From an uncultured Pelagibacteraceae bacterium (GTDB lineage: Bacteria > Pseudomonadota > Alphaproteobacteria > Pelagibacterales > Pelagibacteraceae): a stretch of 64,000 nucleotides of DNA. The notes below the pieces were generated by a model that saw only the letters and a program-made list of their open reading frames with translations, was not told the origin of the DNA and ran no database searches. Below are positions 1 through 64,000 of this stretch, piece by piece. The stretch covers positions 66,517-130,516 of the forward strand of contig CACAUA010000001.1 in NCBI GenBank assembly GCA_902535625.1. The letters run 5' to 3'. The translations under genes were made by a program, and so were the position numbers. Within the stretch, counting starts at the first letter, position 1; each line of letters opens with the position of its first letter.

Positions 1-161
1 CTGGATGGAGATTTTCAAGTAACAGCGAGAATATTAATATTGAATCAGGTATATATTTCGGTAATAAAAATTTATCTACTGAGAACCAAAATATATGTTT
101 ATCAGGCAGAACAAAGGATATAAGTTTGGACATTAAATGGGTATTCGAAAAAATAAAGTAA
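1..161 (+). CDS. Heparinase II/III-like protein, C-terminal fragment
   Basis: This is the 3' end of a gene entering from the left edge. Reading from base 3 gives about 52 codons ending in TAA at 159-161. The peptide is rich in Ser and Asn and ends with a pattern seen at the end of heparinase II/III-family polysaccharide lyases: a Ser-Gly-Tyr-Phe-Gly-like stretch, then 'ICLSGRTKD', then a W-x-F tail. A heparinase-family gene directly before purH is a common alphaproteobacterial arrangement, which supports the call. It overlaps purH by 25 bases. With only the tail visible, the family is an inference. Confidence 0.55.
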   Translation, partial: GWRFSSNSENINIESGIYFGNKNLSTENQNICLSGRTKDISLDIKWVFEKIK

Positions 162-1696
162 AAATCAAGACTGCTTTAATTTCCTTGTCAGATAAATCTA
201 ACTTAAAACCATTATTAAGTTTATTAAAAAAATATAATATTAAAATAATAAGCTCAGGTGGAACATACAAAAAAATTAAAGCATTGGGTTTTAAAAGCTT
301 AGAAGTATCAAAATTTACAAATTCAAAAGAATTATTAGATGGAAGAGTGAAAACTTTACATCCAAAAATTCATTCTGGGATTTTAAATATTAGACAGAAC
401 CAAAAACATCAAAAAGAAATGAAAATTAAAAATTATGAAAATATAGATTTGATAATTATAAATTTTTATCCATTTGAAGAGGTTTTATTAAGTAATTCTA
501 GTCACAAAAATATAATCGAAAATATAGATATTGGAGGACCAGCAATGGTTAGATCAGCTGCAAAAAATTATAATGATGTGGTAGTTCTAAGTAACTCAAA
601 ACAGTATGAGGATTTAGCTGTTGAATTAAATAAAAATAGAGGATCGACGAATATAGATTTTAGAGAAAAATTAGCTGAGGAAGCATTCATGGAAACTGCA
701 TATTATGAATCAAAAATTTTTAATTATTTCAATCAGAGATCTGAAAACCTTTTCCCAATCAAGAATATAATTTCCGGAAAATTAGTTGAGAAGACAAGAT
801 ATGGAGAAAACCCTCATCAAAAAGCGGCAATATACTCACAACATAACAAACAGGAAATTATTCAAATCAGCGGAAAACAACTAAGTTACAACAACTATAA
901 CGATCTTTATTCAGCTCTAGGTATAACAAAAAATTTGCCAAAAAATAACGGTGTAGCAATAATTAAGCATGCTAATCCGTGTGGAGTTTCCATTAATCCA
1001 AACAAAATCAAATCCTTTAAAGAGGCTTTAGGAAGTGACCCAATTAGTGCCTATGGTGGTATTGTATCATGTAACTTTAAATTAAATAGTAGTTTAGCTA
1101 AAGAGATTAACAAAATATTTTTTGAGGTAATAGTAGCGAATGGATTTGACGAAAAATCAATCAAACTTTTAAAAAAGAAAAAAAACCTAAGGCTAATTGA
1201 TTCTAGTAAAGTAGAAAAAAATTTTAAATTTAATTTCATAAATAAATTTAATTCTATTTTAGTTCAAGATCCAGATACTCAACATTTTTCTAAGAAAGAT
1301 TTTAAAATTGTATCAAAATTAAAACCTACGAATAAAACATTAAACAAACTAATTTTTGCATTTAATATATGCAGAAGTGTAAAATCGAATGCAATAGTTA
1401 TTACAAAAGATTACAAGACAATAGGCATAGGGTCTGGTCAACCAAGTAGGTTAGATAGTTGCAAAATAGCAATTGATAAAATGAAAAAGTTTCAGAAAAT
1501 AAATGATGGAGATGAAATCTTGGCAGCATCTGATGCATTTTTCCCGTTTGTGGATGGTATAGAAAAATTGGTACAAGCAGGAGTTTCAGCAGTCATTCAA
1601 CCGTCGGGTTCAAAAAATGATAAAGAAATTATTAAATTTGCTAATCAAACAAATACTATTTTAGTATTTTCCAAAACAAGACACTTTAATCACTAA
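137..1696 (+). CDS. purH: Bifunctional AICAR formyltransferase / IMP cyclohydrolase
   Basis: The enzyme catalyses the last two steps of purine synthesis: formylation of AICAR with 10-formyl-tetrahydrofolate, then ring closure to IMP. At 519 residues it is full length. The N-terminal MGS-like cyclohydrolase domain (about 1-195) shows 'SSGGTYK', 'GRVKTLHPKIHSGIL' and 'GGPAMVRSAAKNY'. The transformylase domain shows 'TRYGENPHQKA', the catalytic Lys-His in 'KHANPCG' near residue 277, 'DPISAYGGI' and a C-terminal 'FFPFVDGIEKLVQAG'. The start overlaps the preceding gene by 25 bases and no later start keeps the whole first domain. The gene ends directly against the stop of the convergent pterin dehydratase gene. 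Confidence 0.97.
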   Translation: MGIRKNKVKIKTALISLSDKSNLKPLLSLLKKYNIKIISSGGTYKKIKALGFKSLEVSKFTNSKELLDGRVKTLHPKIHSGILNIRQNQKHQKEMKIKNYENIDLIIINFYPFEEVLLSNSSHKNIIENIDIGGPAMVRSAAKNYNDVVVLSNSKQYEDLAVELNKNRGSTNIDFREKLAEEAFMETAYYESKIFNYFNQRSENLFPIKNIISGKLVEKTRYGENPHQKAAIYSQHNKQEIIQISGKQLSYNNYNDLYSALGITKNLPKNNGVAIIKHANPCGVSINPNKIKSFKEALGSDPISAYGGIVSCNFKLNSSLAKEINKIFFEVIVANGFDEKSIKLLKKKKNLRLIDSSKVEKNFKFNFINKFNSILVQDPDTQHFSKKDFKIVSKLKPTNKTLNKLIFAFNICRSVKSNAIVITKDYKTIGIGSGQPSRLDSCKIAIDKMKKFQKINDGDEILAASDAFFPFVDGIEKLVQAGVSAVIQPSGSKNDKEIIKFANQTNTILVFSKTRHFNH

Positions 1697-2035
1697 TCAA
1701 TTTATCTTATCTATTTTAGCAGCTAAAATAAAATCACTCTCAGCAAGACCTTTAATTGCATGTGTGAATATTTTAATTCTTGCATAGCCCCATCCAAACC
1801 ACAGATCAGGGTGATGTCCCTCTGTTTCAGCAATTTCTCCAACTTTATTAACAAATTCTTGACTTTGTAAAAAATCATCAAATTTAAAATTTTTTATTAA
1901 ATGAAATCCATCGATTTTATCCTCTATTACTTCCCATCCATCAACTTGTTTTAAATATTTGTGAATTTCTTCTGTATTGAAAGGTGGGATGTTGCCTTCA
2001 CATGGTATACATTTTTTACTTGCTAGATCACTCAT
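1697..2035 (-). CDS. 4a-hydroxytetrahydrobiopterin dehydratase (pterin carbinolamine dehydratase)
   Basis: The protein has 112 residues, the usual length for the PCD/DCoH family, which dehydrates 4a-hydroxytetrahydropterins and so recycles the pterin cofactor of aromatic amino acid hydroxylases. The family signature 'EGHHPDLWFGWG' lies at about residues 73-84, with the two active-site histidines at 74 and 75. The N-terminus carries a CIPC motif at about 9-12, common in bacterial members. The gene is tail-to-tail with purH with no base between the stops. No phenylalanine hydroxylase is in the window, so the physiological substrate is open. A phhB name would be by homology only. Confidence 0.9.
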   Translation of the reverse strand: MSDLASKKCIPCEGNIPPFNTEEIHKYLKQVDGWEVIEDKIDGFHLIKNFKFDDFLQSQEFVNKVGEIAETEGHHPDLWFGWGYARIKIFTHAIKGLAESDFILAAKIDKIN

Positions 2036-2051
2036 AATATAATTCCTATAA

Positions 2052-2126
2052 TGGAGCGGGCAATGGGACTTGAACCCACGACCTTCTCGTTGGCAACGAG
2101 ACGCTCTACCACTGAGCTATGCCCGC
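2052..2126 (-). tRNA. tRNA-Gly (anticodon GCC)
   Basis: On the minus strand the sequence folds as a cloverleaf. The acceptor stem is GCGGGCA paired with TGCCCGC, followed by the discriminator base and an encoded CCA. The D-arm region reads 'GCTCAGTGGTAGAGC'. The anticodon stem CTCGT/ACGAG encloses a loop with GCC, and the T-arm contains 'GTGGGTTCAAGTCCC'. The anticodon GCC reads glycine codons GGC/GGU. Length including CCA is 75. Confidence 0.97.
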
Positions 2127-2215
2127 TTATTTTTACAAATCAAAACTAAAAGCTTTTTTTGAATTTAGCAAGTTATTAAATAATTTAATGCGACTATCGA
2201 ATCATTTCTGTCCAG

Positions 2216-2249
2216 TTGTAACTTTAAAAAGAATAATTATAATAAAAAT
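2216..2249 (+). promoter_or_regulatory. Candidate housekeeping promoter for the Lon-domain gene
   Basis: A TTGTAA -35-like hexamer at 2216-2221 and a perfect TATAAT at 2238-2243 are separated by 16 bases. The start codon is at 2250, only 7 bases past the -10, so the transcript would begin at or next to the ATG (leaderless). This is seen by eye; there is no transcript evidence. Confidence 0.5.
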
Positions 2250-2891
2250 ATGAAACTTGAAGAATTACCAAAAACTATCCCAATTTTTCCTCTATCAAAT
2301 TTTATAATGTTTCCTGGCACAACTGTCCCATTGAATATTTTTGAGCCTCGATATTTGCAAATGGTAAATGATAGCATGAAAAAGCATAGGATGATTGGAA
2401 TGATACAACCAAAAAAAACAGGTTCTTTAAAAAAACCTGATTTATATGAAATAGGATGTATTGGAAAAATCACAAGTTTCAATGAAACAGAAGACGGTAG
2501 GATACTTATTATTCTAAATGGTATTTGCAGATACAAAATTAACTCGGAATTAAACACAGACAAATTGTACCGTGAGTGTGATGTCCAATACGATCATTTT
2601 TCTAAAGATATAATGCAAAAAAGTAATGAAGTTAACTTTTCTGACTTAAGATTAATTATGGAGAACATGAAAACATTTTTCAAAAAACAAGGATATCTTG
2701 TAAACCTAAAAGATTTAGAAAAGAAAGATCTTAGCCAAACACTCAATGATTTGTCAATGGCATCCCCGTTCTCATTGGAGGAAAAACAAATATTACTAGA
2801 GAGTCTTGATATAAATATAAGAAAAGAAAAAATGGAACAAATTTTAAATAATTATATTAAAGATGAGTTTGAAAATACCACACTTCAGTAA
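2250..2891 (+). CDS. LON N-terminal (substrate-binding) domain protein
   Basis: The 213 residues match only the N-terminal substrate-recognition domain of Lon protease. The hallmark start 'IPIFPLSNFIMFPGTTVPLNIFEPRYLQM' spans about residues 11-39, with 'GTVPL.IFEPRY'-type spacing, and is followed by a helical part. There is no AAA+ ATPase or Ser-Lys protease domain, so it cannot itself be a protease. Such stand-alone LON-domain proteins are widespread in alphaproteobacteria, but their role is not firmly known. No obvious Shine-Dalgarno precedes the ATG, and the -10 box sits 7 bases upstream. It converges on the UbiH-like gene. Confidence 0.88.
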   Translation: MKLEELPKTIPIFPLSNFIMFPGTTVPLNIFEPRYLQMVNDSMKKHRMIGMIQPKKTGSLKKPDLYEIGCIGKITSFNETEDGRILIILNGICRYKINSELNTDKLYRECDVQYDHFSKDIMQKSNEVNFSDLRLIMENMKTFFKKQGYLVNLKDLEKKDLSQTLNDLSMASPFSLEEKQILLESLDINIRKEKMEQILNNYIKDEFENTTLQ

Positions 2892-2892
2892 T

Positions 2893-3975
2893 TTATAAAT
2901 TTAAGCCTCTATCTGATAGAATATTAGAATATTTTTTGAAAAGTGAATTTTTATTTAAAATTCTAAAAACTGGTTTTGAAATTGAATTGTTAATATTGTT
3001 ATCTAATCTAAAAAATTCATATATACCATCAATTGCTTTTCCATAAAGATAATTAAGATGTTTTGTTGAATTTTGGAAATCTTCGGCAACAGAGATGTCT
3101 ATTGGAAGACCTAAAGATTTTCTATCATTAACTATTTTTGACATTATTTTAATATCCCTAATTGTCATATTAAATCCTTGTCCCGCAAGTGGATGTATAC
3201 GATGTATTAGATCACCAAAAGCAAGAATATTATCATAAGTATAATTTCTAAGCATTTCAAAACTTAAATTAAGTTTTTCAATTTTGTTAATTTTATTAAA
3301 TGAATAGAAAGAATTGTATTTTTTAAATATGTCGACAATTTTCTCATCATCTATTTTCCCTCCCTTATAAGAAAAAACTATTGAAGTTTTAGTATTAGAC
3401 AATGGTAGAAACGCTAGAGGTCCAAATTTTGTAAAAATTTGAATGGCGATATCATTATCTTTATGCCGATGATTTATTATAAAAGTGTAAGCTCTACTTC
3501 CATAATTTTTTTTTATTTTATTTGTAAAAAATTTATTTGATATAAAATTTTTGTTTTCAGTATTAATAACTAAATCATAGTTTTTAATTTTCTTTAGAAT
3601 AGACGGACTAGACGTATCTATATGATTTAATTTTATAAATTTTGATTTTTTTATTTTTTTTGAAATAATTTCATTTAATTTTGAATATGATATTAAATTA
3701 AAAACTTCTTTTTTTTTTTTGTTAAAATTAATTATTTCTTTAGATTGAGAACCTTCTGTAAAAATTTTAATTTCTTTACTTTTCCATGACTGAATATTGG
3801 ATTTAGTTAAAATTTTTAAATAATCAAAATTTTCACTTGATAAGGCTATTGTTCTATTTGTCTTAATGTTTTTAATTTTATTATTTAAATATATGTCTAT
3901 ATTGAGTTTTTTTTCCTCAAAAACATTAGCAAGAATCATATTTGTTAAATTTTGGCCTATAAGACAAATTTTCAT
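2893..3975 (-). CDS. UbiH/UbiF/COQ6-family FAD monooxygenase, degenerate nucleotide-binding motifs
   Basis: The protein has 360 residues, slightly short for ubiquinone-ring hydroxylases (about 390-410). The best evidence is the FAD ribityl-binding segment 'GDLIHRIHPLAGQGFN' (about 250-265), equivalent to GDAAH-x2-P-x3-GQG-x-N, followed by a helix typical of UbiH/VisC proteins. 'NRTIALSSENFDYL' near residue 41 also fits the family. The usual N-terminal GxGxxG is 'GQNLTN' here, and the middle D-G motif ('ADG') is replaced by 'NTENK'. It may still be the organism's single ubiquinone hydroxylase, or it may have an altered reaction. It is divergent from ftsK. Confidence 0.75.
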   Translation of the reverse strand: MKICLIGQNLTNMILANVFEEKKLNIDIYLNNKIKNIKTNRTIALSSENFDYLKILTKSNIQSWKSKEIKIFTEGSQSKEIINFNKKKKEVFNLISYSKLNEIISKKIKKSKFIKLNHIDTSSPSILKKIKNYDLVINTENKNFISNKFFTNKIKKNYGSRAYTFIINHRHKDNDIAIQIFTKFGPLAFLPLSNTKTSIVFSYKGGKIDDEKIVDIFKKYNSFYSFNKINKIEKLNLSFEMLRNYTYDNILAFGDLIHRIHPLAGQGFNMTIRDIKIMSKIVNDRKSLGLPIDISVAEDFQNSTKHLNYLYGKAIDGIYEFFRLDNNINNSISKPVFRILNKNSLFKKYSNILSDRGLNL

Positions 3976-4036
3976 AACAAAATAATTTTAACAATAAAAA
4001 TTAAATGATACAAAGTGACAAATGCAGTTTTGATTC

Positions 4037-6115
4037 ATGATTTTTAAAAATTATATCAATAAAATAGGTGATTTTATTATAAAGAGATTAGCAGAACTAG
4101 TTGGTATTTTTCTGGTAGTTACTTCAATATTACTTTTTATATCTTTAATTAGCTATTCACCAGAGGATCCGAATTTTATATTTCCAGAAAATCAAGAAAT
4201 AAAAAATTTTCTTGGATTTAGGGGAAGTTTTATTGCTGATATATTTTTTCAATCTGTTGGCATAATATCACTTTTAATTCCTTTTTCTCTTCTTTTTACT
4301 GGACTATCGATAACAATTAATAAAAAATTTATAGTTATTATTGAAAATATTTTTTTTATAATTCTTTACATTATCACTGCAGCATTTTTTTTTAGTATTT
4401 TTCATAATGAAACCTATTGGTTAATAATAAATGGCAACAATGGTTTTGTAGGTGATTTAATGTCTGAGACTTTAATTGCAGATCTTTTAAATATTAACAA
4501 GACATTAAGTTATTATTTTTTAATATTTTTTATTTTATTATTTTTTCTTTTAAGTAGTAATTTTAAAATATCACATATTTTAAATTTTTTTATATTGATG
4601 AAAAAAATATTTTCATCAAAAAAAAATAATTCCATTAATCAAGAAAATATTTTTAAAGATGACTCCGTAGTTGAAAAAGTTAAGAAGCCTCCAATTCAAG
4701 AAGATTTATTTTCTAACAATAAATTGATTTTAGATGATATAAAAATTAAATTACCTTTAATCGATTTTTTAAAAAAACCTGAAAAGATATCTAATAAAAA
4801 AGAAGATATTAAAATTGATGCTGAGGGGTTAGAAAAAATACTTCTTGATTTTGGCGTGGAAGGGAAAATAAAAAAAATAAGTCATGGACCTGTTGTATCT
4901 TTGAACGAATTTGAGCCAGCAGCTGGAGTTAAGGTTTCTAAAATTATTAATTTAGCAGAGGACATTGCTAGGAATACGAGCTCAGAATCTGCAAGAATAG
5001 CTACTATCCCCAGAAGTAATACTGTTGGTATTGAGCTACCTAAGATATCCAGAGAAAATGTTTTTTTAAGAGAAATAATTTCAGATAAGAATTTTAAAAA
5101 AAAAGAAATAAAATTACCTATTGCTCTTGGTAAAAGTATATCTGGAGAGCCTATAACCAGCGATTTAAGTTCAATGCCTCATTTATTAATAGCTGGAACT
5201 ACTGGCTCAGGAAAATCAGTATGTATTAATACAATTATCCTATCACTAATTTACAGACATACACCAGATATCTGCAAGTTCATTTTAATTGATCCAAAAA
5301 TGTTAGAGCTTTCAACTTATGAAGGAATTCCTCATTTATTATGTCCGGTTATCACGGAAGCAAAAAAGGCAGCGTCTGTTTTAGGTTGGGTAGTTAAAGA
5401 AATGGAAAGTAGATACAGGTTAATGACAAAAGTAGGTGTAAGGAACATTGATGGTTATAATGAAAAGCACAAAGTTAAGATGCCTTATATTGTTGTAATT
5501 GTTGATGAAATGTCAGATCTTATGTTGGTAGCTGGTAAAGAAATTGAGAACTATATTCAAAAATTATCACAAATGGCCAGAGCAGCTGGAATTCATATAA
5601 TTATGGCTACTCAAAGACCAAGCGTAGACGTAATAACTGGAACGATAAAGGCTAATTTTCCTACTCGTATTTCATTCCAGGTTACCTCTAAAATTGATAG
5701 CAGAACAATTTTAGGTGAACAAGGAGCTGAGCAACTTTTAGGCAAAGGAGACATGTTATATATGTCTTCAGCAAATAGGATAGCAAGAATACACGCGCCT
5801 TATGTTTCAGAGGTTGAAATAGATAAAGTAAATAACTTCCTCAGAAATCAAGCAGAGCCAGACTATGTTGATGAAATTTTAAACTTTGCTGATGAAAAAG
5901 AGATTAACGAAAAAAACAAGGATAATTCTGAGACAGATGAATTATATGATGAGGCTCTTGAAATAGTTAAGTCTGAGCGAAAAGCATCTACCTCATTTTT
6001 GCAAAGAAAGTTACAAATTGGATACAACAGGGCTGCAAGAATTATTGATCAAATGGAAGCTAATGGAGAAGTTAGTAAAGCAAATCATGTGGGCAAAAGA
6101 GAAGTTTTAAAATAA
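4037..6115 (+). CDS. ftsK: DNA translocase FtsK
   Basis: FtsK is a membrane-anchored, septum-located ATPase that pumps chromosomal DNA and helps dimer resolution and terminus segregation at division. At 692 residues it is compact: hydrophobic membrane segments in about 1-185, a short polar linker, then the motor. Walker A 'AGTTGSGKS' lies at about 386-394 and Walker B 'VVIVDEMSDLM' near 487-497, followed by 'MATQRPSVDVITGTIKANFPTRI'-type motor sequence. The C-terminal winged-helix gamma domain (about 628-692) carries 'QRKLQIGYNRAARI', which in characterised FtsK reads KOPS sequences. The stop overlaps the lolA start by one base, so the two are translationally coupled. Confidence 0.96.
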   Translation: MIFKNYINKIGDFIIKRLAELVGIFLVVTSILLFISLISYSPEDPNFIFPENQEIKNFLGFRGSFIADIFFQSVGIISLLIPFSLLFTGLSITINKKFIVIIENIFFIILYIITAAFFFSIFHNETYWLIINGNNGFVGDLMSETLIADLLNINKTLSYYFLIFFILLFFLLSSNFKISHILNFFILMKKIFSSKKNNSINQENIFKDDSVVEKVKKPPIQEDLFSNNKLILDDIKIKLPLIDFLKKPEKISNKKEDIKIDAEGLEKILLDFGVEGKIKKISHGPVVSLNEFEPAAGVKVSKIINLAEDIARNTSSESARIATIPRSNTVGIELPKISRENVFLREIISDKNFKKKEIKLPIALGKSISGEPITSDLSSMPHLLIAGTTGSGKSVCINTIILSLIYRHTPDICKFILIDPKMLELSTYEGIPHLLCPVITEAKKAASVLGWVVKEMESRYRLMTKVGVRNIDGYNEKHKVKMPYIVVIVDEMSDLMLVAGKEIENYIQKLSQMARAAGIHIIMATQRPSVDVITGTIKANFPTRISFQVTSKIDSRTILGEQGAEQLLGKGDMLYMSSANRIARIHAPYVSEVEIDKVNNFLRNQAEPDYVDEILNFADEKEINEKNKDNSETDELYDEALEIVKSERKASTSFLQRKLQIGYNRAARIIDQMEANGEVSKANHVGKREVLK

Positions 6116-6669
6116 TGAAATATATAATTTTTATAATAATATTTTTTTATCCATTAAATATTTTAGCATCTTCAAAAGAATTAATAAAAAATAAATTAAA
6201 TCAAACAAATAGTATATCTTTTAAATTTACACAAAAAATTGGTAAAAAAACAGAGGAAGGAGAATGCGTAATTTTGTATCCAAAAAAAATTTTATGTAAA
6301 TATGATGATATTTTTGATAAAATTTTAGTATCCAATGGAAGATCATTAGTAATTAATAGTAAAAAAATTTCAAATTATTTAAGGTATAATCTAGAAGATA
6401 CTCCTCTCAATTTAATTTTAGATAAAAAATTTCTACTTGAGAAATTAGACCAAGTTAAAGCAATTCAAGAAAATGAAGAAACATTTTATTTTGAAGTAAT
6501 TCACAATGATAATTTATTAAATATTTTTTTTGATAAAATTAATTACGATATTAAGGGATGGACAACAACTGATATTTATCTAAACAGGGTTGAAACAAAG
6601 TTATACAACATAGAGGTAAATATGATGATTGATGAAAATACATTCAGAGTTCAAAATTACATTAACTAA
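6115..6669 (+). CDS. lolA: Outer-membrane lipoprotein carrier protein LolA
   Basis: LolA is a periplasmic chaperone that takes lipoproteins from the inner-membrane LolCDE machine to the outer membrane. The 184-residue product starts with a signal peptide (Met-Lys, then a hydrophobic run ending near Ala18). Diagnostic features are 'ISFKFTQKIG' near residue 34, 'GECVILYPKKILCKYD' (the beta-strand region usually reading G-x-l-x-i-x-x-P), and a 'DLNLIL'-like stretch. Sequence conservation in LolA is low, but ftsK-lolA order is typical of alphaproteobacteria and the ORF is coupled to ftsK by a TAATG overlap. Confidence 0.88.
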   Translation: MKYIIFIIIFFYPLNILASSKELIKNKLNQTNSISFKFTQKIGKKTEEGECVILYPKKILCKYDDIFDKILVSNGRSLVINSKKISNYLRYNLEDTPLNLILDKKFLLEKLDQVKAIQENEETFYFEVIHNDNLLNIFFDKINYDIKGWTTTDIYLNRVETKLYNIEVNMMIDENTFRVQNYIN

Positions 6670-7174
6670 TATCTAATTTAATAGTTTCGGATTTAAATAT
6701 TTTCATTCCTCTACCCAAATAGTTTTTTAAAGCATGTTTATGGTCTAAAGAGCAAGTATGTAGCCAAACTTTTTTAGTATTTTTTCTAAATCCAAATTTT
6801 AATGCTTCAGACAAAAGGTAACCACCATATTTTTTTCCAATAAATTGATCAAGAATACCGAAATAGGCTACTTCACATTTACTTGCCTCAGGATGAAATA
6901 AAAGTTCGAAAAAGCCAATTAAATTCTCATTTTCTGTAAGTATGTAAGTCTCTAAATTTGAATTGTTAGTATAATCCATCCATTTAGTATCATTCCAAAT
7001 TAATCTATCAATCCAACGATAACTTTTACCAATTTGCTTATAAAAAAATTTATTGATTTGAAAATCTGGTGGATTTTTTTTTTCTACTTTACAATTACTT
7101 TTGGGTTTTTCTGATAAATTAATTTCATCTGGCGAATTAATTTCCAAGTATTTTCTGTCAATTTTAGTTATCAC
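6662..7174 (-). CDS. GNAT-family N-acetyltransferase
   Basis: The protein has 170 residues with a GNAT fold signature in the C-terminal half. 'CEVAYFGILDQFIGKKYGGYLLSEALKFGF' contains the acetyl-CoA binding R/Q-x-x-G-x-G/A-like loop in the form 'GKKYGGYLL', followed by 'KVWLHTCSLDHKHALKNYLGRGM', which corresponds to the N-x-x-A-x-x-x-Y-x-x-x-G-F/M element. The substrate cannot be told from sequence. It overlaps the HIT gene by 4 bases and the end of lolA by 8 bases on the opposite strand. It is probably co-transcribed with the HIT gene upstream of it. Confidence 0.85.
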   Translation of the reverse strand: MITKIDRKYLEINSPDEINLSEKPKSNCKVEKKNPPDFQINKFFYKQIGKSYRWIDRLIWNDTKWMDYTNNSNLETYILTENENLIGFFELLFHPEASKCEVAYFGILDQFIGKKYGGYLLSEALKFGFRKNTKKVWLHTCSLDHKHALKNYLGRGMKIFKSETIKLDIS

Positions 7175-7536
7175 GAAACCATTTTTCCGACTTTTTCACC
7201 ACCAAATAAATGAAAGTGTAGGTGTGGGACCTCTTGACCACCATAATCACTTATATTGGCGAGAGCTCTATAACCTTTACCATCAATGGATGAAATACCT
7301 AATTTTTTTGCAACGGTAGTAACACCTTTCATTAATCCAATTATTTCATTATCGGATGCGTTGGAATTGAAATCATCTAAATCAATATATTTTCCTTTAG
7401 GGATAACTAGAGCATGAATTTTTTTTTGAGGATTTATATCATAAAAAGACAAAACAAAATCATCTTCATATATTTTATTACAAGGAATTTCCCCTCTTAA
7501 TATTTTAGCAAATATATTCTGATCATTATATGTCAT
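7171..7536 (-). CDS. HIT-family (HINT-like) nucleotide hydrolase
   Basis: The 121-residue histidine-triad protein has the catalytic motif 'VPHLHFHLFGG' at about residues 103-113 (His-x-His-x-His at 105, 107 and 109). The N-terminal 'IFAKILRGEIPCNKIYEDD' is the usual HINT start, followed by 'HALVIPK'. HINT proteins hydrolyse purine nucleoside phosphoramidates and AMP-lysine adducts; the cellular role is not settled. HIT genes often lie near hisE in alphaproteobacteria; here the his operon is about 4 kb away. The start at 7536 gives a standard N-terminus. Confidence 0.93.
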   Translation of the reverse strand: MTYNDQNIFAKILRGEIPCNKIYEDDFVLSFYDINPQKKIHALVIPKGKYIDLDDFNSNASDNEIIGLMKGVTTVAKKLGISSIDGKGYRALANISDYGGQEVPHLHFHLFGGEKVGKMVS

Positions 7537-7598
7537 TAATTAATTATAAATAAATTATATATTTAATAAATAATTTCATCAATGATTGATATTTATAG

Positions 7599-8132
7599 TT
7601 AAAAAGGAACTTCAATAGTATTTGTTAAAAGAGTTGATTTATCCATAAGGTAAGTTTTTAGATATAAAGTTTTTCCTTTACTTTCTATAAAAGTTTTTCC
7701 AACCCAATATGCTGGATAATATTTTGATTTAAATGGCACACCTGCATAGACTGCTCCAACATCATTAGGAATTACGGTACCATTATGTGTCCACGCTTTA
7801 GGAATTTTTATGACTGGATCTCTTAAACCTAAACCTAAAAAATGTATTTGTAACACACCTTGATCAAATGCAGTTCTTGAGCATTGGAAGGATTGTTTTG
7901 TAAAAACTTTACCACCTGTCCTAACATATCTATCTATATTACCACCGTTCATATCACATCTTATAAAGTCCTGATTAATGGATCTGATTACTTGTTTTAA
8001 ATTTGATTTTATTACTGCATTTTTTGTGCTACTTGTGTATCCATTATAAGCGACTACGCCGACAGCAGCTAAAATACCAATAATTGCTACCACAACAAGT
8101 AATTCGATTAAAGTGAAACCATTGTGCTTCAT
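7599..8132 (-). CDS. Type IV pilin-like protein (class III signal peptide)
   Basis: The protein is about 177 residues from the chosen ATG, giving a short leader Met-Lys-His-Asn-Gly followed by 'FTLIELLVVVAIIGILAA'. This is the prepilin cleavage site (Gly|Phe), Glu at mature position 5 and the hydrophobic helix of type IV pilins. An in-frame ATG at 8171 would add 13 residues; the shorter form is preferred because it gives a canonical leader. The C-terminal half includes a Cys pair ('RCDMNGG' and 'FQCSRT') that may form a disulfide, and no recognised enzyme domain. It stands alone: no pilus assembly genes are in the window. A role in pili, DNA uptake or adhesion is inferred. Confidence 0.88.
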   Translation of the reverse strand: MKHNGFTLIELLVVVAIIGILAAVGVVAYNGYTSSTKNAVIKSNLKQVIRSINQDFIRCDMNGGNIDRYVRTGGKVFTKQSFQCSRTAFDQGVLQIHFLGLGLRDPVIKIPKAWTHNGTVIPNDVGAVYAGVPFKSKYYPAYWVGKTFIESKGKTLYLKTYLMDKSTLLTNTIEVPF

Positions 8133-8222
8133 TTTAAAAAATATTTTATTAAATTTTATAAAATTTTGCATTGTTTAAATATATGCAACTAATAAAATCA
8201 ATTTAAAAAAAAGAGAGGAAAA

Positions 8223-9239
8223 ATGAATAAATTTAAATCAATTTATAAAGCTATTATTGGCTTAACATTTATTTTTTCATTTGTTCTTACTTCAACAGCT
8301 GCATTTTCAGAAATAGTTGGACGTTTATCTGTTCACTGGAGTCCGAAGCATCACAGTGCAAAACATGCACAAATATTTGCTGATGAAGTTAATAAAAGAG
8401 CAAAAGGAAAATTAAAAATTGAAGTTTATCCATCTAAACAATTATTTGGAATTAGAGAGGTGATGGGTGCTGTAACTTCCGGTGCAGTTGAACTTGGAGG
8501 AATTGTTGGAGTAGTAAGTTTCCCACCAATTAATAAAAATTTTAATGTTGCTTCATTTCCAGGATTATTTAATTCATGGGAACAACAAAGAGGTTTTTTT
8601 CAAAACTCACCTAAAGGAAAAGAAATTTGGGGTGAATTAACAAAAAAAACTAATTCAACATTAGTTATGTATAACCCAGTTGGACCTGTAATGACTTTTT
8701 CAAGTGCTAAAGAGTTAACAGGTATTGATGCGATGAAAGGTCTAAAGGCTAGAAGACTATTAAAAAGTGAAGAGCCTATGTGGGATGCTCTAGGTGCAAA
8801 CAGAGTATCTTTGCCTACTGGTGAAGTTTATACATCTTTACAAACTGGAATGATTGATACAATAAATAGTCCTCCAGGAAGTATTGAGGCATATAGCTGG
8901 TGGGAGTTTTTAAAATACGCTCAAAAGCCTTATCAATATTATGCTGATGCATATATTATGGCAAACTCAACTTGGTTTAATAGTCTATCTTCAGAGTTAC
9001 AAAAAATCATAATGGATGTTGGTAAAGAAGTTGGAAAGCGATCTACTGACTTAATTATGGATACTGGAGAAAGTACTCTAAAAAAATTCCAAGAAAGGGG
9101 TGGAGTTGTTACTACACTTTCAGGAGCTGAAAAAGCTAAGTTTGATAAGCTAATGAAAGATGAAGTAATGCCGGCAATGGCTAAAATGATTGATGCTGAC
9201 GCTTTAGAAGCAGCACAAGCATATGCTAAGAGTAATTAG
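8223..9239 (+). CDS. dctP: TRAP transporter solute-binding protein (DctP family)
   Basis: This 338-residue periplasmic receptor captures an organic anion for the DctQM membrane pair. A signal peptide covers about residues 1-30 ('FIFSFVLTSTAAFSE'). The family pattern follows: 'HAQIFADEVNKRAKGKLKIEVYPSKQLFG', then 'MKGLKARR' with the arginine region that binds substrate carboxylate, then 'GANRVSLPTGEVYTSLQTGMIDTINSP'. An unusually clear Shine-Dalgarno (GAGAGG, 8213-8218) precedes the ATG, which fits a highly expressed binding protein. The substrate cannot be assigned: Trp/Tyr-rich 'YSWWEFLKYAQKPYQYY' suggests a specific subgroup but not which ligand. Confidence 0.92.
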   Translation: MNKFKSIYKAIIGLTFIFSFVLTSTAAFSEIVGRLSVHWSPKHHSAKHAQIFADEVNKRAKGKLKIEVYPSKQLFGIREVMGAVTSGAVELGGIVGVVSFPPINKNFNVASFPGLFNSWEQQRGFFQNSPKGKEIWGELTKKTNSTLVMYNPVGPVMTFSSAKELTGIDAMKGLKARRLLKSEEPMWDALGANRVSLPTGEVYTSLQTGMIDTINSPPGSIEAYSWWEFLKYAQKPYQYYADAYIMANSTWFNSLSSELQKIIMDVGKEVGKRSTDLIMDTGESTLKKFQERGGVVTTLSGAEKAKFDKLMKDEVMPAMAKMIDADALEAAQAYAKSN

Positions 9240-9267
9240 AAGAAGTTAATCTTTTTCTATAAAGATT

Positions 9268-9762
9268 ATGAGGGCATTGCGAGCTATTAATAATTTGTTA
9301 GCAAAAGCTGCAATTTGGCTCGCAATGTTCATTGTCTTTTTAATGGTGGCAGCTTTAGCATTAAGCGCCACTACAAGATTTATCACAGGTACAGGATTTG
9401 CATGGTTTATTGAATTACCCCCAGTAATGGTGAGTTGGTTGGTATTTCCATTACTTGGTCCTTTGCTAAAACAAGGACAACATATTAAAGTAGACTTTTT
9501 AAGTCACTATTTATCTGAAAAATCAAAAAATATTATTGGCACAATTGTAAATTTAATAGCTTTAATTTCTGCATGCGTATTCTTTAAAGCGGGGGTTGAT
9601 GCAACAACAATGTATTACAATTTAGGACAAATGATGGAATTAGAAATTAATATTCCTATCTGGTGGATGTTTTTAGCTTTTCCAGTTGGGTTTTTAATCT
9701 TAGTATTAACATCATTAGAGCTAATTTTAGATAATTTTAAAAAAATTTTAGGGAAAGAATAA
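9268..9762 (+). CDS. dctQ: TRAP transporter small membrane subunit (DctQ family)
   Basis: The 164-residue protein has four hydrophobic segments, the DctQ architecture. The typical motif is 'FAWFIELPPVMVSWLVFPLLGPLLKQGQHIKVDFL', where the W-E/L...G...G-x-H-I-x-V-D pattern is characteristic. DctQ pairs with DctM to form the Na+-driven symporter. It sits between the binding protein and the large subunit and ends directly before the dctM start codon. A 28-base gap separates it from dctP, consistent with one operon. Confidence 0.9.
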   Translation: MRALRAINNLLAKAAIWLAMFIVFLMVAALALSATTRFITGTGFAWFIELPPVMVSWLVFPLLGPLLKQGQHIKVDFLSHYLSEKSKNIIGTIVNLIALISACVFFKAGVDATTMYYNLGQMMELEINIPIWWMFLAFPVGFLILVLTSLELILDNFKKILGKE

Positions 9763-11028
9763 ATGTTTGGATTAGCTTTTATTATTTCTCTTGTAACATT
9801 AGTTATTTCTGTACCTATTTTTTTAGTTTTTGGTTTAGGAAGTTCATTAGCTGCAATTGCAGGATTGAATTTACCTTGGTCGGTTTTAATCCAAGTTTCA
9901 TTTGGTGCATTAACTAAACATGTTCTAATCGCTGTTCCTTTATTTATTTTTACTGGAATGGCTATGTTAAAAGGTGGAGCTGCTTCAAGATTAGTTAAGT
10001 TCACAACAACACTTGTTGGTCATTGGCCAGGTGGGTTAGGTGTTGCGATGGTTATTGCGATGGGATTCTTTGCAGCTTTTTGTGGATCAATACTCGCAGC
10101 AATAACTGCTGTTGGAACAATTATGATGCCAAAGATGATTGAACAAGGTTATCCAACTCCGTTTGTTGTAGTTCTAGCAGCCTCAGCTGCTTTATTGGAG
10201 GCATTGATTCCTCCATCCAATGCAGCAATATTATTTAGTGCTCTAACTAACGTACCTGTATCCAAAACCTTTGCAGCAGGGGTTATTCCAGGCCTTGTTC
10301 TGCTAGTTTTGATGGTCCTTCTAGTTTTGTTTAAATGCAGGCATATTAGAACAGATGAAAAGGCTTCTTTTAAAGAAAGAATAAGTTCTTTCATCGCTGC
10401 GCTACCAGCATTGATAACACCAGTGATTATTTTGGGTGGAATTTATGCAGGGATACTAACTCCATCTGAATCTGCGGCGGTTGCGGGTGTCTATGCAGTT
10501 CTTATAGGATTTTTAATTTACCGTGAACTTACATTTTCATCTTTGATGAGCTGTTTAAGAGAAACAGCAATCATAACAGCAGTTATTTTTGCAATTATAG
10601 CAACTGCAACATTCTTAAGTGTGGTTTTAACTTACACACAAGCTCCTCAAAAAATTATAACATTTTTCACAGACAAAGGTGTTAGCGTAAATCTATTTTG
10701 GATAATGCTAGGAGCAATTTGTTTAATTCTTGGAACATTTATTGAAATAGTACCTGTGTTTTATTTAACGGTTCCAATTTTTGCAGCAATTACATTATCG
10801 TTCAATCAAAGCTTACTTCATCTTTACGTCGTGTTCGTAGCTTTTGCAGGAATAGGAATGATCACACCCCCCGTATGTGTTGGTATTTACACAGCTGCAG
10901 GTGTTATCAAAGAAAATCCAGCCAAAGCCTTCAAAGAAGTTCCTCTATTTACAATCGTTGGAATAATTTACGGAATACTAATGATACTCTTTCCAATATT
11001 CTCAACCTGGTTACCTGGTAAATTGTAG
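9763..11028 (+). CDS. dctM: TRAP transporter large permease (DctM family)
   Basis: The 421-residue transport subunit has about 11-12 hydrophobic segments and matches the DctM/SiaM elevator-type permease. 'GGLGVAMVIAMGFFAAFCGSILAAITAVGTIMMPKM' (about 90-125) is the substrate/Na+ region with the family's G-A-x-S/x-S-A-T-like hairpin. A second repeat carries 'TPSESAAVAGVYAV' near residue 235 and 'GMITPPVCVGIYTA' near 370. It starts immediately after the dctQ stop, completing a three-gene operon. No regulator is adjacent, so control is unknown. Confidence 0.94.
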   Translation: MFGLAFIISLVTLVISVPIFLVFGLGSSLAAIAGLNLPWSVLIQVSFGALTKHVLIAVPLFIFTGMAMLKGGAASRLVKFTTTLVGHWPGGLGVAMVIAMGFFAAFCGSILAAITAVGTIMMPKMIEQGYPTPFVVVLAASAALLEALIPPSNAAILFSALTNVPVSKTFAAGVIPGLVLLVLMVLLVLFKCRHIRTDEKASFKERISSFIAALPALITPVIILGGIYAGILTPSESAAVAGVYAVLIGFLIYRELTFSSLMSCLRETAIITAVIFAIIATATFLSVVLTYTQAPQKIITFFTDKGVSVNLFWIMLGAICLILGTFIEIVPVFYLTVPIFAAITLSFNQSLLHLYVVFVAFAGIGMITPPVCVGIYTAAGVIKENPAKAFKEVPLFTIVGIIYGILMILFPIFSTWLPGKL

Positions 11029-11104
11029 TTTATTTCTTTACTGTCCTACTGTTTTTTCTTCCACCATTGCATTTGTATTTTTTACTAATTTATATAACTT
11101 TGGA

Positions 11105-11326
11105 TTACGATTTTTTAACAATATCATCAAATTTCTTAATGTAATTTAAATATTGTTCATTTAAAAAAGAATTTTCTTTTTTGGATTTTTCTTCGTCGTA
11201 GTCCATTGCGGTAAGTTTCTTTATTAATTTCTCTTGATTTTTTTCACTCATAACCAAATCGGTTATCTTACTGGTGCTTGTTTTATGCTTAGTCTTAACA
11301 CTCTCATCAAAATTTGCAAAATACAT
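11105..11326 (-). CDS. Small unknown protein, probably frameshifted near its 3' end
   Basis: No family recognised. The 73-residue reading frame is charged and Lys-rich with no signal peptide or membrane segment. Its stop follows directly after a run of six A (coding strand) at 11111-11116. Dropping one A would continue the frame for about 23 more codons, past Pro-Lys-Leu-Tyr-Lys and ending 'VEEKTVGQ', to a TAA at 11038-11040. That would leave only 9 bases before the convergent dctM stop, which fits the local compactness. It is either a real short gene, a recent mutation or a sequence error. It lies downstream of hisE and a second small unknown gene. Confidence 0.55.
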   Translation of the reverse strand: MYFANFDESVKTKHKTSTSKITDLVMSEKNQEKLIKKLTAMDYDEEKSKKENSFLNEQYLNYIKKFDDIVKKS

Positions 11327-11344
11327 GTAGCAGGTTCTTACGTT

Positions 11345-11599
11345 CTAAATTAAATTTTTATCTTTAGGGCTTTTTGCAGCCATTATACTAGATAACTCTA
11401 AGTATCTTTTTTCATATCTTAGTAATTTAGGATTATAAATAACATGGCTATCAAATTTAGTTCCATCTTCCAACATTTCGTCACCTGCAATAATTGCTCC
11501 CCAATATGGAACTAATTTTGTCCAATTGTTTTTGATATAATCATCATCATTACTTTTACTGACCTTTTTTTTCTTTTTTAAAAAATCAAAAAATCCCAT
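11345..11599 (-). CDS. Small conserved-looking unknown protein after hisE
   Basis: The 84-residue product is not recognised. It begins Met-Gly-Phe-Phe-Asp-Phe-Leu-Lys-Lys-Lys, an amphipathic basic start seen in many small membrane-associated or DUF proteins, and is followed by an acidic Asp-rich patch and a soluble region containing 'WTKLVPYWGAIIAGDEML'. It starts 4 bases after the hisE stop, so it is probably the seventh gene of the his transcription unit. No histidine-pathway function is implied. Confidence 0.65.
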   Translation of the reverse strand: MGFFDFLKKKKKVSKSNDDDYIKNNWTKLVPYWGAIIAGDEMLEDGTKFDSHVIYNPKLLRYEKRYLELSSIMAAKSPKDKNLI

Positions 11600-11603
11600 A
11601 TTT

Positions 11604-11876
11604 TTATTTTTTTCTTCTGTTTAGTTCTTCCATCACTTCTTCAATTTTTATTCCACTTTTTTCAAGATACATGATTAAGTGATATAAAACATCTGCTGCT
11701 TCGTGGATTTTATTAGAGTCTTGCTCTACAGCTTCTATTAGTTCATTTATCTCTTCTAAAACCTTTTCTTTTGCTAAAGATTTATCTTCTAAAAGCTTAT
11801 TCGTGTATGAGCCTTCGACAGGATTATTTTTTCGCTCTCTTGCAAGGGTAACGAGATCTTCTAAAATCTTTAACAT
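11604..11876 (-). CDS. hisE: Phosphoribosyl-ATP pyrophosphatase
   Basis: HisE hydrolyses phosphoribosyl-ATP to phosphoribosyl-AMP and pyrophosphate, step 2 of histidine synthesis. The reading frame is open back to 11927, but the ATG at 11876 gives the normal start 'MLKILEDLVTLARERK' and lies 1 base after the hisF stop. The 90-residue product contains the MazG/HisE metal-binding elements 'KVLEEINELIEAV' (Glu-rich helix) and 'HEAADVLYHLIMYL' (E-x-A-D). HisI is not fused to it and is not in the window. Confidence 0.93.
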   Translation of the reverse strand: MLKILEDLVTLARERKNNPVEGSYTNKLLEDKSLAKEKVLEEINELIEAVEQDSNKIHEAADVLYHLIMYLEKSGIKIEEVMEELNRRKK

Positions 11877-11877
11877 A

Positions 11878-12630
11878 CTAAATCCTAACAGGTATATCTT
11901 TTGAAGCCAAATATTGCTTAGCTTCATTTACTGAATAAGTACCATAATGAAATATAGATGCAGCTAAAACGGCACTAGCACCTGATTTTATTCCATCTAC
12001 TAAATGATCTAAAGTCCCAACTCCACCTGATGCAATAACTGGAATATTGACCATGGATGATATCTTTTGCATCAATTCAATATCATATCCTGACTGGGTT
12101 CCATCTTTATCCATAGAGGTCACAAGGAGCTCACCAGCACCACATTTCTCCATTTTAGATGCAAATTCTAATGCATTTATGCCGGTTGGATTTCTTCCTC
12201 CATGAGTAAAGATTTCCCACCCATCGTCTTTTCTCTTTGCATCAATTGCAACTACAATGCACTGTGATCCAAATTTTCTAGAACTATCTTCAACAACTTT
12301 TGCATTTTGAACAGCGGCTGTATTTATTGATACTTTATCAGCTCCACAGTTAAGTAACTTGTTAATATCATCAATACTTCTAACTCCCCCACCTACAGTT
12401 AATGGTACAAAACATTTCTTAGAAGTTTTATCTACCACTTCATAAATAGTATCTCTATTTTCATTTGAAGCAGTAATGTCTAAAAAGCAAATTTCATCTG
12501 CTCCGCCATCACTATAGATTTTTGCTTGTTCCACAGGATCTCCTGCATCTTTTAGATCTACAAAGTTAATACCTTTTACAACACGACCATTTTTAACATC
12601 TAAACAAGGTATAATTCTATTTTTAAGCAT
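11878..12630 (-). CDS. hisF: Imidazole glycerol phosphate synthase, cyclase subunit
   Basis: The 250-residue TIM barrel condenses PRFAR with ammonia supplied by HisH, giving imidazole glycerol phosphate and AICAR. The start '[16 protein letters not shown]' includes catalytic Asp11. A second catalytic Asp lies in '[11 protein letters not shown]' near residue 130. The phosphate loops 'VGGGVRS' and 'IASGGVG' are present. It overlaps hisA by 8 bases and is followed by hisE. AICAR released here feeds PurH, encoded at the left end of the window. Confidence 0.97.
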
Positions 12631-13342
12631 CTATTTCTTTTGCAAGTTCATCTAACTTTATATCTCCATCGTATATAGCTTTTCCGACTATAACACCTTC
12701 GATATTATTTAATTTGTTAGCCCTTTTAATATCAGTAATTGATGAAACACCACCCGATATAACTACTGGACAATTAGAAATATCTGCCACTTTTTGTGTT
12801 TCTTCAAAATTTGGACTTTGCTTAGTTCCATCTCTATTAATATCTGTGTAAATAATTCTGCTTACTCCATAATTATTTACTTTTTTTAAATATTCTGTTG
12901 TTAGTTTATCCGACTCTTCAGTCCATCCTGAAATTGCAAGATGCCCATCCTTTGCATCTAAACCTAATGCAATTTGACTTGGAAATTTTTTACAAGCTTC
13001 TTCTAAAAATCTTCTATCTTTTATAGCAGCGCTTCCCAAAATTACTTTTTCAACACCAGCATCAATATATTTTTGAATAGTTTCAAAATTTCTTACACCA
13101 CCTCCTATTTCTATTTTAAGGTCAAATTTACCAACAATATCGTGAATAATATCAATATTAATCGGCTCCCCGGTTAATGCGCCATCCAAATCGACTATAT
13201 GTAAATTTTTAAATCCATTGTCTTTATATTTTCCAGCTTGCTCCACTGGAGATATTTCATATTCAGTTTTATTTTCAAAATCTCCTTTGATTAATCTTAC
13301 ACACTTTTTGTCTTTAATATCTATTGCAGGAAAAATTTTCAT
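12623..13342 (-). CDS. hisA: ProFAR isomerase (HisA)
   Basis: HisA performs the Amadori isomerisation of ProFAR to PRFAR. The 239-residue barrel begins '[18 protein letters not shown]' with catalytic Asp near residue 8. The second catalytic acid is in '[16 protein letters not shown]' near 129. Phosphate-binding loops 'IGGGVRN' and 'ISGGVSS' are typical. It overlaps hisF by 8 bases. Upstream, the SHOCT-domain gene is inserted between hisH and hisA with only 1-base gaps. Confidence 0.97.
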
Positions 13343-13343
13343 A

Positions 13344-14261
13344 TTAATTTAGAATTTTTTTTTTAGCTTTTTCAAATTCATCTTTTGATAAAACACCAGA
13401 TTTATATAACTCGTTTAACTCCTGAATTTGATTTATAAAATCAGAATCTTTTTTTGTAGACATGCTTTTACTAGATTTATTTTTTGACTTAAAAGAGTTA
13501 TCAATTATTTGATTAAAATCTGCAAAAAAACTTTTACAATTAACTACACAATAACCATCCATAACAAATAACTTATCATCAACTTCTGAAATATAGTAAG
13601 CAATATTGCCCAACTTAATCTTCGATGATGTAAGAAGATATGTAATATCACCATTGATTATCAGGTAAGGTTTTTTATTTGAATATTTTGATATAGTGAA
13701 TTTATCAAAATTAATGAATAAACCATCCATGAACATATAATAGTCTTTGCCAGATGTTATTTCGTTTTTAATTTTATTTGAAAATTTCTGTAGCTCTGAT
13801 GAAGACATTTCTCTTATTTCATCAATATTTATCCCATATTCAGACAACATATCATTATCATTTATTTTTTCATCAGTTCTAAAATATGTAAAAAATGTTC
13901 CAGAGTTATTTTTTTTTAAAATATTTTTCGTGGTCTTAAATAAACTTTTAACCTTGGTATCGCTGAAAGAATCTATCATCTTATTATATTTAGTTATTAT
14001 TGGCTTAATGACTTTTATTTCTTCAAAATTTTTTCCAGCTTCTACCTGATTAACAATTTCTAGAACTTTATTGTCAATTAAGCCAAAACAAGTTGAAAAT
14101 TCTTGACAAAAAGAAGAACCAAAACTTGTATCATTCCAGTTAATTATATTGAATTTGTTAGGAAAAATTATTTTATGCATTCCTAGATCTAGCTCTTTTG
14201 CAAATGATTTTGTTGAAATAAAAATTAAAATTAAAATTAAAAATAGAATATATTTTTTCAT
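13344..14261 (-). CDS. Secreted/periplasmic protein with C-terminal SHOCT domain, inside the his operon
   Basis: The 305-residue protein is not recognised over most of its length. A clear signal peptide or membrane anchor lies at residues 1-21 (hydrophobic Leu/Ile run ending 'KSFAKE'). The central part is beta/alpha mixed with cysteines at 'FCQEFSTCFG' and 'GYCVVNCKSFF', possible disulfides. The last about 30 residues ('IQELNELYKSGVLSKDEFEKAKKKIL') match the SHOCT short C-terminal motif, which is found on many unrelated bacterial proteins and thought to mediate interactions. Gaps of one base on both sides place it in the his transcript, although nothing links it to histidine. Confidence 0.7.
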   Translation of the reverse strand: MKKYILFLILILIFISTKSFAKELDLGMHKIIFPNKFNIINWNDTSFGSSFCQEFSTCFGLIDNKVLEIVNQVEAGKNFEEIKVIKPIITKYNKMIDSFSDTKVKSLFKTTKNILKKNNSGTFFTYFRTDEKINDNDMLSEYGINIDEIREMSSSELQKFSNKIKNEITSGKDYYMFMDGLFINFDKFTISKYSNKKPYLIINGDITYLLTSSKIKLGNIAYYISEVDDKLFVMDGYCVVNCKSFFADFNQIIDNSFKSKNKSSKSMSTKKDSDFINQIQELNELYKSGVLSKDEFEKAKKKILN

Positions 14262-14262
14262 T

Positions 14263-14889
14263 TTATAAATTTATAAAATTATCAATTATTTTTAGACCAG
14301 TTTTATCACTTTTTTCAGGATGAAACTGCGTTCCAAATATATTTTCTTTCTCTACTGCGCAAACTATATTTGATGCATAATCAGTTGTAGCAGTAGTCAC
14401 TGAATTATCTTTTGGAATAAATTCATAGCTGTGGACGAAATACATATGTGAGTTATTTTCTATATCTTTAAAAATTTTACTATCTTTTACAATATTGATT
14501 TGGTTCCAACCAATATGAGGAAGTTTATATTTTCCATCTTGATTATCAATTTTAGAAACTTTACCAGAAATCCAACCTAATCCCTTAGTCTCAACTTCTT
14601 CATAACCAACATCTGCAAACATTTGAAGACCTACACAAATACCGAGAAGTGGTTTTTTATTATTTAATGCAAATTCATTTAAAGTATCAATTAATCCATT
14701 TATGCTATTTAAACCTTCAATGCAGCTTTTAAATGAGCCCTGCCCTGGTAAAACCACCTTATCGCTTGATTTAATTTTATTTAAATCTGAGGTTACCTCG
14801 ATATTAACTTTATCTTTGGCAACTTCCTTAAAGGAGTTAATTACAGAGCTAATATTGCCCGATTTATAGTCAACAATTGTGACGTCCAT
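14263..14889 (-). CDS. hisH: Imidazole glycerol phosphate synthase, glutaminase subunit
   Basis: This class I glutamine amidotransferase gives ammonia to HisF. In 208 residues the triad is visible: Cys85 in 'LLGICVGLQMF' and His190/Glu192 in 'QFHPEKSD'. The oxyanion loop 'VLPGQGSF' lies near residue 46. The start 'VTIVDYKSGNISSV' is standard for HisH. It follows hisB by 5 bases. Confidence 0.97.
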   Translation of the reverse strand: MDVTIVDYKSGNISSVINSFKEVAKDKVNIEVTSDLNKIKSSDKVVLPGQGSFKSCIEGLNSINGLIDTLNEFALNNKKPLLGICVGLQMFADVGYEEVETKGLGWISGKVSKIDNQDGKYKLPHIGWNQINIVKDSKIFKDIENNSHMYFVHSYEFIPKDNSVTTATTDYASNIVCAVEKENIFGTQFHPEKSDKTGLKIIDNFINL

Positions 14890-14894
14890 TAATA

Positions 14895-15485
14895 TTATAA
14901 AGAACCTTTAGTAGATGGAATTGTACTTTTGTTTCTTGGATCCAATTCTAATGCAGCTCTTAAAGTTCTAGCTAGTCCTTTGTAACAAGACTCTATGATG
15001 TGATGACTATTATCACCATAAATATTTTCAACGTGCAAAGTAATTCCAGCAGCTTGTGAGAATGCTTGGAACCACTCTTTAAATAGTTCTGTGTCCATCT
15101 CACCAAGTTTTTCAACTTTTAATTTTACGTTCCAAATTAAATAGGGTCTGTTTGAAACATCTATTGCAACTCTTGTTAATGTTTCATCCATTGGTAGCAG
15201 AATGTGAGCATATCTTTTAATACCTACAAATTTTTTTGAAGCTTTCTTTAAGCACTCTCCAATAGCAATTCCAGTATCTTCAGTAGTGTGGTGAAGATCA
15301 ATGTGTGTGTCACCTTTAGCTTTAACAGTTAAATCCATTGATGAATGTTTGGATAACTGCTCGAGCATGTGATCTAAAAAACCTATTCCTGTGTCAACTT
15401 TGTACTTACCTTTTCCATCAATGTTTAAATCGACACTGATATTTGTTTCTTTTGTTTTTCTGGCTATTTTTGCTTTTCTTTTCAT
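14895..15485 (-). CDS. hisB: Imidazoleglycerol-phosphate dehydratase
   Basis: This Mn2+-dependent enzyme makes imidazole acetol phosphate. The 196-residue monofunctional form has both metal-binding motifs, '[13 protein letters not shown]' near residue 65 and '[18 protein letters not shown]' near residue 160, plus '[12 protein letters not shown]' near the N-terminus. No histidinol-phosphate phosphatase domain is fused to it. It is the first gene of the minus-strand his cluster, head-to-head with hslV across 90 bases. Confidence 0.97.
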
Positions 15486-15496
15486 AATATAAATTA

Positions 15497-15524
15497 GGTA
15501 TATAGGTATTTTTGATTATATCAA
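15497..15524 (-). promoter_or_regulatory. Candidate promoter of the his operon
   Basis: On the minus strand TTGATA (15519-15524) and TATACC (15497-15502) are separated by 16 bases. This would place the transcript start roughly 5-10 bases before the hisB start codon. It is a weak, by-eye assignment in an AT-rich gap. Confidence 0.3.
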
Positions 15525-15540
15525 TAATACTAAGCCTGGA

Positions 15541-15569
15541 CTTGAACTATTGAAATTCATATCCATGTA
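15541..15569 (+). promoter_or_regulatory. Candidate heat-shock (RpoH-type) promoter of hslVU
   Basis: CTTGAA at 15541-15546 is followed after 16 bases by CCATGTA at 15563-15569. This resembles the sigma-32 pattern CTTGAA-N(11-16)-CCCCAT-x-T. hslVU is a classical heat-shock operon. The start codon at 15576 lies only 7 bases past the -10, so the message would have almost no leader. Confidence 0.5.
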
Positions 15570-15575
15570 TAGTCC

Positions 15576-16091
15576 ATGACAACAATTGTACTTGTAAGAA
15601 AAAATAATGACGTAGTTGTGGCCAGTGACGGTCAAGTTAGCATGGGTAATACTGTAATTAAGAAAACTGCTAATAAAGTTCGTAAAATTGAGAAAAGAAA
15701 TGTGATCGCAGGTTTTGCTGGATCAACAGCAGATGCTTTAACATTGTTTGAAAGATTAGAGTCAAAGCTTGAAAAGCACGCAGGAAACCTGACAAGAGCT
15801 GCTGTGGAATTAGCAAAAGATTGGCGTACAGATAAATATTTGAGAAGATTAGAGGCCTTAATGGCAATAGGTGATAAAGAAAAGAGTTTTATAATTTCTG
15901 GAACAGGTGATGTTCTTGAGCCTGAGGGAGATGTTATTGGGATTGGTTCAGGTGGAAACTATGCTTTGGCAGCTGCAAAAGTATTAATGGATACTGATAT
16001 GTCTGCAGAAGAAATTGCAAAAAAATCAATTAAAGTTGCGTCTGATATTTGTGTATTTACTAACGACAATTTGAGTATGGAGAAAATATAA
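15576..16091 (+). CDS. hslV: HslV peptidase subunit of the HslUV protease
   Basis: HslV is the threonine peptidase of the ATP-dependent HslUV (ClpYQ) complex, a bacterial proteasome-like protease. The protein has 171 residues. Thr2, exposed after Met removal, is the catalytic nucleophile in '[24 protein letters not shown]'. Lys near residue 29-34 ('[13 protein letters not shown]') and '[17 protein letters not shown]' are also family-typical. The start is fixed by the need for Thr at position 2 and lies just downstream of the heat-shock-like promoter. Its stop overlaps the hslU start by one base. Confidence 0.98.
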
Positions 16092-17458
16092 TGGAAAAAT
16101 CAAATGTTACATCATTTCCAAAAGGTAAAGTTGCAAAAGAGAAAACAACTATAACTAATTCATTATCTCCAAGAGAAATTGTTTCAGAATTAGATAGATT
16201 TGTTGTTGGACAAAATAAAGCTAAGAGAGCTGTTGCTATCGCTTTAAGAAATAGATGGAGAAGACAAGCATTAGAAGATGATATGAAAGATGAAGTTCTT
16301 CCAAAAAACATTTTAATGATTGGACCAACAGGTGTTGGTAAAACTGAAATCTCAAGAAGACTCTCAAAATTAGCAGAAGCACCGTTTGTAAAAGTTGAAG
16401 CTACAAGGTTTACGGAAGTAGGATATGTGGGTCGTGATGTAGAGCAAATTGTAAGAGATTTATTAGAAATCGCAATTGCAATGGAAAAGGTAAAAAAAAG
16501 AAAAGAAGTTCATGCTCAAGCACAAAAGCTAGCTGAAGATAGAGTTTTAGATGCCCTAGTGGGTAACAAAGCAAGTGTAGCAACAAGAGAAAGCTTCAGA
16601 AAAAGGCTAAGAGATGGAGATTTGGATGATAATGAAATTGAAATAGCTGTTAGTGAGTCTAATCAAATGCCTTCTTTTGAGATACCTGGAATGCCTGGTG
16701 CAAATGTTGGAATGATAAATATTTCTGACATGCTAGGAAAATCTATGGGGCAAAAGCCTAAGAAAAAGAAAATGTCAGTTAAAGAGTCTCATGAAATTTT
16801 AATTAATGAAGAATCTGACAAGCTAATTGAACAAGATAAAATTATAAAATCTGCAAAAGATTCAACAGAAAATAACGGTATAGTTTTCTTAGATGAAATC
16901 GACAAAATTTCAGCAAGAACAGATCGTGTTGGTGGAGATGTGTCGAGAGAAGGTGTTCAAAGAGATCTATTACCTTTAATTGAAGGCACAACTGTAAGCA
17001 CTAAATATGGACCTGTTAAAACAGATCATATTTTATTTATTGCTTCAGGTGCATTCCAATTAGCAAAACCATCTGATCTTTTACCAGAATTACAAGGAAG
17101 ATTGCCTATAAGAGTAGAGCTTGATGCACTTAATAGTGAAGATTTTATCAGAATTTTAAAAGAGCCAGACAATAGTTTAATAAAACAATACAAAGCTCTT
17201 TTAAAAACTGAAAATGTTGATTTAGAATTTACAGAAGATGGAATAAATACAATTGCTCATATAGCAAGTGAAGTGAACTCATCTGTTGAAAATATTGGTG
17301 CAAGAAGATTACACACTATTATCGAGAGAGTTTTAGATGAAATTAGTTTTACCGCTACAGATAAGGCTGGGGAAAAAATAACTGTCGATGGTAAGTATAT
17401 CAAAGATAATATTGGTGAACTAGTAAAAGATACCGATTTGTCAAAATTTATTTTATAG
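16091..17458 (+). CDS. hslU: HslU ATPase/unfoldase subunit
   Basis: HslU is an AAA+ hexamer that unfolds substrates for HslV. The 455 residues contain '[33 protein letters not shown]' at the N-terminus, Walker A '[14 protein letters not shown]' at about 77-90, a long insertion (I-domain) at about 110-245, Walker B '[11 protein letters not shown]' near 262-272, and a sensor-2 segment '[15 protein letters not shown]'. The C-terminus ends in hydrophobic 'LSKFIL', the tail that docks into HslV. It is translationally coupled to hslV. Confidence 0.98.
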
Positions 17459-17861
17459 TTTTCAAAAAAATATCAAAACTACCTTTCGAAGCACTATTTA
17501 CTGACTCAAAATCGATTCTAATAATTTTTTTCATTAATTCAGAATTATTTTTTATGTATTCTGGCACAGAATGTTTTAAAATACTTAAATCAGAAGATTG
17601 ATAAGGGTCATCTAAATTTTTAGATCTCATGCCCTTACCAGTAATAATTGTTATTTTTTTCACTTTATTTTGATAACAATAATCAATAAATCTTGTAATT
17701 TCTTTGTTGGCTTCTTCCAAGGTATATCCGTGTAGATCAATTAATTTTTCGGTAATTTTTTGATTATCTGATTTATCTAAATCTTTAGCATGGAGTTTTT
17801 CAGAACTATTTAGAAAATTTTGCCAATCTTTTTTGTCTTTGTCTGATAGCTTGTTTGTCAA
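17448..17861 (-). CDS. Smr-domain protein
   Basis: The 137-residue protein has a C-terminal Smr (small MutS-related) domain. The diagnostic '[18 protein letters not shown]' starts near residue 42, and '[18 protein letters not shown]' is the T-G-K-G-x-x-S motif. The domain is found in nucleases and nicking enzymes acting on RNA or DNA; this stand-alone form is close to the YdaL/SmrA-like type. Its 3' end overlaps hslU by 11 bases, and its start overlaps the Tim44-like gene by 4 bases. Substrate unknown. Confidence 0.9.
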
Positions 17862-18445
17862 GCTTGTGTATCAATTAGTAACCAATTAGGATTTGGTGAT
17901 CTGCTATCTTTTGAAAATTTCCAAGTGTCAAGAACTTTTTTGATTTTTTCAGGATCTCCGGAAACTATTTTATTATCTTTATCTTTAACGCAAGATATAA
18001 TCTCACTAACAAATTCAACAGTAACCTCTAGCATATTTTTATTTTGCTGGTGCTCTTTCACTTCAGCAGAATTAATACCAATGAAAGTTGTTTCTGAAGA
18101 AAATTTTTTTGAATCTCTATCTTTAATTGCATCCTCAAATTGTTGATATACACTTTTATCTAAAAGAGATTTTATATCTTTTAAAGTTCCTTTTGCAAAA
18201 TTTGTAATAATTGTCTCGTAAGCTATCTTTGCTCCTTTGACAAATTCTTTTTTTGCATTTTCATCAAACGTATTAGCATTTAAATCAACTGATGCCTTTG
18301 TAGGTGGTGCTTCGTGAGCAAAGCTTGACTCTATATCTTCTTCAAAACCTGTTTTTTTTCCAAGAATTCCTCTTAATCTGAGAAAAATAAATCCAGCTAT
18401 CATTGCTAGAAGAATAATATCTATGTATTCAAAACTATAACTCAT
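17858..18445 (-). CDS. Tim44/TimA-like membrane-anchored protein
   Basis: The 195-residue protein has one N-terminal membrane helix ('IDIILLAMIAGFIFLRLRGILG', about 8-29) ending in 'LRLRGILGKKTG'. This L-R-x-x-L-G-x-x-x-G pattern is typical of alphaproteobacterial Tim44-domain proteins. The rest is the NTF2-like Tim44 fold ('FVKGAKIAYETIITNFAKGTLKDIKSLLDKSVYQQFEDAI'). In mitochondria Tim44 tethers Hsp70 at the import channel; the bacterial role is unproven. Its neighbours, fxsA and secB on the opposite strand, form a conserved alphaproteobacterial trio with it. Confidence 0.88.
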   Translation of the reverse strand: MSYSFEYIDIILLAMIAGFIFLRLRGILGKKTGFEEDIESSFAHEAPPTKASVDLNANTFDENAKKEFVKGAKIAYETIITNFAKGTLKDIKSLLDKSVYQQFEDAIKDRDSKKFSSETTFIGINSAEVKEHQQNKNMLEVTVEFVSEIISCVKDKDNKIVSGDPEKIKKVLDTWKFSKDSRSPNPNWLLIDTQA

Positions 18446-18503
18446 ATATGTATAATATTTACTATGTCACAAAATTTCAACCTGCTATTTAAATTATAGA
18501 CAA

Positions 18504-18923
18504 ATGAACACAGCTCTAATTTTGATAATCGGTATTCCAATCATTGAAATTTACTTATTTATCAAGATTGGATCTCAAATAGGAGCATTTAATACTATTT
18601 TATTAATATTAGTTACCGCAATAATTGGAGTAGCATATGCAAGATACGAGGGGTTTAATACACTAAGATCTGGAATGGCTCAGCTAGTTAAAAATGAATT
18701 GCCAGTTTATGAAATAGTTTCAGGTGCAACTTTAGCATTTGCAGCATTTCTATTAATTTTACCTGGATTTGCTACGGACATTTTTGGAATTTTACTTATT
18801 GTGCCTTTTACTAGAAAATTAATTCTGAGAAGATTTATCAATAAGAAAAAGCATAGTAAAAATAAAGAATTTATTGAAGGAGATTATGAGGATATAAGCG
18901 ACGATAATGACAAAAAAATATGA
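18504..18923 (+). CDS. fxsA: FxsA-family inner-membrane protein
   Basis: The 139-residue protein has about three or four hydrophobic segments. The start 'ALILIIGIPIIEIYLFIKIGSQIGAFNTILLIL' contains the family P-x-x-E-x-x-x-F/L-I-x-x-G. Later 'LILPGFATDIFGILLIVPFTRKLI' is the G-F-x-T-D-x-x-G-x-L-L-L-x-P motif. The tail is charged. FxsA overproduction relieves phage F exclusion of T7 in E. coli, but its normal job is unknown. It overlaps secB by 17 bases. Confidence 0.93.
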   Translation: MNTALILIIGIPIIEIYLFIKIGSQIGAFNTILLILVTAIIGVAYARYEGFNTLRSGMAQLVKNELPVYEIVSGATLAFAAFLLILPGFATDIFGILLIVPFTRKLILRRFINKKKHSKNKEFIEGDYEDISDDNDKKI

Positions 18924-19329
18924 AATAATATTTAAATACATTCAAGACTTATCTGTTGAGATTCCAAATGCAGAAGTGTTTTTATATAGCAGAGAGTTTA
19001 TAACAAAGTATGTTCTTGGTATAAATATAAATACTAAAACCTTGAAAAATAAAATGTTAGAAGTCAACACCAGACTTACTTACAAAGATCCAAATAATAG
19101 TAAAAGAAAATCTCATTTTGAAATTTTATTCGCAACAGTTATTAGAATTAATGATGAAAATATACATAAGAAAGAACTAGAGAAAATTTTACTATGCGAT
19201 GTTCAAAAAGAAATTTATCCAGATTTAGAAAAAATTTTAATTAAAATAATTAAAGATTCTGGGTTTCCTGAACTTAAACTTGAGAAGCAAATAGATTTTG
19301 ATTCTCTTTACAAACAAAAATCTAATTAA
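18907..19329 (+). CDS. secB: Protein-export chaperone SecB
   Basis: SecB keeps secretory precursors unfolded and delivers them to SecA. The 140-residue protein has the family start 'FKYIQDLSVEIPNAEVFL' (about 10-27), where D-L-S-x-E-x-P is diagnostic, and a second region 'FEILFATVIRIND' for the central strands. The canonical central 'L-L-C-E/D-x-x-x-x-x-F/Y-P' appears as 'LLCDVQKEIYPDLEKIL'. Overall it is more divergent and Lys-rich than E. coli SecB. Its end overlaps dnaQ by 8 bases on the opposite strand. Confidence 0.9.
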   Translation: MTKKYEIIFKYIQDLSVEIPNAEVFLYSREFITKYVLGININTKTLKNKMLEVNTRLTYKDPNNSKRKSHFEILFATVIRINDENIHKKELEKILLCDVQKEIYPDLEKILIKIIKDSGFPELKLEKQIDFDSLYKQKSN

Positions 19330-19990
19330 AAAAATTTTTTTTTAAGTTTCTATTGAGAAATTCTTTGTGATCTTGCAATTCTTTTTGAGAAATTTCTATT
19401 ATTTTTTTTGAATAATTAGTTTTTCCCCGAGCAACCTTTTTATTTTTTTTTTCATCAATTTGAAATTTAAATACAGGTTCTTTCTGGTCTAATAAATTAA
19501 TATAAACTTTTGATAGTAATTCACAATCAATTAAAGCTGTATGTTTTTCTCTTCTTGAGTTATCGACTCTAAATCTTTTACAGAGAGCATCAAGGCTAAT
19601 ACTAGATCCTGGAAATTTGTTTCTTGCAATTTCAAGAGTGTCGACTATTAATTCTCTTGGTAATGTTTCTTTGTTTATTAATTTAAGTTCATTGTTCAAA
19701 TGACTAATATCAAATTCTGCATTATGGATTATTATTTTTTTTCCTTTAACAAAGTTTAAAAATTCTTCTGCTATGTCTTTAAATTTTTTTTTATCTGAAA
19801 GAAATTCGTCTGTATAACCATGAACTTTTAAAGCACTTTCAGAAACTCTTCTTTCTGGATTTAAATAACAATGAAATATATTTTTTGTTGGAACTAGATC
19901 CTCTAATTCGATACACCCAATTTCTACTATTCTATGTCCATCCTTTACTGATAGACCTGTAGTTTCAGTATCAAGTATTATTTCTTTCAT
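19322..19990 (-). CDS. dnaQ: DNA polymerase III epsilon subunit (3'-5' proofreading exonuclease)
   Basis: This 222-residue DEDDh exonuclease proofreads for the replicative polymerase. ExoI is 'EIILDTETTGLS' (Asp7, Glu9), ExoII is 'IIHNAEFDISHL' near residue 88, and ExoIII is 'REKHTALIDCELLSKVY' with the catalytic His and Asp near 150-158. The C-terminal Lys-rich tail would contact the alpha subunit. It overlaps coaE by 20 bases. It lies about 4 kb from the putative origin, as in other alphaproteobacteria. Confidence 0.96.
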   Translation of the reverse strand: MKEIILDTETTGLSVKDGHRIVEIGCIELEDLVPTKNIFHCYLNPERRVSESALKVHGYTDEFLSDKKKFKDIAEEFLNFVKGKKIIIHNAEFDISHLNNELKLINKETLPRELIVDTLEIARNKFPGSSISLDALCKRFRVDNSRREKHTALIDCELLSKVYINLLDQKEPVFKFQIDEKKNKKVARGKTNYSKKIIEISQKELQDHKEFLNRNLKKNFFN

Positions 19991-20558
19991 TAAGAATTTT
20001 TTCTTTAAGTTTTTTAATTTTTTTTTTCATTATATGCACTGGATAATTATTATCGATAATATAATCAGCTAATTTCTTTTTTTCTGACAATTCAATTTGG
20101 TTTTCTCTTAGTTTATTAAATATTTTTTTGTTAAAATTCGGTCTTTGTTTAAGCCTTCTTAAAATATTATTTCTATTAGTATCAACGAAAACAAGAAAAT
20201 CTTTTTTATTGTTAATTTTATTTTCTATTAGAAGAGGAATATCGAGTATAATCATTCTATAATTTTTATTTTTCTTTATAAAATTTCTCAATCTTTTCCT
20301 CACTATTGGATGGACTACCGAAGATATTTTTTTCAAATTCTTCTCGTTGTCATTGATTGCAGATATTAAATCCTTTTTTTTTACAGGATAAGATTTAATA
20401 AATTTTGGTAGTTTGCTTCTCAAAATTCTAAAGCATGACTTATTATTTTTATAAATAAATTTTACCTCTTCGTCCGCATTAAATACTGGGAATTTAAATA
20501 ACTTAGATATTGAGGTCTTTCCTGATCCTATTCCACCAATTATACCAACTCTAATCAT
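19971..20558 (-). CDS. coaE: Dephospho-CoA kinase
   Basis: CoaE adds the 3'-phosphate in the last step of coenzyme A synthesis. The 195-residue P-loop kinase has Walker A 'GGIGSGKTSISKLF' at about 8-21. The 'FNADEEVKFIYK' segment matches the D-A-D-x-x-x-x-x-L/I-Y motif, followed by 'HPIVRKRLRNFI' and 'ILDIPLLIENKIN' (D-x-P-L-L-x-E). The C-terminal part is Lys-rich. It overlaps dnaQ by 20 bases and lies 6 bases after the SDR gene. Confidence 0.96.
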   Translation of the reverse strand: MIRVGIIGGIGSGKTSISKLFKFPVFNADEEVKFIYKNNKSCFRILRSKLPKFIKSYPVKKKDLISAINDNEKNLKKISSVVHPIVRKRLRNFIKKNKNYRMIILDIPLLIENKINNKKDFLVFVDTNRNNILRRLKQRPNFNKKIFNKLRENQIELSEKKKLADYIIDNNYPVHIMKKKIKKLKEKILNERNNT

Positions 20559-20564
20559 TCTTAA

Positions 20565-21305
20565 TTAAATACACCTGCCTCCATCAACTTCTAGAATTGT
20601 TCCAGTAATCATATTTGCTTCATCTGAGCATAAAAAACAGGCTGCATTACCCATATCTTGGGGCGTTGAAAATCTCCCAATCGGTATTGTTGCAAGAAAA
20701 GCATCTTTTTTCTTTTTTGTATTCCCCCCCATAAATGACTTTAATAACGGAGTAACTCCTGCAACTGGAGCAATTGCATTTACTCTTACTTTATATGGAG
20801 CTAGCTCTATAGCCATTGCTTTTGTTGCTGTAATCATCCATCCTTTACTAGCATTGTACCAATTTAATTTAGGTCTCGGAGATAAACCAGCAGTTGACGC
20901 TACGTTTAATATAACACCTCTTTTAATTTTTTTCATTTTAGGCACAAAGAACTTTCCACAGTAATAAACTGACTTAGCATTTACATTAAAAACTTTATCA
21001 AACTCTTTTTCAGTAACAGTTTCCATAAATTTAGGTTTATGAGTAACACCAGCATTATTAACTACTATATCTATGTTTTTATATTTTTTTTTTGCATAAT
21101 TTAGTAGGGACTTGAAGTCTATATTTTTCGAGACATCTGCAACAAAATAGTCTTGGGTTAAATTTCTAGAAACTTTTTTTAATAATTTTGAATTGATATC
21201 TACCATTAACACTTTTGCACCTTCTTCAGTAAATTTTTTTGCAATACCTTTTCCAAATCCAGATGCTGCTCCAGTTATAATAGCAATTTTATTTTTTAAT
21301 TTCAC
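20565..21305 (-). CDS. Short-chain dehydrogenase/reductase (SDR)
   Basis: The 246-residue classical SDR has NAD(P)-binding 'ITGAASGFGKGIAKKF' at about 9-24, 'NNAGVTHKP' near 88, catalytic Ser in 'NVASTAGLSP' near 138, and Tyr-x-x-x-Lys in 'WYNASKGW' near 152-156. A C-terminal 'ITGTILEVDGGRCI' is typical of FabG-like members. Asp follows the second beta strand ('VLMVDINSK'), which usually favours NAD(H). The substrate is unknown. It interrupts the aroE-coaE pair, which is usually contiguous near alphaproteobacterial origins. Confidence 0.9.
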   Translation of the reverse strand: MKLKNKIAIITGAASGFGKGIAKKFTEEGAKVLMVDINSKLLKKVSRNLTQDYFVADVSKNIDFKSLLNYAKKKYKNIDIVVNNAGVTHKPKFMETVTEKEFDKVFNVNAKSVYYCGKFFVPKMKKIKRGVILNVASTAGLSPRPKLNWYNASKGWMITATKAMAIELAPYKVRVNAIAPVAGVTPLLKSFMGGNTKKKKDAFLATIPIGRFSTPQDMGNAACFLCSDEANMITGTILEVDGGRCI

Positions 21306-21309
21306 AAAT

Positions 21310-22104
21310 CTAACTATTTAAAAATTTCACAAGCTCATGATCAATAATAGGTTCAATATTATGCCATATATTAAATGCTTTTTGAGCTTGGTACAAAAAC
21401 ATACTTAAACCATTTTCAAAAGTATTACCTTCTTGATTTCCAGCTTTAAAAAAATTGGTCTCATATGGTTTATAAATAACATCATAGAAAAATTTATTTT
21501 TTCCAACTTTTGAAAAATCTATTTTAAAATTTTCATTCTCTTTTAAACCAATACTTGTTGCATTAATTATCATGTCAAACTCTGTTAAATCTCCCCAGTT
21601 TAATATGTCTATATCTTTATAAAAATTTTTTAATTCCTCTGCTTTTTCTTTAGTTCTATTGCTTAGTATTATATTTGAAGCCTTCATTTTTTTTAATGCA
21701 TAAATTATAGAAGGTACAACTCCTCCAGCACCTAAAATAATTATGGTTTTGTTGCTAATATCATATTTTAATTTTTTTATACTAAGCTCAAAGCCATCAA
21801 TATCAGTATTATGTCCAACTAAATTACCATTATTTACAGAAAGAGTATTAATTGAATTTGTTCGTAAGGCATCACCGCTTAGAACATCTACATATGGTAT
21901 TACAGTTCTTTTAAATGGAACAGTTATATTCAAACCATCAAGTTTTCCTTGTTTCAAATTATCGCATAATTCACCAATTTCATTTTCATTTATTTCTAGT
22001 TTTCCATAGATTGAATTTAATTTATTTTTTTTAATCCAATAATTATGTAATTTTGGAGATAATGAATGATCAATCGGGTTACCAATTACTAAAAATTTTT
22101 TCAT
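21310..22104 (-). CDS. aroE: Shikimate dehydrogenase
   Basis: AroE reduces 3-dehydroshikimate with NADPH in the aromatic amino acid pathway. The 264 residues include 'VIGNPIDHSLSPKLHNYW' (shikimate-binding Ser-Leu-Ser-Pro), 'GLNITVPFK' with catalytic Lys near residue 67, 'NTDIDGF' with catalytic Asp near 103, and the dinucleotide fold 'ILGAGGVVPSIIYAL'. 'NRTKEKAEEL' fits NADP specificity. The start overlaps the maf stop by 4 bases. Confidence 0.96.
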   Translation of the reverse strand: MKKFLVIGNPIDHSLSPKLHNYWIKKNKLNSIYGKLEINENEIGELCDNLKQGKLDGLNITVPFKRTVIPYVDVLSGDALRTNSINTLSVNNGNLVGHNTDIDGFELSIKKLKYDISNKTIIILGAGGVVPSIIYALKKMKASNIILSNRTKEKAEELKNFYKDIDILNWGDLTEFDMIINATSIGLKENENFKIDFSKVGKNKFFYDVIYKPYETNFFKAGNQEGNTFENGLSMFLYQAQKAFNIWHNIEPIIDHELVKFLNS

Positions 22105-22685
22105 TTATATTTTCCTAAATAATCTCTAATCTTTTTCACAGGTAAACCCATTACTGTATTCTCATCTCCATCAATTTTTGTAAACAATTTTCTACCCTCT
22201 CCTTCTATTTGATAAACATTATATGCATATAAAGTTTCATCAGGTATTTTGTCTAAGTAAGAAATCAATTCTTCATTTGAGAAATTTTTCATAAATAAAT
22301 TAGCTTTATCAGAATGATTCCAGATCATAGAGCCATTTTTAGAGATACAAACTGAACTTATCAAAGAATGTTTTTTACCATTTAATTTATTTAGAATATT
22401 TAAAGCTTCACCTCGATTTTCTGGTTTTGAAATTAATTGACCATTTAAATCAATCACGCTATCAGCGCCAAGAACTAAGGAGTTATGCATATGTTGACTC
22501 ACTTTGTTAGCTTTTAATTCTGCTAGATTTTTTGATATTATTTCAGGTGTGGCGCCATCTTTCAGTAAACTTGCCTTTATAGGTTCCTCATCAACATTTG
22601 ATGGTTTTACAAAACAATCTATATTATTTTCCTTTAAGATTTTCTCCCTAATTTTACTTTTTGAAGCCAATATAATTTTAATCAT
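22101..22685 (-). CDS. maf: Maf-like nucleoside triphosphate pyrophosphatase
   Basis: Maf proteins hydrolyse modified or non-canonical pyrimidine NTPs and can arrest division when overproduced. The frame opens at 22703, but the ATG at 22685 gives the canonical start 'MIKIILASKSKIREKIL' and an 8-base overlap with the preceding ppsR stop. It has about 194 residues. The signature 'LGADSVIDLNGQLISKPENRGEALNILNKLNGKKHSLISSVCI' (two parts: A-D-S/T and K-P-x-x-x-x-E-A-x-x-x-L-x-x-L-x-G-x-x-H) is complete. 'YQIEGEGRKLF' near the C-terminus is typical. Confidence 0.94.
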   Translation of the reverse strand: MIKIILASKSKIREKILKENNIDCFVKPSNVDEEPIKASLLKDGATPEIISKNLAELKANKVSQHMHNSLVLGADSVIDLNGQLISKPENRGEALNILNKLNGKKHSLISSVCISKNGSMIWNHSDKANLFMKNFSNEELISYLDKIPDETLYAYNVYQIEGEGRKLFTKIDGDENTVMGLPVKKIRDYLGKYK

Positions 22686-23499
22686 TTTTGTTTTGAATTT
22701 CATATATTTTTATTATTGATGCCGCAGTTTCTTCAACTGATTTTCTCGTAACATCAATTATTGGCCATTTATTTTTTTTAAATATTTTTTTTGATTGATC
22801 TACTTCCTCTATAATTTTTTCTAAATTTGTATAATCAGATGCTTCATTTTCTTTTAGTGAACTTAATCTATTTCGTCTTATATCATGCAGTCTTTCAGCC
22901 TCAGTTGTTAAACCAATAATACATAATGATTTAGATTTTATTAAATCTGGTGGTATGCTCATTTCATTTACTAAAGGAATATTAGATGTTTTTAAACCTT
23001 TGTTGGCAAGATAAATAGAAGTTGGTGTCTTACTTGTACGACTAACACCAATTAAAATAATATCTGACTCTAAAATATTTTCAGTATTATTTCCATCATC
23101 ATGGTTCATCGTAAATTGTATTGCTTCAATTCTTTTATAATAGTCTTCATCTAAAACATGTTGAGCGCTTGGTTGATGAGTAGCTTTTTGGTTCAAAATT
23201 TTTGAAAAGTTTAAAATAAGATCTCCGAGCACACCAAAACAAGGAATTTTTTTTTTGTTTGCTTCTTCAGCAAGAAATTTCGCTAACTTGCTGTTGACTA
23301 CAGTATACAAAATTATTGGACTATCTTGTTTTTTTGCATTATTTAAAATTGTCAAAATTTGGTTTTCTGTTCTGGTAAATGAAAATTGACTTAAATCATA
23401 ATCAAAATTATTAAATTGTGCTTTAAGAGCCATAAAAATTCTATCAAGCGTTTCTCCTGTCGAATCTGATATTAAATAAACCTGGTGTGTATTTTTCAT
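22678..23499 (-). CDS. ppsR: Pyruvate,phosphate dikinase / PEP synthase regulatory protein (kinase-pyrophosphorylase)
   Basis: This DUF299-family bifunctional regulator uses ADP to phosphorylate, and phosphate to dephosphorylate, a threonine on PPDK or PEP synthase, switching gluconeogenic flux. The ORF opens at 23553, but ATG 23499 gives the family start 'HQVYLISDSTGETLDRIF'. The P-loop-like nucleotide site is 'ILIGVSRTSKTPTSIYLA' near residue 150. The C-terminal 'NKWPIIDVTRKSVEETAASI' is also standard. The product is about 273 residues. It is the first gene left of the putative origin. Confidence 0.93.
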   Translation of the reverse strand: MKNTHQVYLISDSTGETLDRIFMALKAQFNNFDYDLSQFSFTRTENQILTILNNAKKQDSPIILYTVVNSKLAKFLAEEANKKKIPCFGVLGDLILNFSKILNQKATHQPSAQHVLDEDYYKRIEAIQFTMNHDDGNNTENILESDIILIGVSRTSKTPTSIYLANKGLKTSNIPLVNEMSIPPDLIKSKSLCIIGLTTEAERLHDIRRNRLSSLKENEASDYTNLEKIIEEVDQSKKIFKKNKWPIIDVTRKSVEETAASIIKIYEIQNKND

Positions 23500-23779
23500 G
23501 TATAACTTGTAAGTAAACTGTCCATAAAATAAAAAGTAATTTAAATTAAGCAATTAAGTCAAATTAATAATATTTGTTATCATTTAATTAACATTTATAT
23601 AAATGTGAATAACTTATTAACAATTCTTAAATCTAGTAAAATCATTAAATAGGCCAATAATTAAAGCAATTTATCAGAGACAATTTGTATAAATGGTTAA
23701 TAAAATGTTGAAATTGAGTAATTTACGTAATCTACAATTCATACTAATAATAAATCTAAATATATATATCTTATTATAA
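23500..23779. other. Putative chromosomal replication origin region (oriC)
   Basis: This is the largest gene-free gap in the window, very AT-rich, between ppsR (minus) and hemE (plus). At 23604-23612 TGTGAATAA differs from the DnaA box TGTGGATAA by one base. One base later TTATTAACA (23614-23622) lies in inverted orientation (two mismatches), so the pair forms an imperfect palindrome. TGTCCATAA at 23519-23527 is a weaker candidate. A TATATATAT-rich tract at 23758-23779 could unwind. The hemE neighbour, opposite gene directions on both sides and parAB-parS about 7-9 kb away all fit known alphaproteobacterial origins. No replication data are available. Confidence 0.6.
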
Positions 23780-24781
23780 ATGACACCAATTAAAGAATGT
23801 TTAATAAATAAAAATACTAATATCACCCCTATATGGTTGATGAGACAGGCGGGGAGATACTTGCCAGAGTTTAGAGAAATTAGGAAAGTTAATACAAACT
23901 TTATAGATTTATGTCTGAACCCTATTCTTTCTGAAAAAATAACACTTCAACCAATCAAAAGATTTGATTTTGATGCTGCAATAATATTTTCAGATATCTT
24001 AATGATACCTTTTGGTCTTGGCCAAAATGTCGAGTTCAAAAAGAGTTTTGGGCCTAATTTAGGAAAAATAGACCTAGATAGTTTGTTTATTACGGATGAA
24101 CAAAAATTTACAAAAAAATTATCTCCAATTTACGAGCTCTTAAAAAATTTAAGCAGAAATGAAAAGCTAAAAAATAAAGATTTAATTGGTTTTGTTGGAG
24201 CTCCTTGGACTTTATTAGTATATATGATTAACCAAGTTTCACCAAAAAACGGTCTATCTTCAAATTTTTTTACTGATAAAAAATTAATAATTAACTTATT
24301 AAAAATTCTTGATAAATTTATTAAGATTCACATAAAAAATCAGGTCAACTCTGGAGCAACGATTATACAGATATTTGATAGTTGGGCAGGTTTAATAAAA
24401 AGTGATCTTGAGCAATATTTATATCGTCCTACATTGTCATTAGTTGAATATACAAAAAGTCTTGGTGTCCCAGTGATTTGCTTCCCAAGAGGCATATCTG
24501 ATTACAATAAATTTTGTCAGATTATTAGGCCAAGTATGATAAACATAGACTATAATGTAAATCCTAAAACTCTAATTGATAAATTTGATATTCCAATACA
24601 AGGTGGGTTAGATCCAAAAGTATTACTGACAGACAAAGAAAACCTAAAAAATGAAGTAACAAAATATTTAGAGTTGTTTAAGGATCATCCGTATGTATTT
24701 AATTTAGGCCACGGAATCCTTCCAGAAACACAAATTGAATCAGTTGAAGAATTGGTAAAAATAGTTAGGAATTTTAAATAA
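23780..24781 (+). CDS. hemE: Uroporphyrinogen decarboxylase
   Basis: HemE removes four carboxyl groups from uroporphyrinogen III to give coproporphyrinogen III in heme synthesis. The 333-residue protein has 'PIWLMRQAGRYLPEFR' at about 17-32 (the R-Q-A-G-R signature), 'AAIIFSDILMIPFGLG' with the catalytic Asp near residue 75, 'GFVGAPWTLLVYMI' and 'GGLDPKVLL', ending 'FNLGHGILPETQIE'. It begins the plus-strand run hemE-hemH-hemJ and overlaps hemH by one base. Confidence 0.97.
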   Translation: MTPIKECLINKNTNITPIWLMRQAGRYLPEFREIRKVNTNFIDLCLNPILSEKITLQPIKRFDFDAAIIFSDILMIPFGLGQNVEFKKSFGPNLGKIDLDSLFITDEQKFTKKLSPIYELLKNLSRNEKLKNKDLIGFVGAPWTLLVYMINQVSPKNGLSSNFFTDKKLIINLLKILDKFIKIHIKNQVNSGATIIQIFDSWAGLIKSDLEQYLYRPTLSLVEYTKSLGVPVICFPRGISDYNKFCQIIRPSMINIDYNVNPKTLIDKFDIPIQGGLDPKVLLTDKENLKNEVTKYLELFKDHPYVFNLGHGILPETQIESVEELVKIVRNFK

Positions 24782-25770
24782 TGGAAAAACATCCCGACGT
24801 AAAGTTTGGTAAAACTGGGGTTTTAATTGTTAATTTAGGAACCCCAGACTCAACGAAATGGTTAGATATTAGAAGATATTTAAAAGAGTTTTTGTCAGAC
24901 AGAAGAGTTATAGAAGTTAATCCAATATTATGGCAACTGATTTTAAATATTATCATTTTAAATTTTAGACCATCTAAAACAGCAAAAGCCTATAAAGAAA
25001 TTTGGATGAAGGATATAAATATGTCGCCTTTATTATACTATACGAAAAAACAAGCTGAAAAAATTTCAAGTTCTATATCAAATGAAAATTTATTAGTTGA
25101 CTATGCAATGAGGTATGGAAATCCAAGCATTAAAAGTAGAATAAAAAGATTACATGAAGAAGGCTGTGAAAACTTAATTATTCTACCTTTATATCCACAG
25201 TATGCTGCTGCAACCACAGCAACAGTGTGCGATGAAGTTTACAGAACATTAATGTCTATGAGGTGGCAACCATCACTTAAAATTATCCCCCATTACGAGT
25301 CTGATCCTTTGTATATTGATGCTTTGGTGAATTCTATTAATTATAAAATAGAAAATATAAATTGGAAACCAGATTTAATATTAGCTTCTTATCATGGAAT
25401 ACCAAAAAAATATTTTGATAAAGGAGATCCATACCATTGTTATTGTCACAAAACTACTAGACTTATTTCTGAAAAGTTCGATAAAATTAAAATTAAAACG
25501 ACTTTTCAATCAAGGTTCGGACCAGAGGAATGGTTGCAACCTTATACTGACAAAACTTTAGAAAGTTTACCAAAAGAGGGTGTAAAAAATATCTTAGCAA
25601 TTTGTCCTGGATTTTCTTCAGATTGTGTTGAAACCTTAGAAGAAATATTAATTCAAGGAAAAGAAAGTTTTATGGAAGCTGGCGGAGAAAACTTTGATAT
25701 GATTTCATGTCTTAATGATAATGATGATCATATAAAATTACTTAATAGTTTAATTAAACGAAATATTTAA
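24781..25770 (+). CDS. hemH: Ferrochelatase
   Basis: HemH inserts Fe2+ into protoporphyrin IX. The 329 residues show 'GVLIVNLGTPDS' at the N-terminus, 'MRYGNPSI', 'LYPQYAAATTATVCDEVYR', 'LASYHGIPKKYFDKGDPYHCYCHKT' with the metal-binding His near residue 204, 'TFQSRFGPEEWLQPYT' and 'CPGFSSDCVETLEEI' with the catalytic Glu. It is translationally coupled to hemE and followed immediately by hemJ, so the last three heme-pathway steps of this cluster are together. Confidence 0.97.
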   Translation: MEKHPDVKFGKTGVLIVNLGTPDSTKWLDIRRYLKEFLSDRRVIEVNPILWQLILNIIILNFRPSKTAKAYKEIWMKDINMSPLLYYTKKQAEKISSSISNENLLVDYAMRYGNPSIKSRIKRLHEEGCENLIILPLYPQYAAATTATVCDEVYRTLMSMRWQPSLKIIPHYESDPLYIDALVNSINYKIENINWKPDLILASYHGIPKKYFDKGDPYHCYCHKTTRLISEKFDKIKIKTTFQSRFGPEEWLQPYTDKTLESLPKEGVKNILAICPGFSSDCVETLEEILIQGKESFMEAGGENFDMISCLNDNDDHIKLLNSLIKRNI

Positions 25771-25773
25771 TTG

Positions 25774-26208
25774 ATGAATTATTATCTTCTTTTTAAATCT
25801 TTGCATTTAATTTCAGTTATCTCATGGATGGCTGGTTTATTATATCTACCAAGAATTTTTGTATATCATGCTGAAAATAATGATGACAGAAAGCTTTCTG
25901 ATGTATTTAAGGTTATGGAAAAAAAATTGTATTTTTACATTATGACACCAGCTATGATTCTATCATGGATATTCGGTTTGCTTTTAATACACAGCATAGG
26001 ATTGCAGCAATTAGGACAAACCTGGATGGTATTAAAAATAATACTTGTGATATTACTTAGTTTGTATCATTTATACTTAGGCAAAACCCTAAATCAGTTT
26101 AAATTTGATCAAAACACTAATTCTCATAAATTTTATAGATTAATTAATGAAATTCCTACAATATTGCTTATTTTGATTGTTTTTGTTGTAATATTTAAGC
26201 CTTTATAG
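25774..26208 (+). CDS. hemJ: Protoporphyrinogen IX oxidase HemJ
   Basis: HemJ is the membrane-bound form of protoporphyrinogen oxidase used by many alphaproteobacteria and cyanobacteria. The 144-residue protein has about four membrane helices. The conserved start 'YYLLFKSLHLISVISWMAGLLYLPRIFVYH' carries the essential His near residue 11 and the W-x-A-G-L-x-Y-L-P-R-x-F-V-Y-H motif. 'GQTWMVLKIILVILLSLYHLYLG' includes a further conserved Lys and His. A TTG lies one codon upstream; the ATG at 25774 is preferred. Location directly after hemH supports the role. Confidence 0.93.
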   Translation: MNYYLLFKSLHLISVISWMAGLLYLPRIFVYHAENNDDRKLSDVFKVMEKKLYFYIMTPAMILSWIFGLLLIHSIGLQQLGQTWMVLKIILVILLSLYHLYLGKTLNQFKFDQNTNSHKFYRLINEIPTILLILIVFVVIFKPL

Positions 26209-26210
26209 GC

Positions 26211-26239
26211 TTGAAATCTTTCATGCAGGTTATTATATT
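26211..26239 (+). promoter_or_regulatory. Candidate rho promoter
   Basis: TTGAAA (26211-26216) and TATATT (26234-26239) are separated by 17 bases in the 59-base gap between hemJ and rho. The predicted transcript start leaves a leader of about 20 bases. This is a by-eye prediction. Confidence 0.4.
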
Positions 26240-26267
26240 ATTTATACCGAATTAAACCCCCCATATT

Positions 26268-27539
26268 ATGAATATACAAGAATTAAAAGAAAAAAGCTCA
26301 GAAAAACTTATTAACGAAGCAGAAAATTTAGGTATTGAAAACGCTAGCACCTTAAGAAGACAGGAAATCTATTTTGCAATATTAAAAAAATTAGCTGAAA
26401 AAGGAGAGGAGATTACTGGCGGTGGAGTGCTTCAATTACTTCAAGATGGGTTTGGTTTTTTAAGAGCTATTGAGTCAAATTATTTGCCTGGTGCTGACGA
26501 TATTTACGTAAGTCCAAATCAAATTAGAAGATTTGGATTAAGAACAGGTGACACTGTAGAAGGGCCAATAAGAGCTCCTAAAGAAGGCGAAAGATACTTT
26601 GCTTTGCTTCAAGTAAGTAAAATAAATTTTGAAGAAACTGACAAATTTAAACATAAAATAGCGTTTGACAATTTAACGCCACTCTATCCTAATAAGCAGT
26701 TGGTTATGGAGGTAGAAACTAACAAAGTTGATAAAAAAGTTGATCTTACACCTAGACTAATTGATTTAGTAAGCCCTATTGGAAAAGGACAAAGATCTTT
26801 AATTATATCTCCACCCAAAGCAGGGAAAACAATGATATTGCAGAGTATAGCAAATTCAATAACCGCAAACCATCCTGAATGTTATTTAATGGTTCTATTG
26901 ATTGATGAGAGGCCGGAGGAGGTAACTGACATGCAAAGGACTGTTAAAGGTGAAGTCATTAGCTCAACATTTGATGAACCTGCACAAAGACACGTAGCTG
27001 TTGCAGAAATGGTTATTGAAAAAGCGAAGAGACTCACTGAACATAAAAAAGATGTTGTAATACTTTTAGATTCTATCACAAGACTAGGAAGAGCATATAA
27101 TGCTGTTGTTCCAAGCTCTGGTAAAGTTTTAACTGGTGGTGTAGACGCAAATGCTTTGCAAAGACCTAAACGATTCTTTGGTGCTGCGAGAAATATCGAA
27201 GAGGGTGGTTCCTTAACAATTATCGCTACAGCTTTAATTGATACTGGAAGCAGGATGGATGAGGTTATATTTGAGGAGTTCAAAGGGACTGGAAATAGCG
27301 AAACTATATTAGATAGAAAAATATCTGAAAAAAGAATATTCCCAGCAATTGATATAACCAAGTCAGGAACAAGAAGAGAAGAATTAATTTTTGAGAAAAA
27401 TGACCTTCAAAAAATGAATGTTCTTAGAAGGATAATTGCGCCTATGGGATCGATGGATGCAATTGAGTTTATTAATTCAAAATTAAAGGATACTAAAAAT
27501 AATTCAGATTTCTTTAATTCTATGAACAAGCCATCTTAA
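26268..27539 (+). CDS. rho: Transcription termination factor Rho
   Basis: Rho is the hexameric RNA helicase for factor-dependent termination. The 423 residues contain the N-terminal RNA-binding domain ('[45 protein letters not shown]'), Walker A '[16 protein letters not shown]' near 180-195, '[16 protein letters not shown]' (Walker B), and the '[29 protein letters not shown]' R/Q-loop region. It is full length for this lineage, without a long N-terminal insertion. Rho next to mnmE-mnmG-rsmG-parAB is standard around alphaproteobacterial origins. Confidence 0.98.
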
Positions 27540-27560
27540 TAAACCAATTTAAAAAATACC

Positions 27561-27569
27561 TGCTATACT
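27561..27569 (+). promoter_or_regulatory. Extended -10 promoter candidate for mnmE
   Basis: TGC-TATACT is a TG-n extended -10 element (hexamer 27564-27569). The mnmE start codon follows at 27576, placing the expected transcript start on the ATG. No good -35 box is visible, which is acceptable for extended -10 promoters. Confidence 0.4.
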
Positions 27570-27575
27570 TTGTTA

Positions 27576-28907
27576 ATGACAATTTACGCACTTTCTACAG
27601 GTCCAGGTGTCTCTGGACTAGCTGTTATTAGAATATCTGGGAAGGACACCAAAGTTGCTATTAACAAAATAACTGGAAGAAACCTTCCAAAACCAAGAAC
27701 CGCAGTTATAAGAAAATTCAATAATATCAACGATAATCACTTAATTGATGAAGGTATTTTATTGTGGTTTCCTGGGCCAACAAGCTATACAGGCGAAGAT
27801 ATGGCCGAATTTCATGTTCATGGCAGCAGAGCAGTAATAAACGAAATTCAAAACTCCTTATCTAAAATACCAAATTTAAGATTAGCAGAAGCTGGAGAAT
27901 TTACAAAATTAGCATTTCAAAATGGTAAGATTAATTTATTAAAAGCAGAGAGTATTGCAGATTTAATTTCATCAGAAACAGAAATTCAAAGACAACAGGC
28001 GATTAAAGTTATGTCTGGCAAAAGTTCAGATAAATTTAATTCATTAAGAAATAGGCTTTTAAAAATTTTATCAAAAGTAGAGGCTAAAATTGATTTTCCA
28101 GAAGATGATTTACCTGAAGATATTTTATTAAATATTCATATGGAAGCAAAAAATATAAGACAAGAAATCAAAAAAATTTTAAATGATCAAAAAGTAGGTG
28201 AAAGGATTAGAGAAGGATTTAAAATTTCAATTGTAGGCCCGACAAATGCTGGTAAATCATCATTATTAAATTACTTATCAAAAAAAGATGTAGCTATAGT
28301 TTCAGAAATCGCAGGAACGACTAGGGATATTATAGAGGCACATCTTAACCTCGATGGATATCCTGTTGTTATCTCTGATACTGCGGGGATAAGAAGCTCA
28401 AAAGATGAAATTGAAAAAAAAGGTATAAAGTTGGCTCTAAAAAATGCTGAAAATGCTGATTTAAATATAATTGTAATAGAGCCTAAAAGTGTTGATTTTA
28501 CTTACTTTTTGAACGATAAGATATCAAAAAAAGCAATTTTAGTTATCAATAAAATGGATTTAGGTATAGATGGAATTAGTGATGAGATAAAAAAATACGA
28601 TCCAATATACATTTCCGTAAAAGAGGAAATAAATTTAGATAAACTAATTAATTTGATCAAACAAAATTTAAAAAATAAATTTATCTCATCAGAAGACATT
28701 TATATTACAAGAGAAAGACATAGAATAAATCTTGAAAAATGTTTTGATAGTTTAAAAAATTTTGAAGAAAAAAAATCTTTAGAAGATTTTGATAAAGCTG
28801 CAGAAGATCTAAGATTAGCAACTAGATATTTGGGCATCATAGTAGGTAAAGTAGACATTGAAGAGATTTTAGGCTCTATTTTTGATGATTTTTGTATAGG
28901 TAAATAA
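27576..28907 (+). CDS. mnmE: tRNA modification GTPase MnmE
   Basis: MnmE works with MnmG to put the cmnm5 group on U34 of certain tRNAs. The chosen ATG is two codons inside the longest frame and gives the usual 'TIYALSTGPGVSGLAVIRISG' start (443 residues). The N-terminal folate-binding domain includes 'GPTSYTGEDMAEFHVHG'. The inserted G domain shows 'GPTNAGKSSLLN' near residue 222, 'DTAGIR' and 'NKMD'. The C-terminus is 'CIGK', with the invariant catalytic Cys. It is followed by its partner mnmG. Confidence 0.98.
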   Translation: MTIYALSTGPGVSGLAVIRISGKDTKVAINKITGRNLPKPRTAVIRKFNNINDNHLIDEGILLWFPGPTSYTGEDMAEFHVHGSRAVINEIQNSLSKIPNLRLAEAGEFTKLAFQNGKINLLKAESIADLISSETEIQRQQAIKVMSGKSSDKFNSLRNRLLKILSKVEAKIDFPEDDLPEDILLNIHMEAKNIRQEIKKILNDQKVGERIREGFKISIVGPTNAGKSSLLNYLSKKDVAIVSEIAGTTRDIIEAHLNLDGYPVVISDTAGIRSSKDEIEKKGIKLALKNAENADLNIIVIEPKSVDFTYFLNDKISKKAILVINKMDLGIDGISDEIKKYDPIYISVKEEINLDKLINLIKQNLKNKFISSEDIYITRERHRINLEKCFDSLKNFEEKKSLEDFDKAAEDLRLATRYLGIIVGKVDIEEILGSIFDDFCIGK

Positions 28908-28977
28908 TAGTTGATATCGCTCACTTTTAAGACATTTTTAACTGTTTTCTTGTAAATTTTAATTTCAATAATAAATT

Positions 28978-30855
28978 ATGCCTATGAAAAATGAATTATC
29001 ATTTGATGTTGTGGTAATAGGAGGTGGGCATGCAGGTTGCGAAGCAGCAGCAGCAGCAGCTAGATTAGGAGTTAACACTGCCTTATTTACACACAAATTT
29101 GGTACCATAGGAGAGATGTCTTGTAACCCAGCCATTGGAGGTTTGGGTAAAGGCCATTTGGTTAGAGAGATAGACGCGCTAGATGGTGTCATGGGTGTGG
29201 TGGCTGATAAGTCGGGTATACAATTTAGATTACTAAATAGAAGTAGAGGACCAGCTGTTAGAGGACCTAGAACACAAAGTGACAGGGCATTATATAAAAA
29301 ATTTATGCAGGAAAAACTTGTAAACTACTGTAATTTAAGCATTTATTCAGACCCTGTAATTAGGTTTAATTTTAAAAATAATGATATAATTGGTTTTATA
29401 ACGCAATCAGGTAAAGAGGTTACGTCATCCAAGATAATTTTAACAACGGGAACTTTTTTAAATGGTTTGATACATATTGGTGAAAAGAAAACTCCCGCGG
29501 GAAGGTTTAATGAGAAACCCTCAACTGGTTTGAGTGAGCAATTAGAAAAATATAATTTTAAAATAGGAAGATTAAAAACTGGAACTCCTCCAAGATTGGA
29601 TTCTCGTACAATAAATTTTGAAAACCTAGAAGAGCAGCACGCAGATGATGACCCATACTTCTTTTCATTTTTAACCAAAAAAAATTTTAATAAGCAAATT
29701 TCATGTCGAATGACTTATACGAATAATGATGTTCATAAAATTATATCAAAAAATATAAAACGGAGCGCCATGTATTCTGGAAACATAAAAGGAGTTGGTC
29801 CTAGATATTGTCCATCTATAGAAGATAAGATAAAAAAATTCGCTGACAAACAAAGGCACCAAATTTTTTTAGAGCCTGAAGGTTTAAATGATCATACAAT
29901 TTATCCAAATGGAATTTCAACATCTCTACCAGCTGATGTACAACAAGAAATATGTAGTAAAATCAATGGTTTAGAGAATGTTAAAATAATTAGACCTGGA
30001 TATGCTATAGAGTATGATTTTGTTGATCCTAGAGAACTTTTTCTAACACTAGAAACAAAAAAAATTAAAAATCTATACCTAGCTGGTCAAATTAATGGAA
30101 CCACTGGTTACGAGGAGGCAGCAGCACAGGGATTAATAGCTGGTATAAATGCTGCTCTTGCGTTTCAGGGTAAAGAACCATTTATTTTGGATAGGTCAGA
30201 GGCATATATAGGAGTAATGATAGATGATCTTGTAACCAAGGGTGTTGCTGAGCCTTACAGAATGTTCACATCGAGAGCTGAATATAGACTATCACTAAGA
30301 TCAGATAATGCTGACGTGAGATTAACAAAAAAAGGTATAGATATAGGAATTGTCAGCCAAGAAAGAGAAAAGATGTATAAAGAGAAATACACTCAGCTAT
30401 CTAGAATTCAGCTTAAAATGGATAAATTGAAGATTACTCCTTCAAAAGCACAGAAATTTGGTGTTAATATTGCAAAGGATGGTGTTAATAGATCTGCAAA
30501 CCAGATATTAGGACAAAAATCAGTAAATATGCTTAAAATCAGAGAAATTTGGCCTGAAATTAAGTATGTTTCACGTGAAATAGATGAGCAATTAGAAATT
30601 AACTCTCATTATAAAGGATATTTAAAAAAGCAAAAAGCAGATATACTAGCATTTAAAAGAGATGAAAATTTAATAATTCCAAAAAACCTTAATTATGACA
30701 ATTTTTCAGGACTGTCTAATGAAGTAAAGTCAAAATTTAAAAAAATAAGACCAAAAACAATGGGTCAGGCGTTAAGAATTGATGGTATCACACCTGCTGC
30801 AGTATATATTTTGTTGTCTCATCTTAAAAGAAAGTCTATTAAGCATATAGCTTGA
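28978..30855 (+). CDS. mnmG: tRNA uridine 5-carboxymethylaminomethyl modification enzyme MnmG
   Basis: MnmG (GidA) is the FAD/NADH-dependent partner of MnmE. The 625-residue protein opens with '[21 protein letters not shown]' (FAD fold), then '[24 protein letters not shown]', '[11 protein letters not shown]', '[12 protein letters not shown]' with the conserved Cys, and '[23 protein letters not shown]'. The C-terminal helical domain carries '[10 protein letters not shown]', whose codons form a near-perfect parS site (30567-30582). The stop overlaps the rsmG TTG start. Confidence 0.98.
30567..30582. promoter_or_regulatory. ParB-binding parS site (one mismatch) inside mnmG
   Basis: TGTTTCACGTGAAATA matches the conserved parS palindrome TGTTTCACGTGAAACA at 15 of 16 positions. 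It encodes Val-Ser-Arg-Glu within MnmG. It lies about 330 bases before the perfect site and about 0.9 kb before parA. Confidence 0.8.
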
Positions 30856-31496
30856 TTGATTCGAACTTTATAAAATCTGATAATTTTAATATTGCAAATG
30901 TTTCACGTGAAACAATCAAAGAGCTTGACGAATATTCAAAAGCAATAATACTAAAAAATAAAAGCATAAATCTAATTAGCAACAGTACAGAAAAGTCAAT
31001 AAATATAAGACATATTGAAGATAGTGCACAAACTATTGATTTTATTGACAAAAATGATATAAAAACTTGCACAGACCTTGGATCAGGTGCTGGACTGCCT
31101 GGTATAGTTTTAGGTATTTTGATGAAACCAAAAAAACCATTATTTAAGCTAATTTTTTATGAAAAAAGTTATCACAAGAGTGTTTTCTTAAAAGAAATGG
31201 CAAAAAAATTTAATTTAAACTCTGAAATTCATCAAAAAAATATTTTTGAAGAAAGAGATTTGTGTACAGATGTAATTATTTCAAGAGCATTTAAACCTTT
31301 GCCCATAATTTTTCAGATTGCAAAGAATAATTTTAAAAATTTTAAATATATTATTTTATTTCTAGGTAAAAGCAGAAGAAAAATTTTATACGATGCCTTT
31401 GAAACATGGAAATTTGATTACGAAGAAAAAAAAAGTTTAACAAACAATGAGTCTATAATTGTCAAAATTTCTAATTTGAGAAAAAAAAATGGATAA
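30852..31496 (+). CDS. rsmG: 16S rRNA (guanine-527-N7) methyltransferase RsmG
   Basis: RsmG (GidB) methylates G527 of 16S rRNA with SAM. The 214-residue product starts at a TTG overlapping the mnmG stop; no ATG is available early enough to keep '[17 protein letters not shown]'. The SAM motif is '[18 protein letters not shown]' near residue 73-90, and 'ISRAFKPL' is the later V/I-S/T-R-A motif. The codons for Asn-Val-Ser-Arg-Glu-Thr contain the perfect parS site. The 3' end overlaps parA by 8 bases. Confidence 0.95.
30899..30914. promoter_or_regulatory. Perfect ParB-binding parS site inside rsmG
   Basis: The 16-base palindrome TGTTTCACGTGAAACA is identical to the parS consensus conserved across bacteria. 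It lies in the 5' coding part of rsmG (codons for Val-Ser-Arg-Glu-Thr). The parA and parB genes start about 0.6 and 1.4 kb downstream, so the whole segregation system is contiguous. Confidence 0.95.
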
Positions 31497-32289
31497 AAAA
31501 ATTATATCAGTCATAAATCAAAAGGGGGGAGTAGGAAAGACAACTACAGTCATTAATCTTGCTGCTGGGTTGTCCATGAAAGGAAAGAAAATTTTAGTAA
31601 TAGATCTTGATCCTCAAGGCAATGCAACAACTGGACTTGGTTTGTCAAATACTACAAATTCAGAGACCACAATTTATAATGTGCTTAATGGAAATATGAA
31701 AATTTCTGATGTGATACAAGATACAAGTTTTCACAATCTCAATTTAATAACCTCTAATGTTGATTTATCAGGCCTTGAGGTAGAAACAGCTGGAGATAGT
31801 CGAAGAGCATTTAAATTAAAAGACGAATTAAGCTTGATTTTAAATGATTCTGGGCCATCATATGACTATATACTAATCGATTGCCCACCATCTCTAAGTT
31901 TGCTTACAATTATGGCATTGGTAGCTTCGGATGCTTTAGTGGTACCACTTCAAACAGAATTTTTTGCCTTAGAAGGTCTTACCCAACTAATGAAAACCAT
32001 TAAAAGAATAAAGTCTAAATTAAATCCTTCGCTAGAGATAAGGGGAATACTTCTTACAATGTTTGACAAGAGGAACAAGCTCTCAGGACAAGTTGAGATA
32101 GAGGCCAGAAATTATTTCAAGGAAAAAGTATACTCTACTGCCGTTCCTAGAAATGTTAGGTTATCGGAGGCGCCATCTCATGGAATACCAGTATTACTAT
32201 ATGATAAAATTTGTCCTGGTAGTAAAGCTTATTTTAAATTTACAGAAGAATTTTTAGAACAAGATAAACAAGTGGAGAGTGCAGCATGA
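31489..32289 (+). CDS. parA: Chromosome partitioning ATPase ParA
   Basis: ParA is a DNA-binding ATPase whose gradient moves ParB-parS complexes apart after replication. The 266 residues start '[26 protein letters not shown]', with the deviant Walker A K-G-G-x-G-K-T-T (about 12-19). 'ILVIDLDPQGNATTGLG' gives Walker A', 'YDYILIDCPPSLSLLT' gives Walker B, and 'VVPLQTEFFALEGL' follows. It lacks the N-terminal HTH of plasmid type Ia ParA, as expected for the chromosomal type. It overlaps rsmG by 8 bases and parB by 4. Confidence 0.98.
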   Translation: MDKKIISVINQKGGVGKTTTVINLAAGLSMKGKKILVIDLDPQGNATTGLGLSNTTNSETTIYNVLNGNMKISDVIQDTSFHNLNLITSNVDLSGLEVETAGDSRRAFKLKDELSLILNDSGPSYDYILIDCPPSLSLLTIMALVASDALVVPLQTEFFALEGLTQLMKTIKRIKSKLNPSLEIRGILLTMFDKRNKLSGQVEIEARNYFKEKVYSTAVPRNVRLSEAPSHGIPVLLYDKICPGSKAYFKFTEEFLEQDKQVESAA

Positions 32290-33137
32290 TAAATCCTTTT
32301 AAAAGTAAGAAAGGTCTTGGCAGAGGTCTCTCGTCATTAATTGGTGATAGTGAAATTAAGACCTCGAATGATCAAATTTCTATAAGTTCAATTATTCCTA
32401 ACAAAAACCAACCAAGAAAATTGTTTGAAAAAGATGCTTTAGAGGATTTAACAAATTCAATAAAAGAAAGAGGAATTATACAGCCCTTAATAGTTAGAAA
32501 ATTAGAAGATCAAGATAATAAATATGAATTGATTGCAGGTGAGAGAAGATGGCAAGCAGCTCAGTCAGCAGGTTTTAATGAGGTTCCAGTAGTGATTATA
32601 GAAGCAGACAATCTTAGATCATTGGAGTTAGCAATTATAGAAAATGTACAAAGGAAAGATTTAAATGCAATTGAAGAAGCTGAAAGTTACAATAATTTAA
32701 TTCAAAATTTTGGATATGATCAAGAACAAGTCTCAAAATTTATAGGAAAAAGCAGGTCGCATATTACAAACTCATTACGTTTGCTGACTCTACCAAACAA
32801 ATTGATTGATATGATAAGGTTAAAACAAATAAGCCAAGGACATGCAAAAATTTTAGTAGGTTTGGAAAACGCTTTACTTTTAGCAGATAAAATTATTAAA
32901 AAGAATTTATCTGTTAGACAAACAGAAAATCTTGTTAGAATTATAAAAAAAGCTCCAAAAAAGAGCTTAAATTTTAAGAGTGCAAATATAACTGCTGCTG
33001 AAAATGAATTATCTAGCAAAATAGGAATGCGAGTTTCTTTAATAAATAAGAAGGATAACTCAGGAACTTTAACATTTGAGTATAAGGCAGTTGATCAGTT
33101 AGATAGATTAATTAATACTATAAAAAATCATTATTAA
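32286..33137 (+). CDS. parB: Chromosome partitioning protein ParB (CTP-dependent parS clamp)
   Basis: ParB loads at parS and slides as a CTP-dependent clamp. The 283-residue protein has 'KKGLGRGLSSLIGD' (ParA-interacting N-terminus, about 8-21), 'IIPNKNQPRKLFEKDAL', 'SIKERGIIQPLIVRK', the CTP motifs including 'GERRWQAAQSAGF' near residue 80-92, 'ENVQRKDLNAIEEAESY', a helix-turn-helix 'YDQEQVSKFIGKSRSHITNSLRLL', and a C-terminal dimerisation domain. Its end overlaps holA by 4 bases on the other strand. Its target sites lie at 30567 and 30899. Confidence 0.98.
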   Translation: MINPFKSKKGLGRGLSSLIGDSEIKTSNDQISISSIIPNKNQPRKLFEKDALEDLTNSIKERGIIQPLIVRKLEDQDNKYELIAGERRWQAAQSAGFNEVPVVIIEADNLRSLELAIIENVQRKDLNAIEEAESYNNLIQNFGYDQEQVSKFIGKSRSHITNSLRLLTLPNKLIDMIRLKQISQGHAKILVGLENALLLADKIIKKNLSVRQTENLVRIIKKAPKKSLNFKSANITAAENELSSKIGMRVSLINKKDNSGTLTFEYKAVDQLDRLINTIKNHY

Positions 33138-34111
33138 TAATTTAATACAAAATCAGATATAATATTTAAAGAATTTTGTGAGTTTTTCTTTACTAAGCTC
33201 TCTATTTCGTTAATTTGATAAATCTTATTTTTTAATTCAATATCTTTCCAATTTTTAACTTGGTTTTTTATAATTTCTTTATCTTTCCAAAATATAGGTG
33301 GTCTTGTAGTAGAAATAACTTCGTCTATATTTTTTATTTCTTGATACCTCTCGATAATATTAAGCAATCTCTTTGATTTGTTTAGTATAGTTCTAATTAT
33401 CAAAATACAATCATCTTGAGCAAAGTTATTTTCATTTAAAATTTTTATTACGTTTTTTGAATTTCTTTCTAAAAAACTATCTGCTAATTCACTTGCTCCA
33501 AAGTTTTCAGTAAGGTTACTTAATTTCTTAACTATTTCAAAATCAATTTTTTTGTTAGACAATGAGTAATTATAAATTTTCTCCAATTCCACTTTTATAT
33601 TTTCCCTATCCCCGTTTGCTCTATTTATCAATAAGTTCATAGACTCTCTTGACATCTTTATTTTTTTATTACTTAAAAATTCAACAACAATTTTTGTTAG
33701 ATCTTGCGAATTATCATCGTAAAAAGGAACTATTATAAGGGTTTTGCTTTTTTCAAAAAAGGTTCTCAATTTAGATTTCTTTTCTAAAATTCCAGTTTTT
33801 AGAATAATGATAACATCGTTTATATTTCTTTTACTAATATCATCTATAAATTTGTATATTTTTTCTGATACTCTAGAAACAATAATAATTTTTTTATTTT
33901 CAAAAAGTGACTCATTTAATAATTCACTTATTATATTTTCGTAATTGGTAATAAAATATTGTTCGTCATATCTATTCAATCTTCCATCAAAATTCTCTAA
34001 AAAAACCTGATTTATTGTATCTTCTTTAAGTCCATTATTTTTACCGTAAAATAGTAAAACTTTTAATTTTTTTTTATCAGTTTTTTTTAAATGAAAATAT
34101 TTAATTATCAT
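33134..34111 (-). CDS. holA: DNA polymerase III delta subunit
   Basis: HolA is the clamp-loader subunit that opens the beta clamp. The 325-residue protein is divergent and Lys/Ile/Asn rich, but keeps the family layout: an N-terminal 'VLLFYGKNNGLKEDTINQVF' P-loop-like start (Y-G-x-D/N-x-x-L), 'SLFENKKIIIV', 'NRANGDRENIKVELEKIYNY' (the N-D-x-x-x-x-x-N-E-L-E-K-L-like region) and a C-terminal 'ESLVKKNSQNSLNIISDFVLNY' helix. The order leuS-lptE-holA downstream of parAB is a known alphaproteobacterial arrangement and adds weight. Confidence 0.9.
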   Translation of the reverse strand: MIIKYFHLKKTDKKKLKVLLFYGKNNGLKEDTINQVFLENFDGRLNRYDEQYFITNYENIISELLNESLFENKKIIIVSRVSEKIYKFIDDISKRNINDVIIILKTGILEKKSKLRTFFEKSKTLIIVPFYDDNSQDLTKIVVEFLSNKKIKMSRESMNLLINRANGDRENIKVELEKIYNYSLSNKKIDFEIVKKLSNLTENFGASELADSFLERNSKNVIKILNENNFAQDDCILIIRTILNKSKRLLNIIERYQEIKNIDEVISTTRPPIFWKDKEIIKNQVKNWKDIELKNKIYQINEIESLVKKNSQNSLNIISDFVLNY

Positions 34112-34557
34112 TAACTTTTTGAGATTATTGAAATTAACATTTCATCTGAAAGACTTTCTGAAATTTTATTTATAATGCTTTCTTCATATTTATTTAATTC
34201 AAACTTATCATCAATATTATTGTAAGTTACTTGTTTTTTTATTTCGTCATTAATAATTTCTTTATCATTTTTAAAAACAATATAGTTCAAACTTATATTT
34301 AATTTAAATATTGTAGGATCTCCTTTTGCATTTGATGAAATTATTTCTCTATTTTTTTCTGTAGAAAACTCTAAATCAAATACTTTATTACCAGTACTTT
34401 TCTTTTTTAAGTTCCTCTCAATTAATTCATTAATTTCTCTCTCTCCGTTAAAGTTAATATTTTTAAAACCAAATTTATATTCCTTGTTAGAATATATGGG
34501 CTCATATGAGCATCCACTTATCACAATGATTAAAAAAAATATAAATTTAAATTTCAT
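34111..34557 (-). CDS. lptE: LPS-assembly lipoprotein LptE-like
   Basis: The 148-residue lipoprotein has a signal peptide '[14 protein letters not shown]' with lipobox Cys near residue 16, followed by 'SYEPIYSNK', resembling the G-F-x-P-L/I-Y-start of LptE proteins. A Lys-rich domain with beta strands follows. LptE plugs the LptD barrel that inserts LPS in the outer membrane. Direct sequence similarity is low; the call rests on the lipobox, size and its place between leuS and holA, both typical for LptE. It overlaps leuS by 11 bases and holA by one. Confidence 0.78.
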
Positions 34558-37096
34558 TTTCTAACAAGATATTCATTAATTTATTCTTAACAAAAATTAC
34601 CTTTTTAATCTTTGTATTTATTAAAAATTTTTCGACACTTTTATTATTTTTAACACTTTCTAATAAGTTTTTCTCAGTGATATCTTTATTCATTTTTAAT
34701 ATAACTCTTTTTTTTCCATTTATTTGAATCACATAGTTAATTTCGTTCGTTTCCAATAGATCTTTATCTACTTTTGGCCAATTAATATTTTCTTGATATC
34801 CTATTTCACTTAAACACTCATTTGTAAAATGTGGTATAATTGGAGAAAAGCATATTAAAATTTTATTATAATTTGCTTTTAAATTTTTTAAATTTTTATT
34901 TTTTTTCAAAAAGTTTACTAAAAAATTATATGTCTCATACATATTTGCTACAATTACATTATAATTAAATTTCTCAAGATTGTTGGTAATCTTAAATACT
35001 AATTCGTTAGTAAATTGTTCCAATTGATCGTTAAAAATATCTTCACGTTCTTTTGAAATTTTATTTTTCATTTCATTATGTAATAACCATAATTTTTGCA
35101 CAAACTTATAAGATGAAACCATACCCTGTTCTGACCATTGAACATCTTTTTCTGGTGGACTATCAGATAAAATAAATAACCTAACTGAATCTGCTCCATA
35201 GTTTTTTATTATAAATTCTGGATCAATCACATTTTTTTTTGATTTCGACATTGATTCTGATGGTCCTACTTTAATAATCTCTTTTGGATTACTTTTTTTT
35301 ACGAATTTATTACCAATCTTTTCGACTTCTCCAGGACTCAACCAATTATTATGCTTATCTTTATATGTTTCATGACAAACCATTCCTTGAGTAAACAGGC
35401 TTTGGAACGGTTCTTTTATGTTAAAATTATCATTTTTGTAGTCGATAGCTCTCATAAAAAATCTTGAATATAATAGATGTAAAATTGCATGCTCAACTCC
35501 ACCAATATATTGGTCTACTGGCATCCAATAATCAATTTCTTCTTTATTAAAACCGTAATTCGTTTCCTTGGGAGAACAAAATCTTAAATAATACCAAGAT
35601 GAACAAACAAACGTATCCAAGGTATCTGTTTCTCTTATAAATTTTTTCCCATCTATTTCTATTTCTTTCCAATCTTTTTGTTTATCCAATGGATTTCCTT
35701 TTACATTTAAATCAATATTTTCAGGAAGTCTGACTGGTAGCATAGACTTAGGTACAGGGTGAGGTTTACCATTTTCATCATAAATTACTGGAATTGGACA
35801 ACCCCAATATCTTTGTCTTGAAACTCCCCAATCTTTCAATCTGTAATTAATCTTTTTATTACCTAAATTTTTTTCTTCTAATACTTCAATAGCTTTTAAA
35901 ACTGATTTTTCTGGTACCTTATATCCATTTAAAAAATTAGAATTTATAATTAATCCTGGACCTGAATAAGCCTCGTCTTTTACTACAAAACTATCTTTTT
36001 CATTAGGGGGTTTGACCACAGTTTTTATTTCCAAATTATATTTTTTGGCAAAATCGAAATCTCTTTGATCATGTGCGGGACATCCAAATACAGCTCCAAA
36101 TCCATAGTCCATTAAAACAAAATTAGCAAAATAAACTGGTACTTTTTGATTAGGATTTAAAGGATTAATAGCAACTAAATTTGTTTTGAAGCCAATTTTT
36201 TCTCCAACAGCAATAGCTTCTTCAGTTGTTCCAGTTTTTGAACACTCCTCTTTAAATTTGTTAAATTCATTATCATTCTCATAATATTTTGAAATTTCGT
36301 GATCAACAGAAAGTGCTAAAAAAGAGAAACCAAAAAGAGTATCAGGTCTTGTAGTAAAACATTTTATATTTTTTACTGGTAAGTTTCCTTCAACCTTAAA
36401 GTCAATTTCACAACCGAAAGATTTACCAATCCAGTTTTTTTGCATTATTTTTACTTTATTAGGCCAAGAATCTAATTCTTTTAAACCATCTAATAAATCC
36501 TGTGAAAACTTTGATATGTTAAAAAACCATTGATTAAGTTTCTTCCTTTCAACCAAAGCACCAGATCTCCAACCCCTGCCATCAATTACTTGTTCATTTG
36601 CCAAGACAGTTTCATCAATTGGATCCCAATTAACGTAATTCTCTTTTCTATATACTAATTTTTTTTCTAATAATTCTAAAAAGAAAATTTGTTGATGTTT
36701 ATAGTATTCTTCAGAACACGTAGATATTTCCCTGTCCCAATCAATTGAAAGACCTAATTTTTTTAATTGGGATTTCATTGTATCTATGTTTTTATTAGTC
36801 CAATTTTTGGGATCTAACTTATTTTCTCTAGCTGCATTTTCTGCAGGCATACCGAAAGCATCCCAACCCATTGGATGAAGAACATTAAATCCTTGAAGAT
36901 TTTTATATCTAGATAACACATCACCAATTGTATAATTTCTAACGTGTCCCATATGAATTTTTCCTGACGGATATGGAAACATTTCTAGGCAGTAAAATTT
37001 TTTTTTATTTTTATCTAATTTGGTTTGATATTTATTTTCTTTTTGCCAGAAATTTTGCCACTTATCTTCTACTTCTTTGAAATTGTATCTTTCCAC
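34547..37096 (-). CDS. leuS: Leucyl-tRNA synthetase
   Basis: LeuS is the class I synthetase charging tRNA-Leu, with an editing domain. In 849 residues: the HIGH-type motif '[16 protein letters not shown]' near 40-55, the CP1 editing domain with '[18 protein letters not shown]' and '[13 protein letters not shown]', '[18 protein letters not shown]', and the KMSKS motif '[14 protein letters not shown]' near 615. The C-terminal tRNA-binding domain ends '[16 protein letters not shown]'. It is full length and well conserved. Confidence 0.98.
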
Positions 37097-37113
37097 TATG
37101 TTAAATTTGACTA

Positions 37114-37668
37114 TTAATCATCTAATTGAGAATTTATATATTTTCTCTTTTTCTTAGACTGATTTGTTTTTTCATATATTGCTGCTTGTGAAAGAATTTT
37201 TTTTGATAATTGTTTAGACAATTCACCTGATCGATCTGATACTTCGCAATTATTTTGTATTGAGCATTTTTTGTAAAAAACTTTTATAGATAGTGCATCA
37301 GATCTAATTTCATTGCTCAAAAATCTTATTGAAATTTTTATAGACTCATCATCAGAACTACCATCGTTATACCAGTCTGTTACTATAATACCACCGCTAT
37401 AATTTGCTAATGCTAATGGCATAAAATCTAAAGTATCGAGCGAAGCTCTCCATAATTCATTTGAACTTGCAAAATCAAATTCACCAGTATTTTTTTTTCC
37501 ACCTATACTGCCTAGTCTGAAACCTCTGCCCTCTTCAATATTTTTCTTTACTCTGTCTTCTCCACGAGGTGGGATTTTTCTTGCATCTCCACCTTTTCCA
37601 CATGATGTAAAAATCAACAGACAAAAAATCAAAGGAACGAATATTTTACAAACCCTATTGTTGATCAT
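37114..37668 (-). CDS. DUF3576-domain lipoprotein
   Basis: The 184-residue protein has a lipoprotein signal ('[19 protein letters not shown]', Cys near residue 23). The central '[33 protein letters not shown]' is the hallmark of DUF3576, a family found beside leuS-lptE-holA in many alphaproteobacteria. Function is unknown; position suggests an envelope role related to LptE. The last 25 residues are highly basic. The gene starts 204 bases from the porin start, on the opposite strand. Confidence 0.88.
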
Positions 37669-37759
37669 AATTATTAATTATTTAGTGAATTTATATATAT
37701 TATAAAATGCTTAAAAAACCGTTAGTTTTATTGAACTTTAATTGATGTAAATTTGCAAC

Positions 37760-37788
37760 AGTTTAATAATAATTTTTATTGTAAAACT
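37760..37788. repeat. Imperfect inverted repeat upstream of the porin promoter
   Basis: AGTTT..AAACT arms with an A/T-rich stem extension (one mismatch and one G-T type pair) form a hairpin of about 12 pairs in the 204-base gap. It could be a protein-binding site for porin control or a weak terminator; it has no clear T-run. The pairing was counted by eye. Confidence 0.3.
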
Positions 37789-37814
37789 AAAAATACACGA
37801 ATTTACTTACTTTT

Positions 37815-37864
37815 TTGATATTAGTGTCGGTGTTTAATATTAATATTAACATAATACGAAGGAG
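37815..37864 (+). promoter_or_regulatory. Porin promoter and strong ribosome-binding site
   Basis: TTGATA (37815-37820) and TATTAA (37838-37843) are 17 bases apart. AAGGAG at 37859-37864 lies 8 bases before the ATG. Such a full Shine-Dalgarno is rare among the genes of this window and fits a highly expressed outer-membrane protein. Confidence 0.5.
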
Positions 37865-37872
37865 TATTAAAT

Positions 37873-38811
37873 ATGAACAAACTAAAAAAAATAGGGTTAA
37901 CAGCTTTAGCTGGTTCCCTAGTTGCAGGTGCTGTAAATGCTGCTGAAATGTCAGTATCAGGATCTGCTGCGATAACATTATCAGGTGGTGATAATAAAGC
38001 TACTACAGGTAATGGTTTTACAATGGGTGATTCTCTTACGTTTTCTGCTTCAGGAGATGTAAATGATATTGGAATTACTTTAAGCTACGAGTTAGATGGT
38101 CAAGGTGCTGCTACAGACACTTTTGATGATCACTCAATCACTATGGACTTTGGTGATGCAGGTACTTTAGTATTTGCTGGTCACGGTGGTTCAAGTGCAA
38201 TGAGCGCAAGAGACGACATAATGCCAGCGGCATATGAGGAGCCATGGGATGTTGTAACTGGTGCAGATGCAGATATCATAAATGGTCACAGTGGTGAAAA
38301 CATGTTCACTTACTCATATGATCATGATTCTGGATTTAAATTTATTGCTGCATACCTAAACGCAAGTGATGCTCAATCAGACGTATCTTATTCAGATTTT
38401 GGTGTTGAGTATACAGGTGTAGATGGATTAAAACTTGTATATGCTGCTGGTGATGTTGAGTCAGTAACTGGTACTAAAACTGAAGAGAACACTTTGGCTG
38501 CAACTTATGCTATGGGTGCTATAACTGTTGGTGTACAAGTATCTGAGTCAGACAGTAACCAAGCGAATGCTGATACAGAGTCTGAAGGTGTTGGTATATC
38601 TTACCAAGTTAATGATGATTTATCTGTTTCTTATGGTGCTCATACTATTGAGTACAAAACAGGTTCAGATCAAGAATCAACTGCAATAGGTATCTCTTAC
38701 ACAATGGGATCAATGTCAATCAGTGGTTCAATGCACCAAGTTGACAATATTGCAAGCGCAGGTGCAAACGATAGAGACGCATATGAGTTTGGAGTATCAT
38801 TCTCATTCTAA
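37873..38811 (+). CDS. Outer-membrane porin (gram-negative porin family)
   Basis: The 312-residue beta-barrel protein has a signal peptide of about 23 residues (Met-Asn-Lys-Leu-Lys-Lys ... 'AGAVNAAEMSVSG') and then alternating Gly/Ser/Asp-rich amphipathic strands. 'GISYTMGSMSISGSMHQV' and the terminal 'YEFGVSFSF' end in aromatic Phe, the BAM recognition signal. The composition (Gly, Ala, Asp, Ser; few Lys) and higher GC differ from neighbouring genes, which fits strong expression rather than transfer. It is monocistronic with promoter, RBS and a clear terminator. Pore specificity is unknown. Confidence 0.88.
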   Translation: MNKLKKIGLTALAGSLVAGAVNAAEMSVSGSAAITLSGGDNKATTGNGFTMGDSLTFSASGDVNDIGITLSYELDGQGAATDTFDDHSITMDFGDAGTLVFAGHGGSSAMSARDDIMPAAYEEPWDVVTGADADIINGHSGENMFTYSYDHDSGFKFIAAYLNASDAQSDVSYSDFGVEYTGVDGLKLVYAAGDVESVTGTKTEENTLAATYAMGAITVGVQVSESDSNQANADTESEGVGISYQVNDDLSVSYGAHTIEYKTGSDQESTAIGISYTMGSMSISGSMHQVDNIASAGANDRDAYEFGVSFSF

Positions 38812-38832
38812 TAAATAATTTTTATTATTTAC

Positions 38833-38865
38833 AAAAAGGCCCCTTTTTTAAGGGGCCTTTTTTTT
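38833..38865 (+). terminator. Rho-independent terminator after the porin gene
   Basis: AAAAAGGCCCC (38833-38843) pairs with GGGGCCTTTTT (38852-38862) around an 8-base loop, followed by more T. The A-run on the left makes it usable in both directions, so it may also end the convergent ThiE-like gene, whose stop is at 38864. It is the clearest intrinsic terminator in the window. Confidence 0.92.
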
Positions 38866-39391
38866 ATTCAAAATAAGAAATTCCACTAATACCAAAGCAA
38901 TTAAGTAAATAAATCTTTCTTTCGTTAAATTTTGAAATACCACCTAACGCTACTACCTTCATGTGAGTTGAATTTTTAAGTTTATTAAAATTATGAATAC
39001 CAAGATAGTTTTTATTTTTCTTAAATACCGATGATATAAAAATAAAATTTACTTTTTGCGTTTCTTTTAATCGAATTTCTTTAATATTATGTGCAGATCC
39101 AAGTATTAAAAACTTAGATTTTAATTTGAAATTTAAATGTTTAAAGTCTTTATTGAATGAGGGTAAATATGCTCCATCTAGATCAAGATCTATGGCTTTT
39201 TTGAAGTTATTGGATAAATAAAATTTTATATTTTTTTTTGAACAATATCTTTTAATTTCAATTATCTCTTTTGCTCTTAATTTATCTTTATAATTTCTAT
39301 AAATTACACCTGTATTATTGCCTAATTTATCAATATTATTTTTTTTAAAAGAATCTATAAAATAGAACTTATTTGGAAATAAATTATGCAT
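38864..39391 (-). CDS. Thiamine-phosphate synthase / TenI-like TIM barrel, degenerate
   Basis: The 175-residue protein resembles the ThiE/TenI fold, with 'DLDGAYLP' near residue 70, 'FLILGSAHNIKEI' near 93 (ThiE: i-I-G-x-S-x-H/a-x-x-x-e), 'VNFIFISSVFKKNKNYLG' near 113, and 'KVVALGGISKFN' near 145 (a-i-G-G-I). The canonical G-P-v-f-x-T-x-T-K phosphate/pyrimidine loop is 'SSVFKKNKN' here. True TMP synthase activity is therefore uncertain; a TenI-like or altered role is possible. Its start codon is back-to-back with that of the PLP-binding protein gene. Confidence 0.7.
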   Translation of the reverse strand: MHNLFPNKFYFIDSFKKNNIDKLGNNTGVIYRNYKDKLRAKEIIEIKRYCSKKNIKFYLSNNFKKAIDLDLDGAYLPSFNKDFKHLNFKLKSKFLILGSAHNIKEIRLKETQKVNFIFISSVFKKNKNYLGIHNFNKLKNSTHMKVVALGGISKFNERKIYLLNCFGISGISYFE

Positions 39392-40048
39392 AATACTGTT
39401 CTAAACTTACTTAAAATTAGTAAAGAAGTTAAGAAAAAGTTTGAATCAAATATAAATTTGATTAAGTCTCCAGAAATAATTGCAGTATCTAAAACTTTTG
39501 GATTAGATCATATTCTTCCAAGCATACAACATGGGCATATACATTATGGAGAGAATAAAGTTCAGGAAGCCGTACAAAAATGGACAGAAATCAAAAAAGA
39601 AAATCCACATATAAAATTACACCTTATAGGACGTCTTCAAACGAATAAAGTAAAAATGGCTCTAAAATTATTTGATTATATCCATTCCTTAGACAGTAAG
39701 AAACTTGCTGACAGAATTTGTAAAATCCAACAAGAACTTAAAATAAATAAGAAATTGTTTATTCAGGTGAATATTGGAAATGAAAATCAAAAATCAGGAT
39801 TAAGAAAAGAAGAAGTACTAGATTTCCATGATTACTGTAAAAATATTGGTTTAGATATTATTGGACTAATGTGTATTCCTCCAATTAATCAAGATACCAG
39901 AAAATATTTTGAGGAACTAAATAATCTTAATAAAACTCTAAAGTTAAATGATTTAAGTATGGGTATGTCCTCTGATTTTTTGGAGGCAATAGAAAATAAT
40001 GCAACTTTTATAAGAATAGGTTCTAGTATATTTGGCCAAAGAGGTTAG
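39386..40048 (+). CDS. YggS-family pyridoxal-phosphate homeostasis protein
   Basis: The 220-residue PLP-binding protein (PLPBP/COG0325) keeps cellular pyridoxal phosphate and amino/keto acid pools balanced. Diagnostic elements are 'IIAVSKTFGLDHI' with the PLP-linking Lys near residue 36, 'HYGENKVQEAVQKW', 'LHLIGRLQTNKVKMAL', 'LFIQVNIGNENQKSG' and the C-terminal 'SMGMSSDFLEAIENNATFIRIGSSIFG'. Its start shares the palindrome ATGCAT with the divergent ThiE-like gene, so both proteins begin Met-His-Asn. The 3' end overlaps the L,D-transpeptidase gene by 4 bases. Confidence 0.95.
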   Translation: MHNTVLNLLKISKEVKKKFESNINLIKSPEIIAVSKTFGLDHILPSIQHGHIHYGENKVQEAVQKWTEIKKENPHIKLHLIGRLQTNKVKMALKLFDYIHSLDSKKLADRICKIQQELKINKKLFIQVNIGNENQKSGLRKEEVLDFHDYCKNIGLDIIGLMCIPPINQDTRKYFEELNNLNKTLKLNDLSMGMSSDFLEAIENNATFIRIGSSIFGQRG

Positions 40049-40539
40049 AGAATTTTTATTTTAGTATTTTTTTTAATTAATTTTAATAAAATTAATAAAT
40101 CCTTTTCTTTAAGTCCTATACATCCCGCTGTACTTTTGTAATTTTTTGTTAAATGAATAAAAATTGCACTTCCTCTTCCAAGTTTGGTTTTTTTCCAGTT
40201 ATATTTTATTGGGACTAAATAATTGTATTTATGATCGGATCTAAATAAGTTTTCACTTTTTATACCTGGAATTTTTCTTATTAATTTATTATACTTAACT
40301 TTTTCACTTATATCATCACACCAACCCATATTTTTTTTTATTTCTATAACTTTTAATTTTGTTGGTGGCTTAGTTTTTCTATCTTTTCTAAAATACAAGT
40401 TTTCTAAGAAGAATGTGCCTCTTGGAGTTTTTTTATCTCCTTCAATTTTTTTATTTGAAAATCCATTTTTTCCTACACAACACTTAAACTCAAAGTCATC
40501 AAATATTAGTGTATCTTTATTTTTTACAATAATTGTCAT
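40045..40539 (-). CDS. L,D-transpeptidase (YkuD-domain) family protein
   Basis: The product is about 164 residues from the ATG at 40539; a TTG at 40548 would add three. The YkuD catalytic motif is 'FIHLTKNYKSTAGCIGL' (His ... Ser-x-x-Gly-Cys) near residue 140, with the Cys nucleophile. 'KKTPRGTFFLENLYFR' near 38 is the K-x-T-P-x-G-x-F element. Conserved Arg after the Cys (GCVR) is replaced by Ile-Gly-Leu, as in one subgroup of these proteins. No signal peptide is evident, which is odd for an enzyme acting on peptidoglycan. Confidence 0.85.
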   Translation of the reverse strand: MTIIVKNKDTLIFDDFEFKCCVGKNGFSNKKIEGDKKTPRGTFFLENLYFRKDRKTKPPTKLKVIEIKKNMGWCDDISEKVKYNKLIRKIPGIKSENLFRSDHKYNYLVPIKYNWKKTKLGRGSAIFIHLTKNYKSTAGCIGLKEKDLLILLKLIKKNTKIKIL

Positions 40540-40550
40540 ATTGTACAAGT

Positions 40551-41111
40551 ATGACTATAAACCAATTTTTAATAATTCATAAATTGCCAACATTATTTAG
40601 TATATTAAATGAACTCAAAAGTAACCTAAATTTTAAAATAGAGTATTTGGATGATGAAGAAATCACTAATATATCAAAAAAAAATGTAGTTGTTATTTCT
40701 GGTGATAAAAAAAGCAACTTACAAAACCAGGTTAAAATTGAGGAATACCCAATTAATATTCAAAAATTAATAGAAAATATAAATATTCAATTTTTAAAGA
40801 ATAAATTTAACCAACAAAATAATGTGAAAGTGGGGAAGTATCATATTAATTTAAATTCAAGAATAATGAATTTAGAAAGTAAATCTCTTCAACTTACAGA
40901 AAAAGAGGTAAAGATTATAAGCTTTCTAAATGATTCAGACTCCCCCATATCTATAAATAAATTACAATCTGAGGTTTGGGGTTATAAATCTAAATTGGAA
41001 ACCCATACCGTTGAAACCCATGTTTATAGATTAAGAAAGAAAATTGAAAAAAAGTTTAAAGATAACTCATTTATAGTTAGTTTAAAAAATGGCTACAAAA
41101 TTAAAGATTAA
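40551..41111 (+). CDS. OmpR-type winged-helix DNA-binding protein with degenerate receiver-like N-terminus
   Basis: The product is 186 residues from the ATG at 40551. The C-terminal half is a Trans_reg_C winged helix: 'LNSRIMNLESKSLQLTEKEVKIISFL', 'VWGYKSKLETHTVETHVYRLRKKI' (recognition helix H-T-V-E-T-H-V-x-R-L-R-K-K) and a wing 'FIVSLKNGYKI'. The first 90 residues look like the end of a receiver fold ('VVVISGD...', then 'YPINIQKLIENI', like K-P-F-x-x-x-E-L-L-x-R-I) but have no clear phospho-acceptor Asp. It is probably a non-canonical regulator working without a kinase. Targets unknown. It overlaps the ArfA-like ORF. Confidence 0.85.
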   Translation: MTINQFLIIHKLPTLFSILNELKSNLNFKIEYLDDEEITNISKKNVVVISGDKKSNLQNQVKIEEYPINIQKLIENINIQFLKNKFNQQNNVKVGKYHINLNSRIMNLESKSLQLTEKEVKIISFLNDSDSPISINKLQSEVWGYKSKLETHTVETHVYRLRKKIEKKFKDNSFIVSLKNGYKIKD

Positions 41112-41217
41112 GAAAAATAGATTTGCAAAAGAGTTATTTTCTCAAAAGTACAAACAAAAGATTGTAAAACCAAAAAAAGGAAAAGGAAGTTTCACTAGAA
41201 AAAATACTAAAGTCTAG
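41089..41217 (+). CDS. arfA: Small ArfA-like ribosome-rescue protein (42 aa)
   Basis: A short frame starting inside the end of the regulator gene (ATG 41089) encodes 42 residues with 17 Lys/Arg. It contains 'ELFSQKYKQKI' then 'KKGKGSFTRK', matching the core of E. coli ArfA ('LF.Q.V..KKGKGSY.RK'). ArfA recruits RF2 to ribosomes stalled on mRNAs lacking a stop codon. The basic tail beyond the motif is very short here. It overlaps the regulator by 23 bases and the convergent kinase gene by 11. The match is by eye but the motif is distinctive. Confidence 0.72.
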   Translation: MATKLKIKKNRFAKELFSQKYKQKIVKPKKGKGSFTRKNTKV

Positions 41218-42136
41218 CTCCTATTTGTTGAATAATTTTTGATGACATTTCTTTCCCTTTGTTAAGACAATCTAAAGTATCCAATCCGTTTATGAAACCG
41301 TGCAAATAACCTGAAGCAAATAAATCTCCTGCTCCTGTAAGATCTTTAATATTTAAATTTTTTTCTACATCATTTTCTACAACCTGATCTCCATTTATTG
41401 ATATAGCCCCTTTATCTCCTCGAGTAATAATGATTAACTTTTTTAAACTTTTTGCAAAATCAATTACATCTTTGAAATTTTTGGCATCAATTAACGAAAT
41501 CATTTCTTGTTCGTTTGCAAAAGTTATGTCTAATTTGTTTTTTACCAGGTTTAAAAAATGTGGTTTATGTCTATCCACACAGAATTGGTCTGATAAGGAC
41601 ATTGCAACTCTATTTGCATTATTAATCGCTTTTTCAAATGCTTTTTTAGGCTCACCTTCATCCCATAGATAGCCCTCTAGAAATATCATTTCAGATTTTC
41701 TAATAATGTCTTTATCAACATCATTTTCATTAATTTTTCCTGCAGTACCCAAGAAAGTACACATTGTTCTTTCAGAGTCTGGTGTAACTAAAATTAAACA
41801 AGTTCCAGTGGGTAATTCCTCCTTTTTTTTTGAATATAAATATTCAACATTTTCGGTTTTTAGTCCTTCTTCGTATTTTGTTCCCAAATCATCATCGCTT
41901 ACTTTTCCGATAAAACCTACTTTGTTGCCTAATTGTGATAATCCAACTATAGAGTTAGCTACTGATCCACCAGAAATAGTTTTCTCTATTTTCAGGTTCG
42001 ATAACATTGATTTAAACTCTTTTTCATCAAATATAAGTTTCATAGTTCCTTTAGATAATTTATTTTGATTAATGAAGCTTTCGTCAACTTTACAAATTAC
42101 ATCTACAATTGCATTTCCAATTCCTAGAATTTTCAT
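41207..42136 (-). CDS. PfkB-family sugar/adenosine kinase
   Basis: The ATG at 42136 gives 309 residues with the usual start 'KILGIGNAIVDVICKVDE'; the open frame runs to 42244 but would overlap nth. PfkB features are 'SGGSVANSIVGLSQLGNKVGFIGKVSDDDLG' (G-G-S-x-A-N motif) and 'KDLTGAGDLFASGYLHG' with the catalytic Asp, plus 'ITRGDKGA'. The 'GNAIVDV' start and G-S-x-A-N resemble adenosine-kinase-type members, but ribokinase-like substrates cannot be excluded. It starts 1 base after the nth stop. Confidence 0.9.
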   Translation of the reverse strand: MKILGIGNAIVDVICKVDESFINQNKLSKGTMKLIFDEKEFKSMLSNLKIEKTISGGSVANSIVGLSQLGNKVGFIGKVSDDDLGTKYEEGLKTENVEYLYSKKKEELPTGTCLILVTPDSERTMCTFLGTAGKINENDVDKDIIRKSEMIFLEGYLWDEGEPKKAFEKAINNANRVAMSLSDQFCVDRHKPHFLNLVKNKLDITFANEQEMISLIDAKNFKDVIDFAKSLKKLIIITRGDKGAISINGDQVVENDVEKNLNIKDLTGAGDLFASGYLHGFINGLDTLDCLNKGKEMSSKIIQQIGARL

Positions 42137-42137
42137 T

Positions 42138-42791
42138 TTAAGCTTTCTTTGTTTTAATTGGTCTTTTTCTTTTAGGATAACAAGAAGTACAAATTTTACA
42201 AGAAATACCGTAACACTCTCTTGCTTTGCAATATTCCCTTCCATAATAAATTATTTGAAGATGGAGTTTATTCCAATTTTTTTTTGGAAATAAACGCTTT
42301 AAATCTTCTTCAGTTTGAACAACATTTTTTCCATTAGTTAAACCCCAACGTTGAGCAAGTCTATGTATATGAGTATCTATAGGAAATGCAGGATATCCAA
42401 AACCTTGAGACATAACTACACTTGCTGTCTTATGTCCTACTCCAGGTAGTTCCTCTAACTCCTCAAAAGTTTTCGGAACTTTACCATTATATTTTTCTAC
42501 TAAAGTTTTTGAAAGATTATAAACGCTCTTTGCTTTAATTCTAAAAATACCTATACTTCTTATCAGTTTTTCAATTTTTTTTCTCCCAAGCTTAACAAAA
42601 TGCTCAGGTTTATTGTATTTAGGATAAATATTTTTTGTAACATTATTAACATTTACATCTGTACATTGAGCTGAAAGTAGTACTGATATTAAAAGTGTAA
42701 ATATATTTCTATGTTTTAATGGTATAGGTGTAGTTGGATAAGTTTTATTGAGAATCTTTAAAACTATTTTGGCTCTCTGTACTTCATTCAT
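42138..42791 (-). CDS. nth: Endonuclease III (DNA glycosylase/AP lyase)
   Basis: Nth removes oxidised pyrimidines from DNA. The 217 residues contain 'FTLLISVLLSAQCTDVNVNNVT', the helix-hairpin-helix 'LEELPGVGHKTASVVMSQGFG' with catalytic Lys near residue 122, and 'FPIDTHIHRLAQRWG' with catalytic Asp near 140. The iron-sulfur loop near the C-terminus has five Cys with spacing 1, 6, 11, 14, 17, instead of the usual 1, 8, 11, 17. The first base overlaps the dapB stop, so the two genes are coupled. Confidence 0.96.
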   Translation of the reverse strand: MNEVQRAKIVLKILNKTYPTTPIPLKHRNIFTLLISVLLSAQCTDVNVNNVTKNIYPKYNKPEHFVKLGRKKIEKLIRSIGIFRIKAKSVYNLSKTLVEKYNGKVPKTFEELEELPGVGHKTASVVMSQGFGYPAFPIDTHIHRLAQRWGLTNGKNVVQTEEDLKRLFPKKNWNKLHLQIIYYGREYCKARECYGISCKICTSCYPKRKRPIKTKKA

Positions 42792-43567
42792 TATTTGAAA
42801 TTCAGAAGATTTCTCATTGAATAAAGTCCTGGTTTTTTATTTATTAGCCATTTAGCAGCTGTTATTGCTCCTTCTGAATATAAAGCTCTGTCGAAAGCCT
42901 CATGGTTTAGTTTTATAATTTCTTTCCCGCTTGAAAAAGCAACTTCGTGTTCACCAATAATCTCACCTTTTCTAATTGAATTGAAATTAATTTTTTTTCC
43001 GTAAGAAAATTTTTTCTTGTTTAAATATTTTTTTCCGATCATTTTGTAAAAGTCTTTATTTTTTCCAACAGCAATTCCCTTTCCAAGCATTAAAGCTGTT
43101 CCAGAAGGATGATCTTTCTTATGTTTGTGATGAACTTCAAAAACTTTACTTAAATAATTACTTCCCAGTGATGCAGATGTGATTTCTGTCAGGTACATAA
43201 GCAAATTAATACCAAGACTCATATTTCCAGCTTTTAAAATTGGAATTTTTTTTGAAAACTTCTTTATTAAATTCTCTTCTTTTTTTGTAAAACCTGTTGT
43301 GCCAATCACTACTTTTTTCTTTAGTTTTGAAGCTATTTTTAAAACTTCGAATGTACATTTTGGTATTGTGAAATCTATAATTACATTTGCTTTGCTAAGA
43401 GCTTTTTCAGTATTTAATTCAGGTCTAATCCCATTAATTTTTTTATTAATGGATCTATTTTCAGTAAGAGCAACCAATTTAGTTGATTTGTCTTTAATAG
43501 CAGATTTTATGAGTTGTTGACCCATTCTTCCCATGCAACCTGTTATGGCTATATTAATTTTACCCAT
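42791..43567 (-). CDS. dapB: 4-hydroxy-tetrahydrodipicolinate reductase
   Basis: DapB makes tetrahydrodipicolinate for lysine and meso-diaminopimelate. The 258-residue protein has 'INIAITGCMGRMGQQLIKSA' (dinucleotide fold), 'VIIDFTIPKCTFEVL', 'VIGTTGFTKKEE', 'APNMSLG'-equivalent 'KAGNMSLGINLLMYL', 'FEVHHKHKKDHPSGTALMLG' with the catalytic His and Lys near 150-155, and a C-terminal 'FDRALYSEGAITAAKWL'. It is followed by nth with a one-base overlap. Confidence 0.97.
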   Translation of the reverse strand: MGKINIAITGCMGRMGQQLIKSAIKDKSTKLVALTENRSINKKINGIRPELNTEKALSKANVIIDFTIPKCTFEVLKIASKLKKKVVIGTTGFTKKEENLIKKFSKKIPILKAGNMSLGINLLMYLTEITSASLGSNYLSKVFEVHHKHKKDHPSGTALMLGKGIAVGKNKDFYKMIGKKYLNKKKFSYGKKINFNSIRKGEIIGEHEVAFSSGKEIIKLNHEAFDRALYSEGAITAAKWLINKKPGLYSMRNLLNFK

Positions 43568-43594
43568 TATAGGGATTTAGATTAGCACTATTGA

Positions 43595-44719
43595 TTAGTT
43601 TTTCCAGAAACTTTTAGCCTTTTGAAAGAACTTTTTAATACTTGGATTAGATTTTTCATTTTCAATTTCTCTAAATTTTTCTAATAATTCTTTCTGTTCT
43701 TTATTTAGTGATATTGGAACTTCAGTGTTTACTTGTACATAAAGGTCTCCAAAGTCATTCCCTCTCATATAAGGCATTCCTTTCCCTTTTAACCTGAATT
43801 GTTTTCCACTTTGAGTACCTGCAGGAATTTTAATTTTAGCTTTACCACCATCAATTGTTGGAATTTCAATTGATGTTCCGAGAGCAGCATCTGCGATAGA
43901 AACTGGACATTCAAAAAATAAGTTTTCATCAGATCTTTTAAATAACTCATGAGAATGAACATTTATGAATAAGTATAAATCACCACTACTACCCCCTCTT
44001 GATCCAGCCTCACCTTTTCCTGAAAGCCTTATTCTGGTTCCATCATCCACACCTTTTGGAATAGTAACCGATAATCTTTTTGAAGCCTGCTTTTTTCCTT
44101 GTCCATTGCAGTTTGTACAAGGATGAGTAATTTCTTCACCAACACCTGCACACTGAGGACATGTTTGTTGGACTGTAAAAAAGCCTTGGCTAGATCTCAC
44201 TTGACCATGACCACCACACATCGAGCATGCTCCAGCTTGATGCCCAGGTTTTGAACCTGAACCACTACAAGTGTCACATTTTTCAGATGTAGAAAATTTT
44301 ATGTCTTGTTTCTTTCCAGAAAAAGCCTCTTCCAAAGATATAGATAAATCATATCTTAAATCCGACCCTCTATTATTTGACCTTCTTGATCTACGGCCTC
44401 CACCAAAACCTTCACCAAAAAAGTCTTCAAAAATATCAGAGAAATGATTTGAAAAGTCAAAATTTCCAAATCCACCTCTTCCACCACCTCCATTTTCAAA
44501 AGCAGCGTGACCAAAATTATCATAATTTTGTTTTCTCTCTGAATTAGATAGAACGTGGTAAGCTTCTGATGCTTCTTTAAACTTTTCCTCAGCTCCTTTA
44601 TCACCCTTGTTTTTATCAGGATGAAATTTAACTGCGAGTTTCCTGTAAGCTGATTTTATTTGGTCTGCTGAAGCATTTTTATTTACACCTAAAACTTCGT
44701 AATAATCTCTTTTTGCCAT
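43595..44719 (-). CDS. dnaJ: Chaperone DnaJ (Hsp40)
   Basis: DnaJ stimulates DnaK and holds unfolded proteins. The 374 residues have a J domain with '[30 protein letters not shown]' (His-Pro-Asp near 32), a Gly/Phe linker with short [10 protein letters not shown]-type repeats near 75-115, four zinc repeats 'CDTCSGSG', 'CSMCGGHG', 'CPQCAGVG' and 'CTNCNGQG' (about 145-205), and the C-terminal substrate domain. It lies 28 bases after dnaK and is probably in the same transcript. Confidence 0.98.
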
Positions 44720-44747
44720 AACATGTTATAGACAAACAGTTGTTTTG

Positions 44748-46670
44748 TTAGGCGCTTTTTTCTTTATTTTCGTCTTTTACTTCTTCAAAATCTGCATCAA
44801 CAACGTTATCGTCTTTTGTATCTTCTTTCTTTGCGTCTTTTGGAGCATCTTCAGGTTTTGCGCCTTGTTGCGATTTATAGATTGCTTCACCTAATTTCAT
44901 AGATGCCTGAACTAAATCTTGTGTTTTCTTTTTAATTTCTTCAACATCAGTTCCTTTAAGTGCATTTCTTAGGTTTGCTGATGCATCTTCAATAGCTTTC
45001 TTATCTGCGTCTGAAACTTTACTTCCATGTTCCTTTAAATTTTTTTCAGTAGAGTGTATTAATGTATCTGCTTGATTTCTTGCATCAACAGCTTCTCTTT
45101 TCTTTTTATCCTCTTCTTTATTCGATTCTGCATCTTTTACCATTTGATTAATTTCTTCGTCACTTAATCCTCCAGATGCTTGAATTTGAATTTTTTGCTC
45201 TTTACCAGTTCCTTTGTCTTTAGCCGAAACATTTACAATACCATTTGCGTCTATATCAAATGTCACTTCAATTTGCGGAACTCCTCTAGGAGCTGGAGCT
45301 ATTCCAACCAACTCAAAGTTTCCTAATACTTTATTATCTGAAGCCATTTCCCTTTCACCCTGAAGTACTCTAATTGATACAGCTGGCTGATTATCCTCTG
45401 CAGTAGAAAATACTTGGCTTTTTTTAGTTGGTATTGTTGTATTTTTATCTATCAATTTTGTAGATACACCTCCTAAAGTTTCTATTCCTAATGATAAAGG
45501 AGTCACATCTAGAAGTAATACATCTTTAACATCACCTTGTAATACCCCTGCTTGAATTGCTGCTCCCATAGCAACAACTTCATCAGGATTTACAGATTTG
45601 TTAGGATCTTTCCCAAAGAAATTTTTAACTTCTTCTATAACTTTTGGCATTCTGGTCATACCACCAACCAGTACGATTTCATCTACTTCACTTGCTGATA
45701 ATCCCGCATCTTTTAAGGCTGTTTTACATGGCGGAATCGTTCTTGAAATTAAATCTTCGACTAATGCTTCTAATTTGGCTCTAGTCATTTTCAAGTTAAT
45801 ATGTTTTGGTCCAGTTTTGTCAGCTGTAATAAATGGTAAATTTATTTCTGTTTGGGTAGCTGATGAAAGTTCTATTTTTGCTTTTTCCGCAGCTTCTTTT
45901 AATCTTTGTAAAGCTAATTTATCAGATTTTAAATCAATACCATTTTCTTTTTTAAATTCTGAAAGTAAGTAATCAACAATTGCATTGTCAAAATCCTCTC
46001 CACCTAAAAATGTATCACCATTAGTTGACTTAACTTCAAATACACCATCACCTAATTCAAGAATTGAAACATCGAATGTTCCTCCACCTAAATCATATAC
46101 TGCTATTTTTTTATTTGCTTTTTTGTCTAAACCATAAGCCAGGGATGCTGCTGTAGGCTCATTTATAATTCTTAAAACTTCAAGGCCAGCTATTTTACCC
46201 GCATCTTTAGTAGCTTGTCTCTGAGCATCATTAAAATATGCTGGAACAGTAATTACCGCTTGTTTCACCTCAGAACCTAAATATTTTTCTGCTGTCTCTT
46301 TCATTTTTTGAAGTGTGAATGCTGAAATTTGTGATGGTGAATATTTTTGTCCTTTTGCCTCAATCCATGCATCGCCTTTATCAGAATTAACAATTTTAAA
46401 AGGTGCAGTCTCTACATCTTTTTTAACTGTCGGATCATTAAAATTTCTTCCAATTAACCTTTTAACTGCGAAAATTGTATTTTCAGGATTTGTAACAGCT
46501 TGTCTTTTAGCTGGTTGACCTATTAATTTTTCACCTTCATCTGTAAATGCTACAACAGATGGTGTCGTTCTTGCTCCTTCAGCATTTTCTAATACTTTTG
46601 CTTGTGTTCCTTCCATAACAGCTACACAAGAATTTGTTGTTCCTAAATCTATTCCTATAACTTTACTCAT
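44748..46670 (-). CDS. dnaK: Chaperone DnaK (Hsp70)
   Basis: DnaK is the central ATP-dependent chaperone. The 640-residue protein starts '[20 protein letters not shown]' and has '[18 protein letters not shown]', '[18 protein letters not shown]' and the linker '[19 protein letters not shown]', followed by the substrate-binding and lid domains. The C-terminal tail '[18 protein letters not shown]' resembles the D-A-D/E-F-E/Q-E-V ending. Its promoter region carries a heat-shock-like motif. dnaJ follows and grpE precedes on the same strand. Confidence 0.99.
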
Positions 46671-46690
46671 AATTTACCCTAATTGATCTT

Positions 46691-46719
46691 CATATAAGTG
46701 CTAATTTTACAACTACAAC
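46691..46719 (-). promoter_or_regulatory. Candidate heat-shock promoter of dnaK
   Basis: On the minus strand GTTG (46716-46719) is followed after 17 bases by CTTATATG (46691-46698). This fits the alphaproteobacterial RpoH pattern CTTG-N(17-18)-CYTATNT with one mismatch in the -35. The dnaK ATG lies about 20 bases downstream. Confidence 0.45.
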
Positions 46720-46731
46720 CATAATAAATAA

Positions 46732-47370
46732 TTAATTTTTTGCCTGTTTTTCCTCAATTTCCTTGTCTTTTTGGTTATTATGTTTCTCTTCAGCTTTTTT
46801 TTTAGACACAGCTACTAACGAAGGTCTTAGCAACCTATCCTTCATCATAAAACCCTTTTGAATTTCTTGAACTATTGTCCCCTGATCTTTTGTATCATCT
46901 TCAACTTCCATCATAGCCTGATGTAAATTTGGATCCAGTTTTTCGTTAATTGCTTTAATTGGCTCAATATTATTTTTTTTGAAAATAGAAATCATATCTT
47001 TATTAATTATATCAATATGTTCTATCAATTTTTTTAGTGTGTCTTTATCTTTTATAGTTTCATCACTTTCCAGTGTTTGTTTTGATCTCTCTAAATTATC
47101 TAGAAGATTAAGAGTTTCCCTCGCAAATGAAAATCCACCATATTCAAAGGCTTCGTCTTTCTCTTTTTCAAATCGTCTTCTTTGATTTTCCATTTCAGCA
47201 AATGTTCTAGCAACTTTATCTTTAAGATTTGCAATTTCATCTTCAGGTGAAAGTTGTTCCTCTTCTTCTTTTTTCTCCATTCTCTCTGAGGCCTCTTTAT
47301 CTGTGCTTGGCTCTGAGTTTTCGTCTTTTAAATTTTGATTTTCTTTATTTTGTATTTGTTCTTTTTTCAT
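46732..47370 (-). CDS. grpE: Nucleotide exchange factor GrpE
   Basis: GrpE releases ADP from DnaK. The 212-residue protein has an acidic, disordered N-terminus, then the long coiled coil ('LKDKVARTFAEMENQRRRFEKEKDEAFEYGG') and the family core 'FARETLNLLDNLERSKQTL', followed by 'MKDRLLRPSLVAVSKK', the C-terminal beta-domain signature. It ends with a Lys/Glu-rich tail. It is 61 bases upstream of dnaK. A poor CTAG-N18-CCATAT match upstream (47379-47406) could be a heat-shock promoter. Confidence 0.96.
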   Translation of the reverse strand: MKKEQIQNKENQNLKDENSEPSTDKEASERMEKKEEEEQLSPEDEIANLKDKVARTFAEMENQRRRFEKEKDEAFEYGGFSFARETLNLLDNLERSKQTLESDETIKDKDTLKKLIEHIDIINKDMISIFKKNNIEPIKAINEKLDPNLHQAMMEVEDDTKDQGTIVQEIQKGFMMKDRLLRPSLVAVSKKKAEEKHNNQKDKEIEEKQAKN

Positions 47371-47406
47371 TAGAGTCTATATGGTAAGAAATTCATGAAA
47401 TTCTAG

Positions 47407-48009
47407 ATGTTAAAAAAAAAAATTAAAGAAATCTTAGTAGGGTCAAATAATGAAGGTAAAATAAAAGAAATTAAAGATTTATTGCCCAAATACTACATTA
47501 TTACTTCTCCAAAAGACTATGGTTTAAAAAGCCCTAAAGAAAATGGACATACTTTTCTAAAAAATTCTTTAATAAAAGCGAAGCATTTTTCAAAAAAAAC
47601 AAAAAAAATTTGTATAGCAGATGATTCTGGGCTTGAAATTGACTTACTAAATAATCAACCAGGTATTTATTCAGCAAGATGGGGTGGTAAAAGGGGAGAT
47701 TTTAATTTGGCAATATCCAAAGTATATCAAAAGTTATCAAAGGCAGATAAAAACTGGAAGTCAAAAAAGATTAAAGCGAGATTTATTTGTGCATTAACTA
47801 TTTATGGATTAAAAAAAAAACCAATCCAATCTTTAGGGATTATTAGCGGCAGAATTTCGAAAAAAAAAATTGGTAATAAAGGTTTTGGCTATGATCCAAT
47901 TTTTATTCCTAAAAATAAAAGATTAACATTTGGTCAAATGAGTCAAAAGTTAAAGTTTAAAAACGATCACCGAGCACAAGCGTTTAAAAAAATTAAAAAA
48001 TTTCTTTAA
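47407..48009 (+). CDS. rdgB: Non-canonical purine NTP pyrophosphatase (RdgB/HAM1)
   Basis: RdgB removes ITP, dITP and XTP from nucleotide pools. The 200-residue protein has 'EILVGSNNEGKIKEIKDLL' (S/T-x-N-x-x-K signature, about 7-25), 'ICIADDSGLEIDLLNNQPGIYSARWGG' (about 74-100) and 'GFGYDPIFIPKNKRLTFGQMS' (about 158-178), together complete for the family. It is divergent from grpE, an arrangement also seen with heat-shock genes in other alphaproteobacteria. The 3' end overlaps the LpoA-like gene by 17 bases. Confidence 0.96.
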   Translation: MLKKKIKEILVGSNNEGKIKEIKDLLPKYYIITSPKDYGLKSPKENGHTFLKNSLIKAKHFSKKTKKICIADDSGLEIDLLNNQPGIYSARWGGKRGDFNLAISKVYQKLSKADKNWKSKKIKARFICALTIYGLKKKPIQSLGIISGRISKKKIGNKGFGYDPIFIPKNKRLTFGQMSQKLKFKNDHRAQAFKKIKKFL

Positions 48010-49144
48010 AATTTTTATCTTGTATTTCATAAAAGTTTAATTGATGTGTGACTCTTTTTTTATTTATTTCAAAGATTCCTATTTTTCCTTTAAATTTATT
48101 TTTCTTAATAAACAAATTTTCACTAGTCTTAAAATCATTATTTATTAACAAGTAATATATCAATCCTATTAGATCATAACTTAAAAAAGAAATTTGATTT
48201 GGCCTATTTTTGAAATTTTGCATGTATTCTTTTTGAAATATTTCAAAATTATTTTTATTTATCGAAGGAAAATATATAGGATGCAAAGAGGTTTCCTTCA
48301 AAAGACTTTCATCAAACCATTGATTCAATGTGATGTATTTTATTCTTTTTGAAGAAACATCGGTATATAATAATGATGTAGCAACACTCTTTAGACTTTC
48401 GCTAAAATCAGCAATTATTACTGAGTCAAAGTTAATGAAACCCAAAGTATCTTTTTTTTTTAATTCATCTATTTTTTTCTTTTTATTGAAAGTATTTGAA
48501 TTTTCTATTCTTTTAATTTCGTTTTCTAATTTTTGTTTTCTCTGTTGATACCTTGTTAAATCTTCTATTTGCTTTGTTAATAATGTTGGGTCTTTGCTAT
48601 AGATAAATTTTTCTTTTAATATTAAATTAGATTTCTCAATAGCTTCTTCAATTTCTCTTTTATATTCTGTTTCGGGAATTAAAAATATTGTATTTTTTAA
48701 ATTAGTTTCACTCAAATATTTTTTAATTGTATTTATTTGTGATATTGCATTTACTCCTGCAGAAATTACATTTTTTGGATTATTTCTAATTTTATTTGTG
48801 AAAGATAAGAATGTTACTTCATCTAATTCATCTAAGTATTTATTACTTTCATTGAATACTGGTCCAATAATTATTTTTATACCATTATTGTATAGTTCTT
48901 TTGAGACTTTGAGTGAATCTATTGGATTTGCTTTTGTATCTTTTGGTATTATTGTAATTCTTTCATCATCAATTTTATTTAATGCCATCCTTGTTGATTT
49001 AAGAATTGATTTACCAATATATGAATATTCTCCTGATAGAGGTACTATTAAACCTATCTTAATTTTCTCTTCTGATATTGCTTTAAGTTGAGAGAAAACG
49101 ATTATAAGAAAAACTTTTAAAATTATGATATATAATTTTTTCAT
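47993..49144 (-). CDS. LppC/LpoA-like periplasmic-binding-fold protein
   Basis: The 383-residue protein has a signal peptide at about 1-24 and a type I periplasmic-binding fold: 'KIKIGLIVPLSGEYSYIGKSILKSTRMALNKID' near the N-terminus is the Peripla_BP_6/LppC start, and 'DTKANPIDSLKVSKELYNNGIKIIIGPVFNES' the next element. In gammaproteobacteria LpoA activates penicillin-binding protein 1A. The divergent rsmI and nearby BON gene mirror the E. coli rsmI/lpoA/dolP locus, which favours this over an amino-acid binding protein. No lipobox Cys is visible, so it would be soluble or signal-anchored. Confidence 0.75.
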   Translation of the reverse strand: MKKLYIIILKVFLIIVFSQLKAISEEKIKIGLIVPLSGEYSYIGKSILKSTRMALNKIDDERITIIPKDTKANPIDSLKVSKELYNNGIKIIIGPVFNESNKYLDELDEVTFLSFTNKIRNNPKNVISAGVNAISQINTIKKYLSETNLKNTIFLIPETEYKREIEEAIEKSNLILKEKFIYSKDPTLLTKQIEDLTRYQQRKQKLENEIKRIENSNTFNKKKKIDELKKKDTLGFINFDSVIIADFSESLKSVATSLLYTDVSSKRIKYITLNQWFDESLLKETSLHPIYFPSINKNNFEIFQKEYMQNFKNRPNQISFLSYDLIGLIYYLLINNDFKTSENLFIKKNKFKGKIGIFEINKKRVTHQLNFYEIQDKNFKEIF

Positions 49145-49153
49145 AGTCTTTAA

Positions 49154-50011
49154 ATGTATAATTTTGAATTAAATGATAGTTTAAAACCTGGGCTATATTG
49201 TGTTTCAACACCAATAGGAAATCTGGGTGATATAACTTTAAGAGCTATATATATTTTAAATAAATCAGACCTTATTTTGTCAGAAGACACGAGAGTTTCA
49301 AGCAAACTATTATCTAGGTACAACATTAAAAAAAAATTGTTATCAAATCATAAATTTAATGAAAAAAAAAATATCAAACATATAATAAACTTATTAAAAG
49401 AAAATAAGATAATTTCTATCATTTCAGATGCAGGTACTCCAACAATTTCAGATCCAGGTAGAATTTTGATAAATGAATGCATCAAGAATAAAATTAATAT
49501 ATTTCCAGTTCCAGGGTCCTCTGCGGCTACAGCGGCTCTTTCTATAAGCGGATTTTCAAGCAATTTCCTTTTTTGTGGTTTTCTGCCTGACAAAAAGTTA
49601 CAAATTGATGAACTTTTTCAAAACATTTCTAATATTAATAAATCAATTGTTTTTTTTATTTCTCCCAAAAAAATAAAAAAAATAACAACTCAAATCCAAA
49701 AATATTTTAATGATAGAGATATTTTAATTACTAGAGAAATGACAAAATTGCATGAGGAATATATTAGGGATAAGGTTAAAAACCTTAATAACATAAATAT
49801 ATCAGAAAAAGGTGAGATTACAGTAGTTATTTCAGAAAATTCAAATTTACAAAATAGGTTACAAGTAATTGAAGAATCAGTTAAAAAAAAAATTATTAAA
49901 CTTTTAAAAAAAATGTCAATTAAAGATATTACATTAAAAATTAATAAGGAGAATAATATATCAAAAAAAATTGTTTACGATTATTGTTTAAAGAAAAAAG
50001 ATGAAATATAA
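49154..50011 (+). CDS. rsmI: 16S rRNA (cytidine-1402-2'-O) methyltransferase RsmI
   Basis: RsmI methylates the ribose of C1402 with SAM. The 285 residues show 'GLYCVSTPIGNLGDITLRAIYIL' (about 13-35), 'ILSEDTRVSSKLLSRY', 'IISDAGTPTISDPGRILI', and 'FPVPGSSAATAALSISGFSSNFLFCGFLP', all tetrapyrrole-methylase-type motifs of this family. The C-terminal part is Lys-rich. It starts 9 bases from the divergent LpoA-like gene and overlaps the BON gene by 11 bases. Confidence 0.97.
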   Translation: MYNFELNDSLKPGLYCVSTPIGNLGDITLRAIYILNKSDLILSEDTRVSSKLLSRYNIKKKLLSNHKFNEKKNIKHIINLLKENKIISIISDAGTPTISDPGRILINECIKNKINIFPVPGSSAATAALSISGFSSNFLFCGFLPDKKLQIDELFQNISNINKSIVFFISPKKIKKITTQIQKYFNDRDILITREMTKLHEEYIRDKVKNLNNINISEKGEITVVISENSNLQNRLQVIEESVKKKIIKLLKKMSIKDITLKINKENNISKKIVYDYCLKKKDEI

Positions 50012-50594
50012 AAAATTTTTGTTATTAATATTTTTTGTGACAATTAATGGATGCGTAGGAGCCTCTTCAACAGGTGTTTTCGGTACCGGAGTCTCCGTTG
50101 CAATGGATCCAAGAACTATAGGAACTCAAATTGACGATTCTTTAATGCAAAAAAACTTAAGAGCAAAATTAATATTAATGGACAAAAGTTATTTACTAAA
50201 TGTTAAATCTAAAGTTTTAGACGGCCGAATATTTATAACTGGTAAAGTAGATACTGTTGAAGAAAAATTAAAAATTACAAAATTGGGTTGGGAAATAAAA
50301 GGTGCTAGATCAGTAAAAAATGATTTAAAAATTAAAGAGGAATTTAACTTCAAACAAACTGCTAAAGATGTGCTGATAACTTCTCAATTAAGAACTGCTC
50401 TAATAACAAACAAAATAATTAAGTCTGCTAACTATGAAATCGATACTTATAAAAAAATAATTTATATTTATGGAATTTCACAAAATGAAGAAGAAAGAGC
50501 TGAAGTTATAAACGAGGCCAAGAAAGTTCTTGATGTAGAAGATGTGGTCACAAGTATTCTTTTAGTTGAAGATTTGAGAGTAATAAAAAACTAA
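50001..50594 (+). CDS. BON-domain lipoprotein (DolP/OsmY-like)
   Basis: The 197-residue protein has a lipoprotein signal ('FLLLIFFVTINGCVGASS', Cys near residue 18). Two BON domains follow: 'DDSLMQKNLRAKLILMDKSYLLNVKSKVLDGRIFITGKVDTVEEKLKI' (about 48-95) and 'DVLITSQLRTALITNKIIKSANYEIDTYKKIIYIYGIS' (about 125-165). BON domains bind phospholipid; the two-BON lipoprotein layout matches DolP (YraP), which maintains outer-membrane integrity. The rsmI neighbour strengthens this. Convergent overlap with maeB is 4 bases. Confidence 0.87.
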   Translation: MKYKKFLLLIFFVTINGCVGASSTGVFGTGVSVAMDPRTIGTQIDDSLMQKNLRAKLILMDKSYLLNVKSKVLDGRIFITGKVDTVEEKLKITKLGWEIKGARSVKNDLKIKEEFNFKQTAKDVLITSQLRTALITNKIIKSANYEIDTYKKIIYIYGISQNEEERAEVINEAKKVLDVEDVVTSILLVEDLRVIKN

Positions 50595-52879
50595 TTTGGT
50601 TTTTTGTAATTAATAACCCCCGCTGAATATGCTGCAACAGATGCTAAATTCAATATGTCTGATGTCGAAGATCTTAATGGCGCAATTTCAATTGCCTGAC
50701 CTAAGCCGATTAGTAGTGGTCCAATTACTTTTGCCCCACCTAAAGTTTTCATTATTTTGTAAGTTATAGCAGCACTATGTTGTCCAGGCATAATCAATAT
50801 ATTTGCATTACCAACAATCTCGGAGAATGGATAAAGGTCTTTATATTCGTCACTTAAGGCTACATCAGGCTGCATATCTCCATCAAACTTAAAGTTAACC
50901 TTTTTACTTTTTAAAATTTCTACTGCATCTCTTATGTGTTTGGTTCTAGCTGTGATAGGTTGGCCAAAGGTTGAGTGTGAAAGAAAAGCAACTTTTGGTT
51001 CAAAACCAAACAATTTTGCAACTCTAGATGCAGAAATAGCTATTTCAGAAAGTTGTTCTGATGTTGGATATTCGTGAACACTTGTATCCGCAATAAAGAC
51101 TGTTTTTCCCTTATTTACAATCATGTTCAATCCAAACATAATTTCTCCTGGTCTAGCATCTATGACCTTTTTCACTTTATCAAGAGATTGTCCATACCTT
51201 CTCGAATTTCCAGTAACCATTGCGTCAGCATCACCACATGCAACCATGCAAGATCCCCAAATAACTCTGTCATTTCTAACCATTTTATCACAATCTCTTT
51301 CTAGGAGACCCTCCTTTCTTTGAAGGTTTTTAAATAAATAGTTCACATATTTTTTTCTTTTATCGCTTAAAGTAGAGTTTACAATTTCAATATCAAAGTT
51401 TTCTCCGTAACCAATTTCTTTAAGTTTTTCTTTAACCACTTTTTCTTTAGCAACCAAAATAGGCGTGCCTAGTCCACTATTTTTAAATGCTATTGCAGCT
51501 TTCAAAGTATTTTCATCTTCACCATCTGCAAACACAACTTTTTTGTTTGTTTTTTTAATTTGGTTATTAATTCCTTGCATAATCGTTACAGATGGATCGA
51601 GCCTTTGTTTTAATTGCTCAGAATATTGATCGAAGTTTTCAATTTTTTTTCTAGCAACTCCAGATTTCATTGCAGCCTTTGCTACTGCTACTGGTATTAC
51701 ACTTATTAATCTTGGATCGAAAGTAGATGGAATAATATATTCTTTACCATAATTAGGTCTTTCTCCTCCCATTGCGGCAGCAACTTCATCAGGTACAAAT
51801 TCTCTGGCAAGAGAAGCAATAGCATTAGCTGCTGCAACTTTCATTTCCTCATTTATTGTTTTTGCCCTAACATCTAATGCCCCCCTAAATATATATGGAA
51901 ATCCAATTAAATTATTAACTTGGTTTGGATAATCAGATCTGCCTGTTGCTATAATTGCGTCACTTCTAACTTCTTCTATATCTTCCGGTTTTATTTCTGG
52001 ATCTGGGTTAGCACAAGCAAATATTATTGGATTTTTTGCCATCTTTTTAACCATGCTTTTTTTTACAACACCTGCAGCTGATAAACCTAAAAATACGTCT
52101 GCATTCTTCATTGCATCATCTAAACTTTTATCTTTTGTATCTACCGCAAAATCTTTTTTCCAAGTGTTAATATCTTTTCTATTTTTGTTTATTACACCTT
52201 TTGTATCCAACATTTTGATGTTATTTTTTGGAATACCACTGCTTCTAAATAATTTTGCACATGCCATAGCCGCAGCACCTGCACCATTAATCACGATTTT
52301 AATTTTTTTTAAGTTTTTTTTTGCAATATCAACTGCGTTAATTAATGCGGCTGTTGTTATAATTGCCGTCCCATGTTGATCATCATGAAATACAGGAATA
52401 TCTAAAATTTTTTTTAATTCTTCTTCAATTATAAAACAGTTTGGAGCTGCAATGTCTTCAAGATTTATACCACCAAAACTTTTTGCTATATGCTTAATGG
52501 AATTAATTATTTCTTTTGTATCTTCTGTGTCTATTTCTAAATCTATCGAATCAATATCTGCAAATCTTTTAAATAGAACAGCTTTTCCTTCCATCACTGG
52601 TTTTGAAGCTATCGCACCCAAATTTCCAAGACCTAATATTGCTGATCCGTTACTAATTACTGCAACTAAATTTCCTTTTGTAGTGTATTCATAAGCTAAT
52701 TCAGGATTGTCTGCTATTGCTTTTACAGGAGCAGCAACACCAGGAGAATAAGCTAGGGCCAAGTCTCTTTTTGTAGTTACAGGCTTGGATGAAACAATCT
52801 CTATTTTGCCAGATTTATCATTAGTATGAAAATCCAAAGCTTCTTTATCAGAATAATGTTCAATTTTGTTTTTTTTCAT
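50591..52879 (-). CDS. maeB: NADP-dependent malic enzyme with C-terminal phosphotransacetylase-like domain
   Basis: The enzyme decarboxylates malate to pyruvate with NADP. The 762 residues contain the malic domain ('RDLALAYSPGVAAPVKAIADNPELAYEYTTKGNLVAVISNGSAILGLGNLGAIASKPVMEGKAVLFKRFADIDSIDLEI', split here only for description, about 35-115), 'FHDDQHGTAII', 'IVINGAGAAAMACAKLF' (NADP fold, about 195-210), and a PTA-like domain from about 430 ('VVFADGEDENTLKAAIAFK' to 'APLRSSTSDILNLASVAAYSAG'). This fused form is usual; the PTA part is often a regulatory, not catalytic, domain. It would feed pyruvate for gluconeogenesis or lipid synthesis. Confidence 0.96.
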   Translation of the reverse strand: MKKNKIEHYSDKEALDFHTNDKSGKIEIVSSKPVTTKRDLALAYSPGVAAPVKAIADNPELAYEYTTKGNLVAVISNGSAILGLGNLGAIASKPVMEGKAVLFKRFADIDSIDLEIDTEDTKEIINSIKHIAKSFGGINLEDIAAPNCFIIEEELKKILDIPVFHDDQHGTAIITTAALINAVDIAKKNLKKIKIVINGAGAAAMACAKLFRSSGIPKNNIKMLDTKGVINKNRKDINTWKKDFAVDTKDKSLDDAMKNADVFLGLSAAGVVKKSMVKKMAKNPIIFACANPDPEIKPEDIEEVRSDAIIATGRSDYPNQVNNLIGFPYIFRGALDVRAKTINEEMKVAAANAIASLAREFVPDEVAAAMGGERPNYGKEYIIPSTFDPRLISVIPVAVAKAAMKSGVARKKIENFDQYSEQLKQRLDPSVTIMQGINNQIKKTNKKVVFADGEDENTLKAAIAFKNSGLGTPILVAKEKVVKEKLKEIGYGENFDIEIVNSTLSDKRKKYVNYLFKNLQRKEGLLERDCDKMVRNDRVIWGSCMVACGDADAMVTGNSRRYGQSLDKVKKVIDARPGEIMFGLNMIVNKGKTVFIADTSVHEYPTSEQLSEIAISASRVAKLFGFEPKVAFLSHSTFGQPITARTKHIRDAVEILKSKKVNFKFDGDMQPDVALSDEYKDLYPFSEIVGNANILIMPGQHSAAITYKIMKTLGGAKVIGPLLIGLGQAIEIAPLRSSTSDILNLASVAAYSAGVINYKKPN

Positions 52880-52922
52880 TATTTGTTAGATATACAAAAG
52901 GATTAAGTTACTAATATGATTT

Positions 52923-54449
52923 ATGAATTTAATTAAGTCAACAGGCACATTTAGTCTGTTCGTTATTCTAAGCAGAATTTTAGGATATATTAGAGACTTT
53001 TTTATAGCTATTTATCTTGGTTCGGGACCAATTGCTGATGCATTCTTCGTAGCATTTAGAATACCAAACACCTTTAGAAGATTATTTGCGGAAGGTACCT
53101 TTAATGCAGCATTTGTTCCATCTTACACATCAGAACTTTTTTCCAGTAAAAAAAAAGCTCAAAAATTTGCAAATTCAGTATTTAATTTATTGGTCTTAGC
53201 ACTTTTAAGTTTAACAATACTAGTCGAGATTTTTATGCCAAGCTTTATAAAATTGATCGCTCCTGGCTTCTCAGATATAGATGAAAAGTTCAAATTAGCT
53301 GTTGATTTAACCAGAATTACTTTTCCATTTTTATTTTTTATAAGTATAGCTTCCTTTTTTTCAGCAATTTTAAATTCACATAACAAATTTGCGGCCACCG
53401 CCGCCGCTCCTCTTTTTTTAAACATAATATTAATAATATGTTTTCTAATGATAAGTAATGATTCAGATTTAGTTTATTATCTAAGCTATGCTGTAACATT
53501 TGCAGGAATTATACAATTTATATTCTTAATTATTTTTACTAGAAAATATTTTTATCCTGATTTTAAATTTAATTTCCAAATAGATAAAAAAATAAAATTT
53601 TTTTTTAGAAGGCTTTTACCAAGCATATTTTCATCTGGGGTCACTCAAATAAATATATTAGTTGGAACTATCATTGCGTCTTTTCAAGCTAGTGCAGTCT
53701 CATATTTGTATTATGCAGACAGAATATATCAGATAAACTTAGCGATAGCAGGAATTGTAATTGGTATAATTATTCTGCCCAACTTAAGTAGATATGTAAA
53801 GAGTAAAAACAAAATAAAATTAGAAATTTTACAAAATAAGTCTTTAGAGTTGAGTTTATTTTTAAGTCTTCCTGCTACACTTGCATTAATTTTTGCATCT
53901 GAGGAAATTGTTTCTGCTCTTTTTGGATATGGATCGTTTAATGAAGAAAGTGTTAAAAATTCAGCCCGTGCATTATTTTATTTTGCATTAGGTCTTCCTG
54001 CATTCTCCATGATAAAAATATTTTCAAGTTTTATATTTGCTAGAAATGATACTAAAACACCTTTTTACTTTTCATTGATTTCTGTAATTTTAAATATTGT
54101 TATTAGTGTATCTTTATTTAGTAAACTAGGGTTTATTATAATTCCTATAGCAACAACTGTTTCTTCATGGTTAAATGGAATTTTATTGATGATATTTGTC
54201 TTAAATAAAGAGTACTTTAACTTTAAAAATTCGTTTTTTAAACAACTTGTTAAAATATCCGTAGTAAACATAATTTGTCTGGGATTATTTAAGTTATTAA
54301 TAAATTATTTTAGTTATTATTTTATATATACAAATAGTTATAAATTTTTAGCAATTATATTATTAGTCCTTTTAACTTTTGCTTTTTATTTGTTAATTTC
54401 AATAGTCATTAAGGCCTTTAAAATATCTGATATTAAATTAAACTATTAA
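52923..54449 (+). CDS. murJ: Lipid II flippase MurJ (MviN)
   Basis: MurJ flips the peptidoglycan precursor lipid II to the periplasm. The 508-residue MOP-superfamily protein has 13-14 membrane helices. The start 'FSLFVILSRILGYIRDFFIAIYLGSGPIADAFFVAFRIPNTFRRLFAEGTFNAAFVPSY' (about 10-68) is the MurJ signature, with the Arg and Asp of the substrate cavity. Loop 'SYLYYADRIYQINLAIAGIVIGIIILPNLS' is also typical. A TAATAT box 6 bases before the ATG may be its -10. trpS follows 3 bases after. Confidence 0.96.
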   Translation: MNLIKSTGTFSLFVILSRILGYIRDFFIAIYLGSGPIADAFFVAFRIPNTFRRLFAEGTFNAAFVPSYTSELFSSKKKAQKFANSVFNLLVLALLSLTILVEIFMPSFIKLIAPGFSDIDEKFKLAVDLTRITFPFLFFISIASFFSAILNSHNKFAATAAAPLFLNIILIICFLMISNDSDLVYYLSYAVTFAGIIQFIFLIIFTRKYFYPDFKFNFQIDKKIKFFFRRLLPSIFSSGVTQINILVGTIIASFQASAVSYLYYADRIYQINLAIAGIVIGIIILPNLSRYVKSKNKIKLEILQNKSLELSLFLSLPATLALIFASEEIVSALFGYGSFNEESVKNSARALFYFALGLPAFSMIKIFSSFIFARNDTKTPFYFSLISVILNIVISVSLFSKLGFIIIPIATTVSSWLNGILLMIFVLNKEYFNFKNSFFKQLVKISVVNIICLGLFKLLINYFSYYFIYTNSYKFLAIILLVLLTFAFYLLISIVIKAFKISDIKLNY

Positions 54450-54452
54450 ATT

Positions 54453-55454
54453 ATGTCTAAAAAAATTTTTTCAGGAGTTCAGCCAACAGGAAATTTACAT
54501 CTTGGCAATTACATAGGTGCAATAAAAAATTTTGTAGATTTACAAAATAATAAAGATAACAAATGTATTTTTTGTGTTGTTGATCTACATGCAATTACTG
54601 TAATGCAAGATCCGACAGAGTTAAAAAATAATATTAGAGAGACAGCAGCAGCATTTATTGCAAGCGGTATTGATCCAAAAAATAGTGTAATATTCAATCA
54701 ATCTTTAGTTCCTGCACATTCTGAGGGTTCGTGGATTTTAGGATGTGTTGCTAGAATGGGTTGGCTAAATAGAATGACACAATTCAAAGAGAAAGCTGGA
54801 AAAGACAAGGAAAAAGCTAGTGTTGGTTTATATATTTATCCTGTTCTTATGGCCTCAGATATTCTTTTATATGATGCTACTCACGTACCAGTTGGAGATG
54901 ATCAAAAACAGCATCTAGAACTCTGTAGAGATATAGCTCAAAAATTTAATAATGAATATAAATGTCCAGATTTCTTAAGACCTCCTGAGCCTCTTATACA
55001 AAAACATTTTTCAAGAATAATGAGTTTGAAAGATGGTACAAAAAAAATGAGTAAATCGGATATTGCTGAAGGTAGTAGGATCAACTTAACAGATACTGAG
55101 GATCAAATTATTAATAAAATAAAAAAAGCAAAAACAGATAATGATACTTTGCCTGGGAATGAAGATGGACTAACAGGTAGACCTGAAATAGAAAATTTAA
55201 TTGGTATTTACTCTAGCTTAAGCAATCAAAATACCTCTGAAACTTTAAATGAATTTGAGGGAAAAAATTTTTCTGATTTAAAAAATAAACTATCTGAAAT
55301 AATTGTGACTAAACTGTCACCTATATCAAAAGAAATACAAAAATTGTTGTCAGACAAAAATTATATAGATCAAATTTTAGAGGATGGTGCAGCAAAAGCG
55401 CATGATATTTCTTCTAAAAAAGTTAAAAAGATAAAAGAAATAGTTGGTTTTTAA
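54453..55454 (+). CDS. trpS: Tryptophanyl-tRNA synthetase
   Basis: TrpS is a class I synthetase. The 333 residues start '[28 protein letters not shown]' (HIGH-type H-L-G-N near residue 18), with '[11 protein letters not shown]', '[34 protein letters not shown]' and the KMSKS loop '[15 protein letters not shown]' near 195-210. It starts 3 bases after the murJ stop, the alphaproteobacterial murJ-trpS pair. Confidence 0.98.
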
Positions 55455-55491
55455 CCATTTAATAATTTGAAATAAACATTATATAAAACCC

Positions 55492-56034
55492 ATGTTTATA
55501 CAAACTGAGAATACACCAAACCCAAATTCATTAAAGTTTCTACCTGGTAGAAAGGTATCTAATAATGGTCCTTTAGAAGTTTTAAATCAGGAAGATACAA
55601 ACAACTTATTGATAAAGAACTTATTACAAATAAATGGGGTCACTGGAGTATTTTTAGGGGAAGATTTTTTTTCGATAAATAAAGAAGAGAATAAAAAATG
55701 GGAAGATATTCAGCATATTGTTATATCTTATGTAAATGAGCATTATGCGAATGGAAATATTTGCATTATTGATAAAATAAATGAACAGGAACAAAACAAA
55801 AATTATTCAGATATTGAAAAAAAAATAATAAGTATTTTAGACTCTAAAATTAGACCTGCTGTTGCAAGAGACGGAGGAGATATAAAGTTCCAAGAATTCA
55901 AGGATGGAAAAGTTAAAGTTTTATTAAAAGGTAGTTGTTCAGGCTGCCCATCTTCAACTCTTACTTTAAAAAAAGGTGTAGAAAACTTACTTTGCCATTA
56001 CATACCTGAAGTTAAAGAAGTTTTAGCTGTATAA
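55492..56034 (+). CDS. NifU-like iron-sulfur cluster carrier (Nfu family)
   Basis: The 180-residue protein has an Nfu N-terminal domain ('MFIQTENTPNPNSLKFLPGRKV' at 1-22, 'NGVTGVFLGEDFFSINK' near 50) and a C-terminal NifU-like domain with 'DSKIRPAVARDGGDIKFQEFKDGKVKVLLKGSCSGCPSSTLTLK'. The two Cys of C-x-x-C (near residue 148-151) bind a [4Fe-4S] cluster at a dimer interface. This two-domain form matches mitochondrial and alphaproteobacterial NFU1, which delivers clusters to lipoate synthase and others. It follows trpS by 37 bases. Confidence 0.95.
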   Translation: MFIQTENTPNPNSLKFLPGRKVSNNGPLEVLNQEDTNNLLIKNLLQINGVTGVFLGEDFFSINKEENKKWEDIQHIVISYVNEHYANGNICIIDKINEQEQNKNYSDIEKKIISILDSKIRPAVARDGGDIKFQEFKDGKVKVLLKGSCSGCPSSTLTLKKGVENLLCHYIPEVKEVLAV

Positions 56035-56062
56035 ATAATTAATAATAATTATATTAAAGATA

Positions 56063-57154
56063 ATGGTTAGACTTAAAAAAAATAAAAGTATTAAACTCAA
56101 GAAAAAGAAAAATAATATATTCAGATTTTCAGCAATAAGTCTTTTAGTCATTTTCTCATTTTTTACCTTGCCGTCTCTAAAAATTTTTTTAGATAAAAAT
56201 TTAAATTTCAAAAGATCAATTATCTCAAATGCTGGAATAAATTTTGATCAGGAACTAGAAAAAAGAAAAAAAGTCCTTGATGGAGAGAAAGAAACTAAAA
56301 CAAAAAATCTGAGTCTAAAAAATATTTTTGCTGATATTGATTTTTTCAGTACAGATGATGAGGGGCAAAATTCAATAAGATTTGATGCAAGAACAATTGA
56401 GCAATTGTTTAAAGATACAAATTATAATCTTAAAAGAGTTAGAGAGACCAAGTTAGTTAATATCGGTAATAAAATTGACCATCTTCCAAAAGAAATTAAA
56501 AGTATTGAGAGCTCAAAAAAAAGAAAGAGACTATTTATCCAAATAGTTTTACCGTTAATTGTAGAAGAGAATGCTAAAATTAGACTTGATAGAAAGGAAT
56601 TATTTAGAATATTGTCTAAAAATATTAACACGCAAAAAGAAAAAAATTGGCTAAAAGAAAAATTTAAACAATATGGTTTAAGAGATGGAGATTTTTATTC
56701 TTTGAAAGTTAGAATGGATGAAATACCCGTCTCTTTGGCACTTGCTCAAGCTGCTAAAGAGACCGGATGGGGCACATCGAGATTTGCACAAGAGGGTAAT
56801 GCACTGTTTGGACAATGGACTTGGAATGGTGAAGGAATAAGACCAGCAGGTGTAGATAAAGATGCAAAACATAAAGTTGCAAAATTTGCAGTTCTTAAAG
56901 CATCAGTTAGAGCATATCAAAGAAATTTAAATACTCATAGCAGCTATATTGAATTTAGAAAAGAAAGAGCAATTCAAAGAGACAATGATGAAAAATTAGA
57001 CAGTTTAAAGCTGGTAAATTATTTAGATAAATACGCGGAGACAGGTCAACAATACATTGATGTGTTAAAACAAATTATAAACCAAAATTCTCTGACGGAT
57101 TTTGATGATGTAAATGTAATGCCTACAAGTAATAAGACTAAAAAATTAATTTAA
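56063..57154 (+). CDS. Bax/glucosaminidase-domain cell-wall protein
   Basis: The 363-residue protein has one N-terminal membrane or signal segment ('ISLLVIFSFFTLPSLKIFL', about 29-47) after a very basic start, and a C-terminal glucosaminidase-like domain. 'VSLALAQAAKETGWGTSRFAQEGNALFGQWTW' (about 223-255) is the family's catalytic region, with the A-A-x-E-T-G-W-G Glu. 'KASVRAYQRNLNTHSSYIEFR' follows. It resembles E. coli Bax, a predicted peptidoglycan hydrolase of uncertain role. The fit is strong for the domain and weaker for the pathway. Confidence 0.87.
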   Translation: MVRLKKNKSIKLKKKKNNIFRFSAISLLVIFSFFTLPSLKIFLDKNLNFKRSIISNAGINFDQELEKRKKVLDGEKETKTKNLSLKNIFADIDFFSTDDEGQNSIRFDARTIEQLFKDTNYNLKRVRETKLVNIGNKIDHLPKEIKSIESSKKRKRLFIQIVLPLIVEENAKIRLDRKELFRILSKNINTQKEKNWLKEKFKQYGLRDGDFYSLKVRMDEIPVSLALAQAAKETGWGTSRFAQEGNALFGQWTWNGEGIRPAGVDKDAKHKVAKFAVLKASVRAYQRNLNTHSSYIEFRKERAIQRDNDEKLDSLKLVNYLDKYAETGQQYIDVLKQIINQNSLTDFDDVNVMPTSNKTKKLI

Positions 57155-58203
57155 TTTTGAACAAATTGAAAACCTGAAAATCTCCAACCCTCTTTATCTT
57201 TTAAAGAACAGTTAATTCTTCCTCTTCTTTCAGTAAATTTTTCTGCAAAATTAATATTTAGTGTGTTTTCAATTAAGATAATTTTTGTTTTTCTCCATTT
57301 TGAACCTTCATTTGAAAAGCAATTAATATTTTCTAAATTTTTTTGATCTTTAAAGAATTCAATCATCATTTTAGGTGGGTTTTCTCCATCATTCATAAAT
57401 TTGTTTTCTGGTTTAATAATTCTATACTGAAGTGGTAAATAAGAAATTACCTCTTTAAATCTTTTTATTTCTCCGTATTTTTCGTTTATTGGAAATCTTG
57501 GTAGTTCATATTTATCTTTGTTTAAATCAATAACGCCTGAATGTTGGCCAAATGCAAATTCAAAATTTTTTGAAATATAATTTTTCTGCTCTAAATTATA
57601 CTCACCAAAAGGATATGAAAAAAAAGTCGGATTATAACCTAATTTATCACTAAAAATTTTAATTGATTCCTCAATATCTTCTACAAACTTTTGAAAAGTA
57701 AATTTAGTTAAATAATCGTGTGAATGTGAATGATTACCAATGTACGCAAAGTTCTCTTTTTCTACCTCTTTGATTTGGTCCCAACTCATATATCCTCTAT
57801 TTCCAACTGCCTCAGTTGAGACGAATAAAATAAAAGGAATTTTTTCTTCTCTTAAGATTGGCCAAGCATTTTCATAAAAAGACGTAAATGCATCATCAAT
57901 AGTTAATAAAATTTTTTTTTGTTTCTTAACCTTTTTAAAATCTTTTGAAAATTCACCAGGATGATAAAAATTTAAATTATTTTCTTTTATTAAATTAATG
58001 TGTTTTTTGAATATCTCTAATCTTATATTTGTTGATGGATACTTATTTTCTTCAAATCTATGATACATAATTGCCAAAACACCTTGTTCATTTTTGAAAT
58101 ATTTTTTATTTACTACTTCAGCTTTAACGTTTAAAAAAATAATAAAAAAAATGAATACTTTAGTTATTAACGCTGCAGATGATAAAATTTTATTTTCTCT
58201 CAT
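57151..58203 (-). CDS. Polysaccharide deacetylase (NodB-domain) secreted protein
   Basis: The product is 350 residues from the ATG at 58203 (three more from an ATG at 58212). Signal peptide 'VFIFFIIFLNVKAE' ends near residue 30. The NodB domain shows 'VLAIMYHRFEE' near 45, 'KILLTIDDAFTSFYENAWPIL' (D-D motif near 95), 'GNHSHSHDYL' (metal-binding H-S/T-x-x-H near 160) and 'FSYPFGEYN'. It is probably a carbohydrate esterase family 4 enzyme acting on peptidoglycan or an exported glycan. The last about 120 residues are unrecognised. Its 5' end overlaps the divergent tsaB start by about 53 bases. Confidence 0.88.
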   Translation of the reverse strand: MRENKILSSAALITKVFIFFIIFLNVKAEVVNKKYFKNEQGVLAIMYHRFEENKYPSTNIRLEIFKKHINLIKENNLNFYHPGEFSKDFKKVKKQKKILLTIDDAFTSFYENAWPILREEKIPFILFVSTEAVGNRGYMSWDQIKEVEKENFAYIGNHSHSHDYLTKFTFQKFVEDIEESIKIFSDKLGYNPTFFSYPFGEYNLEQKNYISKNFEFAFGQHSGVIDLNKDKYELPRFPINEKYGEIKRFKEVISYLPLQYRIIKPENKFMNDGENPPKMMIEFFKDQKNLENINCFSNEGSKWRKTKIILIENTLNINFAEKFTERRGRINCSLKDKEGWRFSGFQFVQN

Positions 58204-58528
58204 AACTAACATTGAATCTTATACTACCGCTCATATAAACAGTAGGGAAAATTTTGATAAAATAATGATATTAATTTTAGATTTCCTTAAAGAACATAAT
58301 TCAAATTTAGATAAAATAAGTGAAATATTTGTTAATCAAGGTCCAGGCAAAATCTCAAGTATTAGAAATTCAATAGCAATTGCTAAAGGTATTGCTTTTG
58401 CAAAAAATATTGATTTATATGGATTTTTGAGTGAACATTTGACAGATAAAAGCTTAGATCAATTAGTAAAAATTGATAAAAAAAATTTTACAAATATTAA
58501 TTTGATTAAACCCCTTTACTCGAGTTAA
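58151..58528 (+). CDS. tsaB: TsaB-like tRNA threonylcarbamoyladenosine protein, unusually short
   Basis: The product is 125 residues from the ATG at 58151 (a frame opening at 58094 lies wholly over the deacetylase signal peptide). Family features are 'TLVINAADDKILFSLI' (ASKHA-fold beta hairpin with 'NAAD' in place of D-T-S/A), 'IFVNQGPGKISSIRNSIAIAKGIAFAKNIDLYG' (usual G-P-G-S-F-T-G-x-R-x-x-x-x-x-A-K-G-x-A) and a terminal 'IKPLYSS' like the C-terminal P-x-Y-L. E. coli TsaB has 231 residues, so a central/C-terminal stretch is missing. TsaB partners TsaD and TsaE in making t6A37. Fur and miaB follow. Confidence 0.8.
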   Translation: MNTLVINAADDKILFSLITNIESYTTAHINSRENFDKIMILILDFLKEHNSNLDKISEIFVNQGPGKISSIRNSIAIAKGIAFAKNIDLYGFLSEHLTDKSLDQLVKIDKKNFTNINLIKPLYSS

Positions 58529-58536
58529 AATATAAT

Positions 58537-58956
58537 ATGTTAGAATCTATTGAAGAAAAATGCCAAAAAAACGGAGTTAAACTTACCGATCAAAGAAGGA
58601 TTATCGCAAGAGTTATCTCCGAATCAAAAAAAACATACGGAGAATCTGACCATCCAGATGTTGATGAGTTATATAACAGAGTTTCTCAAATAGACTCTAA
58701 AATTAGTATTGCTACAGTATATAGAACGGTTAAACTTTTTGAAGAAGCGGGTATATTAACAAAACATGATTTTAAGTCTGGTAAAGCTAGATATGAATTA
58801 AATGATGATCATAACCATTTAATTGATATTAAAACAGGGGAAATTATAGAATTTGTTGACGAAGAGATCGAAGAGTTACAAAAAAAAATTGCTGACAAGT
58901 ATGGTTATAAGCTGGTTGATCATAAATTAGAATTATACGGAATCAAAAAAAAATAA
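58537..58956 (+). CDS. Fur-family metal-dependent transcription regulator
   Basis: The 139-residue protein has the winged-helix domain 'LTDQRRIIARVISESKKTYGESDHPDVDELYNRVSQIDSKISIATVYRTVKLFEEAGIL' (recognition helix I-A-T-V-Y-R-T-V). The dimerisation domain carries 'DDHNHLIDIKTGEIIEFVDEEIEEL', the D-H-x-H metal site. The C-terminal C-x-x-C zinc motif of E. coli Fur is absent. This form resembles alphaproteobacterial Fur/Mur, which often senses manganese or iron; which metal applies here is unknown. It follows tsaB by 8 bases and precedes miaB by 3. Confidence 0.93.
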   Translation: MLESIEEKCQKNGVKLTDQRRIIARVISESKKTYGESDHPDVDELYNRVSQIDSKISIATVYRTVKLFEEAGILTKHDFKSGKARYELNDDHNHLIDIKTGEIIEFVDEEIEELQKKIADKYGYKLVDHKLELYGIKKK

Positions 58957-58959
58957 TTC

Positions 58960-60291
58960 ATGCATAAAAAGGTTTTTATAAAGACATTTGGTTGTCAAAT
59001 GAATGAATACGACTCTAATAGAATTTATGATGCTGTTAAGGCAATAGGATATAATAAAACTGAAAATCAAGATGATGCTGACTGTTATATTTTGAATACT
59101 TGTCATATTCGAGACAAGGCCAAGGATAAAGTTTATCATGAGATTGGAAGAGTCAAAAAATTATATAAAGATAAAAAAAAACCAATAATGGTTGTTGCAG
59201 GTTGCGTTGCGCAAGCTGAAAATACTGAGATGCTTAACAGAGAGAAATATATAGATTTAGTTATAGGTCCTCAATCTTATCAAAAAATAAATAATCTTTT
59301 AAAAAGTTTTGAAGAAGAAAATAAAGTTGAAGAAACTGAATTTGACTCAGTTTCAAAGTTTAGGTACTTCGATAATATTAAAAATAACAATACCAATGTT
59401 TCATCTTTTTTAACAATTCAAGAGGGTTGTGATAAGTTCTGCCACTTTTGTGTTGTTCCTTATACTAGAGGACCAGAATATTCTAGACCATTTAAAAGTA
59501 TTATCGATGAAGCTGAGAGATTGATAGAGAACGGATCTAGAGAAATAACTTTTCTTGGTCAAAACGTAAATGCATATTCTTATATGGATGGATCCAAGGA
59601 GTATCGATTATCAGATCTTATTAACGCACTCAGCAAATACACCGAAATAAGTAGAATTAGATATACCACATCTCATCCAAGAGATATGACAGATGATCTT
59701 ATTGAATGTTATAAAAATTCAAAAAAATTAATGCCATTTGTTCATTTACCAATTCAAAGTGGTTCCGACAGAATATTAAAAATGATGAACAGAAAGCATA
59801 CTGTAGATTATTATTTAAATATCTATGAAAAATTAATCAAAATTAATCCTGATATAAAATTTTCTAGCGACTTTATTATTGGATACCCCGGAGAAACAGA
59901 TAATGATTTTAAAGAAACCATAAATTTAATTAATAAAATTAAATTTATCAATTCTTTCTCTTTTATTTTTAGTCCAAGACCAGGAACAAAGGCTGCAGAA
60001 TTAGAGATTACTGATAAAGATAAACTTAAAAATAGGCTGATAACTATCCAAGAAAAATTATTTAGCAATCAAATAGAATTGAATAAATCCTTAGAAGGTA
60101 AAACTCTAGAGGTACTAGTAGAAAATAAACTTAAAAACCAAAATAAATTTTTTGGAAGAAACAAATTTTTAAACTCAGTAATTTTCGAAGGTAATGAAAG
60201 TCATATTGGCAAATTAATTAAAGTTAATATCGAAAAAAGTAATCAAAATTCTTTATTTGGTAAAGTAACAGATGAAATGAAAGCAGCATAA
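58960..60291 (+). CDS. miaB: tRNA-2-methylthio-N6-dimethylallyladenosine synthase
   Basis: MiaB is a radical-SAM methylthiotransferase acting on A37 of tRNAs. In 443 residues: the N-terminal auxiliary-cluster cysteines 'FGCQMNEYDS', 'ILNTCHIRDKA' and 'VVAGCVAQAE', the radical-SAM C-x-x-x-C-x-x-C 'EGCDKFCHFCVVPYTRG' near 155, 'FLGQNVNAYSY', 'VHLPIQSGSDRIL', and a C-terminal TRAM domain. It is followed 1 base later by the phoH-like gene and ybeY, a common alphaproteobacterial block. Confidence 0.98.
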   Translation: MHKKVFIKTFGCQMNEYDSNRIYDAVKAIGYNKTENQDDADCYILNTCHIRDKAKDKVYHEIGRVKKLYKDKKKPIMVVAGCVAQAENTEMLNREKYIDLVIGPQSYQKINNLLKSFEEENKVEETEFDSVSKFRYFDNIKNNNTNVSSFLTIQEGCDKFCHFCVVPYTRGPEYSRPFKSIIDEAERLIENGSREITFLGQNVNAYSYMDGSKEYRLSDLINALSKYTEISRIRYTTSHPRDMTDDLIECYKNSKKLMPFVHLPIQSGSDRILKMMNRKHTVDYYLNIYEKLIKINPDIKFSSDFIIGYPGETDNDFKETINLINKIKFINSFSFIFSPRPGTKAAELEITDKDKLKNRLITIQEKLFSNQIELNKSLEGKTLEVLVENKLKNQNKFFGRNKFLNSVIFEGNESHIGKLIKVNIEKSNQNSLFGKVTDEMKAA

Positions 60292-60292
60292 T

Positions 60293-61300
60293 TTGAAAAA
60301 TTTTGCAAAATCAAAAATTAGCCCCGATTTAAAATACGTATATTCAGAAAATAATGCCTTAAGCATTGTATTTCAAAGTAATGAATTGCTTCTTGGAGTT
60401 TTAGGAGAATTTAATAATAACTTAAAAGAATTAGAAAAAATTACAAATACTAGTATTTACTCTAGAGGAAACTCAATTTTATTAAAAAATACTCCTGAAA
60501 AAAATGACTTAATAAAGAACGCAATTCAATTTCTTGTAGATCAATTTTTAAATAATGGAACATTAGAAAAAAAGGATATAGAGTCATCAGTAAACAAATT
60601 TATGATTGATGAGAAAGTTACAAATAAAAGTGGAAATGTAGAATACATAATAAAAACTCCAAAAAAATCTGTAATACCAAGATCAGAGAAACAAAAAAAT
60701 TATATAAGAGCATTAAAAGAGTCCGACATTGTTATTTCTGCAGGGCCAGCGGGAACTGGTAAAACCTTTTTAGCTGTTGCAGTTGCTTTAACAATGCTAC
60801 TTGAAAAAAAAATAGAGCGTATCATTTTATCTAGACCGGCAGTAGAAGCGGGAGAGAGATTAGGTTTCTTACCAGGAGATATGAGAGAGAAAGTTGATCC
60901 TTATCTAAGACCTTTATACGACTCATTATATGATTTATTAGATTTTGAAAAAATTCAAAAAAAAATAGAAGTTGGAGATATTGAAATTGCGCCACTTGCC
61001 TTTATGAGGGGAAGAACTTTAAAAAACTCTTTTGCAATCCTTGATGAAGCACAAAATGCCACTGATACTCAAATAAAAATGTTTTTAACAAGAATTGGTG
61101 AAAATTCTAAAATAGTAATTAATGGTGATCCTTCCCAAATAGATTTACCTAATAAATCAATGTCAGGTTTAAATAGATCAAAAAAATTACTTGGTCATTT
61201 AAAGGAGATATCTGTAGTAGATTTCGATCATACTGATGTTGTAAGACACCCACTAGTTTCCAAGATAGTTAAGGCTTATTCTGATAAAAATTCAGATTAA
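60293..61300 (+). CDS. PhoH-like ATPase
   Basis: The 335-residue protein has an N-terminal KH-like part and the PhoH P-loop domain: 'SDIVISAGPAGTGKTFLAVAVALTML' (Walker A, about 147-172), 'LSRPAVEAGERLGFLPGDMREKVDPYLRPLYDSLYDLL', 'AFMRGRTLKNSFAILDEAQNATDTQIKMFLTRIG' (Walker B) and 'VVRHPLVSKIVKAY'. It starts at TTG; no ATG is near. PhoH-YbeY pairing suggests RNA or ribosome quality control, although the activity is not established. Confidence 0.94.
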   Translation: MKNFAKSKISPDLKYVYSENNALSIVFQSNELLLGVLGEFNNNLKELEKITNTSIYSRGNSILLKNTPEKNDLIKNAIQFLVDQFLNNGTLEKKDIESSVNKFMIDEKVTNKSGNVEYIIKTPKKSVIPRSEKQKNYIRALKESDIVISAGPAGTGKTFLAVAVALTMLLEKKIERIILSRPAVEAGERLGFLPGDMREKVDPYLRPLYDSLYDLLDFEKIQKKIEVGDIEIAPLAFMRGRTLKNSFAILDEAQNATDTQIKMFLTRIGENSKIVINGDPSQIDLPNKSMSGLNRSKKLLGHLKEISVVDFDHTDVVRHPLVSKIVKAYSDKNSD

Positions 61301-61746
61301 TGATTAAAGCTAACATAGTTCTAGACAAAAAAATTTGGAAAAAAAAATTAGAAGAACCAGAAATTTACTTCAAAAAGAAATTAAGCAAATTATCTAAACT
61401 AAGTACTTTTAAAAATAAAAACCAAGAATTTACTGTGATGCTTACTAATAATAAAAAAATGAAAGATTTAAATTCAAAATTTAGAAATAAAAATGTTTCC
61501 ACAGACGTACTTTCTTTTCCTTTAAAAGTTAAATTAAAAAAAAAATTATATTTAGGAGATATAGCAATTTCTTTTGAAATAATTAATAGAAGATCAAAAT
61601 CATCTAGTTTTGATCATGAATTAGATAAAATGTGGATACATGGTTATTTACATTTATTAGGACATGATCATAAAAAAGATAAAGATTATTATTTAATGAA
61701 GAGAAAAGAAAATTTAATATTTAAAAAATTGAATAAAATAAATTGA
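61300..61746 (+). CDS. ybeY: Endoribonuclease YbeY
   Basis: YbeY is a zinc-dependent RNase in 16S rRNA 3' maturation and ribosome quality control. The 148-residue protein has 'KMKDLNSKFRNKNVSTDVLSFPL' (the L-N-x-x-x-R-x-x-x-x-x-T-D-V-L-S-F motif) and the metal site 'WIHGYLHLLGHDHKKD' (H-G-x-L-H-L-x-G-x-D-H) near 110-125. Its N-terminus is basic and divergent. It starts on the base that ends phoH, and its stop overlaps the lnt TTG start. Confidence 0.96.
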   Translation: MIKANIVLDKKIWKKKLEEPEIYFKKKLSKLSKLSTFKNKNQEFTVMLTNNKKMKDLNSKFRNKNVSTDVLSFPLKVKLKKKLYLGDIAISFEIINRRSKSSSFDHELDKMWIHGYLHLLGHDHKKDKDYYLMKRKENLIFKKLNKIN

Positions 61747-63263
61747 ACTCTATTCTAGAAAATAAAGCACTACTATTTTTAATATGTTTACTTTTAGGTA
61801 TGCTAACTTCATTTAGTTTACCCCCTTACAATTTAATTTTTATAAATTTTTTAACACTTCCACTATTACTTTACATATCAATTAATTATGTGGATAAAAA
61901 AACTATTTCATTTTTTATTGGTTGGATCTTTGGATTTGGTTATTTTATTTCAAACATTTATTGGATTACAAATTCTTTGACATTTGATATAAATTTCAAA
62001 TTTATTATTCCATTTGCATTAATATTAATCCCTTTATTTTTGGGAATATTTTATGGTTTAGTTACTTTACTATGCAATTTATTTAATTTAAAAAATAAAT
62101 TTTCATCAATCTTATTCTTTTCAATTTTTTTTGGTGGAATTGAGTTTCTAAGAAGTTTTATTTTTGGTGGCTTCCCTTGGAACTTAACAGTTTTTAGTCT
62201 TTCTAAAAACTTGTCATCTTTACAAATTTTAACTTATATAGGTACCTATTCATTAAATTTGTTATCAACAACAATATTTCTATTACCAATAATATTTTTT
62301 TTTAAATATAAAAGCTCAACAAAGTTCTTCTTTCTTAGTTTTGGTTTAATTTTAGTAGTTGTAAATTATTTGCATGGAAATATGAAAATTAAAAATTTTG
62401 AAAAAAAAATGTATGATAACTTAAATACTACTATTCGAGTAATCTCTCCAAATGTACCTATCGAAAAATTTCTAACAAACACCGATACTGAAAAAAATAT
62501 TAACGAATTGATTGGCTTAAGTAATCCAAATGCTAATAAAAAAACAATATTTATTTTTCCAGAGGGAATTATTGCAAGTATATATTTTAAAGATTTAGAA
62601 TTTTATAAAAATATCTTTAAAGAAAACTATAATATCAATCACAATATCATATTAGGAATTAGCAGTATTAATCAAAACAAAATTTATAATTCTCTAATAG
62701 CATTAAATAGTGAAACGGAATTACTATATAAATATAATAAGAATAAACTTGTACCATTTGGAGAATTTTTACCCTTTGAAAATTTCTTTAAAAAAATAGG
62801 TTTAAAAAAAATAACTCAAGGATATCAGTCATTTTCAGCTGATAATAAAAGGGAAATTTTGGAAATTGATCAGTTAAAATTTGTTCCACTTATTTGTTAT
62901 GAAATTATTTACTCTGGGAAAATTAATCAAAATAAGAATTATTATGATTTTATATTAAATATTTCAGAAGATGGTTGGTTTGGTAAATCTATAGGACCCG
63001 AACAACATTTGTCTCACTCAATATTTAGATCAATTGAAGAAGGTAAAAATGTTATTAGGTCAACGAATAATGGAATATCTGCTTTTGTTAATCCTAAAGG
63101 CCAAATTGTTAAACAAATTAGTAAAAATGGATATTTTGATGTTAACAAAATCAAACGTGTTGATAAAACATATTTTGCTAAACACGGTAACAAGATCTTC
63201 TTTTATTTTGTATTAATTTATACTACTTTGATTGTGATTTTAAAAATAAGGGAGAATAAATGA
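61743..63263 (+). CDS. lnt: Apolipoprotein N-acyltransferase
   Basis: Lnt adds the third acyl chain to lipoproteins in the inner membrane. The 506-residue protein starts at TTG and has about seven membrane helices in the first 215 residues ('[24 protein letters not shown]' and '[13 protein letters not shown]' are typical). A periplasmic nitrilase domain carries the triad: Glu in 'IFPEGIIAS' near 275, Lys in '[15 protein letters not shown]' near 335, Cys in '[11 protein letters not shown]' near 385. '[29 protein letters not shown]' follows. metK overlaps its last 4 bases. Confidence 0.96.
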
Positions 63264-64000
63264 AAAAAGATTACTTATTTACAAGTGAGTCGGTATCTGA
63301 AGGCCATCCGGATAAAGTTTGTGATAGAATTTCAGATATGGTTGTTGATACTTATCTGGCTGCTGAACCCCAGTCAAGAGTTGCCTGTGAAACTTTAACA
63401 ACAACAAATAAAGTTGTCTTAGCTGGTGAAGTAAGAGGTCCAGAAATAAAAAAAGAGGATTTAATAGAAAAAGTTAGGCATTGCATAAAAGATATAGGGT
63501 ATGATCAAGAAGGATTTACCTGGAAAGAAGCAACTTCAATAGAGAGTCATCTACATGCTCAATCTGCTGATATTGCCATGGGAGTAGATTCTTCTGGAAA
63601 TAAAGATGAAGGCGCGGGTGACCAAGGAATTATGTTTGGTTACGCTTGTAATGAAACGGACGTTCTTATGCCTGCACCAATACATTATTCTCATAAAATA
63701 TTAAGACTTATGGCAGAAGATAGAAAATCTGGAAAGTTAAAAAATATAGAACCAGACTCAAAAAGCCAAATAACAATCGAATATAAAGATGGAAAACCTT
63801 CATCAGTAAAATCAGTAGTTATATCAACCCAACACTCACCTGATGTAAATCAAGCCCAAGTTAGAGATTTAGTTAAACCTTATATTGAGAGATCAATACC
63901 AAAAGCATTATTAAGTTCACTAGATGAAAAAGAAATTTATGTTAACCCAACAGGTAATTTTGTTATTGGAGGTCCTGATGGTGATAGTGGTCTGACTGGT
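63260..64000 (+). CDS. metK: S-adenosylmethionine synthetase, N-terminal part (gene runs off the window)
   Basis: MetK makes SAM from methionine and ATP. The visible 247 codons run open to the edge. They include '[21 protein letters not shown]' (ATP-binding His14/Asp16 region), '[11 protein letters not shown]', '[21 protein letters not shown]' and, near the edge, '[19 protein letters not shown]'. The product supplies SAM to RsmI, RsmG and MiaB encoded nearby. It starts 4 bases before the lnt stop, with 'GGAGAA' about 5 bases upstream as a plausible ribosome-binding site. About a third of the protein lies outside. Confidence 0.98.

Follow-up and report, generated by a model that had tools for sequence, protein, structure and literature searches.

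Described origins and the SAR11 locus

The chromosomal origins of Caulobacter crescentus (Cori) and Rickettsia prowazekii are described as intergenic, AT-rich regions with DnaA boxes of graded strength and with hemE and COG1806 as the flanking genes (PMC1914354, PMC10797057), while CtrA sites are reported as absent from some of the hemE/COG1806 origins (PMC1914354). For the opening of the DNA, the closest described counterpart is the basal unwinding system of Bacillus subtilis, whose pattern is given as a DnaA-box, a 0–16 spacer and at least three 3'-NAN-5' trios (PMC8287927). The kind of origin discussed below is, in other words, already known. The gap between ppsR and hemE in the SAR11 genome analyzed here shares the flanking genes, the intergenic position, the AT-richness and the graded boxes with Cori and the R. 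prowazekii origin and, on sequence comparison, is very probably the chromosomal origin (predicted oriC). A likely origin had been placed here by the first-pass annotation, and this is supported by synteny, box enrichment, a switch of strand bias in relatives, the proximity of parS and a box layout surviving the loss of hemE. With good confidence, the gap can be regarded as an origin retained from the alphaproteobacterial hemE/COG1806 type and opened by DnaA through weak boxes and a period-3 array.

SAR11 bacteria rank among the most numerous cells of the ocean, and a known replication start would make their growth readable from sequencing depth and their cell-cycle control testable. The literature searched, mostly outside subscription journals and with predicted-origin databases beyond its scope, yielded no paper on the mapping of a SAR11 origin, and neither the element map nor the hemE-less case presented below was found in it.

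The window, i.e., the whole stretch of 64,000 nt analyzed, corresponds to positions 66517–130516 of a 204-kb contig (C1) from a draft genome (G000) of 978 kb in 33 contigs, with a completeness of 75.4. The gap occupies 280 bp (23500–23779) between the start of ppsR at 23499 on the minus strand and the start of hemE at 23780 on the plus strand. The first of these genes (22678–23499) was identified as COG1806/DUF299; from a passage in a paper and general knowledge, we take COG1806, DUF299 and ppsR to be the same. The second (23780–24781) matched the HemE profile with 292.4 bits, which is under the curated cut-off of 302.95. The gap is, thus, bordered by both flanking genes of the alphaproteobacterial hemE/COG1806 origin, and with a GC content of 0.175 vs 0.285 in the whole window its AT content is above that of the surroundings, as in this class of origins. 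The gene order around it is dnaQ, coaE, SDR, aroE, maf-like, ppsR, hemE, hemH, rho and a ParA-type ATPase, and the genes for UPF0093, MnmE, GidA, GidB and ParB were also identified in the window. An Rfam scan of the window found tRNA only.

The gap had been called the biggest intergenic region of the window, and this stands as far as checked, since the two longer candidates hold reading frames. The stretches 42245–42790 and 58213–58536 were rejected as longer ORF-free regions because of the frames 42138–42791 (minus) and 58094–58528 (plus), respectively. The former frame, endonuclease III-like by eye, overlaps, at 42138–42244, the N-terminal part of a PfkB-family frame (41207–42244), whose true start probably lies further inside.

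A search for HemE in 147 genomes of the family (own included) gave a match in 122, and in the best 30 of these 122, which were taken as loci, ppsR was always located divergently upstream of hemE (30/30). It was also present at 17 of 20 further hand-picked places, the three exceptions all belonging to one genus, g9. Within the same class, 57 genomes (own included) were surveyed, with ppsR found in 37 (own included); 29 of the other 36 could be read as loci, of which 27 had hemE divergent from ppsR within 1.5 kb and two did not.

DnaA boxes in the gap

With 40 further Pelagibacteraceae (SAR11) loci found by HemE, the set of 30 was extended to 70. Two of these (L083 and L084) begin inside hemE and were dropped, and the resulting 68 gaps comprised 66 distinct ones, own included, with a length of 254–291 bp. 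DnaA-box motifs were enriched in this set: TTATNMACA occurred 182 times vs 11.0 (sd 2.8) in dinucleotide shuffles, the canonical TTATNCACA 36 times vs 2.0 and TTATNAACA 146 times vs 8.9, while five scrambled control motifs gave 0–16 matches vs about 10–12 in the shuffles. Across the relatives the gaps contained several boxes, more than other intergenic DNA, and in three out of four single-contig genomes the gap ranked first among the box clusters of the sequence sampled, G043 being the exception. The own gap has two exact matches, in which it is tied with six other places on the contig, plus degenerate positions. Among the TTATNNACA matches the base at position 6 was A in 146, C in 36, T in 18 and G in 7 cases, which would fit DnaA boxes that have decayed under AT pressure; the recognition helix of DnaA, as aligned, is unchanged (RDHTTV, as in E. 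coli 1J1V). Unlike in Caulobacter Cori, the SAR11 boxes have apparently drifted to TTATNAACA, and the region measures 280 bp vs over 400 bp.

Lying between divergent genes, the gap must contain promoters, and its conserved block ends at the hemE start codon with AT-rich sequence in which a -10 element could be included. The conserved elements might, then, be a divergent ppsR/hemE promoter with an operator, bound by a regulator favoring TTATNAACA. This reading is very unlikely considering the density of TTATNHACA, which reached 10.8 per kb in the gaps vs 0.22–0.59 per kb in the intergenic DNA sampled in three genomes, and the occurrence of exact TTATCCACA on one strand in 11 of the 27 other alphaproteobacterial gaps; further evidence against it comes from the genus g9 (see below). 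The reverse box near ppsR was likewise recognizable in other alphaproteobacteria, with a mean of 2.15 mismatches vs 3.76 in shuffled sequences. Thirteen of the 27 gaps had no box by the patterns used, which counts against the origin reading.

The first-pass annotation named a pair of boxes, a DnaA-box-like TGTGAATAA, one base off TTATCCACA, and an inverted partner TTATTAACA one base from it. Both are present, the first at 23604–23612 on the minus strand, where it reads TTATTCACA (that is, TGTGAATAA on the other strand) and matches TTATNCACA exactly, and the second at 23614–23622 on the plus strand. The window contains 21 copies of TTATNHACA vs 21.3 in shuffles, and the gap is one of seven 290-bp segments of the 204-kb contig with two copies each. 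The pair taken alone is, therefore, weak evidence, and the case for an origin rests on comparison with relatives. Strict copies of the inverted pair were found in 19 of the 66 gaps, all from near relatives of this genome, and copies with at most two of the 14 fixed positions wrong in 50 of the 66 (a count given without a computed chance level). The expected conservation of the pair consequently fails beyond near relatives, while the alignment of the gap across SAR11 genomes did reveal other, conserved boxes; within the gap, conservation is higher elsewhere than at the named pair. A 31-nt imperfect inverted repeat (74%) at 23568–23629 spans two box positions.

A weighted profile of the 66 sequences (effective number 28) was used as a conservation map and revealed about nine conserved box positions, several of them weak in this genome. 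With so many positions, the earlier impression of few boxes is not borne out, and the idea of a reduced origin derived from it is not supported. Position 1, beside ppsR (23508–23516, minus), is TGTAAGTAA in this genome and reads TGTTTATAA or TGTTAATAA in 35 of the 66 gaps. Position 2 (23585–23593, plus) is TAATTAACA, a sequence shared by 35 of the 66 gaps and replaced by TTATTAACA in 11. Three reverse box-like positions with a spacing of about 11 bp (23684–23692, 23695–23703 and 23706–23714, minus) are weak here, and in a number of relatives TGTTNATAA is located at -94, -83 and/or -72 from hemE. The weakness of the boxes in the own genome (two mismatches in box 8, boxes 1 and 2 off consensus) counts against the origin reading.

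Putative unwinding-type module beside hemE

The most conserved stretch of the gap (23719–23777) consists of tandem boxes, a 4-nt spacer, a period-3 [A/C]TA array and an AT-rich tract and, judged by its sequence, is a module of the basal-unwinding type directed at hemE. The first, weak tandem box TAATTTACG (23719–23727, plus) has C at 23726 in 65 of the 66 rows, with a gap in the remaining one. It is followed directly by the box next to the putative unwinding site, TAATCTACA (23728–23736, plus), with two mismatches to TTATCCACA and C at 23735 in 63 of the 66 rows. TTATNHACA is found at this box in 47 of the 66 gaps, the sequences among the rows including TTATCAACA (16), TTATTAACA (9), TTATCTACA (9) and TTATTCACA (9). 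After the spacer ATTC, i.e., 4 nt past the box, the DnaA-trio-like array ATA CTA ATA ATA begins (23741–23752, plus; 3'-TAT GAT TAT TAT-5' on the bottom strand), whose A columns are identical in all 66 rows at 23743, 23746 and 23749 and in 65 of them at 23752. The AT-rich tract beyond (23753–23779) extends up to the hemE start codon and is a candidate DNA unwinding element; the TATATA tract pointed out earlier is located in it at about 23760–23769.

Runs of at least four NTA units were present in 52 of the 66 gaps; where a run has three or more units (57 cases), it begins 4 nt past the box in 54. In 23 representatives under 75% identity the mean NTA run was 3.52 vs 2.07 in shuffles, none of 1000 shuffles reaching the observed value. 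The NTA register is indistinguishable from TAN (the same array), and the control register NAA was also above its shuffles (2.39 vs 1.40), which counts against the origin reading. The published box-spacer-trio pattern (at most two mismatches, spacer 0–16, at least three NAN) is permissive; applied to the same 23 representatives, it scored 9.83 in the hemE direction, 4.74 on the opposite strand and 1.82 in shuffles, with a match in 22 representatives, at most 75 bp from hemE in 19. By this formal search the own gap has a box with two mismatches, a spacer of 1 and five units, and counted by NTA only a spacer of 4 and four units.

The module resembles the B. subtilis system of DnaA-boxes 6/7 and DnaA-trios in its tandem co-oriented boxes, the short spacer, the period-3 array read on one strand and the AT-rich tract beyond, as far as that system is described in PMC8287927. 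It differs in the weakness of both boxes, in the distance of dnaA (about 62 kb from the gap in SAR11) and in the trio units, which start with G or T (C or A on the top strand) and not with the preferred G or A, a point counted against the origin reading. Some of the trio-contact residues differ as well: in our reading of the alignment, Asn187, described as reading the central adenine of the trio in B. subtilis DnaA, is replaced by Tyr, Ile190 by Val and Arg202 by Lys, while Glu183, Ile193, Asn196 and Glu228 are kept.

The unusual first base and the Tyr at the Asn187 position, together with arrays shortened in five of the seven g9 loci, would fit an origin that opens without trios, the period-3 array being a by-product of an AT-rich promoter or melting sequence. 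Such an explanation appears rather unlikely in view of the A columns kept in 65–66 of the 66 rows, the constant 4-nt spacing, the strand specificity and the shuffling result. It also has to account for the strand-specific C[TCA]A period-3 runs in the 27 other alphaproteobacterial gaps, although this pattern was chosen after inspection (2.96 in the hemE direction, 1.37 on the opposite strand and 1.64 in shuffles). The strict unwinding search in the same 27 gaps gave 1.96, 1.63 on the opposite strand and 0.67 in shuffles, i.e., a weak and hardly strand-specific signal.

For an origin opened by DnaA through weak boxes and the array, we infer the binding of DnaA, the opening and the helicase loading as follows. 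DnaA would bind to the weak, AT-drifted boxes scattered over the gap and, starting from the tandem boxes at 23719–23736, spread along the bottom strand where it carries the [A/C]TA array (23741–23752); the AT-rich tract at 23753–23777 would then be opened, and the helicase would be loaded there.

Genus g9 without hemE

A ppsR match was found in seven of the eight g9 genomes (none in G047), and in all seven loci rho faces ppsR in the place of hemE, encoding a Rho protein 80–82% identical to the own one. The g9 gaps contained exact TGTTNATAA at a distance of 5 bp from ppsR in five of the seven loci and TGTTTATAA at about +173 from ppsR in six, and the tandem-box block was alignable in all seven. 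The box layout, as far as the alignment can tell, largely persists in the 7/7 g9 loci without hemE, and the genus is a natural experiment in which the layout of a predicted origin largely outlasts the loss of the adjoining hemE. Since rho takes the place of hemE while the boxes keep roughly their spacing to ppsR, a hemE promoter/operator does not explain them. In the NTA array, at least four units (five and four) were present in two of the seven loci, three units in three and two units in two. The shortening in five loci argues against a strict need for the array there, or else g9 uses other units.

Beside ppsR in the g9 loci (L221–L227), hemE and the genes between hemE and rho are missing. 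The HemE matches in the eight g9 genomes had 30–32% identity in six and 34% in G066, with none in one, and box-like and CTACTACAACTATTA sequence is present upstream of the HemE place in G066. Heme synthesis in this genus may be rearranged or lost.

Nucleotide skew, dnaA and parS

The best antipodal GC-skew split was determined in five sampled single-contig genomes, using block shuffles and bootstrap; in each of the five, none of 300 block shuffles reached the best score. A skew minimum at the gap had been anticipated, and the outcome was mixed. The best split coincided with the gap in two genomes (G043, G005) and was 5 kb away in G003; in G078 it was displaced by 53 kb, and its bootstrap range (-84 to -23 kb) excludes the gap, which counts against it. 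For the hemE-less G009 the antipodal best lay at +20 kb and its range spanned -86 to +95 kb. GC3 skew in G043, taken as a mean over genes on the plus and the minus strand, did not switch in the expected direction, which counts against the origin reading, and the measured "skew" is, therefore, gene orientation. The own contig had a weak switch only, with a mean skew of -0.010 to the left and +0.035 to the right of the gap and a plus-strand share of coding of 0.41 and 0.62, respectively.

In many bacteria oriC adjoins dnaA, which is located about 62 kb from the gap in the own genus and 70–71 kb away, on the opposite side, in G005 and G009. The origin might, accordingly, be at dnaA, in which case the gap would be no more than a remnant or a site that titrates DnaA. 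The antipodal score in G009 was barely lower at dnaA than at the gap (103 vs 107), and with the terminus left free its best origin, at -71 kb, coincided with dnaA, which counts against the gap. Nevertheless, an origin at dnaA is highly improbable: the gap had a higher antipodal score than dnaA in G043 (197 vs 169), G003 (172 vs 122), G078 (167 vs 129) and G005 (234 vs 190), the side of the gap on which dnaA lies changes between genera, and parS is closer to the gap.

The parS site was located 7–19 kb from hemE in each of the nine single-contig genomes in which ppsR adjoins hemE: 7.1–9.6 kb away in the seven genomes of the own genus (in G026 as a site with one mismatch), 17.0 kb away in G005 and 18.8 kb away in G040. 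Where hemE is missing, in G009 and G022, its distance from ppsR was about 19 kb. One-mismatch parS matches also occurred elsewhere in G035, G017 and G000, and a reversed control motif had matches in G026, G035 and G063. In the window, an exact parS, TGTTTCACGTGAAACA, was found at 30899–30914 inside the rsmG (gidB) coding sequence and a second, parS-like site with one mismatch at 30567–30582 inside mnmG (gidA). The parA-type ATPase gene and parB are located at 31489–33137 (plus).

CtrA, IHF and CcrM inputs

For the motif counts, palindromic sites were counted once. Strict CtrA sites numbered 37, in 24 of the 66 gaps, vs 18.6 (sd 4.1) in shuffles, and loose sites 946 vs 592, in very AT-rich DNA; the own gap contained twelve loose and no strict sites. 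The IHF consensus WATCAANNNNTTR was neither enriched nor depleted (8 in the 66 gaps vs 5.6), and the looser WATCAN5WTR gave 28 vs 23.2, including one at 23578 in the own gap. Unlike Caulobacter Cori, the own gap is without strict TTAA-N7-TTAA and without WATCAANNNNTTR, and the CtrA model applied gave no own protein over its cut-off. This model (NF045991) is narrow, only one of 14 controls passing it, and none of 12 genomes exceeded its cut-off (best 148 vs 350 bits). PF00216 (HU/IHF) had three matches in each of the same number of genomes (12/12). GANTC, the CcrM site, was depleted (2 in the 66 gaps vs 12.7, sd 3.1, in shuffles); a CcrM homologue has been reported for SAR11 (PMC3973325).

A tentative and on balance doubtful extension is that SAR11 bacteria have a DnaA-only ancestral alphaproteobacterial origin of weak, AT-drifted boxes and a strand-specific trio array, in which the CtrA, IHF and CcrM (GANTC) inputs to the origin would have been lost, leaving DnaA as the sole factor that sets initiation. 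Such a module would predate SAR11, in line with the period-3 C[TCA]A arrays adjoining hemE in other orders, and would outlive hemE.

The window also encodes, at 40533–41111, a 192-aa protein with an OmpR-type C-terminal DNA-binding domain, in which no receiver domain was found. It matched the CtrA model weakly, and similar matches are located about 18–20 kb from hemE in several relatives.
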